Shown here: positions 1-40,634 of the stretch, piece after piece
How the letters are laid out: each line of letters opens with the position of its first letter
Position numbering within the stretch: the first letter of the stretch is position 1
Virus record (IMG/VR): IMGVR_UViG_3300035698_010649
Location: 1-40,634 of that record
Length of the DNA: 40,634 nt
Direction: 5' to 3' (one strand)
Source of the DNA: a virus
Translations under genes and position numbers: made by a program
The notes under the pieces: generated by a model
What the model was told of the DNA's origin: nothing
Databases searched by the model: none
What the model saw: only the letters and a program-made list of their open reading frames with translations

Positions 1-126
1 GCCGGTGCTAAAGAAACATTCCCCGCAGGCACACCCGTGTCGCTTGTTCCCTCCATTCTTATGCGGACCCTCGCAGCCACTGTCAAAACATTACGCCTGT
101 TTGGATGCTACGCAGAATACCTATGA
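1..126 (+). CDS. C-terminal 41 residues of an unidentified protein (5' end outside window)
   Basis: The first reading frame is open from base 1 to a TGA at 124-126. The readable end includes KETFPAGTPVSLVPS, followed by a Leu/Ala-rich stretch. The stop overlaps the ATG of the collagen-like gene (ATGA at 123-126), the coupling used by many gene pairs here, which supports this being a real gene end. The pattern of a Pro-Ala-Gly-Thr turn followed by a helix recalls small phage proteins that lie next to head genes, but that is only an impression. The frame is continuous with the last codons of the window if the two ends were joined. Confidence 0.6.
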   Translation, partial: AGAKETFPAGTPVSLVPSILMRTLAATVKTLRLFGCYAEYL

Positions 127-1367
127 GTCAATTTTTAACACGGCTGAGCAGACTTAATGAGCGACTCCAAACGGTCGAGACCGCTGCGGGGCTTGTGCCC
201 GCCATCACCCAAGCGGTCACCCTCGTGGAGTCTAATACACAGAAAGCCGTTGCAGATTCTAAACGTTCAGTTCGCCAGTATCTGGCGACAGCACACCAAT
301 TCGCGGGTGGTAGTAATTTAACTGGACCTACAGGACCTGTTGGGCCAGAAGGTCTTACCGGCCCAATTGGCCCAGCCGGGGCCGCTAGTGATGTACTAAC
401 CCCAGGACCAAAAGGTCCTGACGGGGTTGCTGGTCCAACGGGGAATCGAGGTCCTGACGGGGTTGCTGGTCCAACGGGGAATCAAGGTCCTGACGGGGTT
501 GCTGGTCCAACGGGGAATCAAGGTCCTGACGGGGTTGCTGGTCCAACGGGGGATCAAGGTCCTGACGGGGTTGCTGGGCCGGAAGGTGCCGCAGGTGCCG
601 CAGGTGTTGGAACTGTAACTTATGCAAGAGTACCTGGTACGATTAGCGACAAAATAAGGGCTGGCTTTCTTTTCGACAGGGTCATTTCGCTCACACGCTC
701 CCAAACTGCTGCTGCAATCCAGTTTGGTGGTATATCCGTAACCGGGGTCGGAGGTTCTCTTGTTGTGGGTGGTCTCTTAACTAGTGTAGTAGCTACAACC
801 TCCTCTACAGCTACAGCAACCACCGGGTTTGACATAGGTGGCACAGTTACTGTCAACGGGCCTATCAGCGATGCTGACTTTGGGATCGCTAGGTTCGTAG
901 CAAGAGAGGAGAATCTATCAGATGCTCGCCCCGATTTTGCTTTTGGTCTGGTAACCAGAGCCGCCAGTAATGTCACTTCCAATAGGATTATACCCTCTTC
1001 CAACTCCGCCACAGGAAATGGTCGAGTGTGCTTTCAAGGTGACTCAGGGGGAAATATATTTTTCGCCACCGGTGGTAGGTTTATGGCTGACGAAGTTGCC
1101 ACAGTGAGAACTGACTTGGGTTTACTTTTAGAGAAAAGTTGGCGAAATTACTATATCATCAGCGAAGGCGTGGTCGGTGCAAACCGAAACTATCGTATTA
1201 TTATCACAGACGGCTACTACCCAGGCGGGACTGTACTCTATAACGAGCTGTTATCTCGTGAAAACTTCGGCTTCCCGTTAACCCCAGCAATCCAGACACT
1301 GTCGCCAACCAATGCTGTTAGGTCTGGACTTGAGTTCGGAGCAGCAGACGTGATGATCCTTGCTTAA
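123..1367 (+). CDS. Collagen-like virion protein, probable fibre or head decoration
   Basis: The protein has 414 residues. An N-terminal part of about 65 residues, with a helical heptad-like stretch, is followed by Gly-X-Y triplets at about residues 68-163, many as the 12-residue unit GPDGVAGPTGNQ. The rest is a Thr/Val/Gly-rich, probably beta-structured C-terminal domain of about 245 residues. Collagen-like triplets in phages form trimeric stalks in fibres or capsid spikes, and the C-terminal domain would be the head of such a stalk. The ATG at 123 is chosen because it overlaps the preceding stop; an in-frame ATG at 105 would add six residues. The gene lies just upstream of scaffold and capsid genes, so a capsid-associated fibre is as likely as a tail fibre. 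Confidence 0.8.
   Translation: MSQFLTRLSRLNERLQTVETAAGLVPAITQAVTLVESNTQKAVADSKRSVRQYLATAHQFAGGSNLTGPTGPVGPEGLTGPIGPAGAASDVLTPGPKGPDGVAGPTGNRGPDGVAGPTGNQGPDGVAGPTGNQGPDGVAGPTGDQGPDGVAGPEGAAGAAGVGTVTYARVPGTISDKIRAGFLFDRVISLTRSQTAAAIQFGGISVTGVGGSLVVGGLLTSVVATTSSTATATTGFDIGGTVTVNGPISDADFGIARFVAREENLSDARPDFAFGLVTRAASNVTSNRIIPSSNSATGNGRVCFQGDSGGNIFFATGGRFMADEVATVRTDLGLLLEKSWRNYYIISEGVVGANRNYRIIITDGYYPGGTVLYNELLSRENFGFPLTPAIQTLSPTNAVRSGLEFGAADVMILA
414..593 (+). repeat. 36-bp in-frame tandem repeat in the collagen-like gene
   Basis: A 36-base unit starting ggtcctgacggggttgctgg is repeated four times (414, 450, 486, 522), and a fifth copy from 558 diverges after about 20 bases. Copies differ by only one to three bases, which indicates recent expansion or ongoing homogenisation. 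Each unit encodes four Gly-X-Y triplets, so copy-number changes keep the frame and lengthen or shorten the triple-helix stalk. Confidence 0.95.
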
Positions 1368-1382
1368 CAGTCTTCCTATACG

Positions 1383-1404
1383 AACGGGGCGTTTCCCCGG
1401 TTTT
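1383..1404 (+). terminator. Short GC stem-loop with T tract after the collagen-like gene
   Basis: CGGGG (1385-1389) pairs with CCCCG (1395-1399) around the loop CGTTT and is followed by GTTTT. The stem is only five base pairs, so termination may be partial. It lies between the stop at 1367 and the scaffold start. Confidence 0.5.
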
Positions 1405-1423
1405 CCTCGAAAGAGTGCCAGAA

Positions 1424-2236
1424 ATGTCGATGTTATTTGTGCTGAGTCCAGCCATGCTAATTCCTCGTGAAGGAGCAGACGACGACGGACTCCCCCCAGA
1501 ACTCCCCCCAGGAGCTCCCCCTACTCCCGGCAAAGACCCCGTCTTCACCCAGGATGATGTCAACAAGATTGTTGGCCATAGGCAGAAGACCCTCCGGACT
1601 CAATACGAGTCCCTGGAGAAGAACTACCAGTCACTGTTGGAGAAAACCAACTTGACCGAAAACGAACGTAGTGAGCTTCAGTCACACCTCGAACAAGTTC
1701 AAACTCAGTTGCGGACGAAAGAACAGCAAATCGCTGTCGATTCAAAGCGAGCCAGTGAGGCACACCAACGCGAGTTGAAAGGTGCAATCGAGGATCGAGA
1801 CCGTTACCAAACCCTGTTCACCAGATCAACCGTTGAGAGAGCAATCGTTGACGCAGCTACAAAGCACGAAGCTTTCAACCCCACCCAGTTTGTCTCTTTG
1901 ATCGGAGACAAGGTTCGAGTCTTGGACGAGCTCGACACCGACGGTAACAAGACTGGCCGCATGATTCCAGTCGTGGAAATCGACGAGAAGGACGCAGAGA
2001 CTGGGCTGTACGTGAAAGTGCGAAAGAGTCCTGAGGAGTTGATCGCCTCCATGAAAGAGGATATTCCGACGTGGGGCAATTTATTTAAGTCAAACGTCGC
2101 ACGTGGCATCGGCGAAGGACGCGGAGCTGGAGCACAGGGTCGCCTTGACCCAGCAAAAGTTTCAGATGCGGAATACTTTGCAAACCGGGATCTGTATCAA
2201 AAGCAACTCGGCATTCGTAAACGTCGCTCGATCTGA
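1424..2236 (+). CDS. Capsid scaffolding protein
   Basis: The protein has 270 residues. An acidic Pro-rich N-terminus is followed by FTQDDVNKIV, a motif typical of phage scaffold proteins, then a long charged Gln/Glu/Lys coiled coil (about residues 45-125), a more compact middle and a basic tail ending IRKRRSI. Scaffolds of siphoviruses and podoviruses direct procapsid assembly, and a basic C-terminus often contacts the coat protein. The gene lies just upstream of the coat gene, as expected. A GTG at 1415 is possible, but the ATG at 1424 is better spaced from the purine-rich gaaagag at 1408-1414. Confidence 0.8.
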   Translation: MSMLFVLSPAMLIPREGADDDGLPPELPPGAPPTPGKDPVFTQDDVNKIVGHRQKTLRTQYESLEKNYQSLLEKTNLTENERSELQSHLEQVQTQLRTKEQQIAVDSKRASEAHQRELKGAIEDRDRYQTLFTRSTVERAIVDAATKHEAFNPTQFVSLIGDKVRVLDELDTDGNKTGRMIPVVEIDEKDAETGLYVKVRKSPEELIASMKEDIPTWGNLFKSNVARGIGEGRGAGAQGRLDPAKVSDAEYFANRDLYQKQLGIRKRRSI

Positions 2237-2259
2237 CCCCAACCACTTTGAAAAATATC

Positions 2260-2291
2260 GCAGCCCCGTTAACTCGGGGCTGTGTTTGTTT
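2260..2291 (+). terminator. Rho-independent terminator after the scaffold gene
   Basis: CAGCCCCG (2261-2268) pairs perfectly with CGGGGCTG (2275-2282) around TTAACT, followed by the T-rich tract TGTTTGTTT. It separates scaffold transcription from the tRNA-capsid segment and may set the scaffold to coat ratio. Confidence 0.85.
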
Positions 2292-2312
2292 ACAGAGTAC
2301 CATTAGCAACAA

Positions 2313-2381
2313 TGTGAGGTAGCTCAATGCAGAGCAAATGGGGAATACCCATTAGATTCAGGTTCGATCCCTGATCTCACA
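2313..2381 (+). tRNA. tRNA-like gene of 69 nt with atypical anticodon loop
   Basis: A cloverleaf can be drawn. The acceptor is TGTGAGG/TCTCACA with one G-T pair, the D stem GCTC/GAGC, the anticodon stem AATGG/CCATT and the T stem TCAGG/CCTGA with a standard loop TTCGATC. The D loop (AATGCA) is short and lacks the usual GG. The anticodon loop GGAATAC lacks the near-universal T33; positions 34-36 would read AAT. It may be degenerate, or a tRNA-like processing element ahead of the good tRNA-Asn. Confidence 0.5.
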
Positions 2382-2395
2382 GCTTCAGTTTGTAT

Positions 2396-2467
2396 TGCTC
2401 GGTAGCTCAATAGGTAGAGCAACTGGTTGTTAATCGGTGGGTTGTAGGTTCGAGTCCTACTTGAGCA
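2396..2467 (+). tRNA. tRNA-Asn (anticodon GTT)
   Basis: All parts of a canonical 72-nt tRNA are present. The acceptor is TGCTCGG/TTGAGCA with two G-T pairs, the D stem GCTC/GAGC with loop AATAGGTA, the anticodon arm ACTGG-TTGTTAA-TCGGT with T33 and anticodon GTT, the variable region GGGTT, and the T arm GTAGG-TTCGAGT-CCTAC. CCA is not encoded. It sits 14 nt after the tRNA-like gene and about 80 nt before the capsid gene, so it is probably transcribed in the same message as the capsid. Confidence 0.95.
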
Positions 2468-2470
2468 TCT

Positions 2471-2493
2471 CGGTTCACAAGATTCTTATGAAC
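2471..2493 (+). other. Stem-loop in the capsid mRNA leader
   Basis: GGTTCA pairs with TGAACC around an 11-base loop just after tRNA-Asn. It could be a processing or stability element between the tRNA and the capsid reading frame. There is no T tract, so it is not a terminator. Confidence 0.4.
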
Positions 2494-2549
2494 CAATACC
2501 GGGACCCCGGAAGTCGTTTAATCACAATCTGCTCGTAAGGGATTCAAGC

Positions 2550-3974
2550 GTGAATCGTATCTACAATTGTCTGTTCGTTCTAGCTGCTGCACTAAACCTT
2601 CCTCGAAACAACTCGGCTTTGATTCCCGAAGTGTGGAGCCGAGAAGCTCTTGCAACTTTGATGTCAAGCACGATCATGGGAAGTCTCGTCTATCGTGACT
2701 TCGAGCCATTGATTGCCAACTTCGGCGACGTAGTCAACACCAGCCGCCCAGCAGACTTCAAGGGCAAGCGAAAGACCGACGCGGACAATGTTGTCACGCA
2801 GAATGCGGTCAGCCCCAACATTCGCGTCCCTTTGGATCAACACCTGCACGTTTCGTTTGTCATCAAAGACGGCGAATACAGCAAGGCGTTACCCGACTTG
2901 CTCGAACGTTATATGGAACCTGCCGCTCGTGAATTGGCTGAAAAGGTCGACCAAGTGTTGACCGGCCAAGCCGCTCGTTTGGCCGTGAACGCCGTCGGTC
3001 GAATGACTGAGATCACCGAGTTGAACGCCGACACGTTCGTGTTGGACGCAGATCAATTCTTGAACGACAACCGGGCTCCTAAGTCGGGCCGTTATCTGGT
3101 TTTGTCGAGCCGAGCAAACCGTGCCTGCTTGGGTGCTGAATTGTTCGTGTCGGCTGAAAAGCGGGGCGATGAAGGCTCCGCTCTTCGTGAAGCCAGCCTT
3201 GGCCGAGTTTATGGCTTCGACGGATTCATGGACCAGAACGTTAACAACGTTCGTGCTGACCTGGACGACTCGGAAACCGCCGCGATCACCGGAGCTCACC
3301 CAGTCGGTTACGCTGGCACGATCCCAACTTCGTTGACCACTACGACCACGATCGTTGGCAGCTATGTCCGCATCCCTGGTCACACTCGGGTTTACCGAAC
3401 CACCGTCGTTACTGACAACTCTGGTGACGCAACCATCACCTTGGACGCACCCCTGGAGAAGGCCGTTTCCGCAGCCGCTGTGATTGTTGGAACTCGTGTT
3501 GGTGCTGTCGACGTTGCTGTTAGCTACTTGCTTGGGCACGTCCAAGACATTACGGTTGACGGTCACGCTTCGGGCCGTGGACCACAAGTTGGCCAGACTG
3601 TGACTTTCGGAGTTGGTGGTGCATCACACATCTACAACATCATCGACGTTACCGTAACTTCGGCTACGGTCTCGCAGATCATGCTGGACCGTCCGTTGGA
3701 AGCAGTCGTTGCCGACAACGCGGTAGTTTACTACGGTGTGGCCGGTAACAAGAACTTGGCCTTCACCCGCGACTCGATCGCCTTGGTCACTCGTCCGCTG
3801 TCACTTCCGCCAGACGGTTCGGGAGCACGGGCTGCTGTGACCAGCTTCGACGGCTTGTCGATGCGAGTGGTTATGACCTATGACGGTGTCGCCCAAGGTA
3901 CGCGAGTCACCTTCGACTTGCTCTGCGGTGTCGCAATCCTGGACACTCGACAAGCAGTCGTTGTTTACGGTTGA
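2550..3974 (+). CDS. Major capsid protein (HK97 fold, P22 coat-like type)
   Basis: The protein has 474 residues. The N-terminus includes ALIPEVWSREALATLMSST and a Tyr-Arg-Asp-Phe segment typical of P22-type coat proteins. The middle has a Glu/Leu-rich spine helix (about residues 110-135), and the end contains NLAFTRDSIALVTRPL, a recurrent signature of this capsid family. An extra beta-rich stretch (about residues 245-395) looks like an inserted domain. The start is GTG at 2550 with taaggga seven to eight bases upstream. The position after the scaffold and strong terminators on both sides fit a highly expressed coat gene. The family assignment rests on recalled signatures, not an alignment. 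Confidence 0.88.
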   Translation: MNRIYNCLFVLAAALNLPRNNSALIPEVWSREALATLMSSTIMGSLVYRDFEPLIANFGDVVNTSRPADFKGKRKTDADNVVTQNAVSPNIRVPLDQHLHVSFVIKDGEYSKALPDLLERYMEPAARELAEKVDQVLTGQAARLAVNAVGRMTEITELNADTFVLDADQFLNDNRAPKSGRYLVLSSRANRACLGAELFVSAEKRGDEGSALREASLGRVYGFDGFMDQNVNNVRADLDDSETAAITGAHPVGYAGTIPTSLTTTTTIVGSYVRIPGHTRVYRTTVVTDNSGDATITLDAPLEKAVSAAAVIVGTRVGAVDVAVSYLLGHVQDITVDGHASGRGPQVGQTVTFGVGGASHIYNIIDVTVTSATVSQIMLDRPLEAVVADNAVVYYGVAGNKNLAFTRDSIALVTRPLSLPPDGSGARAAVTSFDGLSMRVVMTYDGVAQGTRVTFDLLCGVAILDTRQAVVVYG

Positions 3975-4000
3975 GTTTGATCCCAGTAATTACTGAACGT

Positions 4001-4040
4001 GAACCCCGGCCTGGCCTGCAAAGCTGGTCTGGGGTTCTTC
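4001..4040 (+). terminator. Terminator after the major capsid gene
   Basis: GAACCCC (4001-4007) pairs with GGGGTTC (4031-4037). The stem extends inward through GGCCTGGC/GCTGGTCT with G-T pairs and one mismatch, and a short T-rich TTCT follows. Confidence 0.75.
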
Positions 4041-4062
4041 TAATTGTAGTCTTAGGTTTATT

Positions 4063-4350
4063 ATGAATCGTAATCGTGGAAATAGTCTGGGCGGATTCTT
4101 GACGGCTATTCCCGTCGCATTGTCCGCTGGTGTGTCGGCCCCACTCACAGGTTTACCAGGCACCCGGTGGCGTATCTTCACTATTGCCACGCAGCTCTAT
4201 ATGAATTACGACCGGGCAGCGAGTGCCACCACAGTCCCTCTTCCACCTTCGGACGCAATTGAAGTGGGCGATGGCACGTTTGCAGCAAGTCGCATCAATC
4301 TGTTTTGTGCAAGTGCCCTTACCGTTTGGGTCGAGTGCTACGAGGTCTGA
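4063..4350 (+). CDS. Small virion-region protein of unknown function
   Basis: The protein has 95 residues. The N-terminus is Gly/Ala-rich, and the rest looks like a small beta domain with the end FCASALTVWVECYEV. It follows the capsid gene and terminator and overlaps the next gene by one base (TGATG), so it belongs to the head-tail operon. A head decoration or neck-associated role would fit the position, but no family is recognised. Confidence 0.7.
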   Translation: MNRNRGNSLGGFLTAIPVALSAGVSAPLTGLPGTRWRIFTIATQLYMNYDRAASATTVPLPPSDAIEVGDGTFAASRINLFCASALTVWVECYEV

Positions 4351-4550
4351 TGATGGAAGTCTCCAGCATGATTGAGCTGGCCAAACAAGTTGGCCCGTAC
4401 TTTATGATTCTGTCGTTCTTCGTTTACCGGGACTACCGACGCGAAGAACGCCAGGCTGGAGACATCAACAACTTGAACCAGTTCGTCAGGACAAGTCTGG
4501 TCCGAGCCCTTAACCGAAACACTCGTGCCATCCGGGACTTGATGAAGTGA
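4350..4550 (+). CDS. BhlA/UviB-like small membrane protein (possible holin-like)
   Basis: The protein has 66 residues. A short N-terminus leads into one hydrophobic segment (about residues 10-26, VGPYFMILSFFVY), followed by RDYRREERQ and a charged amphipathic tail. BhlA/UviB-type holin-like proteins share this plan of one membrane segment, a Tyr/Arg-rich junction and a cytoplasmic coiled tail. The start at 4350 overlaps the preceding stop, and a second ATG follows directly. The location in the head-tail module is unusual for a holin. No endolysin is in view, so the lysis role is inferred from form only. Confidence 0.55.
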   Translation: MMEVSSMIELAKQVGPYFMILSFFVYRDYRREERQAGDINNLNQFVRTSLVRALNRNTRAIRDLMK

Positions 4551-5041
4551 GAAACCCCAAGCTCAACACTATAATCCGAAAGGTCGTGTACGGGATCACT
4601 CGCAGATGGGGTTCCCCTTGCACCTTTTACCGGATAACGGATTCCGTAACAGACTATGCTACCGGTCTGAAGGATCGCACTGTCAGCTCCCAACAGGTTC
4701 GTAATGTTGTTCCGCTCTCGGATTCACAGAGACGAGCAATCTATGAGTCAGGGGCTTACTTACAGAACGGACGACCATTCACGTGGCGTGGCGGTCAAGG
4801 TACCGACAACCACACCCGGTTGTTTCTCGTGCTCGGTGAAGACCTGCGAGCTTGGAAGCCGGATATCCACCAGTGGATTGTCTACGAGGGGTTGCAGTAT
4901 GAGATCTACATGGCAGACCGACTCGGAGACTTTGTTGCTTGGATTCTGAGTACCCGAGCATCCGCCAACGAAAACATAGGCACAGTATTGCAGGTTGAGC
5001 AGACTGACCCCTTGAACTTGGAAGAAACGAATGGACCCTAA
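4547..5041 (+). CDS. Head-tail connector/stopper-like protein
   Basis: The protein has 164 residues starting at GTG 4547, whose GTGA overlaps the preceding stop. Its composition (early short beta strands, then ...WIVYEGLQYEIYMADR...) resembles head-completion proteins that sit between the capsid and tail-terminator genes of siphoviruses. Such proteins close the portal channel. The next gene starts 11 bases before its stop. The call rests mainly on gene order and the small beta-barrel look. Confidence 0.55.
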   Translation: MRNPKLNTIIRKVVYGITRRWGSPCTFYRITDSVTDYATGLKDRTVSSQQVRNVVPLSDSQRRAIYESGAYLQNGRPFTWRGGQGTDNHTRLFLVLGEDLRAWKPDIHQWIVYEGLQYEIYMADRLGDFVAWILSTRASANENIGTVLQVEQTDPLNLEETNGP

Positions 5042-5486
5042 TTTACCCAGATGGGTTCAAGCCTCCATTAGCCTGATCTTTCAGACCGTCGCCACGGCTG
5101 AAGCGGTCGAGTTTTTTGTGGAAGGTGTGGACGAGGAGACGCCAGCCGCATTCCAACGTGACAGTATTCTGTTGAGAGTCAACGGCCCCACTACTTTACG
5201 CAGTCAGTCTGACAGTTACAGTATTCAAATACAGATAGTGATAACTACACTGTCGACCCAGAAAGTCAACAGTTATGATCATTTCCAGCGATGCGGTGTA
5301 CTAGCTTCAAAGCTTGAAGAGTCATTGCCGATTAACCGGTACGGCAATGGCAATAGTTTGGTAGGTTGTCTGTCTCCTGATAGGGGAAGCCGGGACATTG
5401 TTAAAATTACCCATTTTGGGCAGGTCGATGATGCGGTCAAGGTCCGCCAGTCTGCTGTGCTCGCAAACTTTGAACTCCATCTTTGA
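5031..5486 (+). CDS. Tail terminator/completion-like protein
   Basis: The protein has 151 residues. It contains an alternating beta pattern such as YSIQIQIVITTL and a later helix-strand layout, as in lambda gpU/HK97 gp10-neighbour proteins that cap the tail tube. It lies directly upstream of the tail tube gene, the conserved place for the tail terminator. No catalytic motif is expected or seen. Confidence 0.55.
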   Translation: MDPNLPRWVQASISLIFQTVATAEAVEFFVEGVDEETPAAFQRDSILLRVNGPTTLRSQSDSYSIQIQIVITTLSTQKVNSYDHFQRCGVLASKLEESLPINRYGNGNSLVGCLSPDRGSRDIVKITHFGQVDDAVKVRQSAVLANFELHL

Positions 5487-5499
5487 GGGTTAGTGATCC

Positions 5500-6234
5500 A
5501 TGGCACGTATCGAACTTCGTAACACCAAAGTCTACATCGAAGACGGCTTTGCTGGCACCGCCCTTGTCAACAACGCTGCTAATTATGTAGCTGCTGACGT
5601 CACAATGTTGATTGACAGTCAGGTAACCAACTCCGTACCAAGTACCGTCGTTCCAGTTGGGGCTCGGTTCGTCATTGGTGCGGTCACGCACACTGTGACC
5701 GCAAAGCTTCCGGCTGATAACACTGGACCTACCACGTCCATCACCTTCTCCCCTCCATTGGCAGGCGCAGTTGCTGATAATGATGAAATCACTTTCATCA
5801 GCCAGCGGCTGGAAATCAAGATCGGCGAGGGCGACATTTCTTGGACCGAAGCACGCGAGTTCATTTATGACCTCGATCGTGATAGGTTGGATACCGTACG
5901 CCAGGGTGCTGACCAACCTGTGTCGGCGGAAATGTCGTTCACCTATGAATGGGTGAAGAGTCAGAGCGGCCAACCAATGACTCCAGTCGAAGCACTGAAG
6001 GGCATCGGCCCTGCTTCCCAATGGGTGTCGTCCAGTGCTGACTTGTGCGAGCCTTACGCTGTCAACATTCGCGTCCGACATTGCCCTCCTTGCGGTGGGG
6101 CACAAGATGAAGACGTGGTGTTCCCAGACTTCCGTTGGGAATCACTCGACTTCTCCCTGGCTGACGCATCCATCTCTGTGAGTGGTCAGTGCAACGTAAC
6201 AGAAGTCGAATCTGCTCGTGCTGATCTCTGCTGA
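5500..6234 (+). CDS. Major tail tube protein
   Basis: The protein has 244 residues. It starts MARIELRNTKVYIEDGF, typical of tail tube subunits, and later has LEIKIGEGDISWTEAREF, a strand-turn-strand arrangement common in siphovirus tube proteins, with a repetitive Thr/Val-rich region in between (about residues 25-95). The C-terminal part has a CPPC motif (about residue 193) and ends with a Cys. Tube subunits polymerise as hexameric rings around the tape measure protein. The gene lies between the terminator-like protein and the chaperones, the canonical order. Confidence 0.75.
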   Translation: MARIELRNTKVYIEDGFAGTALVNNAANYVAADVTMLIDSQVTNSVPSTVVPVGARFVIGAVTHTVTAKLPADNTGPTTSITFSPPLAGAVADNDEITFISQRLEIKIGEGDISWTEAREFIYDLDRDRLDTVRQGADQPVSAEMSFTYEWVKSQSGQPMTPVEALKGIGPASQWVSSSADLCEPYAVNIRVRHCPPCGGAQDEDVVFPDFRWESLDFSLADASISVSGQCNVTEVESARADLC

Positions 6235-6250
6235 GATTAAGTGAAGTTTC

Positions 6251-6274
6251 AACCCCATGGACTTTCCATGGGGT
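6251..6274 (+). other. Perfect stem-loop after the tail tube gene
   Basis: ACCCCATGG (6252-6260) pairs perfectly with CCATGGGGT (6266-6274) around ACTTT. There is no T tract, so it may stabilise the upstream tube mRNA or attenuate transcription rather than terminate it. Confidence 0.65.
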
Positions 6275-6299
6275 CCACCCCCTGAACCGGAGTTTAATT

Positions 6300-6803
6300 G
6301 TGAAGATTGCAGGACGTGTCATTGATGCACCTTGCTCGGAGATCCTTGTCTTACCCAGGATCGACGGGGACATTGTCATCAAGGCCAACGCCGTTATTTC
6401 CATGGATGAGTTCTACGCTTTGTGCCCTCCCCCCACTGCACCAATCGTGATGCACGCTGGCGGTAAGTTCGAGCCGGACACAACCGATTCATGGTTTAAG
6501 AAGGCCGACAAGGAACATTCGGAGCGAAGGTTTCACTACATCTGTTTGACCAGCCTGCTTAGCAGTCTGATCGAGTGGGACACAGTTTCGATGGACAAGC
6601 CTGAGACGTGGCAGAATTGGCAGGGTGACTTACGCTCGTCCGGATTCAACAGTGTTGAGGTTGACCGCATCATCAATTGCATCTTACAAGCCAACTCTCT
6701 CGACGAGCAGAAGCTGAAGGATGCACGCGAGGCTTTTCTACGTGGTCAGGGGAACAATCCGGTAAAACCCTCTGGCCAAGATACAGAACAGCCGAGTACG
6801 TGA
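6300..6803 (+). CDS. Tail assembly chaperone-like protein (G-type)
   Basis: The protein has 167 residues from GTG 6300. It begins with a small beta domain (MKIAGRVIDAPCSEILVLPR), followed by a helical part and a hydrophilic Gln/Asn/Pro-rich tail. It lies between tail tube and tape measure genes, where lambda gpG-type chaperones sit. A second reading frame, shifted by -1, overlaps its end and continues to 6997, the arrangement that produces G and GT chaperones by frameshifting. The run A-AAA-CCC at 6764-6770 could allow a -1 slip but is not a classical slippery heptamer. Confidence 0.6.
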   Translation: MKIAGRVIDAPCSEILVLPRIDGDIVIKANAVISMDEFYALCPPPTAPIVMHAGGKFEPDTTDSWFKKADKEHSERRFHYICLTSLLSSLIEWDTVSMDKPETWQNWQGDLRSSGFNSVEVDRIINCILQANSLDEQKLKDAREAFLRGQGNNPVKPSGQDTEQPST

Positions 6804-6997
6804 TCTGGGGGGCGTGTGAACGCTTGGGGGTCCTACCTCCTGGCGTCAAGCAGGCATGGGACGATTGCGACGTCAGAACTCAAGCCATGATGTTGGCATA
6901 CTGTCAGACAAGAGATCATGATGAAGTTCCGAACCAAGTTTCGAACAGTCGAGCTAAATCTTCCAAAAGAAGTGGCGGCAATCGAAAAGGTTCTTGA
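6800..6997 (+). CDS. Second tail assembly chaperone-like protein (T-type)
   Basis: If started at GTG 6800, which overlaps the preceding stop as GTGA, the product has 65 residues and begins IWGACERLGVLPPGVKQAW, with a helical Cys/Trp/Gln-rich core and a basic Ser/Lys tail. The -1 frame is also open upstream over the last part of the preceding gene, so the same region could be made as a GT fusion. Independent coupled translation is the simpler reading because a GTGA overlap is also used at 4547. Confidence 0.6.
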   Translation: MIWGACERLGVLPPGVKQAWDDCDVRTQAMMLAYCQTRDHDEVPNQVSNSRAKSSKRSGGNRKGS

Positions 6998-7409
6998 GCA
7001 GGCAAACCTTACAGCCGCTTCCCTGTGGCTGGGGGTGGTCACCTCGATCGTTCCCGTTTGGTCTTCAGCTTCCCACGCAACATTCGCAAAGCTGGCTTCC
7101 GCAGTCGGCTTCACGTTACGCCCTGTGGCCAAACCTTCAGCCCCCGACCGCTACGTTCTTGGCTTCCTTTCTAGCCAGGGTGGATTACAGAAGGCGAGAC
7201 CGGGATCACACCGGTTCTTTTATTCAACCAAGTTGTCCTACTTGGCCTTCAACAATGACAACATTGCAGTCCCTGGAGTTGGTGGCGTTCGTTGGGGTTT
7301 GAAGGCCCCGACCCCCTACAAGTTCGTTGAGGCTGGACAGAATACCTTTGAGAACTTCGCTAAAACTGTGCGGTTACCAAACCCAGTTTACACAACAAGA
7401 TCGATCTAA
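6918..7409 (+). CDS. Tail-region protein of unknown function
   Basis: The protein has 163 residues with LNLPKEVAAIEKVLEQANLT near the start and an aromatic end (PTPYKFVEAGQNTFENFAK). It overlaps the preceding frame by 80 bases, unusually long for this window, but the N-terminal helix reads as real coding sequence. Its stop overlaps the tape measure ATG (TAATG). The position suggests a tail component or chaperone. ATG 6918 is followed at once by a second ATG at 6921. Confidence 0.7.
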   Translation: MMKFRTKFRTVELNLPKEVAAIEKVLEQANLTAASLWLGVVTSIVPVWSSASHATFAKLASAVGFTLRPVAKPSAPDRYVLGFLSSQGGLQKARPGSHRFFYSTKLSYLAFNNDNIAVPGVGGVRWGLKAPTPYKFVEAGQNTFENFAKTVRLPNPVYTTRSI

Positions 7410-10400
7410 TGGCAGACATTGTACAGGTACTCGGATTCGAAGCTACGCAAGCTATAGCGACTCTGGGCCGATTGAAGAACGCACTCGACCAGGTCAACAG
7501 GTCGCTTAGCACCTTCGTACAAGTCTCCCAGGCCTTGAAGGTTGGCACAGGCCCACTGAACCAGGCAGCAATCGCAGCCCAGAATCTCGCCAACGCAGCT
7601 ACTGCCGCACAATCCAGACTAACAGCCCTTGGGGCTTCCGGTGCTGCTGCTGGCAACCAGGTCACCCTATCTTGGGAAACTGTGGGCCGTGTTCTCCAAA
7701 CCCAGGTGCTTGTTCGTGGGCTCAGCGAATCGATTAGGTTATTCCAAGAAGCTGGCGTAGCCGCATCTGAGTTCCAAATCAAGATAGCCCAGATATCAAA
7801 CATTGCCTCAGGGCCGGGCTCCGATATTGACTCCCTAAGTGAATCGGTGAGGAAGCTGTCTATCGAGTTGGGACGTCCACTCCCTGAAGTAAGCGGTGCA
7901 GTTTACGAAGCCCTACAGAACGACCTTGGAACAACTGCTGAGACGTTCGAGATTCTGCGTACGTCCGCCAACGAGCTGGCCCGAGTGACGGGTGGCGATC
8001 TTGGGCAAGCCGTTAACGCCCTCAGCTCGGCCATTAAATCATACAACATGACAGTGGAGGAATCCACGGGATTGGGTGATAAGTTCTTCGCTGCAATTGA
8101 TAAGGGACGAATCACCCTAGAGGAACTGGAGAGTAGCCTTGGTACAATCCTACCTCTCGCCCGTGAAGCAGGGGTCAGCTTCGACGAAGCGTTGGCAGCA
8201 TTCACCTCTATTACTCGATCTGGTACGACCGCCAGCGTTGCAATCACCCAGGTAAGAAACATTCTTCAGAAGGTAATCAAGCCAACCGAGGAAGCACAGA
8301 AGGTTTTGAGGGAACTTGGTTTCAGGTCATTCCCTGAACTTATCAAGCAATCTGGCGGACTTGTCCCGGCACTCACTAAAGTCTTCAACGCAATCGAGCG
8401 TGACCCTGAGAAGCTGGCCAAGGTGTTTAACACAATCCGAGGTAACCTCGGTGCATTAAACTTGCTTGCTGACGATACAAAAGAGTTCGCTTCTGTTTTT
8501 GATGCGATCCAGAATAGTGCCGGGAGAGCAGCAGAGGGTGTAGCAAGGATTGATGGAACCAACGCACGTAAGGCTGAAAAGGTATTCAACGAGCTCGATG
8601 TTATTCTCACAGAGCTTGGAGACTCCACGCTTGAGTTAACAGAAAACTTGGCTGGTTTGTTTCTTGGGTTCATCAAGGATGCGGATAAAGTCAAGCTGCT
8701 TCTTACTACTTTTGCCGTAGGCATTGGTAGTATGGGGGCTGTTGCTATATCGAGTTCACTCGGAGTCAACACACTGGCCCTGTCTGTTGCTAGATTAAAG
8801 CTCGCACTTATTGGAGTTGCTCCAGCAATCGCCGGGATCGCCGCATTCTTCATTGCCCGAGAAATTATTCAAACCGCCCAAGGGATGGACCAAGCAGCCG
8901 TCGCTGCTGAGAACTTACGTAGGGCTCTGGTACGGACAGAGCAAACGGAGATTCTGTCAGACGCTACTGTAAGAGTTCAGGCGTTCACGCGGGCATTCAA
9001 TGAATCCGGGAAGTCTGTAAGTGCCGCACTTGACGGGGTGTCTACATCCTTCAACAAGATCATCTTTTCCGCTGAGGATGCAAACAACCGAATCCTTGAG
9101 AGCAGCCAAAGCATTCGCTCAAGGTTCGCTGCTGGTGCAGAATCTATTCTGTCCGCCGTTGATACGAGTATATCAGACATTGCAAAGCGTATTGAGGGCT
9201 CGGAGAAAGCCGCAAGTGACGGCCTTAGAGACCTGGCTGATTTCGACTTTGAGCGTGGGATCAAGGGTGTGAGTGCTCAGGCTGAGGCTACGGCCAGGCT
9301 TGCAAGAGCTGACGAGCAGGCACAGAGGGCCAGGTCGGCTAGGTTGACCTCGTCTATATCCGCTGAATCTCAAGAGAGGGCAGCTATAGAAGAAAAGTAC
9401 GCAATCCAACTTGCTAAGGAAGCACAGTTAGCTGCGGAGAAAACGAAGAACCGAACCTTTCAAGAGAGGGCTGAAAACTTAGTACGTGAAGCCTTGGTGG
9501 GGAGGATTGCTGGAGAGCAGAAGGCAGCCACTGCTTTAAGCAAGTTCAACCAACAGCAGGCCCGAGATCGAGAACTTCTACTCATCAAAGAGAAGACCAA
9601 CCTAGAAAACCTTGCTGCTGAGCTTGAAGGGTTACGCAACCGGTTTAACAACGATGGAACTCCACGAACTTTGGAGGAGGTGAAGGTAAACGAATCTCTT
9701 GCTCTCGACGTAGAGAAAAGACTGGTTGAGGGTGTTAATAGGTTCAAGAACAATAAAGTAATCAAAGACCTCGGATTGACGGGACTTGCCACCCAAGTAT
9801 CCTCGGAATTGCAGAGGGGTATTGAAACTACTAAAGTCCGTTGGAACATACTTGCAGACCAATTGCAAGCCGCACTATCTGGGCGTCAATTCGACGCAAC
9901 TGTGAACCTCGCCCAACAAACCTCGCGACCCTCCAGCAGCCCAGCGGTAACGGAAGCACTTTCTTCTGACAAGCGGGCCAATCCTGCCGAGGAACTTTCT
10001 CGGCAAAGGGACGCCCTCCTAAAGATCGTGGAACTCGGCAGACAGAACAATGCAATCCTTGAGCAGGGCAGGGTTTTCCTAGATAGCTATAACCAAGGTT
10101 TGCAGAATGTCTTGGCCGCAGCCAATGGGTTTAGTATCAATCCAGTTAGAGGGATCGGTGTCCTACTGGGCATAATCGAAGATACGCCTGCGGGTGCCGC
10201 GCGTTTGACCGAGAAGATCAAGCTGTTGAACACAGAAATCAACCAGGCACCAACAGAGAAGTATGGCCAACTGTTTGCCCAGATCAATGCTATCTCGAAG
10301 GAACTCGCAAACACTCCGCTGTCGTCTGGAAGCACGGAAGCACTTAACGAGGCTCTCGACCAGACTGCTCTGAAACTCAAAACTTTGATACAGCAGCAGG

Positions 10401-11059
10401 AGCTCCTGACTAAGCCGGGCAGCTCTGACGCAGACGCAGCCGCCCAGCGGATCAAAGAGATTGACGCAAGCATCCTGGCCCTGCCCCCCATTGATCCGAA
10501 AGTGAGCTTGAAGCCATTCGATGATATGGATCGCAAACTTACCCAGTCAAACACCAGTGCCCAGAAAGTTTCCACCCAAATCGGAACTAACATCACCGGG
10601 TCAGCAGGTACAGCAACCAGGTCCGTATCTGGCCTGGAACGCCAGACAGCAGCAGCAGGAAGGGCCGCAGTCGTCGCTGCACAGCAATATGCCGCAATGG
10701 CTCGTGCCGCAGCAGCCGCCAGACAGGCTGGTTCTGCACAGAATGCTTACACGGGAGGGAAGGTCACCTACAGAAATGCAGGGGGTCCACTCACCCGTGG
10801 CATGGACAGCAAACTGGTTGCTATGCAGCCAGGCGAAATGGTAATCAACAAGCGACAATCCAGCAACTTCTTCTCGCAGTTGCAGTCGATAAATGCTGGC
10901 CAGTCGCCCGCCTTCCGCAACACTGGCGGATCGGTTACCAACGTCGGTGATATAAACGTTAGCGTAAAATCTGAAGGGTCAGTCTCTGCAAAGACTGGCC
11001 GAGACATTGCACAATCCTTACGCCGTGAGTTGCGGCGGGGCACTTCCTCGTTAGGTTGA
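7409..11059 (+). CDS. Tail tape measure protein (TP901 core type)
   Basis: The protein has 1216 residues. The N-terminus is coiled. Residues of roughly 130-290 carry the TP901/PhageMin_Tail core, with SGAVYEALQNDLGTTAETFE, ANELARVTGGDLGQAVNAL and the RITLEELESSLG segment. A hydrophobic Gly/Ala-rich region at about 430-487 could insert into the host membrane during DNA entry. Long coiled coils follow, then Ala/Gln-rich linkers, and near residue 1141 the PGEMVINKRQSSNFF motif typical of tape measure C-termini. At about 0.15 nm per residue this would give a tail of roughly 180 nm. It starts one base inside the preceding stop. Confidence 0.92.
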   Translation: MADIVQVLGFEATQAIATLGRLKNALDQVNRSLSTFVQVSQALKVGTGPLNQAAIAAQNLANAATAAQSRLTALGASGAAAGNQVTLSWETVGRVLQTQVLVRGLSESIRLFQEAGVAASEFQIKIAQISNIASGPGSDIDSLSESVRKLSIELGRPLPEVSGAVYEALQNDLGTTAETFEILRTSANELARVTGGDLGQAVNALSSAIKSYNMTVEESTGLGDKFFAAIDKGRITLEELESSLGTILPLAREAGVSFDEALAAFTSITRSGTTASVAITQVRNILQKVIKPTEEAQKVLRELGFRSFPELIKQSGGLVPALTKVFNAIERDPEKLAKVFNTIRGNLGALNLLADDTKEFASVFDAIQNSAGRAAEGVARIDGTNARKAEKVFNELDVILTELGDSTLELTENLAGLFLGFIKDADKVKLLLTTFAVGIGSMGAVAISSSLGVNTLALSVARLKLALIGVAPAIAGIAAFFIAREIIQTAQGMDQAAVAAENLRRALVRTEQTEILSDATVRVQAFTRAFNESGKSVSAALDGVSTSFNKIIFSAEDANNRILESSQSIRSRFAAGAESILSAVDTSISDIAKRIEGSEKAASDGLRDLADFDFERGIKGVSAQAEATARLARADEQAQRARSARLTSSISAESQERAAIEEKYAIQLAKEAQLAAEKTKNRTFQERAENLVREALVGRIAGEQKAATALSKFNQQQARDRELLLIKEKTNLENLAAELEGLRNRFNNDGTPRTLEEVKVNESLALDVEKRLVEGVNRFKNNKVIKDLGLTGLATQVSSELQRGIETTKVRWNILADQLQAALSGRQFDATVNLAQQTSRPSSSPAVTEALSSDKRANPAEELSRQRDALLKIVELGRQNNAILEQGRVFLDSYNQGLQNVLAAANGFSINPVRGIGVLLGIIEDTPAGAARLTEKIKLLNTEINQAPTEKYGQLFAQINAISKELANTPLSSGSTEALNEALDQTALKLKTLIQQQELLTKPGSSDADAAAQRIKEIDASILALPPIDPKVSLKPFDDMDRKLTQSNTSAQKVSTQIGTNITGSAGTATRSVSGLERQTAAAGRAAVVAAQQYAAMARAAAAARQAGSAQNAYTGGKVTYRNAGGPLTRGMDSKLVAMQPGEMVINKRQSSNFFSQLQSINAGQSPAFRNTGGSVTNVGDINVSVKSEGSVSAKTGRDIAQSLRRELRRGTSSLG

Positions 11060-11061
11060 TT

Positions 11062-11547
11062 ATGAATAATTTGAAGTTGAAAGGCCAGTGGAAGGCCCAG
11101 CTAGTCAGAGATAGTAAAGTCATCGGAGAGTATGACTTTCCAAACGGCATTGTCAATGTTGGCTTGAACTACTTATTGGATGCCTCATTCAACGGTGGTT
11201 CTGCTGTCTCTACGTGGTACATTGGTCTCATTAACAATGCTGGCTTCACCGCATTGAACAACGCAGACACGATGGCCAGTCACTCAGGTTGGGTAGAGAC
11301 TGACGATTACACAGAAGGAACTCGCCCCGAGTGGACCTCTGGGGCCGCATCATCGCGTGCGGTTACAAACTCTGCAACGGTTGACTTCTCGATCGATGCT
11401 ACGGTTACCATTCGTGGCATCTTCATCACCAGCAACAACACCAAGTCAGGAACGACGGGTACGTTGTGGAGCACAGGAAACTTCCTCAGCAACGTTAGTG
11501 CGGCGAACGGCGATACTCTCCGGGTCACTTACACTTTGAGCGGCTGA
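11062..11547 (+). CDS. Tail-associated structural protein
   Basis: The protein has 161 residues. The N-terminal FPNGIVNVGLNYLLDASFNG followed by TWYIGLI resembles a widespread phage structural family encoded near tail fibres. The rest is beta-rich with many Thr/Ser/Asn. ATG 11062 is preferred to TTG 11056, which overlaps the tape measure stop. The stop overlaps the next ATG (TGATG). Confidence 0.65.
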   Translation: MNNLKLKGQWKAQLVRDSKVIGEYDFPNGIVNVGLNYLLDASFNGGSAVSTWYIGLINNAGFTALNNADTMASHSGWVETDDYTEGTRPEWTSGAASSRAVTNSATVDFSIDATVTIRGIFITSNNTKSGTTGTLWSTGNFLSNVSAANGDTLRVTYTLSG

Positions 11548-12641
11548 TGTCGATTGTTCATATCGAAGGGTTTGAAACAATGGGTCCAACCTCAGCCACC
11601 TCGGCTGAGGTTCGCACCCGTTTGGCAGAGCGGTACACTACCAACTTGGGGTCTGTCCCTGTCCTGCTGGTTACTGACTTTGCTGGCACACACAAAGCCT
11701 TGCGGCTTCCCTCCAGCTTTACCCCCAGTGTCTACGTTGCCTTTGAATTACCCGCAGCCATGCAGGTAAACACCGGTGGTGGTTCGTCCGCCGCCGAAGC
11801 AATGATCTTTCATGTGAGGGTAAAGCTTCCAGCATCCTTATCTAGCCCTCACTCACTGATCCGGTTTTCCTCGGATAATGCCACCACTACCCTTCTCGAC
11901 CTGGTTATATCTACTAACTGTCAGAATATCTCCCAAGAGCGTTTAGGTAGTGCTCGTGGGACGGCAACAGGGGTCCTTACCCCTTCAGCCTGGAATGTTA
12001 TTGAGTGGGAGTTTAAGCCTCGCACAAACGCAAACGGTGGCTACGGGATAGTTCGAGTAAATGGCACCCAAGTAATCAACCACACTACGGATGACTTCGC
12101 TTTCGGGGCAAACAATAGGCCCTCCTGGGGCATCCGGCTAGCTACTGTTTTTGGTACGGCTGGAGCTGGCGATTTCGAGTTTGATGATATCTACATCATG
12201 GACCGGAATGTCACCCCCAACAATGCCTCGTTGGGAGGTGTGCGTGTGCGACCATCCTTTCCAAACGCAGACACAGCAGAAAAGGATTGGACTCCTGACA
12301 CCGGTAGTGTGAACTTTAGCCGAGTGAGCGACCCATACGGTGCTGGCTATGTAGAGACCGACGTTGATGCCAACCTTGACCGCTATGGCCTGGAAAATGC
12401 ACCCGCAGACTCGGTGATTCATGCTGTAAAGGTGGAGGCTCGTGCAATCAATTCAACATCTGGCTCCCCTGATCTAGTATTTGGTTTACATAATACTACT
12501 ACCGTGGAACGAACTGTTGTTGTAAGCAACACTGCTACTACTGACGTATTCTCCACAATAGTTAACGAGAAGCCGGGCGGCGGTGCATGGACGGAAGCTG
12601 ACTTCAATTCTACGGAAGCATCCATTCGTTTCGAGGCTTGA
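11547..12641 (+). CDS. Tail protein with lectin/LamG-like fold (probable)
   Basis: The protein has 364 residues. Its first ~220 residues have the strand pattern of concanavalin/LamG-like jelly rolls, including FEFDDIYIMDRNVTPNNASL. The segment after it (WTPDTGSVNFSRVSDPY) is seen in phage tail and fibre proteins with such domains. A role in surface carbohydrate binding is inferred. The 5' coding region holds a 10-bp perfect hairpin at 11588-11612. Confidence 0.6.
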   Translation: MSIVHIEGFETMGPTSATSAEVRTRLAERYTTNLGSVPVLLVTDFAGTHKALRLPSSFTPSVYVAFELPAAMQVNTGGGSSAAEAMIFHVRVKLPASLSSPHSLIRFSSDNATTTLLDLVISTNCQNISQERLGSARGTATGVLTPSAWNVIEWEFKPRTNANGGYGIVRVNGTQVINHTTDDFAFGANNRPSWGIRLATVFGTAGAGDFEFDDIYIMDRNVTPNNASLGGVRVRPSFPNADTAEKDWTPDTGSVNFSRVSDPYGAGYVETDVDANLDRYGLENAPADSVIHAVKVEARAINSTSGSPDLVFGLHNTTTVERTVVVSNTATTDVFSTIVNEKPGGGAWTEADFNSTEASIRFEA

Positions 12642-12644
12642 TAA

Positions 12645-13946
12645 GTGCCCACTATTCGAGTCCGTGACTTCAACGCCCAGATTCTTTTTAGTCCTGGGAT
12701 ATACCTCCGGGGTATCGACCAATCCCTGGACTTGCTTGAGGAAACCTACAGACCCACGATACAGGTTGAGTCTTTCGCCCTTGAGCTACTGTTAGCCTAC
12801 ACTCCCCCAGTCAGTGGCGAGGAAGTGGCACAACCCCTCCTGCTCCAGGAATTGATTGTTGACTTCCTGGCAATTGGCGACCGCACGGTTATCGACGACA
12901 CCCTGAACTTTGTTGAAGAGTTCAAAGTGTTTGGTTTGGAAGGGGTCTCCGATGGGCTTGACCTTCAAGAGCTGATTGGCATAATCGGACCCATCTATCA
13001 AACGGTAGCCCAGCCACTGAACCTTGTGGAAACCATTGTTGGCAACGTGGGAGTACCTTGGGCTCCGGTTGTAGTTTCCCAAGTTCTGTTTTTAAACCAG
13101 TTTGCCTCCAACCTCAGCCCACTATCAATTTCCCAAGTTTTGCTCCTGGTGGATTCCGCAGAGCGGATGACGATCGCGGAAGACTTCCTCTTCCTTGTCC
13201 AGACCATTAAGGCCGGTAAAGGTAGGACAATCTCCCAGCTCCTCGGAATCTCGGATTCGCATGAAACCAATGCTAGTCTAAGCCGACCACTGGTTCAAAC
13301 CCTGGGCGTCAATCAGTTTGTGGCCTACTTTATTGAATCCCCTTGCGGAAAGAAAACCAACAACCGGTTCGACGGGGAAGGTGCGATTCCTCCGAATCCG
13401 AAGCGGATCAAGTACGACTCTCGCCTAATCCTCGCCACGGCAACTCAGTCCGTGAGCTTGCGGAATCCCGAAACGGACGACCGAGGTAGGTTTGCGTTCC
13501 AACGGATCAACCGGGAAACCTTGGGCGGTACCCTGGACATTTATGCTGATGAAGGCTGGGACCAATCCACAACCCTGCTGTTCTCGGTGGTGGCGATCAA
13601 GGCCGCCCTGCTGGATACCCTCCAGCAGTTCCTGGAAGACACTGTAGGCGAGGAAATCGTTCTGCACGACTGGGAAGGCGTGAACTGGCGTGGCGTCGTT
13701 ACAACGCCATCTGAGAGTGCTGTAGAGGATGGGGAGGGTTATTGGACACTGGCCTTCGAGTTTGTCGGAGTACGAGAGCCAGGTGAAGTGCCACACACCA
13801 CACTTGCCCTGACCGGGACTATCGGGCTGCAAGCCGATTACGTCCGGACCCTGAGCCAGGAGCTTGGTTTATCTGAGGATATCTACGTTGCTGGGCCTAT
13901 CTTCGTGACAGTATTCGAACAGATTCCTTTCCAAGAGGGTGTTTGA
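12645..13946 (+). CDS. Tail protein with repeated QxLxLxE segments
   Basis: The protein has 433 residues from GTG 12645. Residues of about 60-225 hold seven or more degenerate copies of a short strand-like unit, for example QPLLLQELI, DGLDLQELI, QPLNLVETI, QVLFLNQFA and QVLLLVDSA, spaced about 18-30 residues apart. A domain of about 140 residues follows (about 245-385) with DSRLILATATQSVSLRNPE and GRFAFQRINRETLGG, resembling small tail-tip or distal-tail domains. The end returns to the repeat-like pattern. It lies between the lectin-like protein and the tail-tip genes. Confidence 0.6.
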   Translation: MPTIRVRDFNAQILFSPGIYLRGIDQSLDLLEETYRPTIQVESFALELLLAYTPPVSGEEVAQPLLLQELIVDFLAIGDRTVIDDTLNFVEEFKVFGLEGVSDGLDLQELIGIIGPIYQTVAQPLNLVETIVGNVGVPWAPVVVSQVLFLNQFASNLSPLSISQVLLLVDSAERMTIAEDFLFLVQTIKAGKGRTISQLLGISDSHETNASLSRPLVQTLGVNQFVAYFIESPCGKKTNNRFDGEGAIPPNPKRIKYDSRLILATATQSVSLRNPETDDRGRFAFQRINRETLGGTLDIYADEGWDQSTTLLFSVVAIKAALLDTLQQFLEDTVGEEIVLHDWEGVNWRGVVTTPSESAVEDGEGYWTLAFEFVGVREPGEVPHTTLALTGTIGLQADYVRTLSQELGLSEDIYVAGPIFVTVFEQIPFQEGV

Positions 13947-14296
13947 TGTTTCGACTTGAAGGGCCTTACCCCCAAATCTCAACAATTATTCTACTGCCAT
14001 CCCCTCGAATGTCAAACGTTGAAGCCATCAAGGCTACGGTTGACGTTCAACGCTACATGGACGGAACAGTCAGAACATACATCCGACGCAGGCCAGGACG
14101 AAAGAAACATTTATTTGAGTTCTTGGTGACGATTGACAAGGCCGAGGAGATTGAAGGCTTCGTTAAGAGATACCCTGGAAGGCGAATCCGGGCGATCTGG
14201 AGAGAAACAATCCTGGGGTTTATGATCCTAAACCCAGTGGAGAAAGCAGGCCAGGACGGCGGGTCCTATATCATGAACCTGGAGATCGAAGAGTGA
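13946..14296 (+). CDS. Small tail-tip-associated protein
   Basis: The protein has 116 residues, beta-rich and basic, with TYIRRRPGRKKHLFEFLVTI in the middle. It overlaps both neighbours (TGATG at the start, GTGA at the end) and precedes the giant tail-tip gene, the usual place for small tail-tip proteins. No specific family is recognised. Confidence 0.6.
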   Translation: MFRLEGPYPQISTIILLPSPRMSNVEAIKATVDVQRYMDGTVRTYIRRRPGRKKHLFEFLVTIDKAEEIEGFVKRYPGRRIRAIWRETILGFMILNPVEKAGQDGGSYIMNLEIEE

Positions 14297-17200
14297 AGAC
14301 AATTCCAACAGCAGTACGCGGTGTGCTCGAAAGGCGAACCGCTATTGAAACTGTCATCTTCATTGGGATCGAGTGGACACCTGGAAATGAAGTCTTCTAC
14401 TCGTCCCACCCAATTGACGGGATGCGGAACAACTTGCTATCATTGGGCGGTCTCGAAACATTCGCTCGCCTTGATGGGTCAGGGGCGAATCAATCAGCCC
14501 AAGTTATACTCTCCGACACTAGCGGCGAGCTCAAACACATTACATCCACGTTGGACATTCATAAGGTTCCTGCGAGGGTCTACTTATCCTTCGCGGACAT
14601 TCCACCCACGGAGAGAGTGCTTCTGCTGGACGGACAGATCAACAGCCCGATGGTATGGGCGGAAGGGGACAGGACGTTATCCTTCAACATCTTGACACGG
14701 ATTGAGTCAAGCGAGGTTGGATTCTCGATTCAGGATGGATTCTTTCCGGAGGGAGACCAGCAGCAACGGAGTGCTGTCTGGCCCATCCGGTTTGGTACAA
14801 CGTGTGCCTACCCAACACTAAGGTTGACAAACCCAGTGAAAGGTTTTCTCGGGGAGAGTCAAGGCGTACTGGACCCAACAATCGACCTGCGTATTTGTCA
14901 ACTCCAGAAAGTTGATTGCCCGCAGATAGAAGTTGAAACCAGCCGGTCTACAGTTTCGAGAATGACTCCCACAGCAGGACGTGAGTTGTTGATGTTGAAT
15001 CCGCAACTGTACCTCCCAGGTCAGCCCCTGCCTGACTTTCTCGGTGTGACTTGGTTACCAGTTTATTTCCCCGACCGACCCGCAGGATTCTGGCCAATGC
15101 GGGATGGTGACCAGATCGCTGGCTTGCCATCAATCTATTCAGCCACGGTACCGCCTGGTGTAACTCCACTAGAACCAGCTTCAAGGGCACTGTATATAGC
15201 GAGGGTTGACCCCGCGTGTGCGAGGAGCAAGTTTGCCGAAACGTGTCAACTTTTGAGAGATAAGGCCAGCCAGGAGAAGTATGTCAAGAAGGTATTTGTT
15301 GTCAAGGGTGGCACAAACTTCCCCCAAGATCGCATGATAAGGATTCGCATTAAGGAAGCGGTTTTCACAGGGATCATGGTGGGAGATACGTTCTACGTTC
15401 ACTCAGTAGTTCACCCAGAATTAGAGAAGCTGGCTGGCCGGATATGCCGACCCAATAGCCCGGCGGCTGTTGGATTTAGGTCGTCCATCCCACTACCTAG
15501 TTCTATTGAAGCGTGTTCTACTCCGACCAAAACCTTTGAGCCGTTCGTTGTGGGGGGAGCCACTGAGGCGTGGAGAGAGGTAAGGGATACGCCCAACGGA
15601 AAGTTCCTCTTCCTCCCAAGTGGAACTGAGGTTATGCTGGATGATAGTTCACAGCAAGTGCATATCGTAAGCACGATTCCAGGGACGGTCACACAAGTTC
15701 TTGCGTACAGAACCTTTGCAGACACACAAGTCTTAACTATAGTTCCGGTCGACTATTACGATATTTCGACAACAAACTTTGGGGCCTTCACGGTCACCGA
15801 GTTACGATTGAATCGCCCACTCTCGACAATTCAAGGGGAGAACTGGTCAGACGAAATCTTCACTTCTTTCGTGTCTTCAGTAGGTCCAAACCCCGTAGAT
15901 GCGATCGAATGGATCATCAATAACTATACTGGACTAACAGTCGACGCCGCCTCTTTCGCGTCAGTCCGCCCCAAGCTTGTGAGATACCCTGCCAACTTTG
16001 TCCTGACTTCTAAAGCAGATGCAATCAGTCTTATTACTGACATTGCCCGGCAAGCACGGTGTGCTGTGACCCTTAGTGGTAACAAAGTTTCTCTAATCTA
16101 TTTGAGCGAGGAGCCCGTCACCAGCCGCTTCATCCGAAGGTCTGATATTGAGGTTGGGTCTTTCATTGTTGCAATGTCAGAGACGGAACAGATAAAGACC
16201 AAACATACAGCAACGATCCGCGAGTCTGGGACCCCACTCGTTGACTCTGACCCAGGAGAAATAACCGTCGAGGTAGTCAACGAGTCAATTAGAAAGTATG
16301 GGGTTTCGGAGAAGCGGGAGAACTACTTCACTATATCCAACATGCAGCAAGCATTGAAGACTGCAACCTTTTGGTCAATCCGTGAAGGTAACACTTGGAA
16401 GCGTATTGAGTTTCTGACCACGCTACAGCAGATTGACTTCGATGCGTTTGATGCATTCATCATTGATATCCCGCAGTTCCCGCAAGTTAAGTGTGTGGTA
16501 GAATCGAGTCAACTACAGGGTGACCGGGTCAGAATCGTTGCCTGGACTCCGGTTCTTGCTGGGACAGACGAGGCTTACCTTTGGGCGTGGCCTGCGGGAC
16601 AACCTGCTGGCCTACGGTATCCACGACCTAGTATCGACGTTCAACCAATAGGACCCATCATTACTGTCCCTGACGGTCACCCACTGTCCGGATTTTTAGG
16701 GGCCCCTAAATTGATTACAACGTACGGAGACAGTTCACCTAGCGATCTCAACGACGTAACTCCAACAACGGTGTGCCGCAACCCGACAGACTCCGGGTTG
16801 ATTGATGATATTCAACCGCAGTTCGATAAGTTCGCATCGGATCAATTCTCCACCCGCTTTGCAGACCTCGCAGACAGGGCTGAAGAGATCGAGGCAGAAG
16901 GTTTAAGCTATAGCTTCAAAGAAGACAAAGAAAATAAGGGCTGTGCTGGGACGGGTTCTGGCTTAGGAAGCTTGACGTGTTACTATGAAGTCCGACTGAA
17001 TTACATAACACCCAACTTAGTTACTTCTACACGAGTTGACGGGGTGGGTGGGGGTTGTGCTGGGCCATGTACCGGAGCACGCGGATCAAGGGGGAGAGCC
17101 TGTAACGGTGCGTGGGATGAGGTCTGCCATTCATTCGGCTCCTTCTCCATAGCCCAGTATTTTGCCGCGATCAAGAGAGCAGAAGGGCAAGCACTGTTTG

Positions 17201-17361
17201 ATAACTGCGGTCACTTCAACGGCAAGCGTGACCTCTTTGCTGCATCCTCTGTTATTGGCCCGTCCATATCACCAAACTCAACTGGTGGTGCTCGGTGTGA
17301 GAAGGGTGGTGAAGATTCTGAAGGACCTCAAGAGGAAGTTTACGCTCCAAAGGCTATATGA
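14293..17361 (+). CDS. Large tail-tip/hub protein
   Basis: The protein has 1022 residues from GTG 14293. The N-terminal ~130 residues form a beta-rich domain (ETVIFIGIEWTPGNEVFYSS). A hub-like module lies at about 535-605 (DAIEWIINNYTGLTVDA, then DAISLITDIARQARC). The last ~150 residues contain a Cys-rich region with pairs such as GGGCAGPC, RACNGAWDEVC and ARCEKGG, which could form disulphides or bind metal. It is the largest gene after the tape measure gene in the tail-tip cluster. A gp27/gpJ-like central hub role fits position and size; the exact family is inferred. Confidence 0.65.
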   Translation: MKTIPTAVRGVLERRTAIETVIFIGIEWTPGNEVFYSSHPIDGMRNNLLSLGGLETFARLDGSGANQSAQVILSDTSGELKHITSTLDIHKVPARVYLSFADIPPTERVLLLDGQINSPMVWAEGDRTLSFNILTRIESSEVGFSIQDGFFPEGDQQQRSAVWPIRFGTTCAYPTLRLTNPVKGFLGESQGVLDPTIDLRICQLQKVDCPQIEVETSRSTVSRMTPTAGRELLMLNPQLYLPGQPLPDFLGVTWLPVYFPDRPAGFWPMRDGDQIAGLPSIYSATVPPGVTPLEPASRALYIARVDPACARSKFAETCQLLRDKASQEKYVKKVFVVKGGTNFPQDRMIRIRIKEAVFTGIMVGDTFYVHSVVHPELEKLAGRICRPNSPAAVGFRSSIPLPSSIEACSTPTKTFEPFVVGGATEAWREVRDTPNGKFLFLPSGTEVMLDDSSQQVHIVSTIPGTVTQVLAYRTFADTQVLTIVPVDYYDISTTNFGAFTVTELRLNRPLSTIQGENWSDEIFTSFVSSVGPNPVDAIEWIINNYTGLTVDAASFASVRPKLVRYPANFVLTSKADAISLITDIARQARCAVTLSGNKVSLIYLSEEPVTSRFIRRSDIEVGSFIVAMSETEQIKTKHTATIRESGTPLVDSDPGEITVEVVNESIRKYGVSEKRENYFTISNMQQALKTATFWSIREGNTWKRIEFLTTLQQIDFDAFDAFIIDIPQFPQVKCVVESSQLQGDRVRIVAWTPVLAGTDEAYLWAWPAGQPAGLRYPRPSIDVQPIGPIITVPDGHPLSGFLGAPKLITTYGDSSPSDLNDVTPTTVCRNPTDSGLIDDIQPQFDKFASDQFSTRFADLADRAEEIEAEGLSYSFKEDKENKGCAGTGSGLGSLTCYYEVRLNYITPNLVTSTRVDGVGGGCAGPCTGARGSRGRACNGAWDEVCHSFGSFSIAQYFAAIKRAEGQALFDNCGHFNGKRDLFAASSVIGPSISPNSTGGARCEKGGEDSEGPQEEVYAPKAI

Positions 17362-17885
17362 TGATAGACTGCAAGAAAAGACAACGTGAGTTTCTCAACT
17401 CGGAGCTCCAGCATAGGTGCTTGGAGCCGCGAGCTTCCACGAATCTACAGGTTGTGTCCGAATCGACGTGTGAGAACTGCCCGATCTACAGACCGAATCG
17501 GCTTCCAGTGATCAATGACTCCCACTTTCCTCCATGCCACTTCCGGAGCACCTATGGAGGTACAGTATGTCAGGCATCTGGGCTGCCCACGACGCTCGAC
17601 GGCTGTAACAAGTGCGTGAAGCTGGTATCCGACGAATCCGTGACCCTTCTGGGGAAGGTGGGCGGCTATGCTGAGGCTGTCAGGAGGTGGGTGGCAAACG
17701 GACGGCCAACCAGGAGCCCAGAAGAGACCAAAGAGATCTTCGACAACCATTGTTCGAAGTGCCGACTATATGATACCGAATCGAAATCCTGCAACTCATG
17801 CGGGTGTGCAGTCTCTGACAAAGGGTTTGCACTTACTAACAAAATCAAAATGAAGACGGAGTCCTGCCCTCTCGGGCAATGGTAA
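17358..17885 (+). CDS. Cys-rich zinc-ribbon-like protein
   Basis: The protein has 175 residues with several CxxC-type pairs: CENC (about residue 38), a central Cys cluster ending CNKC (about 85), CSKC (about 132) and CNSCGC (about 145), with the end MKTESCPLGQW. The C-terminal half is the conserved phage pattern with a CxxC, CxxCxC and a SCPxG(K/Q)W end. It overlaps the tail-tip stop as ATGA. The role is unknown; one or two zinc ribbons are likely. Confidence 0.7.
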   Translation: MMIDCKKRQREFLNSELQHRCLEPRASTNLQVVSESTCENCPIYRPNRLPVINDSHFPPCHFRSTYGGTVCQASGLPTTLDGCNKCVKLVSDESVTLLGKVGGYAEAVRRWVANGRPTRSPEETKEIFDNHCSKCRLYDTESKSCNSCGCAVSDKGFALTNKIKMKTESCPLGQW

Positions 17886-17888
17886 ATT

Positions 17889-18401
17889 ATGTTTGACTGG
17901 CTGTCCCAGATCTTCCAAACGTTTGGCTTGATCTTCCCTCGCCTAGTAAAGATTCGCTCAACCGACCGGGGAGTTAAATGGCCACGCTGTAAGGCGGCGA
18001 TCATGCTTTCTCCTGGCCTGCATATCTACTGGCCAGTGGTCACAGAGCTGGAAATCGTGACAGTTGTTAGGCAGACCATTGACCACAAACCCCAGACGAT
18101 TACGCTAAGGGATGGCACGACGATCTGCATTCGTGCTGTGTCAGTCTGGAGGATAGTAGACGCTGTTAAAGTCTGGACCGAGAACTGGGACATCTCAAAC
18201 ACGGTAGATGACCTAGCTACAGCCAGCTTGGTCGACATTCTATCTTGTGTCACGAAAGAGCAGTTGTACCCTATCACAGTAATCAACAGCCTAGCAACTC
18301 TCGAAAGTCGAAAGTTGCTGGCACCTTACGGGGTCGAGATTGAATCAACCAAGCTGGTTGAGTGTTCCGTGTGTAGATCAATTCGTTTGATTAACAATTA
18401 A
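17889..18401 (+). CDS. SPFH/Band-7 domain protein
   Basis: The protein has 170 residues. A short hydrophobic N-terminus (MFDWLSQIFQTFGLIF) is followed by a Band-7-like domain from RSTDRGVKWPRCK through LSPGLHIYWPVVTELEIV, TLRDGTTICIRAVSVWRI and ASLVDILSCVTKEQL to LLAPYGVEIESTKLVE. SPFH proteins of bacteria are membrane-attached and oligomerise in cages; phage versions of unknown role exist. This one lacks the long C-terminal coiled coil of full-length family members. It ends the plus-strand virion block and overlaps the convergent beta-helix gene tail to tail by 24 bases. Confidence 0.75.
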   Translation: MFDWLSQIFQTFGLIFPRLVKIRSTDRGVKWPRCKAAIMLSPGLHIYWPVVTELEIVTVVRQTIDHKPQTITLRDGTTICIRAVSVWRIVDAVKVWTENWDISNTVDDLATASLVDILSCVTKEQLYPITVINSLATLESRKLLAPYGVEIESTKLVECSVCRSIRLINN

Positions 18402-18926
18402 AACGTTACGTCCCGTTAAGTTTGACAGCTCAGCGTTGCTGGAGATCACTGTCTCTCCAGTAAAATTGCAGTCGTCTAACATAGCCGTCCCACAAATCTT
18501 TCCCTTGCCACGGAAAGAACAACGCAGCATTGAGACTCCGCTTTGTATCCGAATATCGCCGTCCAACTTTGTTCTGGCAAGTACAACGTGGCCGTCGATT
18601 GCAGTGTTGCCGGAAATACTACACCTATGGCTTACAGCAGACTTACCAGACAGACAAGAATCTCCACTGACTTTTGAGTTTGCTACAGAAGCAAACCCTC
18701 CTACCGTGGCATTACCACTAATAACAGACTCGCCGCTGACAGTGGCACTGCCAAACACGAACGCTTTGTCCATGACAACCGAAGGGGCAAGGACCGCTGA
18801 GTCCCCCACCTCGCTAAGGTTTGCTCTGGATTCGATCCATCCTCCTATAACCCCGTTGGCGAACTGAACTTGTTGGACAGTTCGCCCCAACACTTTCTTA
18901 GTTTTGCCGGTAAAAGTATATCTCAT
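18378..18926 (-). CDS. Left-handed beta-helix (hexapeptide-repeat-like) protein
   Basis: From ATG 18926 the protein has 182 residues. After about 25 residues (MRYTFTGKTKKVLGRTVQQV) come regular short strands, e.g. GGWIESRANLSEVGDSAVLA, SATVSGESVISGNATV and GKSAVSHRCSISGNTAI. This is the pattern of YdcK-like left-handed beta-helices, which usually lack an acyltransferase active site. An in-frame ATG at 19004 would add 26 residues unlike the family. The gene faces the SPFH gene, with 24 bases of 3' overlap. Confidence 0.65.
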   Translation of the reverse strand: MRYTFTGKTKKVLGRTVQQVQFANGVIGGWIESRANLSEVGDSAVLAPSVVMDKAFVFGSATVSGESVISGNATVGGFASVANSKVSGDSCLSGKSAVSHRCSISGNTAIDGHVVLARTKLDGDIRIQSGVSMLRCSFRGKGKICGTAMLDDCNFTGETVISSNAELSNLTGRNVLIVNQTN

Positions 18927-19014
18927 GGTTCGTATTTGCCCTACTTGTAAAGAAAGAGTGGTGCCGATTGTGTCAGCACCACTGGGGATAGTGTTTCGTA
19001 ACATGCGAGAAAGA

Positions 19015-19614
19015 TCAGATCATCGTGCAAAGCTCACGGTAAACGTCGATAGTGGTCAACACGTCACCGAGAGCATCATGGCTTCGGGGAGTGGTGATCC
19101 CCAAACGCTTGGCCATGATCCCAAGCTGGAGCCGAGCGAAGGGTAAGTTCTGGCACCGCATCGCTGCGACGTCATTAAGGAACGCCCCTACTGTCATTGT
19201 GTCCCTAGCCGGGATAGCAAACATTTCCTCAAAGGCTGGGTCAGTCAGCAGCACTCGGATAAAAGGTTCATCGAACTTTCCGTTGTGCCACAAAGGTTGC
19301 AGCCGGTATCCAGACGGCAGATCCAGGGAAGCGTACCATTCATGAAACTGATGTTCAACAGTTTCACGGGGTGGGTAGGCGTCCAGAATCTGGTGTGTAA
19401 GTCCGGTTGCGTTCAGTGCATGAACGTTAATCAACTCAGGGCGTTCCGGGCGTATCCCACTATAGAACGGCTTCCCGGAGAAGGGGCGTAAGTCAGCAGT
19501 CACGGGGACAAAAGCGATCTGAATGACCTCGTGGTGCCCACACACAAGGCCGGTCGTTTCAACGTCAATCCCGCAGAGGATTGACTTACCTTGGGAGATA
19601 AGGCCAGGGATCAT
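19015..19614 (-). CDS. DEDDh 3'-5' exonuclease (DnaQ/RNase T-like)
   Basis: The protein has 199 residues with the full DEDDh set: D17 and E19 in GIDVETTGL, D115 in HNGKFDEPF, and H179 and D184 in RSHDALGDV. Such enzymes degrade or proofread DNA or RNA with two metal ions. It overlaps the end of the MazZ-like gene (ATGA). Because the phage polymerase has its own exonuclease domain, this one more likely acts in repair, recombination or RNA processing. Confidence 0.88.
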   Translation of the reverse strand: MIPGLISQGKSILCGIDVETTGLVCGHHEVIQIAFVPVTADLRPFSGKPFYSGIRPERPELINVHALNATGLTHQILDAYPPRETVEHQFHEWYASLDLPSGYRLQPLWHNGKFDEPFIRVLLTDPAFEEMFAIPARDTMTVGAFLNDVAAMRCQNLPFARLQLGIMAKRLGITTPRSHDALGDVLTTIDVYRELCTMI

Positions 19615-20336
19615 TTTAACACCGCCATTGCACTACGGATGGTCTTCCCACTACGTCTCATGGATGCCCTTGCAGCCACTATGTTAGTATCTGCAAAGAC
19701 GGACGGACTTTCACTTGGAGTCCCGTCTTGGTCTATGACCGAATATAGATGATTCAGTCTCCCGGCACAACACAAGTTATCAAATCTACAGTAGCCCCTC
19801 TTGAAGCTCGAATCCAACTTCTCCATCTGTGCTTCTGTTACATGATACCGCCACCTCCCGACCCCACCAGCAGTACCTTCAATAAACTCAGGAGCCGTCG
19901 GAGCCGTCGGAGCCGTCGGAGCCGTCGGAGCCGTCGGAGCCGTCGGAGCCGTCGGAGCCGTCGGAGTCTCGTACTTCTCGATAAGGGTGGCCACCTTTTC
20001 ATTGAGGATTCCCTGGATCTGGATTCCGTTGGGCGGACGGTCATCGTTGGCACAGTCGTGCAAGATTGCATCTCGCAGCACAACCAATGAAGCGATGGCC
20101 TTCGTGATATGGTGGAGCCCCGAATCCGGGTCAATGTCTTCTCCGACGATGTACGAGGAGATATGGCGAATGGCAGCGTCAGTGTAGACGCAGACGTTCA
20201 CGTTCGTGTGCCGCCAATTGTAGCGTCCATACTTCAACTTACCCTCAGTCAGGGCACAGGCTACTTCCAGTACCACCTCGATCGGGCAATTCGACACGCA
20301 GACTTTTGCTTGACCGACTTTATCTTTTGGGTTCAT
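19611..20336 (-). CDS. MazZ-like dATP/dGTP diphosphohydrolase-domain protein with TAP-repeat linker
   Basis: From ATG 20336 the protein has 241 residues. Residues of about 1-100 match the dATP/dGTP diphosphohydrolase N-terminal (MazZ-type, DUF5664) pattern: start MNPKDKVGQAKV, then LTEGKLKYGRYNWR, a Tyr-Thr-Asp-Ala-Ala-x-Arg-His segment, and GEDIDPDSGLHH. Then comes a linker of eight Thr-Ala-Pro units and a C-terminal ~90-residue region of unknown fold. MazZ enzymes remove diphosphate from dATP/dGTP. Upstream starts (20387) add residues unlike the family and overlap the next gene more. The stop overlaps the exonuclease start. Confidence 0.75.
   Translation of the reverse strand: MNPKDKVGQAKVCVSNCPIEVVLEVACALTEGKLKYGRYNWRHTNVNVCVYTDAAIRHISSYIVGEDIDPDSGLHHITKAIASLVVLRDAILHDCANDDRPPNGIQIQGILNEKVATLIEKYETPTAPTAPTAPTAPTAPTAPTAPTAPEFIEGTAGGVGRWRYHVTEAQMEKLDSSFKRGYCRFDNLCCAGRLNHLYSVIDQDGTPSESPSVFADTNIVAARASMRRSGKTIRSAMAVLK
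19891..19962 (-). repeat. 9-bp minisatellite encoding (TAP)n
   Basis: Eight perfect head-to-tail copies of ggagccgtc on the plus strand encode Thr-Ala-Pro repeats on the minus strand. A length of 9 keeps the frame. The repeat forms the flexible Pro-rich linker of the MazZ-like protein and is a likely hotspot for copy-number change by slippage. Confidence 0.95.
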
Positions 20337-20370
20337 ACTGCTGGACTTTGTGGTGTGTAGGGGAAAGGGA

Positions 20371-20553
20371 CTAAATCGAATCTTCATAGACGGGGTCTAA
20401 GTCGAGATCATCATCAAGGCGACAAATGTCGACGAAGGCGTCAGGGTCACCGCTGATGGCTACCAAAGCTGTCTCCTCAATTGGAGTTGGCTTCTCAATA
20501 GAAACGTGGGACGCAAGAATCGTCTTGCCCGAGCGAACTGTGATGTTGTACAT
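20371..20553 (-). CDS. Small acidic protein of unknown function
   Basis: From ATG 20553 the protein has 60 residues. The start MYNITVRSGKTILASHV is compact and beta-like. The C-terminal third is very acidic (Asp/Glu/Leu pattern DICRLDDDLDLDPVYED). It overlaps the upstream gene by 59 bases, longer than most overlaps here, which lowers certainty about the start. It lies in the minus-strand replication block. Confidence 0.55.
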   Translation of the reverse strand: MYNITVRSGKTILASHVSIEKPTPIEETALVAISGDPDAFVDICRLDDDLDLDPVYEDSI

Positions 20554-20719
20554 TTTTAACTTGATCAGGTTTGGAAAGTTCGGTAACAACCGCTTGAAGG
20601 TTAGCCAGAAGCTGCTTAGCTTCTTCGTGTGAGTAGATGGCGGAAAACACTCTACCACTATTTAAGACAAGGACTACCTCACGGTAGTCCATAAGTTGAC
20701 GCACTTCAATGGAGAACAT
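20495..20719 (-). CDS. Small protein of unknown function
   Basis: From ATG 20719 the protein has 74 residues. It begins MFSIEVRQLMDYREVVLVL, followed by NSGRVFSAIYSHEEAKQLL and a hydrophilic tail. The ATG overlaps the end of the preceding 44-residue gene by 14 bases. The layout (small beta sheet then helix) suggests a small regulatory or accessory protein of the replication block. No family is recognised. Confidence 0.6.
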   Translation of the reverse strand: MFSIEVRQLMDYREVVLVLNSGRVFSAIYSHEEAKQLLANLQAVVTELSKPDQVKNVQHHSSLGQDDSCVPRFY

Positions 20720-20840
20720 ATCGGATTTCGATCGGCTGAAGTTTCTCAATATGACACTCCGCTTCATCGAGGTCAGCAAAGTAGATGGTCTGCCCCCCGA
20801 TGGTAATCTCGCCACTTTTCTTGGTTACAATCTGGGGCAT
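20706..20840 (-). CDS. 44-residue protein of unknown function
   Basis: A short frame from ATG 20840 to TGA at 20706-20708 encodes MPQIVTKKSGEITIGGQTIY and a charged helical end. ggaag lies six bases before the start, and the stop overlaps the next gene's ATG, as in the other tight pairs here. Real coding is likely because it fills the gap between the primase-helicase and the next gene in the same direction. Confidence 0.6.
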   Translation of the reverse strand: MPQIVTKKSGEITIGGQTIYFADLDEAECHIEKLQPIEIRYVLH

Positions 20841-20893
20841 TTTAATCTTCCGGACAGAGGTTGGTTGCTGGTCTTCCAAAAGTATAACCTAGC

Positions 20894-23488
20894 TCAACCC
20901 GGTGTCCAGCACAAAGTTTTGCCATTCTCCAAATTAAAGGTGCCGCCTACTCTCCCTTTGCTCTTGTCGCTGGCAAGCCGGACGTTACCGAACGACTGTT
21001 CCTTTGTTTTGCCGACATAACCTATCACGTAGCGGTCACTCCGGACCTTAACTTCGCCCGTGAATGCTCCAACACTGACAGCCTTGACGCCATCCTCGTT
21101 GCACAAGTCAACGTATTGCAAGTAGAGTTCTTTGATGGATACGCTATCTCCTGGTGACGAGACCAGCAGCTTAGCACACGCCCGCATGACCGGAGTCATT
21201 GCTTCGGAAAGCATACAGCTTTTGGCCTCAGTCATAATGGTGGGGATTCGCATCCGGTCGCATGGGTCTCCCAGCTTAGTGTTCAGCAAGGTCCGAAGGA
21301 AAGACGGGACTTCAGCCCGCAGACTTTTCTCAAACAACTGCTTGGCCACTGGCACCTTGATGGCTGGCACGTCAATTACGACAATCCGGGTGTCACCATC
21401 CTCAAGCGGCATGTTAGAGGTGCTATTCCCCATCTGCACGAAGTGAAGCATATTCGGTTGGCTGTAAGGGGTGTGATACTTTTGGTGGACTGTCAGAGTC
21501 TTTGCGGTCACCCACTCTTTCAACCGGGCGTAGGTTTGTGTCTTCTCTTGAGACAAATCTTTCTCCTCCAGGTAGACCACCACGGCCCGAGCGATCTCGA
21601 AATTGTGCCCTGCTGAGCTGCACAAGGCGTTGCCACCATCCTCAACTCCGGAAGTAAACATCACAGAGAGGAGCTCGTGGAAGCTGCTTTTGCCACTGTT
21701 CTGAGGGCCGACCATGAACAGGTAGGGAAGTATTTGCTCAGGAGATTGGATAACACTGGCCACCCAAGCCCGTAAATAATCACGACCGCAGGTGATTCCA
21801 TTGGCTCGACACCAAGCATTCTCTTGGACTCCGTCGTCCAATGACAACCCGATATGTTCAAACACCTTGTCAATAGTTGGGTGATCACCCCCGGAAATGT
21901 TTGGTTCTACGGCGAACTGTGGGGCTCGAAAGTTCCACAGGCGTTCCCCCGGATATTCTCCAGCGAATGGTAGGAAAGACAACGTCCACGGGTTATCCAT
22001 CGCGATTGTCTTGGCTGGAATCGTAAGGTCTCCAAGCTTGTGCTGGACAGACGATGCAATATCCGACCATCCACAATAGTGAATCCAGTCGCTGACGTTC
22101 TTCATATACCAACCGAGTGGGTCTCCGTTCGGCGATAGAACGAACCTAAAGGTACAATCGGCAAGTCGGAGCAACCGTTCGTCCGCCTCTGATTTATCGT
22201 GCTTTCTTTTAAGCTTCAGCTCATAACCACCGGCACGGCAAACCCAACCCTCAGACGCCGTTGGAGAAACCAAAGAGATACTGTTGTCCCGATTAAAGAC
22301 CACCTCAGCCTTCTCAGGACAACTTGGGAAAGACTCCCCCAGCAGGGCCTGGAGTTCAACAAGGCCAGCAGCATCAAGCTGGTAGACCCCCCTCTTGACC
22401 CCAGTGCTGACTTCGCGAATCGAGGTGAGAGGGCAGACCCCCTCATTTATGTAGGTGTAGTTTGAGGAACCCTCATACTTCCACGTTGGTTCCTGCAACC
22501 CATTGCCGAACCGGGTAACTCGAAAGGCACCGCCTCCAACAGGAGTGATGAAACAGTTGGGAGTCATCGGGTCTGCCCCACGACTTGACGTTTCGAAGGA
22601 ACCGAGAAGAGGCTTCCCACTGGATTGCCTCTCATGGAACACGTTCTCGATAGCTTTGGTGTGGGTGTGGCCCATCCCAATCTCTTCCTTCCAGGAGAAG
22701 TAATAGCCTTGCGATGCGATATCCTGTAAAATGCTGCGGTGTTCTTTGGTGACCTTCGACGAATCCCAGTCAACGTTTGCCGTAAAGTTCCTAGACCGCT
22801 CAGGGATAACGACGTTCTGGATATCTTTCCAGCCGAGAGTGCCGCCACGTTTCACCAAGCTAAAACTTCGTTCGGTTGACGTGTTCGACCAGAACCAAAA
22901 CATCGAGCCGACGCAATCAACGTGCTGAGACAATTCGTAACCCAGGTCGGTTTCGATCTTCGCCAGCACTCGCCTGGCGTTGTCTGCGTGCTCGTGGTGC
23001 GTTGCTGCGGATGGCAGGTCATCTGCGTTGAAGAAAACGTAAACGTGCAGCCCACGCCCACTGGTGGAGCGTACCATCGTGATATAGGGGAGGGTCGACA
23101 GTTGATCCACAAGCAAGTTGAGCTTCTCGGTCGACACAGTTGTCGTTCCCTCAGCATGGCCGTCGGCAACGTCGATATCAAGCCCGACCGCGATTGACTT
23201 TCGAGTCTCCCAGTTCCACCAGGTGGTTCCCACTCGGGTAACCCGCTTGGCTGGGTCGAAGGTGATTGTCCAGTCAGCAAAGTAAGGGTCAGTGCCCGCC
23301 TTGTGTGGCCAGCGGACGTTAGACCATGCTTCGCCATCCTCCAGCCACTCTCCAGGTCGGTCGCCGCAACTTGTGCCACGGGTGGTCATCAACTGTGTTT
23401 CGAGGGCTGGTGACCAAAGAGGGATCAAGAACGGACTCGCGGGCTCGCGAGCTCCCAGGAAGCGACTAATCGCCGTACGGATCTTCAT
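20894..23488 (-). CDS. Primase/helicase: AEP-like primase plus SF3 helicase
   Basis: The protein has 864 residues from ATG 23488, with TTGGAG ahead at good spacing. The N-terminal half is an archaeo-eukaryotic primase-like domain: acidic DxD in GLDIDVADGHAEG (about 102-114) and the SxH motif in TSGRGLHVYVFF (about 142-153). The C-terminal part is a superfamily 3 (D5-like) helicase: Walker A MVGPQNSGKSSFHELL (about 592-607), Walker B-like VVVYLEEKDLS, and sensor-like VQMGNSTSNMPL. Such proteins prime and unwind DNA at phage origins. It is the first gene of the minus-strand block, directly under a strong promoter. Confidence 0.88.
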   Translation of the reverse strand: MKIRTAISRFLGAREPASPFLIPLWSPALETQLMTTRGTSCGDRPGEWLEDGEAWSNVRWPHKAGTDPYFADWTITFDPAKRVTRVGTTWWNWETRKSIAVGLDIDVADGHAEGTTTVSTEKLNLLVDQLSTLPYITMVRSTSGRGLHVYVFFNADDLPSAATHHEHADNARRVLAKIETDLGYELSQHVDCVGSMFWFWSNTSTERSFSLVKRGGTLGWKDIQNVVIPERSRNFTANVDWDSSKVTKEHRSILQDIASQGYYFSWKEEIGMGHTHTKAIENVFHERQSSGKPLLGSFETSSRGADPMTPNCFITPVGGGAFRVTRFGNGLQEPTWKYEGSSNYTYINEGVCPLTSIREVSTGVKRGVYQLDAAGLVELQALLGESFPSCPEKAEVVFNRDNSISLVSPTASEGWVCRAGGYELKLKRKHDKSEADERLLRLADCTFRFVLSPNGDPLGWYMKNVSDWIHYCGWSDIASSVQHKLGDLTIPAKTIAMDNPWTLSFLPFAGEYPGERLWNFRAPQFAVEPNISGGDHPTIDKVFEHIGLSLDDGVQENAWCRANGITCGRDYLRAWVASVIQSPEQILPYLFMVGPQNSGKSSFHELLSVMFTSGVEDGGNALCSSAGHNFEIARAVVVYLEEKDLSQEKTQTYARLKEWVTAKTLTVHQKYHTPYSQPNMLHFVQMGNSTSNMPLEDGDTRIVVIDVPAIKVPVAKQLFEKSLRAEVPSFLRTLLNTKLGDPCDRMRIPTIMTEAKSCMLSEAMTPVMRACAKLLVSSPGDSVSIKELYLQYVDLCNEDGVKAVSVGAFTGEVKVRSDRYVIGYVGKTKEQSFGNVRLASDKSKGRVGGTFNLENGKTLCWTPG

Positions 23489-23528
23489 TTCTGCTCCAAA
23501 ATGTAACGTAATTTGCGGGACTTCCGCT

Positions 23529-23557
23529 ATCATACATCCTGTTCTATTCTTTTACAA
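23529..23557 (-). promoter_or_regulatory. Sigma70-type promoter for the minus-strand replication block
   Basis: On the minus strand TTGTAA (23552-23557) lies 17 bases before TATGAT (23529-23534), close to consensus. It is about 40 bases upstream of the primase-helicase start and lies in the 116-base divergent gap. Confidence 0.75.
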
Positions 23558-23604
23558 CTAGTTTTAAACAGAATAAAAGAGAGAGAGAAGAGAGGACCAG
23601 GACT

Positions 23605-24447
23605 TTGCCGCATCCGGTAAAATTGAGTCCGAGAATCCTACGAATCCGTAAATTGCCGAGCGAACCCATGCAGATCTCCATGATTCCCGTATCCGACCTT
23701 CGGCCCAGCCCTCTCATTTTGCGACGGGTCGACCGGTCATCGCTCGAATACTTCCAGCTTCGTGAATCAATCGCCGCCGTCGGTTTGCTTCAACCCCTTT
23801 TAGTAAGAAATGAAAATGAAGTGGTTGACGGGCTTCATCGCCTAGCTATACTAAAGGAACAGAAAACGATCCTAGCCCCGTGCTTGGTGCGGGATCTGTC
23901 AGATGAAGAAGTTTTGCGGGTTCAAATTGCCGCCAACGAGGTCCGCTGTCCAACAGCAATGATCGACTTGGCCAAGCGACTGTGGAGAATCGTGCATGAC
24001 GATGGAGTCAATGTCAACCAATTGGCACACCAGCTTTCTCGCAGCCCGCATTGGGTCAGAAGCGTGCTCAATTTGAATCGGCTCTGTCCAGAGGCAAAAG
24101 CCGCCATGGAAAATAATCAGCTTTCTTTAAAGAAAGCGATTGACCTTGCAAAGCTTCCAATTACAATACAACTAACGGCCTTAACTGAGTCAGACGACGA
24201 CGTGAAGGGCAGAGTCAGACGATTTCGGTCTGGCGAGACTTTGAAGCGTGTCGAAAATAAATATGATGGAATTAAACCTGCCTTCAGACAGTATCGTGAG
24301 GTGTGCGATGAAGTAGACAGTTTACAGAACGCAGGGACCGCCCTGATTACAGCGTCAGCCGTTACAACCCTTGACGGCTGGCGTGAGGCGATACGATGGG
24401 TACTACAAATCGATCCTACATCCTTAAGAAAGCGAAAACGAAAATGA
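23605..24447 (+). CDS. ParB-like nuclease/partition-domain protein (first copy)
   Basis: The protein has 280 residues from TTG 23605, with AGAGAGG upstream. An ATG at 23668 is an alternative that would lose 21 residues. Residues of about 20-120 form a ParB N-terminal domain, including SIAAVGLLQPLLVRNENEVV and DGLHRLAIL (equivalent to the GERRxxA box), then IAANEVRC. A KorB-like HTH region (about 130-190, LAHQLSRSPHWVRSVLNL) and a basic tail (RKRKRK) follow. Roles could be partition-like DNA binding, transcription control or nuclease activity. It is divergent from the primase-helicase, and its stop overlaps the next ATG (ATGA). Confidence 0.8.
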   Translation: MPHPVKLSPRILRIRKLPSEPMQISMIPVSDLRPSPLILRRVDRSSLEYFQLRESIAAVGLLQPLLVRNENEVVDGLHRLAILKEQKTILAPCLVRDLSDEEVLRVQIAANEVRCPTAMIDLAKRLWRIVHDDGVNVNQLAHQLSRSPHWVRSVLNLNRLCPEAKAAMENNQLSLKKAIDLAKLPITIQLTALTESDDDVKGRVRRFRSGETLKRVENKYDGIKPAFRQYREVCDEVDSLQNAGTALITASAVTTLDGWREAIRWVLQIDPTSLRKRKRK

Positions 24448-25178
24448 GTGAATCCAACAACGGTCTTTCCCTGTTCGGTGAGATCCCCTTCAGTGAGGCC
24501 GCTTCATCTATCACCGCACCGGCCAGCGAAGTGCCCTCTTTCTTCCCACGAATCCAGCTATATGGCAAAGGCTCGGCTGTCGACCAAGGCCAAATCAAGC
24601 CAGGTCACTATGGAGTTCCGCAAGAGGTCAGCGTGACCGACCTTGGACCCGAGGTCGACGTCATCCCTTTGGCGGTCCTCGACAAAGCATTGGACGTTTC
24701 AAACCACGATGCGATTGTGTCAGTCTTCGGGAAGACAAACCCAGTGTACATCGAGATTGCCAACCGCTCGAATGAACCTGACAGCGGCTGCATGTACGGG
24801 CCAGTGTTTCTATTGCTGGAACGCTCGACTGGTAAGTTCTTCGAGTTTTTTGCAAATAACAAGTCAGCTCGCCGTGAAGCTGAACGTTTGTTGAACTTTC
24901 TGCCAGTTAACGAATCGGCGGCGAAGGTCCTCGGTATCGCCCCCCGCCTTCCGCAGGCTGCTCGTCTGTCGGCGAAATATATCAAGAAACCCCGATTCTC
25001 GTGGTTTGCACCGGTTGTTCAGGCCAGCACAGCACAGTTCACGAAACTTCCCGACCTGCCGATCGTGATCCAGAGCGTTCAGCAATTCCTGAAGCAAGCG
25101 TTGCCGAAAGAAGTCTCGGCTGAAGATGAAAACCCAGCAGGCAAGGGCAAGGGCAAGGGCAAAGAGGCTGCACGCTGA
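24444..25178 (+). CDS. Conserved replication-region protein of unknown function
   Basis: The protein has 244 residues from ATG 24444, overlapping the ParB-like stop. It contains PRIQLYGKGSAVDQGQIKPG, a Pro-rich acidic turn with PLAVLDKAL, and a region GCMYGPVFLLLERSTGKFFE followed by a basic helix. The end is GKGKGKGKEAAR, a Lys/Gly tail that could contact DNA. The pattern is seen in other phages near replication genes and is sometimes labelled as ssDNA binding; nothing here proves that. Confidence 0.6.
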   Translation: MSESNNGLSLFGEIPFSEAASSITAPASEVPSFFPRIQLYGKGSAVDQGQIKPGHYGVPQEVSVTDLGPEVDVIPLAVLDKALDVSNHDAIVSVFGKTNPVYIEIANRSNEPDSGCMYGPVFLLLERSTGKFFEFFANNKSARREAERLLNFLPVNESAAKVLGIAPRLPQAARLSAKYIKKPRFSWFAPVVQASTAQFTKLPDLPIVIQSVQQFLKQALPKEVSAEDENPAGKGKGKGKEAAR

Positions 25179-25195
25179 TATTGAGGTATCTTAGT

Positions 25196-25219
25196 GGGGT
25201 GTGGCCTACGTCACACCCC
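25196..25219 (+). other. Stem-loop after the preceding gene
   Basis: GGGGTGTG (25196-25203) pairs perfectly with CACACCCC (25212-25219) around an 8-base loop. No T tract follows, so it may stabilise the mRNA end or slow polymerase rather than terminate. Confidence 0.6.
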
Positions 25220-25225
25220 TGGGGA

Positions 25226-25294
25226 GGTTGCTTAGTTTAATAGGAAAACGTGACTCACAAGGTCAAGACGGAAGTGCGAATCTTCCAGCAGCCA
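25226..25294 (+). tRNA. Degenerate tRNA-like element
   Basis: An acceptor of seven pairs (GGTTGCT/AGCAGCC, one G-T) with A73, a D arm (GTTT-AATAGGA-AAAC) and a T arm (GGAAG-TGCGAAT-CTTCC) can be folded. The anticodon stem is imperfect (GTGAC/GTCAA with one mismatch), its loop TCACAAG has C rather than T at 33, and the T loop has G instead of T55. It is 68-69 nt, like the first tRNA-like gene. It is probably a decayed tRNA or a structured RNA. Confidence 0.4.
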
Positions 25295-25309
25295 TTTTGA
25301 AAGTGTATC

Positions 25310-25447
25310 ATGATAAGATTTATATTTGGCATCATCGGGTGGATCATCCTTCTTACGCTGGTCATGGCGGCCACCGCTATTGCAGGATTCCTGGCTAACG
25401 TGATTTTAACCTTCGTATCCGATGAACTAATTAGCCGGTACCCGTAA
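25310..25447 (+). CDS. 45-residue membrane protein
   Basis: From ATG 25310 to TAA at 25445-25447 the frame starts MIRFIFGIIGWIILLTLV and goes on with Met-Ala-Ala-Thr, Gly and Phe to a hydrophobic end before SDELISRYP. One long or two short membrane segments are predicted by eye. It fills the gap between two larger genes. The upstream Shine-Dalgarno is weak. Confidence 0.5.
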   Translation: MIRFIFGIIGWIILLTLVMAATAIAGFLANVILTFVSDELISRYP

Positions 25448-25488
25448 TGTTGGCCAGTAGATCGAGCACTAACAACTAAGGTTCGCTC

Positions 25489-25830
25489 ATGATCCAGATT
25501 GTGGCGTTCGCGACTTTGCCAGGGGGTGGTCGACCGATGGCTCACCCCCTGGCTGAACTCCACTGCTATCTCGCTATCCAACTCCCATCTTTGGACTGCC
25601 TGTCTCCCCTGGCTCGCCTCAGAGTGACTGAGAACGATCTGGGGGTTCTGGCAAGCGGACCCCTGGACTTATGGGTTGGCTCAGTCTATGATGGTTGTCA
25701 GCCTAACTCTTCTGACTTCGACATTAAGATCTTCAATCTTTTGCACCAAGAACTTTCAGACTTAGGTGCTCGCCTCCCATTCACGAAACGATTCACACCA
25801 CAAGGTTTTATACTATGCAGACAACACTAG
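25489..25830 (+). CDS. Protein of unknown function ahead of the SNF2-like helicase
   Basis: The protein has 113 residues. It includes LPGGGRPMAHPLAELHCYLA and later SVYDGCQPNSSDFDIKIFNL. It overlaps the helicase start by 16 bases, so it is probably co-translated with it. No family is recognised. Confidence 0.55.
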   Translation: MIQIVAFATLPGGGRPMAHPLAELHCYLAIQLPSLDCLSPLARLRVTENDLGVLASGPLDLWVGSVYDGCQPNSSDFDIKIFNLLHQELSDLGARLPFTKRFTPQGFILCRQH

Positions 25831-27491
25831 AGTATGCGGGAAAGAAATACCCCGTATTCCTTTCCAAAGAGGGCAACCAGATTTATCTGGAGCGAGCTGG
25901 TTTTGCACTTAAGGATTTGATCAAGACTTTCCGCAATCCACGATGGCAAGGGTTCAAAACCCCAGCGAGGAAATGTTGGGCGATCGAGCACTGCCCGCGT
26001 AACCTCTTCCAGCTCCGGTACAGGATGGGCGAGAATGTCTATGATTACTTCGAAAGGCCTTTGGTTGAACTCGACTTCACACGGCCAGTGACCCCGATGC
26101 AGGTCGATGCAATCAGGGCCGTTATGACCTATAAATACCAGATTATCGCGGGCGAAATGGGATTAGGCAAGTCGCTGATTGCTATCGAGTGCATCGAGCG
26201 AGTGGTCGCTGAACTTGGACGCCCAGGGCTGTTCGTCGGTCCAAAATCTGCTTTGGAGTCAGTCAAGCTTGAGCAAGAAAAGTGGGGGGCCGAACCATTC
26301 GTTTTGTCAACTTATGAGTCGCTGCATAAAATTGACTTCATCCCCAGCATTGTTATCTTCGATGAATCCTCATCACTCAAGAATCCGTCCACGGGCCGGG
26401 CGACCGCCGCTCAGGCGTTGGCCGACAAGGTTCGTGACGAACTTGGTTATGTATTGTGCATGTCAGGAACGACAGTTGCGAAACGCCCAACTGATATCTG
26501 GTCCCAAGCCGAGATTGTATTCCCAGGATTCATCCCAGAGGGATCTCTGAAAGCTTATGAGTTGCGTTACGCCAACCATACTGAAATGGAAACACCAGAC
26601 GGCGTGACTTTCCAGAAGTTGGTAGATTGGAAAGAGGATGAAGTGGCCCAGATTCCAAAACGACTTGAAGGTCTGCAACGGGTTTATCGCCGGGCTGATT
26701 GGCTTAAACTTCCAGCAAAAACCTTCCGGATAGTAAACTGCCCACCGACCAAGCGATTGCTTCGTGCAGCAAAAGCGATTGCCGAAATCGCCCCAAACAC
26801 GATGACTTCGCTAACTTGGCTTCGTGCCCTCTCCTCAGGATTCCAGTATTCAAGCGAACCCGGAGAAGAGTTCGTCTGTGCCGCCTGCGGGGGGTCGGGA
26901 GTCTACGAGATTCCAGAGACTCAGGTTTGTCCTACTTGTAGTGGGTCCGGAATTGACCAGAAAGTCCAACGGAGTGTCAGATTCATCGATACACCGAAAA
27001 CGGCTGCCTTGGAAGCCATCCTGTCTGACTGTGGTAACCGCATTGTGGTTGGTGCGTGTTTCCAGGGGTCGGTCGACAAAGTCGTCGAGACCTGCCACAA
27101 GGCGGGGTTTGACACGTGCATCGTCGATGGGCGGGGCTGGCGGGTTGTGGGAGCTGACGGAATCCCCGTATCCGATACTCCGCTATCCTACTGGGCTAAG
27201 GCGTGGGGCAAGGTCGCATTCGTTGGCAATCCTGCATCGTGCCGATACGGTATCACCCTGGTAGAAGCCAACAAGCTGGTGTTCTTCGACCAGTCATTCA
27301 GTGCTGAGCATCGCCTGCAATTCCAGGATCGCATCTACCGACTCGGCCAAACCCGGCCAGTGGAGATCATTGACCTTATTCACCTCCCCGTTGACCAACT
27401 CGTGCTCGACACCTTGACTAACAACCGAAGACTGGAGCTTCTGACCTTGGGTAAAATCCAGGAAATGGTAGTTGCAGAGCCAGCTCACTGA
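25815..27491 (+). CDS. SNF2-family (SF2) DNA helicase/translocase
   Basis: The protein has 558 residues. Walker A GEMGLGKS (about 114-121) and motif II IVIFDESSSLKNP (about 178-190) lie in the first RecA-like domain; VLCMSGTTVAKRPTDIW is motif III. A C4 zinc-ribbon-like insertion CAACGGSG...CPTCSGSG lies at about 355-383. Motif VI QFQDRIYRLGQTRPVEIIDL (about 502-521) is typical of SNF2. Motif II reads DESS, not DEAH; Asp-Glu, which hold the metal, are kept. Such phage helicases act in replication and recombination restart. Confidence 0.88.
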   Translation: MQTTLEYAGKKYPVFLSKEGNQIYLERAGFALKDLIKTFRNPRWQGFKTPARKCWAIEHCPRNLFQLRYRMGENVYDYFERPLVELDFTRPVTPMQVDAIRAVMTYKYQIIAGEMGLGKSLIAIECIERVVAELGRPGLFVGPKSALESVKLEQEKWGAEPFVLSTYESLHKIDFIPSIVIFDESSSLKNPSTGRATAAQALADKVRDELGYVLCMSGTTVAKRPTDIWSQAEIVFPGFIPEGSLKAYELRYANHTEMETPDGVTFQKLVDWKEDEVAQIPKRLEGLQRVYRRADWLKLPAKTFRIVNCPPTKRLLRAAKAIAEIAPNTMTSLTWLRALSSGFQYSSEPGEEFVCAACGGSGVYEIPETQVCPTCSGSGIDQKVQRSVRFIDTPKTAALEAILSDCGNRIVVGACFQGSVDKVVETCHKAGFDTCIVDGRGWRVVGADGIPVSDTPLSYWAKAWGKVAFVGNPASCRYGITLVEANKLVFFDQSFSAEHRLQFQDRIYRLGQTRPVEIIDLIHLPVDQLVLDTLTNNRRLELLTLGKIQEMVVAEPAH

Positions 27492-27499
27492 GCTATAAT
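27472..27499 (+). promoter_or_regulatory. Promoter before the zinc-finger gene
   Basis: A perfect TATAAT (27494-27499) lies 16 bases after TTGCAG (27472-27477, weak -35) and 30 bases before ATG 27529. It lies inside or next to the end of the helicase gene, a compact arrangement also seen at 35825. Confidence 0.6.
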
Positions 27500-27528
27500 A
27501 CCCTTTCACACCCTACCCCGGAGAGATC

Positions 27529-27744
27529 ATGAGCTCGAATAGTTGGCCAGGAAATTGTCGTCACGCGATCGGGCAGTCAGACCATGAGGCATGGAACAGA
27601 TGCCACTCTCCGGGGACGCGGCAGTTGTGCCACCTCTGTGAAGAGCCGACTGGCCGCTGTGAAGACGACACGATGTTTTCGGAGGACGGATACCCCCTCT
27701 GTTCCGACTGTAACTGCACACACGGCGAAGACCACGCACTCTGA
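27529..27744 (+). CDS. Small zinc-finger-like protein
   Basis: The protein has 71 residues with CHLCEEPTGRCEDD and PLCSDCNCTHGEDH, giving two Cys pairs plus His for a zinc site. ggagagatc precedes the ATG. Proteins of this kind often regulate transcription or recruit partners, but none is named here. Confidence 0.65.
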   Translation: MSSNSWPGNCRHAIGQSDHEAWNRCHSPGTRQLCHLCEEPTGRCEDDTMFSEDGYPLCSDCNCTHGEDHAL

Positions 27745-27804
27745 ACGGAGTGACAGTATCTATTTGTCCCCCCCACTCCATAACTCTTACACCACCCAGG
27801 AATA

Positions 27805-28971
27805 ATGGGCATCAATTACAACCAAGTCCGCAAGCTTTCCGCCGGGGGCAAGTCTCAACGTGAGATTGCAAAGTCGCTGGGAATAAGTCAGTCGTACGTC
27901 TGTGATATCCTCACCGGTAAAGCCGGTTGGACTGACAACGGGGCCGCCAAAGTCCAAAAGATGCGGGACAAGTCTCTTGAAGACCGCCGAACGCTGCGGA
28001 CTTCCCTTCGGGCTGAGAACCTCTTCGAGGAAGCCTGCAAAGTCATCCGGGACTCGATCAAGCCACTGGTCCCACCCTCAATCCCGAAGCCACACGGTGG
28101 CAAGATCGTCGAGACTGCGGTGCTTCACCTGAGTGATGGGCACCACGACCAAGTCGTCGATCCAGCCGACACCGCTGGGCTTGAGACGTACAACTTTGAC
28201 GTGTCCTGCCAACGTGCGGCCAACCTGGTTGACACAGTAATCCGATTCACACAGCAGACGCTCCAGAACTTCAGCTTTCCTAAGTTGGTTGTCCTGGCCT
28301 ACGGTGACCATACCAGCGGCGAGATTCACGGGCATGAACAGAGGTCACACTTCCGCAACCAGATTAAGAACGACTTGGCAATCGGTCAACTCCACGCATT
28401 TATGCTGCGTGAACTGGGGTCCTACTTCCCACAAGTCGAGGTCCTGTACCTGGCTGGCAATCACGGTCGCAAGACTGACCGAAAGCTGTTTCCTGGTGGG
28501 CCACACGACAACCACGACTACATGATTGCTCGGATTGCTCAGGCCCACTTGCTAGCACAAACGAATATCAAGTTCGAAATCCCCAACTCGTGGACGTCGC
28601 TGAAAGATATTGAGGGATACAACTTCCATGTTTCCCACGGTGATGACGTTGGCTCTTGCATCGGCGAACCTTGGAGTGGACTACGGAAACGTCACGAACG
28701 ATTGGCACCGCTGCACAGGACCAAGATCGATTACCAGGTCATTGGCCATCACCACACGTTTGGGACGGTGGCCGGGAACGGCACAGATTACCTCTGTAAC
28801 GGTGCTTGGCTGGCAACCGACGCATACGCCTACAATTCGCTTGGAGTCGCAGGAGACCCAGTTCAACTGCTCCACGGCGTACACCGTGACCACGGTGTGA
28901 CCTGGCGGTTGCCAGTACGCCTACGTGACGGCAATAACTCCAACCGATATCTAAACGCAGTGCAAGTATGA
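27805..28971 (+). CDS. HTH-calcineurin-like metallophosphoesterase
   Basis: The protein has 388 residues. An N-terminal helix-turn-helix (SQREIAKSLGISQSYVCDIL) is fused to a calcineurin-like core with D111GHHD, GD168HTSG, GN219HGR, H278GDD and GHHH (315-317). These residues bind two metals. Related phage enzymes are Mre11/SbcD-like nucleases or phosphatases; the HTH suggests targeting to a DNA site. AGGAATA precedes the ATG. The stop overlaps the second ParB-like gene (ATGA). Confidence 0.82.
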   Translation: MGINYNQVRKLSAGGKSQREIAKSLGISQSYVCDILTGKAGWTDNGAAKVQKMRDKSLEDRRTLRTSLRAENLFEEACKVIRDSIKPLVPPSIPKPHGGKIVETAVLHLSDGHHDQVVDPADTAGLETYNFDVSCQRAANLVDTVIRFTQQTLQNFSFPKLVVLAYGDHTSGEIHGHEQRSHFRNQIKNDLAIGQLHAFMLRELGSYFPQVEVLYLAGNHGRKTDRKLFPGGPHDNHDYMIARIAQAHLLAQTNIKFEIPNSWTSLKDIEGYNFHVSHGDDVGSCIGEPWSGLRKRHERLAPLHRTKIDYQVIGHHHTFGTVAGNGTDYLCNGAWLATDAYAYNSLGVAGDPVQLLHGVHRDHGVTWRLPVRLRDGNNSNRYLNAVQV

Positions 28972-29615
28972 AAGTTCCCGTCGAGAACATAACTCTTGGA
29001 CCGAACGCCAGCCGGGCAGATGTTGGCGACTGCTCGGAGCTGGCGGTGTCCATTCAAACCCACGGCCAGCAGCAACCGGTTGTGGTCCGTGATGGTTACG
29101 GTGACAACTACGTCCTGGTCTCCGGCTTCAGACGGTATCATGCAATCCGGTTCTATCTCCAGTGGACGGAGATTGACGTGAGGGTCGACGACGGAGACAC
29201 GCCAGATAGTACCCTAAACTTGGTAGAGAATCTGCACCGAAACAACCTTTCATTCTGGGAGGAAGCTCTTGCTCTGAAGAAAACGTTTCCACTTGACACA
29301 CCCCTCTCTGACGTAGCACGCCAGCTCGGTAAGTCGAGGATCTGGGTCCGCCCAAGATTCCACTTGTGGAATATGCCTGAGTGGGTTATACTGGGAGCAC
29401 GGGAAGGTCGCTTGTCGTCTGGGCAGGTCGCTGCCCTGATGGCCGGTAAACCATCCGCCAACACTGGATCGATTCGTGCTGCCAACCGGCCGTGCGACAA
29501 ACAACTACGTGCGGTCGCAACCATTCTCTTATCCGAAGGTAAGGTGGAGGCGGCAACCGCAATCACCTACGCACTCGGAGATATCCCCCTTGAGAAACTG
29601 CTTCCTGGACACTGA
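28968..29615 (+). CDS. ParB-like nuclease-domain protein (second copy)
   Basis: The protein has 215 residues. The ParB core shows SIQTHGQQQPVVVRDG, LVSGFRRYHAIR (GxRRxxA box) and LNLVENLHRNNLSFWEEA. A HTH-like region (LSDVARQLGKSRIWV) follows. It shares the domain with the 23605 gene, but the similarity outside the core is low. The polymerase starts inside its end (overlap 26 bases). A role in DNA binding or control of the polymerase operon is inferred. Confidence 0.8.
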   Translation: MKVPVENITLGPNASRADVGDCSELAVSIQTHGQQQPVVVRDGYGDNYVLVSGFRRYHAIRFYLQWTEIDVRVDDGDTPDSTLNLVENLHRNNLSFWEEALALKKTFPLDTPLSDVARQLGKSRIWVRPRFHLWNMPEWVILGAREGRLSSGQVAALMAGKPSANTGSIRAANRPCDKQLRAVATILLSEGKVEAATAITYALGDIPLEKLLPGH

Positions 29616-31905
29616 AACTTGCGGTCTATACGGGCCGCCAGTTATCCTGCAAGTCGGCTTCGACAAGCAGAAAGCATTCGTCCATAACATCTGGGAAACT
29701 CCCGTTAAGCACACCTTACGACTGATTGAAAAGATCGTCGGCTGCCGGGTGATTGCCCATAATCTCAACTTCGACTGGCAGAAAATACAATCCCTCTATG
29801 CCAACTTGACCATCCTTGGCCGCGAGGAGGGGATGGGAGTTGAACCTAAGGATCATATCGAGTTCTACGCCAACGAGTGTGAGCCCAACGGGTGGGCAGA
29901 GAACTTGTGCCTCAAGCCAGCCGGGGCCATCTGCACTCTTTTGCTGGCCCAGAAGAAACTGGGGGGCACCAGCCTTGCGGCAAAGGCAATCTACATCCGC
30001 AAGGTTCCCGCGATCGCCGCCCAACAGTTGTGTGACGTCTTCCATAGCACGATGGACTTGCCACCAATCCTGTTTGTCCATCGAAAGAATCCGTGGACTG
30101 TCCGGGACAGCGACCACGGCAAACAGTGGAAGGATGTTGTGCTATCCTTCGGACCCTCCAACGCACTAAAAGAGGTGTGCAAGCACGTGCTCAAGCAGGA
30201 GGTTGTGACGTGGGAGGATTCCGAAGCTGGCGGCCTTGTATGGCCCACCGAGGAAGGGTTCTGCCCCATTGCTGCCAAACTTAACCAGGGCGACTGGCGG
30301 TACGATGGCGGGCTCCTGTGGCCAGCCTTGATCCAATCTCATATCCATCACTGGACCAAGAGCGAGAACGGCAACAAGTATGCGTTGTCTGATATCCACC
30401 TGTTGCGGTCCTTGTATACCCACTTTGGTTCACCGTCCGAAGACTTTGACTCAGAACTGTGTGTCCAAGTTGCTTGCAGTCGAGTTCGTGGTTTTGACTT
30501 CAATGTAAGTTCGATGGTCGACCTCAGCATCGAGTCCAGCAATTATGTTGCTTCGGCCCAGCTTAATGTTGACTCACCAAAGCAGGTTCGAGAGTACATC
30601 GCCGCTGCACTTGATCCAGCCGAAGCGATTATCGTTGAGAAGTCCGCCGCCAAACTTGTGTTGGGCAGAATCCGTAAGACCTTCACCTTAGATGAGGAGG
30701 AGGAATGTTGCGACGATGGCTGTGTCCGCTGCAACTTCACCGGCAAGATCGGACCTGGGCCGATGCCAGTTGTGGACCGGGTTGACCATATCGAATCGAT
30801 CCGCAAACACAACAAGCGGCTACAGATGTTCCGCAAGCTCCTAACAGCCGGGAGAGCCTACCCAAACTTCAAAGTAGTTGGAACCAAGTCAGGTCGCATG
30901 TCTGGGACTGACGGTTTGAACTTCCATGGGATTGAGAAGAAACGTGATATCCGTGACCTGTTTGTACTAAGACGTCCCGGTTGGGTATTGAGTGGCGGAG
31001 ACTATGATTCCCAGGAACTAGCCATCGCTGGAACCGCTTATGACGACGAGATCCTGGTTACGGAAATCGCCAAAGGCAAGTCGCTGCACGGCCTGTTTGG
31101 TGCCGAAGTGTATGGCACAACATACGAGGATATCATGGGGAACAAGGCAGATGGCCGCTATGACAAGGCTAAGACGGGCATGTACGCTCTCCTGTATGGA
31201 GCCTCACCCCATAAGATTGCAACGTCCCTTGGCATCCCTGAGAATGAAGCCAACGAGGCTCTTGGGAGATTCTTTAAGAAATACGCGAGCACGAAGAAAA
31301 CACGTGATCGCCTGACAGCGGAGCTTTCTTCCCTGGTATCCGACGACTCCGGGGCGATACACTGGGCTCAACCAACCACTCAACTCGTAAGGTCTGTATT
31401 CGGTTTCGAGCGTTCGTTCGACATTGAGAACAGTGTAATCCAGATGTTGGTTAACACGCTGCCCAAGCTGAAGGGGCTGTTTGGGAAGTTCAAGGCTATA
31501 GTAGAGCGTAAGAAAGACAAACCGCAGACCATCAGTGGTGCGTGTCATTCCGCCGTCTATGGTGCTGCGTTCAGCTTGCAAGGTAAGATCGTCCGGTCAG
31601 CTCTCAATCATATCATTCAAAGCTCCGGGCGGACAGTCACGCTCGGCTTGCAGCACAACTTGTGGTCACTCCAACCGACCGGGATCAACCCTTGGCGGAT
31701 CAATCTTATGTCGATTCACGATGAGGTGGTCGTTGAGACAGCCCCTGAGGATGTTTCCGTCGTACTGGGAATGGTTCACGACAAGCTGCAAGAGCAATGC
31801 CAGACGATTCCGCTTTTGTCCATTGGGTGGGCGTGCAACCTTACATCGTGGGGGGAATTGAAGTCCGCAAAGGGGACGCATTGCGGGTTTGCTATTCCTG
31901 ATTGA
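29590..31905 (+). CDS. Family A DNA polymerase with 3'-5' exonuclease
   Basis: The protein has 771 residues from TTG 29590, with GGAG at 29577-29580. This start makes the exonuclease motif begin at residue 5, as expected. Exo motifs are D7TE9, HN58LNFD62 and Y264xxxD268. Polymerase motif A is GGD471YDSQEL. Motif B is AK528TGMY532ALLY536G, and motif C is SIHD711E712. A small CCxxxCxxC cluster lies at about residue 372. It replaces or supports the host replicase. Position 532, corresponding to F762 of E. coli Pol I, is Tyr. The Arg of motif B appears shifted by one residue. Confidence 0.9.
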   Translation: MRNCFLDTETCGLYGPPVILQVGFDKQKAFVHNIWETPVKHTLRLIEKIVGCRVIAHNLNFDWQKIQSLYANLTILGREEGMGVEPKDHIEFYANECEPNGWAENLCLKPAGAICTLLLAQKKLGGTSLAAKAIYIRKVPAIAAQQLCDVFHSTMDLPPILFVHRKNPWTVRDSDHGKQWKDVVLSFGPSNALKEVCKHVLKQEVVTWEDSEAGGLVWPTEEGFCPIAAKLNQGDWRYDGGLLWPALIQSHIHHWTKSENGNKYALSDIHLLRSLYTHFGSPSEDFDSELCVQVACSRVRGFDFNVSSMVDLSIESSNYVASAQLNVDSPKQVREYIAAALDPAEAIIVEKSAAKLVLGRIRKTFTLDEEEECCDDGCVRCNFTGKIGPGPMPVVDRVDHIESIRKHNKRLQMFRKLLTAGRAYPNFKVVGTKSGRMSGTDGLNFHGIEKKRDIRDLFVLRRPGWVLSGGDYDSQELAIAGTAYDDEILVTEIAKGKSLHGLFGAEVYGTTYEDIMGNKADGRYDKAKTGMYALLYGASPHKIATSLGIPENEANEALGRFFKKYASTKKTRDRLTAELSSLVSDDSGAIHWAQPTTQLVRSVFGFERSFDIENSVIQMLVNTLPKLKGLFGKFKAIVERKKDKPQTISGACHSAVYGAAFSLQGKIVRSALNHIIQSSGRTVTLGLQHNLWSLQPTGINPWRINLMSIHDEVVVETAPEDVSVVLGMVHDKLQEQCQTIPLLSIGWACNLTSWGELKSAKGTHCGFAIPD

Positions 31906-31911
31906 TTTATC

Positions 31912-31939
31912 TTGACACAGCTTGCCGGTTAGTTAAAAT
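31912..31939 (+). promoter_or_regulatory. Promoter before the first GC-x2-GQA family gene
   Basis: A perfect TTGACA (31912-31917), 16-base spacer and TAAAAT (31934-31939). It lies 33 bases upstream of ATG 31973 and just after the polymerase stop. Confidence 0.8.
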
Positions 31940-31972
31940 AAACACTCACAATCAAACCAGCATTAGACTAAT

Positions 31973-32359
31973 ATGAAAACCGAACTAAGAACACTTCTGA
32001 AGACCGTACGTGACTTGATTGTTGCGACTCCCGGTTTTCGTTATTACCCAGAGAGTGCTGGGGCAAAGTGCAATTACAACAAGGGTGGGGACCCAGACTT
32101 TCCACTCCAGGTGGGGTGTTTGTTCGGTCAAGCCCTGAGATCGTGCGGTGAGGAAGTCAGTAAAAGAGACGAGGGGGATGCACTGACTCAGCTTTATGGC
32201 GGGAGTAACGTTCCGCTAATACTATTCCTACAATCGGTCCAAGATAGCCAGGACGCCGGAACAAACTGGCGGCAGAGCTGGGATTTCGCTATCCGGAATG
32301 CAACTCCAGAAGCTCTTCGAGCCGTGAAGCGGCATGTTCCGTTGAAACTTCCCGAGTAA
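31973..32359 (+). CDS. GC-x2-GQA family protein, copy A
   Basis: The protein has 128 residues. The family pattern is FRYYPESAGAKCNYNKGGD, a Pro-Leu-rich turn, GCLFGQAL and Gly, then a linker, a helix with LFLQSVQDSQDAG, and a Trp-x6-Trp end. The same order occurs in the next four genes, so this is one of at least five tandem paralogues. Related small proteins with (S/G)CxVGxAL motifs are common in actinobacterial phages without known function. It has its own strong promoter. Confidence 0.75.
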   Translation: MKTELRTLLKTVRDLIVATPGFRYYPESAGAKCNYNKGGDPDFPLQVGCLFGQALRSCGEEVSKRDEGDALTQLYGGSNVPLILFLQSVQDSQDAGTNWRQSWDFAIRNATPEALRAVKRHVPLKLPE

Positions 32360-32365
32360 TTCTTC

Positions 32366-32393
32366 TTGACACTACCTTACACACGATTACAAT
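32366..32393 (+). promoter_or_regulatory. Promoter between copies A and B
   Basis: TTGACA (32366-32371), 16-base spacer, TACAAT (32388-32393). The -10 overlaps an in-frame ATG at 32392, so translation must start further on, at 32434. Confidence 0.8.
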
Positions 32394-32433
32394 GATGATT
32401 CACCTGTCACCCCTGTCACCCCATGAGAAAACA

Positions 32434-32817
32434 ATGCCTCGTCCATCCGCCGAAGAGGTCCTGGTTGCTGCTAAGAAACTGATTGACGCCACCCCCGACT
32501 TCGTGTACGTTGCCCCGTCGATCGTCTGCCGCTACAATAGTGGTGGGGACGTCCGATATCCTGGCCAATGCGGTTGCTTGCTAGGCCAAGCACTGTTACA
32601 GTGTGGTTATCGTGTGCCGGACACTTGGGAGGGGTCAGGAATCGCTTCTCTGATTAGATCTGGGAACGGGATCGAAGAGTTCCTAGACACACTTCAAGCC
32701 GCACAAGACTCTTCTGTTCCATGGGAAGACGCCTGGGCGTACGCTCTCGAACAATGGAAGTCCGACCCGGTAGTTACTGACTGTATTAAATCACTTACCG
32801 CTACGGAGCCAGAATGA
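32434..32817 (+). CDS. GC-x2-GQA family protein, copy B
   Basis: From ATG 32434 (127 residues) the family features are TPDFVYVAPSIVCRYNSGGD, VRYPGQCGCLLGQALLQCG, then LDTLQAAQDSSVPWEDAW. It has the fullest consensus of the set and an extra Cys in the core (CGC). The upstream ATG at 32392 is rejected because it lies in the -10 box. The stop overlaps copy C (ATGA). Confidence 0.8.
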   Translation: MPRPSAEEVLVAAKKLIDATPDFVYVAPSIVCRYNSGGDVRYPGQCGCLLGQALLQCGYRVPDTWEGSGIASLIRSGNGIEEFLDTLQAAQDSSVPWEDAWAYALEQWKSDPVVTDCIKSLTATEPE

Positions 32818-33185
32818 TCCCCACTTGTTATAAGCTGCTCCAGGCTTGCAAAGAGCTGGTAGAAGAGTTTCCGGACTTCGTTTATTCGAAGCCGTATAGA
32901 GATAGCACAACCTGCTCATATACTTTGGGCGGCGATGCTCGATACCCGGACAATGTTGGCTGTATTGTCGGCCAAGCTTACAAGCGTCTTACTGGGAAGG
33001 ATGTTCCCGACGCTTACGACGATGCAAGTGTCGCCGACCTGGTAGGTTCAAGCCTACTTGCTATCGGTAAGACTGACGTGGAAAATGAAAAGTTCCTAAA
33101 CAAGTTGATACTTATTCAGGAGCGGCAAGACCTGGGGGAGAGGTGGGTCGATTCGATGGACGCTGCCAAGTTACTTTCTGATTGA
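32814..33185 (+). CDS. GC-x2-GQA family protein, copy C
   Basis: The protein has 123 residues with FPDFVYSKPYRDSTTCSYTL, GGDARYPDNVGCIVGQAYKR, VPDAYDDASVADL and LILIQERQDLGERW. It is closest to copy D over the RYPDN-x-GCIVGQA core and the LTG-x-x-VP step. ATGA overlap with copy B indicates coupled translation. Confidence 0.8.
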   Translation: MIPTCYKLLQACKELVEEFPDFVYSKPYRDSTTCSYTLGGDARYPDNVGCIVGQAYKRLTGKDVPDAYDDASVADLVGSSLLAIGKTDVENEKFLNKLILIQERQDLGERWVDSMDAAKLLSD

Positions 33186-33210
33186 TAGATCCCAAAACAC
33201 ACCGACAGAC

Positions 33211-33247
33211 TATTATGAAACCGACTACCAGTCAACTGTATGCCGAA
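33211..33247 (+). repeat. 37-bp direct repeat, first copy
   Basis: tattatgaaaccgactacca and the next 17 bases are identical to 33561-33597. The unit covers the ATG and first 11 codons of copy D. It may have arisen by gene duplication followed by loss of most of the second copy, or by recombination between start regions. Confidence 0.95.
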
Positions 33248-33550
33248 TGCCAGAAGCTGGCCGAAGAGTTGCCAAACTTCTTGTACGAACCAGAGGATCT
33301 TGCAATAGGGTGTTCAAATACCCAGGGAGGAGACGGTCGCTACCCCGACAACTGCGGTTGTATTGTTGGTCAAGCATTCAAACGCTTGACTGGCGAGCTC
33401 GTGCCAGAACAGCATGACCTTGCCGAAGTCACCAGCCTTATTAGCTATAAAGTTGTCCAGCACGATAGCTGCCTTGAGGAGATTAAATCCCTCCAAGCCA
33501 AACAAGATGATGGCTATACCTGGGCCGTCGCGATAAAGTTTAAGGCTTAA
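33215..33550 (+). CDS. GC-x2-GQA family protein, copy D
   Basis: From ATG 33215 (111 residues). Features: LPNFLYEPEDLAIGCSNTQG, GDGRYPDNCGCIVGQAFKRL, TGELVPEQHDLAEVTSL and IKSLQAKQDDGYTWA. A TTG at 33182 would add 11 residues, but the ATG at 33215 lies inside the duplicated start segment (also at 33565), which supports it. Confidence 0.8.
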   Translation: MKPTTSQLYAECQKLAEELPNFLYEPEDLAIGCSNTQGGDGRYPDNCGCIVGQAFKRLTGELVPEQHDLAEVTSLISYKVVQHDSCLEEIKSLQAKQDDGYTWAVAIKFKA

Positions 33551-33560
33551 CCCACGAGAT

Positions 33561-33597
33561 TATTATGAAACCGACTACCAGTCAACTGTATGCCGAA
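33561..33597 (+). repeat. 37-bp direct repeat, second copy
   Basis: This is an exact copy of 33211-33247, 350 bases downstream. The identity ends at once after codon 11, so the downstream frame is unrelated to copy D. Confidence 0.95.
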
Positions 33598-33705
33598 ATT
33601 GCCACCCTGATTTACTGTGATGAAGTAACAAATAATAACCAGGTCGCGGCCAACCGCCTCGCCCGCCTCCAGCAACTTCAAGATATCGGGAAAGTTTGGG
33701 GGTAG
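33565..33705 (+). CDS. 46-residue protein sharing its start with copy D
   Basis: Starting MKPTTSQLYAEIATLIYCDE and ending LQDIGKVWG before TAG 33703-33705. The first 11 residues equal those of copy D. The rest lacks the GC-x2-GQA core but ends with a Leu/Gln-rich helix with LQQLQD-x-G, like the family end. It may be a deletion product of a family member (N-terminus joined to a C-terminus) that could be expressed. Confidence 0.5.
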   Translation: MKPTTSQLYAEIATLIYCDEVTNNNQVAANRLARLQQLQDIGKVWG

Positions 33706-33727
33706 GCGATTATTCTCGCGGATAAAC

Positions 33728-33755
33728 TTGACACCCACGACCAGTGAGCTATACT
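33728..33755 (+). promoter_or_regulatory. Promoter before copy E
   Basis: TTGACA (33728-33733), 16-base spacer, TATACT (33750-33755). A good AGGAG follows at 33776-33780. The in-frame start at 33744 would lie in the promoter, so 33786 is the true start. Confidence 0.8.
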
Positions 33756-33785
33756 ACAATCTCACGACACCACCCAGGAGACAAC

Positions 33786-34427
33786 ATGATTACGAACCAA
33801 CAGTGCGGTGCCAGCAGTTTGGCCTGCCGAGTAATGAACGAAACCTTCCTGACCCTAGGTTCGTTCGAAGACACGCGAGCCTTTGGAGACCCTCTTGGAT
33901 TCGCCAGCTCCCTCGCTCGCGTTGTCGACCGAACCCTTAAAGGTCAGAAGCGGTTCACACGTCAGCAGGCTGAAGCTGCTGCGGTCTCAATCGTCCAAGA
34001 CACGTTTGGCTCGTTAGACGGGTTCGCCCCCTACCGTGCTGCCTACCCACTGTTTGCTCAGCATTTGATCCCTGTCATTGTTTTGATCCTGTCCGAGCAT
34101 GAGTTGGTCACAGAGGTTAGGAGCTTGGCATCCAAGTATCCGAGCTTCCGGTATCGGGGAACCGACAGATTCAGCTCCAACTACAATGTTGGCGGGGACA
34201 GAGCGTACATTGGCCTGCACGGATGCATCATCGGGCAAGCCCTTCGACGTATCGGAGGGCAGAGGTATGTTCCAATCGACGGAGCTGCTGGGCTGACAGC
34301 TTCAGAGCTGGGCATTGACTTGACTGAGCATGATGAATACTTTTTAGATTCAGTCCAGCAGCTCCAGATGCGTCATTCTTGGTCCGAGGCTGTCAGCTTA
34401 ACCGATGATATGCTGCAAAATGCGTGA
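33786..34427 (+). CDS. GC-x2-GQA family protein, copy E, with N-terminal extension
   Basis: The protein has 213 residues from ATG 33786. About 105 extra N-terminal residues are helical with Cys near the start (MITNQQCGASSLACRVMNET) and a Gln/Ala-rich helix. The family core follows: YPSFRYRGTDRFSSNYNVGG, DRAYIGLHGCIIGQALRR, then VPIDGAAGLTASEL and SVQQLQMRHSWSEA. This copy has lost the Cys before the Tyr-x-x-Gly-Gly step (Asn instead). AGGAG is well placed. Confidence 0.78.
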   Translation: MITNQQCGASSLACRVMNETFLTLGSFEDTRAFGDPLGFASSLARVVDRTLKGQKRFTRQQAEAAAVSIVQDTFGSLDGFAPYRAAYPLFAQHLIPVIVLILSEHELVTEVRSLASKYPSFRYRGTDRFSSNYNVGGDRAYIGLHGCIIGQALRRIGGQRYVPIDGAAGLTASELGIDLTEHDEYFLDSVQQLQMRHSWSEAVSLTDDMLQNA

Positions 34428-34896
34428 CCTACACAACGTCGAGATTCTGAAGGGCTCCTATATCCGGTATGTCAGCGGCCCTCGCATGGGTGAGTTTCAC
34501 TTCATGCGGTCAAACACGAAGTCCGGGCTTCTGGGCTGGGCTGGCACAGCACCCCTTAACTTGGATAACGACAACGGCGTTGTGCCCGCGTACGTTGTTC
34601 CAGAAGGTACCGGCACCCCAACAACGATTCGTCATTGTATAAAATTGTGGCGGGCGGCAATGGGTGGCGATATTCGTCCCAGTGAGTTTAACGGAGCTGT
34701 TTGGGTGGCTCTTGATACGTTGATGAGTCGAGGCATCCCTACTACCCAACAGGTCATTATCTTCCTTACAGGAACTTACACGCTATCGCAATTAAACGGG
34801 TCTGGGGCTACTTACTTCCGGCAGATAACCGCTGGGATGTTCGGGCTGACCGTGTCTAACAAGATGGAAGCTGAACGCTTTCGAAGAGGATTATGA
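34420..34896 (+). CDS. Protein of unknown function
   Basis: The protein has 158 residues from ATG 34420, overlapping the preceding stop by 8 bases. It begins MRDLHNVEILKGSYIRYVSG, includes LLGWAGTAPLNLDNDNG and later RPSEFNGAVWVALDTLMSRG, a small globular pattern. No family is recognised. An upstream ATG at 34405 is possible. Confidence 0.6.
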   Translation: MRDLHNVEILKGSYIRYVSGPRMGEFHFMRSNTKSGLLGWAGTAPLNLDNDNGVVPAYVVPEGTGTPTTIRHCIKLWRAAMGGDIRPSEFNGAVWVALDTLMSRGIPTTQQVIIFLTGTYTLSQLNGSGATYFRQITAGMFGLTVSNKMEAERFRRGL

Positions 34897-35102
34897 CGAT
34901 GTACAACATAGCCTGGCACGAAGAATGCCTCAGAAACCAGAGCGAGCACCACGCCCGAGAGCTGGTTCTATTGCAGAGCCAACAGGATAGAGTTGATAGG
35001 TTGGCCAAGAGCATCAGCGAATACCGAGAGCAGATCGATCTCGCCGTGCGTAAACGCAAAACCCATTTTGACCGAGAAAAGTTTAACAGAAAGAAAAGCT
35101 GA
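34893..35102 (+). CDS. Small coiled-coil protein
   Basis: The protein has 69 residues, starting MTMYNIAWHEECLRNQSEHH. Residues of about 15-60 have heptad-like Leu/Val spacing with Gln, Arg and Lys, and the end is basic (FNRKKS). ATGA overlaps the preceding stop; TGATG overlaps the next gene. The function is unknown. Confidence 0.65.
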   Translation: MTMYNIAWHEECLRNQSEHHARELVLLQSQQDRVDRLAKSISEYREQIDLAVRKRKTHFDREKFNRKKS

Positions 35103-35485
35103 TGATGATTTATTTAGCGACACCTTACTCACATCCTGATCCCGCAGTTCGGCAATCCCGTTTCGAAGCGGCCAATCACATGACTGCCGCTCTTATCGAA
35201 GCTGGCTATGTCGTTTTCAGTCCAATAAGTCATTCTCACGTAATTGCCCCTTACTTAGTGAGGGAGTCGACCGATTGGGACTTTTGGAAAGAGCAAGACC
35301 TGCCGATGCTGGCAGCTTGTAAGAGGTTGGTCGTGATGACTTACGATCCGGCATGGTCCAAGTCCGTTGGTGTGTTAGCTGAGATTGAGTTTGCCAAGGT
35401 TAACAATATCAAAACCATCTACCTGCCTGAAACGCCCAAAGAGTTTAGTGATCTACCGCCCCGGTTCAGGCTGGTAGAATGGTGA
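35102..35485 (+). CDS. DUF1937-like protein (deoxyribosyltransferase-like fold)
   Basis: The protein has 127 residues: MMIYLATPYSHPDPAVRQSR, then a helix with AALIEAGYVVFSPISHSHVI, WDFWKEQDLPML and SVGVLAEIEFAK. This is the DUF1937 pattern, structurally like nucleoside 2-deoxyribosyltransferases. The S/GVxxEI segment is the place of the catalytic Glu in that fold. A role in nucleotide metabolism or signalling is inferred. It overlaps both neighbours. Confidence 0.75.
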   Translation: MMIYLATPYSHPDPAVRQSRFEAANHMTAALIEAGYVVFSPISHSHVIAPYLVRESTDWDFWKEQDLPMLAACKRLVVMTYDPAWSKSVGVLAEIEFAKVNNIKTIYLPETPKEFSDLPPRFRLVEW

Positions 35486-35868
35486 AGCAGCAACCGCTTG
35501 AATCTACGCTCCAGACCGCTATCTGCACGTTCCTACGGAAGCGGAAGTGGACTGTCAAGGCTACACACGGCAACGCTTTCCAATCAGGCTTTCCTGACTT
35601 GTTCGCGTTCAACAAGCCGTACGGTTTTCGTTGGATTGACGTTAAACGGCCTGTTGGCTATCGACTTACGAGGGCACAGATTGTTACCTGGCCTGAGTGG
35701 GAAGCTGTTGACCTTGGCGTTTGGATCATGACTGCCGCCACCGAGGAGGAGTACCTGAAGCTTTTCGGGCCGCCGAACTTTCGGCAATACTGGTCCAAAA
35801 GTTATGACAAACATCTGCGATCTCTTGACTCGATCCTGGATGAGATTACAATGGACGTAGAGGAATAA
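35479..35868 (+). CDS. VRR-NUC/PD-(D/E)XK nuclease
   Basis: The protein has 129 residues. An E8 in a helix (ESTLQTAICTFLRKRKW) is followed by SGFPD40LFAF and D54VK56, the PD-(D/E)XK set of the VRR-NUC type. Such small nucleases cut branched DNA (Holliday junction-like) in repair and packaging. It overlaps the DUF1937 gene by 7 bases, and its 3' part holds a promoter for downstream genes. Confidence 0.8.
   Translation: MVKQQPLESTLQTAICTFLRKRKWTVKATHGNAFQSGFPDLFAFNKPYGFRWIDVKRPVGYRLTRAQIVTWPEWEAVDLGVWIMTAATEEEYLKLFGPPNFRQYWSKSYDKHLRSLDSILDEITMDVEE
35825..35852 (+). promoter_or_regulatory. Promoter in the end of the nuclease gene
   Basis: TTGACT (35825-35830), 16-base spacer, TACAAT (35847-35852), the same layout as 32366-32393. 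It is about 45 bases ahead of ATG 35897. Confidence 0.65.
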
Positions 35869-35896
35869 TCCTCCCTAACCCTTCACCGAGAAACCA

Positions 35897-36178
35897 ATGT
35901 TTAAACCACTTGTCGCAGCCCACTTTGACGTCACCCCCCGTGCTAGGATCAGTGATCCGCCAGCATTCCAAGCCCAACTCTGCCTGCGGTGGCAGCTCGT
36001 TAACCTGATCCGTGAGGAGGTGGTGGCCGAGGTCGGAAACTTAACCGAAGATCAGCTCGTGATGATCGATATCATCCTTGAAGAGTTTAACAAGAAACAC
36101 GCTCCCCTGGACTTCTCTTTCAATGCTGCACAGAAACTCCTGTTTCCTCGATTGTGCGTCAAAACTGACGGGCCTTGA
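35897..36178 (+). CDS. Small helical protein of unknown function
   Basis: The protein has 93 residues: MFKPLVAAHFDVTPRARIS, then helices with LIREEVVAEVGNLTEDQLVM and an amphipathic end. It follows the internal promoter at 35825-35852. No family is recognised; it could be a DNA-module accessory or regulator. Confidence 0.55.
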   Translation: MFKPLVAAHFDVTPRARISDPPAFQAQLCLRWQLVNLIREEVVAEVGNLTEDQLVMIDIILEEFNKKHAPLDFSFNAAQKLLFPRLCVKTDGP

Positions 36179-36203
36179 GCCTGAAGTTTTGCACACCAAG
36201 TAC

Positions 36204-36500
36204 ATGGCCGAGACCTCAGGGGCAAACCCCGAGGTCGATGGCTACCATCCCCAACTGTTTGGGTTACGACTACATCAGCTCGCTCCCGTGGTCGGCGAAC
36301 GTTGCTTGCTTACCACCCAGCAGGTTAAAGAGCGTTACGAGCGACTCCTGTACGAGAACTGGCAGGTCATCCTGGTTGGCCCAAAGCTTTTGGGGGGCGG
36401 TGAACATGCTATCACCCATTTCCAAGGCCAGTTCTGGTGTCCCGCAGAAGGTGTGATTGCCTCCCCAAACATCGGACTGCGGGACATCTACACACTATGA
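36204..36500 (+). CDS. Small protein of unknown function
   Basis: From ATG 36204 (98 residues): MAETSGANPEVDGYHPQLFG, then LTTQQVKERYERLLYENWQV and GGGEHAITHFQGQFW. It has a helix followed by a beta-like end. Starts upstream would run through the preceding gene. The stop overlaps the next ATG (ATGA). No family is recognised. Confidence 0.55.
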   Translation: MAETSGANPEVDGYHPQLFGLRLHQLAPVVGERCLLTTQQVKERYERLLYENWQVILVGPKLLGGGEHAITHFQGQFWCPAEGVIASPNIGLRDIYTL

Positions 36501-36922
36501 TAATCCGACTCAGAACGCATGTTCGTGGGTCGAAGTTCTATGACCCTCCAGTCAAGACCGACCTGTTCTACTCAGACGAAGAGTTTGCACTTGCTATTGC
36601 ACAGGGTCGCGTCCCTCAAGCGATCGAATCCAACATCCCTTTCGTGACGTTCCTTGTGTCTCGTTTCCTATTCCAGTTCCCCTGGTTGGAGAATGAGGCT
36701 GACGAACTCTTCAGTATCGGGATCATCGAGTACGCCCAGGTCATCCGAGACCACGAGAAGTACAATGGCAAAAGCCTCCGGGCCGTCAGCATGGTAAAAG
36801 CCCAACGGAAGATCGAAGAGTATGCCAGCGGCATTGGCTGTCTGATATCATGCTCTCTGACAACCCGCTACAAGAACGTGAAGGTTGGCAAGCGGGAAGC
36901 AAAGACGACGTCAATCCAATGA
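36497..36922 (+). CDS. Sigma-70 region 2-like protein
   Basis: From ATG 36497 (141 residues). The core NIPFVTFLVSRFLFQFPWLE, then ADELFSIGIIEYAQVIRDHE and RAVSMVKAQRKIEEYAS, looks like a shortened sigma region 2 (helix, DDL-x-x-x-G turn, helix, basic helix). Regions 3 and 4 are missing. It may bind host RNA polymerase as a co-sigma or anti-sigma, or simply share the fold. ATGA overlaps at both ends. Confidence 0.5.
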   Translation: MIIRLRTHVRGSKFYDPPVKTDLFYSDEEFALAIAQGRVPQAIESNIPFVTFLVSRFLFQFPWLENEADELFSIGIIEYAQVIRDHEKYNGKSLRAVSMVKAQRKIEEYASGIGCLISCSLTTRYKNVKVGKREAKTTSIQ

Positions 36923-37698
36923 ACAGACCACGACTATTTTTACCGACCCCAGCCCACTGGAACCGCAACAGTAACGTCAGGGGCTGGTTCGCTACCGAGA
37001 TTCCAAAAGACTCAACACGTGTTCTTTGGGACGGCGGCCTGACCCGTGACTTTCCACGGCCCCTTTGGGATTGGAAGGAACCGGGCACTGGCCTATTCAA
37101 TGAGCGAGGTGAAGTTGTTGTTGCACCAGATCGCTTCCTCAACAGCTTGCCTTGCCTACCTTTAGACGGCTTCCTGCATACGGTGGAAGGCCACCTTGTG
37201 CTGTCTGTCATTGGCCTGCCGTCACTCCCTGAGTTCTACAGAGTAGGAGATATCCTTGGGGGTGACCAGTTATTCTCTATTGAAGCGGACAGCCTGTTTG
37301 ACTTGGTCACCAACTCGCCAGTGGCGTCAGAGTGGCGTCAGATTACGCCGGACAGTTCATTCACTCAGGAGGTATTCCACGCAACAGAGAACCTCAGCGG
37401 CCCCGCTGAGCTTGCCTTGTTCCACCAGATTCGAGGCATTGAAGACCTGAAGTATGATCGACAGTACCTGCTGCGGTCACCTGCGTCGGTGTGGGCGGGT
37501 GCATTCACTGAGTCCTGGCTGGAGGTCAATACACTGAGACCCGATATCGTTACGGTAAATCGTAACATTGGTGGAGTCATCTTCACTCCCGTCGGTTCCT
37601 TTCCGTCCGACAGTCTGTCAGATGGTGTTCATAGCGGTGACCTCGTCGAGGTTCACGTTAATAAGTTTGGGTTTATCGTATCACTGGTGGTCATCTAA
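36919..37698 (+). CDS. ATP-dependent DNA-ligase-like protein, apparently inactive
   Basis: From ATG 36919 (259 residues). LPTPAHWNRNSNVRGWFATE, then VLWDGGLTRD, PDRFLNSLPCLPLDGFL and LLRSPASVWAGAFTESWLEV follow the order of an ATP-dependent ligase adenylation domain: motif I region, WDG, SR/P-F-LP-LDGEL and LLR-x-P-x-S-x-W...LLKVK. But the KxDG of motif I reads KDST and the LLKVK of motif V reads WLEVN. The fold seems kept and the nucleotidyl transfer residues lost. It could be a structural or regulatory pseudo-ligase, or a misread unrelated protein. Confidence 0.5.
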   Translation: MNRPRLFLPTPAHWNRNSNVRGWFATEIPKDSTRVLWDGGLTRDFPRPLWDWKEPGTGLFNERGEVVVAPDRFLNSLPCLPLDGFLHTVEGHLVLSVIGLPSLPEFYRVGDILGGDQLFSIEADSLFDLVTNSPVASEWRQITPDSSFTQEVFHATENLSGPAELALFHQIRGIEDLKYDRQYLLRSPASVWAGAFTESWLEVNTLRPDIVTVNRNIGGVIFTPVGSFPSDSLSDGVHSGDLVEVHVNKFGFIVSLVVI

Positions 37699-38684
37699 TG
37701 TTTAAATACACACGATTTGAAGCTGCACCTATCGAAGGTCTCCGCAAGCCTCAGGCAGTATCCTACACTGCCCTGAAGATGTTCGAGGAGTCACCTGAGG
37801 AGTTCTACATTCGCTACCTGGCTGAGGTCAAGACACCTCGACCGCCGCAGCAGCCGTACATGGCCGTCGGCTCAGCATTCGATGCTCTTATCAAGAACCG
37901 AATCCACGTTGACGTGTACGGTTTCGAGGCTACCAAGGGAACGGATTACGAGCTCCCGAGAATCATGGAATCCCAAGTGGAAGAAGACTTCCGGGAGATC
38001 GTCGTGCCGCTGGCCGAAGACTTGTTCGAGCAGTACGTTGAGTCTGGGGCCTACGCCAGCCTGCTGGCTGATATCCTACCAGCCACCGAGCTCGGTATGG
38101 AGTTTACGGTTACGAGGGAGGTGGGAGGGGTTCCATTGATGGGCAAGCCTGACCTTCGCTTTGTAACTGAGTGTGGGTTGCATTTAATCACTGACTTCAA
38201 AGTCAACGGGTCGATGAGCAAGACGGGAGCATCCCCGCAGGTGGGATACCGCATCTGTCACGACTACGGAAGCCGAACACACGGCCAAGCCCACAAGAGA
38301 TTCGTAGGTAAAAGGAATGGTGGAATCCTAGTCTCCGAGACTCCGATGGACGTGACAACATCCTACTGGGCTGAGCAGTTGTCGATGTACGCTTGGCTGT
38401 GCGGTGAAGAGGTTGGCAGCCAGAAGTTCGTCGTTCGAATCGAGCAGATTGCTTGCCGCCCAGTGAAGGGCAGATCATACCCGAGGGCGAAGTTCGCCCA
38501 GCACGTGGCCCACGTTTCGGAGGAAGCACAGCACACCCTGTTAGCCCGCCTGCAAGCCTGTTGGTTGGCGTGTCAGACTGGCCACGTGTTCCCGGAGCTG
38601 ACCCTTGAGAACAACAACGCTCGCCTGAAAGGTATTGGCAGTCGGCCTATCGATTTCGGCTCCATCGACCAAAATTGGGATTGA
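37698..38684 (+). CDS. Cas4/RecB-like PD-(D/E)XK exonuclease
   Basis: The protein has 328 residues. VGSAFDALIKN (early His/acidic region), GKPD152LRF, D166FK168 and Q227LSMY231 (QxxxY motif) are the motifs of RecB/Cas4-type nucleases. Cas4-like phage enzymes resect DNA in recombination. No iron-sulphur Cys set was found. It starts one base inside the preceding stop (TAATG). Confidence 0.85.
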   Translation: MFKYTRFEAAPIEGLRKPQAVSYTALKMFEESPEEFYIRYLAEVKTPRPPQQPYMAVGSAFDALIKNRIHVDVYGFEATKGTDYELPRIMESQVEEDFREIVVPLAEDLFEQYVESGAYASLLADILPATELGMEFTVTREVGGVPLMGKPDLRFVTECGLHLITDFKVNGSMSKTGASPQVGYRICHDYGSRTHGQAHKRFVGKRNGGILVSETPMDVTTSYWAEQLSMYAWLCGEEVGSQKFVVRIEQIACRPVKGRSYPRAKFAQHVAHVSEEAQHTLLARLQACWLACQTGHVFPELTLENNNARLKGIGSRPIDFGSIDQNWD

Positions 38685-38746
38685 CGCCCCACTTGACCAA
38701 ATTAGAATTGACATAGACATAATCCAGACACTATTTGAGAATAGAA

Positions 38747-39202
38747 ATGCGAACAACGTATCGGCCCGCTGAGACACTTGACTTACCCGGCATCCTGCTA
38801 TGCGAGATCAAGAGCCATGATGTTCCACTCAGTCCTGAGGAGCTGCGGACCACCATCGACAACGCAGACACCCATATCTGCGTCAGTGAGGAGGGACGAA
38901 TCTGCGGGTTCATCTGCATTCGCCAGAAGGAAGATGAGTCCAGCACTTTCGTCTTGGATCGTCTTTCATTCCAGCCCGGCTACGCTGACCATGTCACCCC
39001 CCTACTGGATTCAGCACGCCGACTCGGACGACTGCATGGGGCTAAGCGGCTGGAAGTTTCGGTCTGCGTTCTGGACCTGACCCACGGCTTCTCCGGGTCG
39101 GTGTCGACCTTCGAGTTTGCGTGTTCAAACCCCAGGGTGACCAAGGCCTACGGGACAGACTTCGAGCATTACACGTTCAGAAAACTTCTCACCGCCTTGT
39201 AG
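38747..39202 (+). CDS. GNAT-like acetyltransferase (probable)
   Basis: The protein has 151 residues from ATG 38747, with GAGAATAG ahead. It has MRTTYRPAETLDLPGILLCE, then NADTHICVSEEGRICGFICI and LDRLSFQPGYADHVTPLL, in the strand and helix order of GNAT proteins. The acetyl-CoA loop (R/QxxGxG/A) is only approximate (RRLGRLHGA). Its target is unknown; phage GNATs can modify host proteins. A TTGACA at 38708-38713 lies upstream without a clear -10. Confidence 0.55.
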   Translation: MRTTYRPAETLDLPGILLCEIKSHDVPLSPEELRTTIDNADTHICVSEEGRICGFICIRQKEDESSTFVLDRLSFQPGYADHVTPLLDSARRLGRLHGAKRLEVSVCVLDLTHGFSGSVSTFEFACSNPRVTKAYGTDFEHYTFRKLLTAL

Positions 39203-39254
39203 GGGGTGGGGTTCCACGTTTCAGTTTCACACACAGTTTTGAGAGAAAACCATT

Positions 39255-39848
39255 ATGGGTCGCATTGTTGTCAGTTTTATAGCCTGCATTTCCGTGCTCA
39301 TATCAACCGCCTTAGGGCAAGTGCCTGGTCGGTTTGACGTCAGCCCGATTCCAATCCCGGAGTACATCGCCAAAGTTCAGGTGGTAGGTGTGCCGTACAC
39401 CTACACAGGGACTGGAGTTTATGTAAGCCCGGTCACGGCGGTGACTGCCGCCCACAATGTCAGAGACCTCGACAGTAAGTCTCAGTTGTTTGTTGACGGA
39501 GTGGAAGCTGAGGTAGTGTATAAGAATGACCAACAGGACTTCGCCATCCTGAAGCTCTCAGTTGGCAGTAAAGATGGTCCGTTCCCAAAGTTATCCAGTG
39601 ACCTGTCCGGGTCTCTCACCGCGTGCGGCTACAGGGGAGGGGTTCGCTATACTGAGAATGTTGGCAACCACAAGTCAGGAAGGTGGGTCACAGCCGAGGT
39701 CCAGCGAGGAATGTCAGGCGGACCTGTGTTGAACCAAGTGGGAGACCTTGTGGGAACGATTATAGGTGGCGGACCTGGGCGGGATACATATATCACAGAT
39801 ATCTTCCTGATAGTAGACGAGCTAAGGGGGAGGGGTTTGCTGGAGTGA
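39255..39848 (+). CDS. Exported trypsin-like serine protease
   Basis: The protein has 197 residues. Residues 1-22 form a signal peptide (MGRIVVSFIACISVLISTAL then Gly-Gln), with cleavage near residue 21. The catalytic triad is H67 in TAAHNV, D95 in QQDFAILKL and S154 in RGMSGGPVLN, typical of trypsin/DegP-like proteases; no PDZ domain is present. It probably acts in the periplasm or outside the cell, on host envelope or rival proteins. GAGAGAAAA precedes the ATG and a terminator follows. Confidence 0.85.
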   Translation: MGRIVVSFIACISVLISTALGQVPGRFDVSPIPIPEYIAKVQVVGVPYTYTGTGVYVSPVTAVTAAHNVRDLDSKSQLFVDGVEAEVVYKNDQQDFAILKLSVGSKDGPFPKLSSDLSGSLTACGYRGGVRYTENVGNHKSGRWVTAEVQRGMSGGPVLNQVGDLVGTIIGGGPGRDTYITDIFLIVDELRGRGLLE

Positions 39849-39895
39849 TTCCCTCCTGGCGGTAGACGAAAACGAACATGGGTCGCATTATTTGA

Positions 39896-39930
39896 ATCCC
39901 CAGTTACACAAAGTGTGACTGGGGATTTTT
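39896..39930 (+). terminator. Strong rho-independent terminator after the protease gene
   Basis: A 14-bp stem (ATCCCCAGTTACAC 39896-39909 and GTGTGACTGGGGAT 39913-39926, one G-T pair) with an AAA loop and a T5 tail. It is the strongest terminator in the window. It ends the rightward transcripts of 23605-39848. Confidence 0.95.
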
Positions 39931-40500
39931 AGTTATGTACTACCACAAAAACACCGTAAAATACCCACAAAAACCAACTACACACACACCCTCAAACAAA
40001 ACAACAAACAGTGTTACATTGACAAACGACGTTGTAACTGTGTGAACTGACTTGATACTACAACAGTAAACCATTGAATATAATTTGACAACAACAACCA
40101 ACCAAGTTTACTTTAAACACCCACACCCCATATTATACGTCACAGATGTTTTGTATCTACAACAATAACACCAACTCACAGTGGTTGTCACCATACAACA
40201 ACGACAACGTACAAACCAACAAAGACTATACATACACACCAAACAACAGTAAATAAACACTAACGTTCATATATCAGTAACTTGCAGTTGTACGTGTTTG
40301 TAGGTCGGTGTAAACAGTTTTAAGTTGGTTGGGTTTATGGTGGTATGGGTTGGTTTATTTTAGTTTACTTTGTGTTGTGTAAGTGTGGTTAGTTTGTGTA
40401 CGGTTTGTTTTTACATACCATTTGTTGTGGTTGGTTTGTTTATTTATTATTTATTTATTTTGTTGTTTATGTTGTTGGAGGTTGGTTACCGATGGGGAGT
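39931..40500 (+). other. Non-coding region with abrupt amino-to-keto strand switch
   Basis: No credible gene is seen. The plus strand is A+C-rich to about 40262 (e.g. 50 of 60 bases are A or C in 39961-40020 and in 40201-40260), then turns G+T-rich (52 of 60 in 40321-40380, 48 of 60 in 40381-40440), with the switch near 40265-40290 at aacgttcatatatcagt. Runs like accaaccaac on the left are roughly mirrored as ttggttgggtt on the right. This is the skew flip expected of a replication origin or a divergent transcription start. TTGACA boxes at 40019 and 40085 and a TATAAT at 40079 are present but not properly paired. Confidence 0.7.
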
Positions 40501-40562
40501 ATGATATCGTAACTATTACAGCAATTGCCGTGACCCCCTTTGTTAGAGTCGACCGGCCCCAC

Positions 40563-40634
40563 CCGCACAACCCGCACAACCCGCACAACCCGCACCACCC
40601 GCACAACCCGCACAACCCACCCACCCCGCCCAAC
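40563..40634 (+). repeat. 9-bp tandem repeat at the window end
   Basis: Eight units of ccgcacaac, some altered (ccgcaccac, ccacccacc, ccgcccaac), run exactly to the last base. In one frame they read Pro-His-Asn, open from 40482. The repeat is a likely assembly break point. Confidence 0.9.

Follow-up and report, generated by a model that had tools for sequence, protein, structure and literature searches.

PHROG 572 is a phage protein family annotated as of unknown function; the libraries we searched assign it none, and a literature search for phrog_572 returned no paper. Its relatives occur in phages of Rhodococcus, Gordonia and Mycobacterium, and further matches were found in Streptomyces and Microbacterium phages. 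The family seems to be mainly phage-borne, since just five of the 151 genomes sampled from one bacterial family gave a match, the seed genome being among the five. In phages chosen because they contain at least one member, we counted five copies in each of the Rhodococcus Weaselvirus phages Weasels2, Grayson and Peregrin, three in the cluster E mycobacteriophage DoctorDiddles, and two each in Trax and Courthouse. The Weaselvirus copies sit among small genes of no known role near lysin B and elsewhere, away from replication genes. Genes of another family, DUF6197, are present in multiple copies in Gordonia A15 phages, one of them beside DNA polymerase I (PMC10586128).

A first experimental clue comes from phage LeBron, whose gp43 is a member of PHROG 572 (E 1e-26). 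The 123 genes of LeBron were each cloned for overexpression in M. smegmatis; in the available part of that report gene 43 is absent from the toxic genes, and a test proved impossible for gene 46 alone (PMC13148394). By elimination gp43 is probably non-toxic, as far as that part of the report extends and in a screen that gave no protein levels, which favours defence assays over growth-inhibition tests for this family. Two other sources were considered as clues. Cytotoxicity papers on Hammy, Girr and Waterfoul were set aside because those phages carry no member, and Cjw1, Omega, Kostya and LeBron all go unmentioned in the main text of a 2020 paper on toxic genes.

Here we analyzed a locus at which five members of this family stand side by side. 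The preliminary description had singled it out as the best candidate for an undescribed system; the protein family, however, was already catalogued, as PHROG 572 and without a function. What is new is the arrangement of this known but uncharacterised family: a contiguous array in which strong promoter sequences accompany the genes, one copy is fused to an extra part and another is decaying.

Layout and homology of the five copies

The window, i.e., the whole stretch of DNA analyzed, is the 40,634-base virus record IMGVR_UViG_3300035698_010649. Its genes include those for a P22-like coat protein and for a DNA polymerase of family A. As shown in Table 1, the five ORFs A–E were all confirmed on the plus strand at the positions first assigned to them, and no defence gene was recognised beside the array. 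Elsewhere in the window, two ParB-like ORFs were found at 23605-24447 and 28968-29615 (PF02195 and ParB-like PHROGs), together with two adjacent tRNA genes at 2313-2469, one for tRNA-Ile with the unusual anticodon AAT and one for tRNA-Asn, and a tRNA-Ile(TAT) gene at 28371. An ORF at 105-1367 contains collagen-like Gly-Pro repeats in near-identical tandem units, and in the central part of a minus-strand ORF at 19611-20387 the unit Thr-Ala-Pro recurs about nine to ten times. Near the end of the record, a protease-like ORF (39255-39848; phrog_9683, E 2.5e-9) has a possible signal sequence.

Table 1. Coordinates of the array and of the features next to it
Feature	Positions	Strand	Remarks
Family A DNA polymerase ORF	29476-31905	+	PF00476, E 1e-25; array directly downstream
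Promoter P1, TTGACA-16-TAAAAT	31912-31939	+	11/12; before copy A
Copy A, 128 aa	31973-32359	+	PHROG 572, E 8e-9
Promoter P2, TTGACA-16-TACAAT	32366-32393	+	11/12; before B-C-D-D'
Copy B, 127 aa	32434-32817	+	PHROG 572, E 5e-11; model pLDDT 93.3
Copy C, 123 aa	32814-33185	+	PHROG 572, E 3.5e-9; start overlaps B stop (ATGA)
Copy D, 111 aa	33215-33550	+	PHROG 572, E 1e-9; sister of C in the tree
Start region of D, 41 nt	33207-33247	+	repeated at 33557-33597 (98%)
D', sixth copy, 46-aa ORF	33565-33705	+	D start and C-like tail, core missing
Promoter P3, TTGACA-16-TATACT	33728-33755	+	11/12; before copy E
Copy E, 213 aa	33786-34427	+	PHROG 572 domain at 34101-34421, after a helical N-terminus of ~100 aa
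Deoxyribosyltransferase-like ORF	35102-35485	+	downstream of array
Endonuclease-like ORF	35479-35868	+	downstream of array

All five copies matched PHROG 572 (E 1e-8 to 5e-11). In A, C, D and E the best-matching stretch was nearly full-length, whereas in B it covered the first half and a second piece accounted for the rest. This confirmed an earlier expectation that relatives without a function would be found in actinobacterial phages. Searches of Pfam and NCBIfam gave nothing above threshold for A–E. PADLOC, whose models represent defence systems and not anti-defence proteins, matched none of the copies at E up to 1, and none was placed among known anti-phage defence proteins. A presumed match to Rhodobacter phages was rejected, being short (E 0.9), and RcOceanus gave no profile match; LeBron gp63 (E 9e-4) was likewise rejected as a member, its core motif being absent.

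Judged by their sequences, A–E are true paralogues. The other copies are 31–35% identical to copy A, and identity between copies is about 30%. In pairwise phmmer comparisons every pair was recovered, with E values from 4e-9 to 3e-26, and the resemblance spans the whole domain of about 110 residues. A profile built from 19 phage proteins from outside the window matched all of A–E (E 2e-10 to 8e-15) and none of 1000 shuffled copies. These two results ruled out that the copies align through chance Gly-Gly-Asp motifs alone. When the window copies were compared with the phage family profile against profile, the probability was 99.1% (E 1e-18).

The alignment of A–E has 18 invariant columns, which include Phe-x-Tyr, Gly-Gly-Asp, Gly-Cys-x-x-Gly-Gln-Ala and Gln-x-x-Gln. 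Of the motifs noticed at first, Val-Pro is present in only four of the five copies, copy A having Val-Ser. Copy E carries Ser at the position of the first Cys and is missing the Asp that follows the second Gln. Across 24 diverse sequences including A–E, Cys48, Gly51 and Gln88 (numbering of copy B) are invariant, and Asp92 and Trp97 nearly so. Two subtypes of the family were observed on another contig with three copies (L022), one with Ser-Cys-Ile-Val-Gly-Gln-Ala-Leu and the other with Cys-Cys-Ile-Val-Gly-His-Ala; the latter lacks the Phe-x-Tyr segment.

Promoter sequences, copy E and the broken copy D'

Separate promoters had been proposed for the copies. We use the term promoter for matches in sequence. 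Only three places on the plus strand of the 40.6 kb (31912, 32366 and 33728) carry a sigma-70-like site with 11 or more of the 12 letters matched, compared with 0.2 expected in resampled sequence. All three have a 16-nt spacer, and they precede A, B and E. The proposal therefore stands in part: there are strong promoter sequences for three units, but not one for each of the five copies. The three units would likely be A, B-C-D-D' and E, because C overlaps the stop codon of B and only short gaps precede D and D'; C is probably translated together with B, given this same overlap. For copy B we preferred the start at 32434, because the start of a longer ORF at 32392 overlaps the -10 box. The stretches around the -35 boxes of P1 and P2 are 79% alike over 19 nt, and duplication of the gene may have taken the P2 stretch with it.

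In copy E the family domain is confined to the C-terminal half. The preceding part was predicted to be helical with low confidence, and it gave no match when compared with the PHROG families.

The short ORF D' combines parts of two neighbours. The opening 41 nt, start codon included, repeat those of D at 98%. The tail resembles C: a stretch of 33 residues aligns ungapped with the C-terminus of that copy (p 0.0005 in comparison with shuffles). The core with Cys, Gly-Gly-Asp and Gly-Cys-x-x-Gly-Gln-Ala is missing. At the joint stands the hexamer GCCGAA, and because this hexamer recurs elsewhere inside D, D' likely arose by deletion between short repeats. These features show D' to be the product of a duplication followed by loss, i.e., a decaying sixth copy.

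Origin of the array and predicted fold

In order to place the copies among their relatives, a maximum-likelihood tree of 34 members was calculated from 116 columns. The five window copies formed one group (support 84/85), within which A and B (98/92), C and D (96/87), and A to D (95/81) were joined, so that the branching follows the gene order. This grouping, with neighbours paired, points to stepwise local duplication and supports the repeated local amplification postulated in the preliminary description. Deeper forks are uncertain because the branches are long and the columns just 116. Three of the paralogue types of the Weaselvirus phages formed a separate clade, each of these types being common to several phages. 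Amplification has therefore probably occurred independently at least twice in the family, and the Weaselvirus copies have probably been kept. A search of the window copies against viral contigs gave no matches, and queries with the polymerase and the exonuclease-like protein revealed no related phage with the same array.

Copy B, modelled with AlphaFold2 from 24 sequences, was predicted with high confidence (mean pLDDT 93.3, pTM 0.87) as a protein of five helices, with Cys48 directly before the second helix (49-56). Nothing similar was found for this model in a fold search of the PDB (best E 5.7), and a sequence search of the PDB gave chance-level matches only. Among predicted viral structures, the matches at E up to 0.001 were all uncharacterised or unnamed proteins; the named phages among them were Trax, Weasels2, Trina, FlowerPower and Octobien14. 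The model of copy E was weaker (pLDDT 72), and its top matches came from the same set of proteins: both models ranked the Weasels2, Trax and Trina proteins among the best. Differing folds would have told against kinship; B and E, the two copies modelled, are instead predicted to share one fold. A confident model that has no match in the PDB makes copy B a good structural target.

Possible roles and comparison with known systems

Our preferred interpretation, to which we would give a probability of roughly 40%, is that the copies are accessory proteins, made early and non-toxic, whose partners differ and come from the host, from defence systems or from rival phages. Accessory binding proteins fit best with the combination of putative early promoters, repeated duplication, strong divergence around a constant core, and probable non-toxicity. 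Under this scheme host RNA polymerase would transcribe the genes early, as the three units given above, and each product would be a compact cytosolic binding protein whose variable surface docks on a target of its own, be it a protein of the host, of a defence system or of a rival phage. The bound target would be blocked or redirected without cell death, and each duplication would bring further targets within reach. As for the constant core, the Cys with which the second helix begins, the Gly, the Gln and the segment Gln-x-x-Gln-Asp...Trp would hold the fold and not form an active site. The gene for Trax gp45, just after the repressor, Cro and excise genes, has an early-lytic position. The repeated expansion in other phages is the pattern expected if different targets are useful, and the absence of LeBron gene 43 from the toxic genes, in the part of the report available, is what one would expect for an inhibitor of accessory rather than essential host functions. 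Counter-defence, as suggested in the preliminary description, is a plausible candidate role. We put forward only tentatively the bolder version, a diversified toolkit on one new fold in which every duplicate has its own host-defence or rival-phage protein to inhibit and the scaffold is expanded to this end by independent phage lineages. Repeated multiplication, the keeping of divergent copies and the strong promoter sequences would indicate a role under selection for variety.

The main alternative is a helper role in phage DNA replication or recombination: the proteins would be small accessory factors that attach to the polymerase, the exonuclease or the annealing protein of the phage, multiplied for dosage or for different sub-complexes. 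We regard this as rather unlikely, but it has the support of gene neighbourhood: the array lies directly after the gene for DNA polymerase A and before nuclease-like ORFs, a cluster E relative lies between the genes for an exonuclease and an ERF ssDNA-binding protein, a cluster J relative follows right after an exonuclease gene, and in Trax only a few genes separate one copy from those for Cas4 and ERF. Since many members are single and next to recombination genes, a housekeeping role fits these as well. Early genes, however, gather near replication genes anyway, and the Weaselvirus copies are not beside such genes. Strong promoters of their own, identities of about 30% and a fused extra part are also untypical of multiplication for dosage.

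It is improbable that the copies are enzymes that differ in substrate and use a nucleophilic Cys at a helix start, with Gln or His and Asp nearby. The invariant Cys48, Gly51 and Gln88, the nearly invariant Asp92 and Trp97, and the position of Cys48 in the model of copy B are compatible with such a site, but there is no conserved catalytic triad, the PDB search gave no enzyme fold, and a Cys-x-x-Gly pattern could equally pack the core; moreover, copy E has neither the first Cys nor the Asp. Selfish or neutral duplication through recombination or slippage, without separate roles, appears about equally improbable: D' is broken and the 41-nt repeat marks recent recombination, yet five ORFs are still open at about 30% identity with their core intact, and the Weaselvirus paralogues persist as orthologues across phages, which suggests selection. 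Least probable of all are sponges or sensors of small molecules (nucleotide immune signals or metabolites), one for each copy, which would suit proteins that are small, present in several copies, probably both soluble and early, and apparently non-toxic, but for which searches of Pfam, PADLOC (defence-system models only) and PDB folds showed no similarity to known sponges.

Among known systems, the one closest to the array is PHROG 572 itself. The window copies share with that family Phe-x-Tyr, Cys-x-Tyr, Cys-x-x-Gly-Gln-Ala-Leu and Gln-x-x-Gln-Asp...Trp, although single copies deviate in places; in contrast to it, they add Gly-Gly-Asp-x-x-Tyr-Pro before the Cys and form a group of their own, and copy E carries a fused N-terminal part. 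The Weaselvirus sets resemble the array in having five copies per genome, some of them adjacent and overlapping, but they are spread over two genome regions, and three of their paralogue types lie in a separate clade. Members in clusters E and J (DoctorDiddles gp67 and Courthouse gp108) belong to the same family, with two to three copies per genome; unlike the tandem array, they are scattered single genes, one of them by exonuclease and ERF genes.

DUF6197 (PF19698) is similar in that its proteins are small and have an N-terminal helical stretch followed by a Cys-x-x-Gly-like core. However, none of A–E matched PF19698 at E up to 1, compared with 87 bits for Nebulosus gp47, and the copies were therefore rejected as DUF6197 members. 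A profile comparison by hhalign gave a weak link (P 0.004, probability 8%), with P values of 0.14 to 0.89 for column-shuffled controls and 0.09 for the reversed one; it is only suggestive, and a remote kinship is possible. We also rejected the Nebulosus gene beside DNA polymerase I as an instance of the same arrangement, since it belongs to DUF6197 and lies upstream in transcription order. The multi-copy DUF6197 genes of the Gordonia A15 phages nevertheless provide a parallel to the array that is worth following (PMC10586128).
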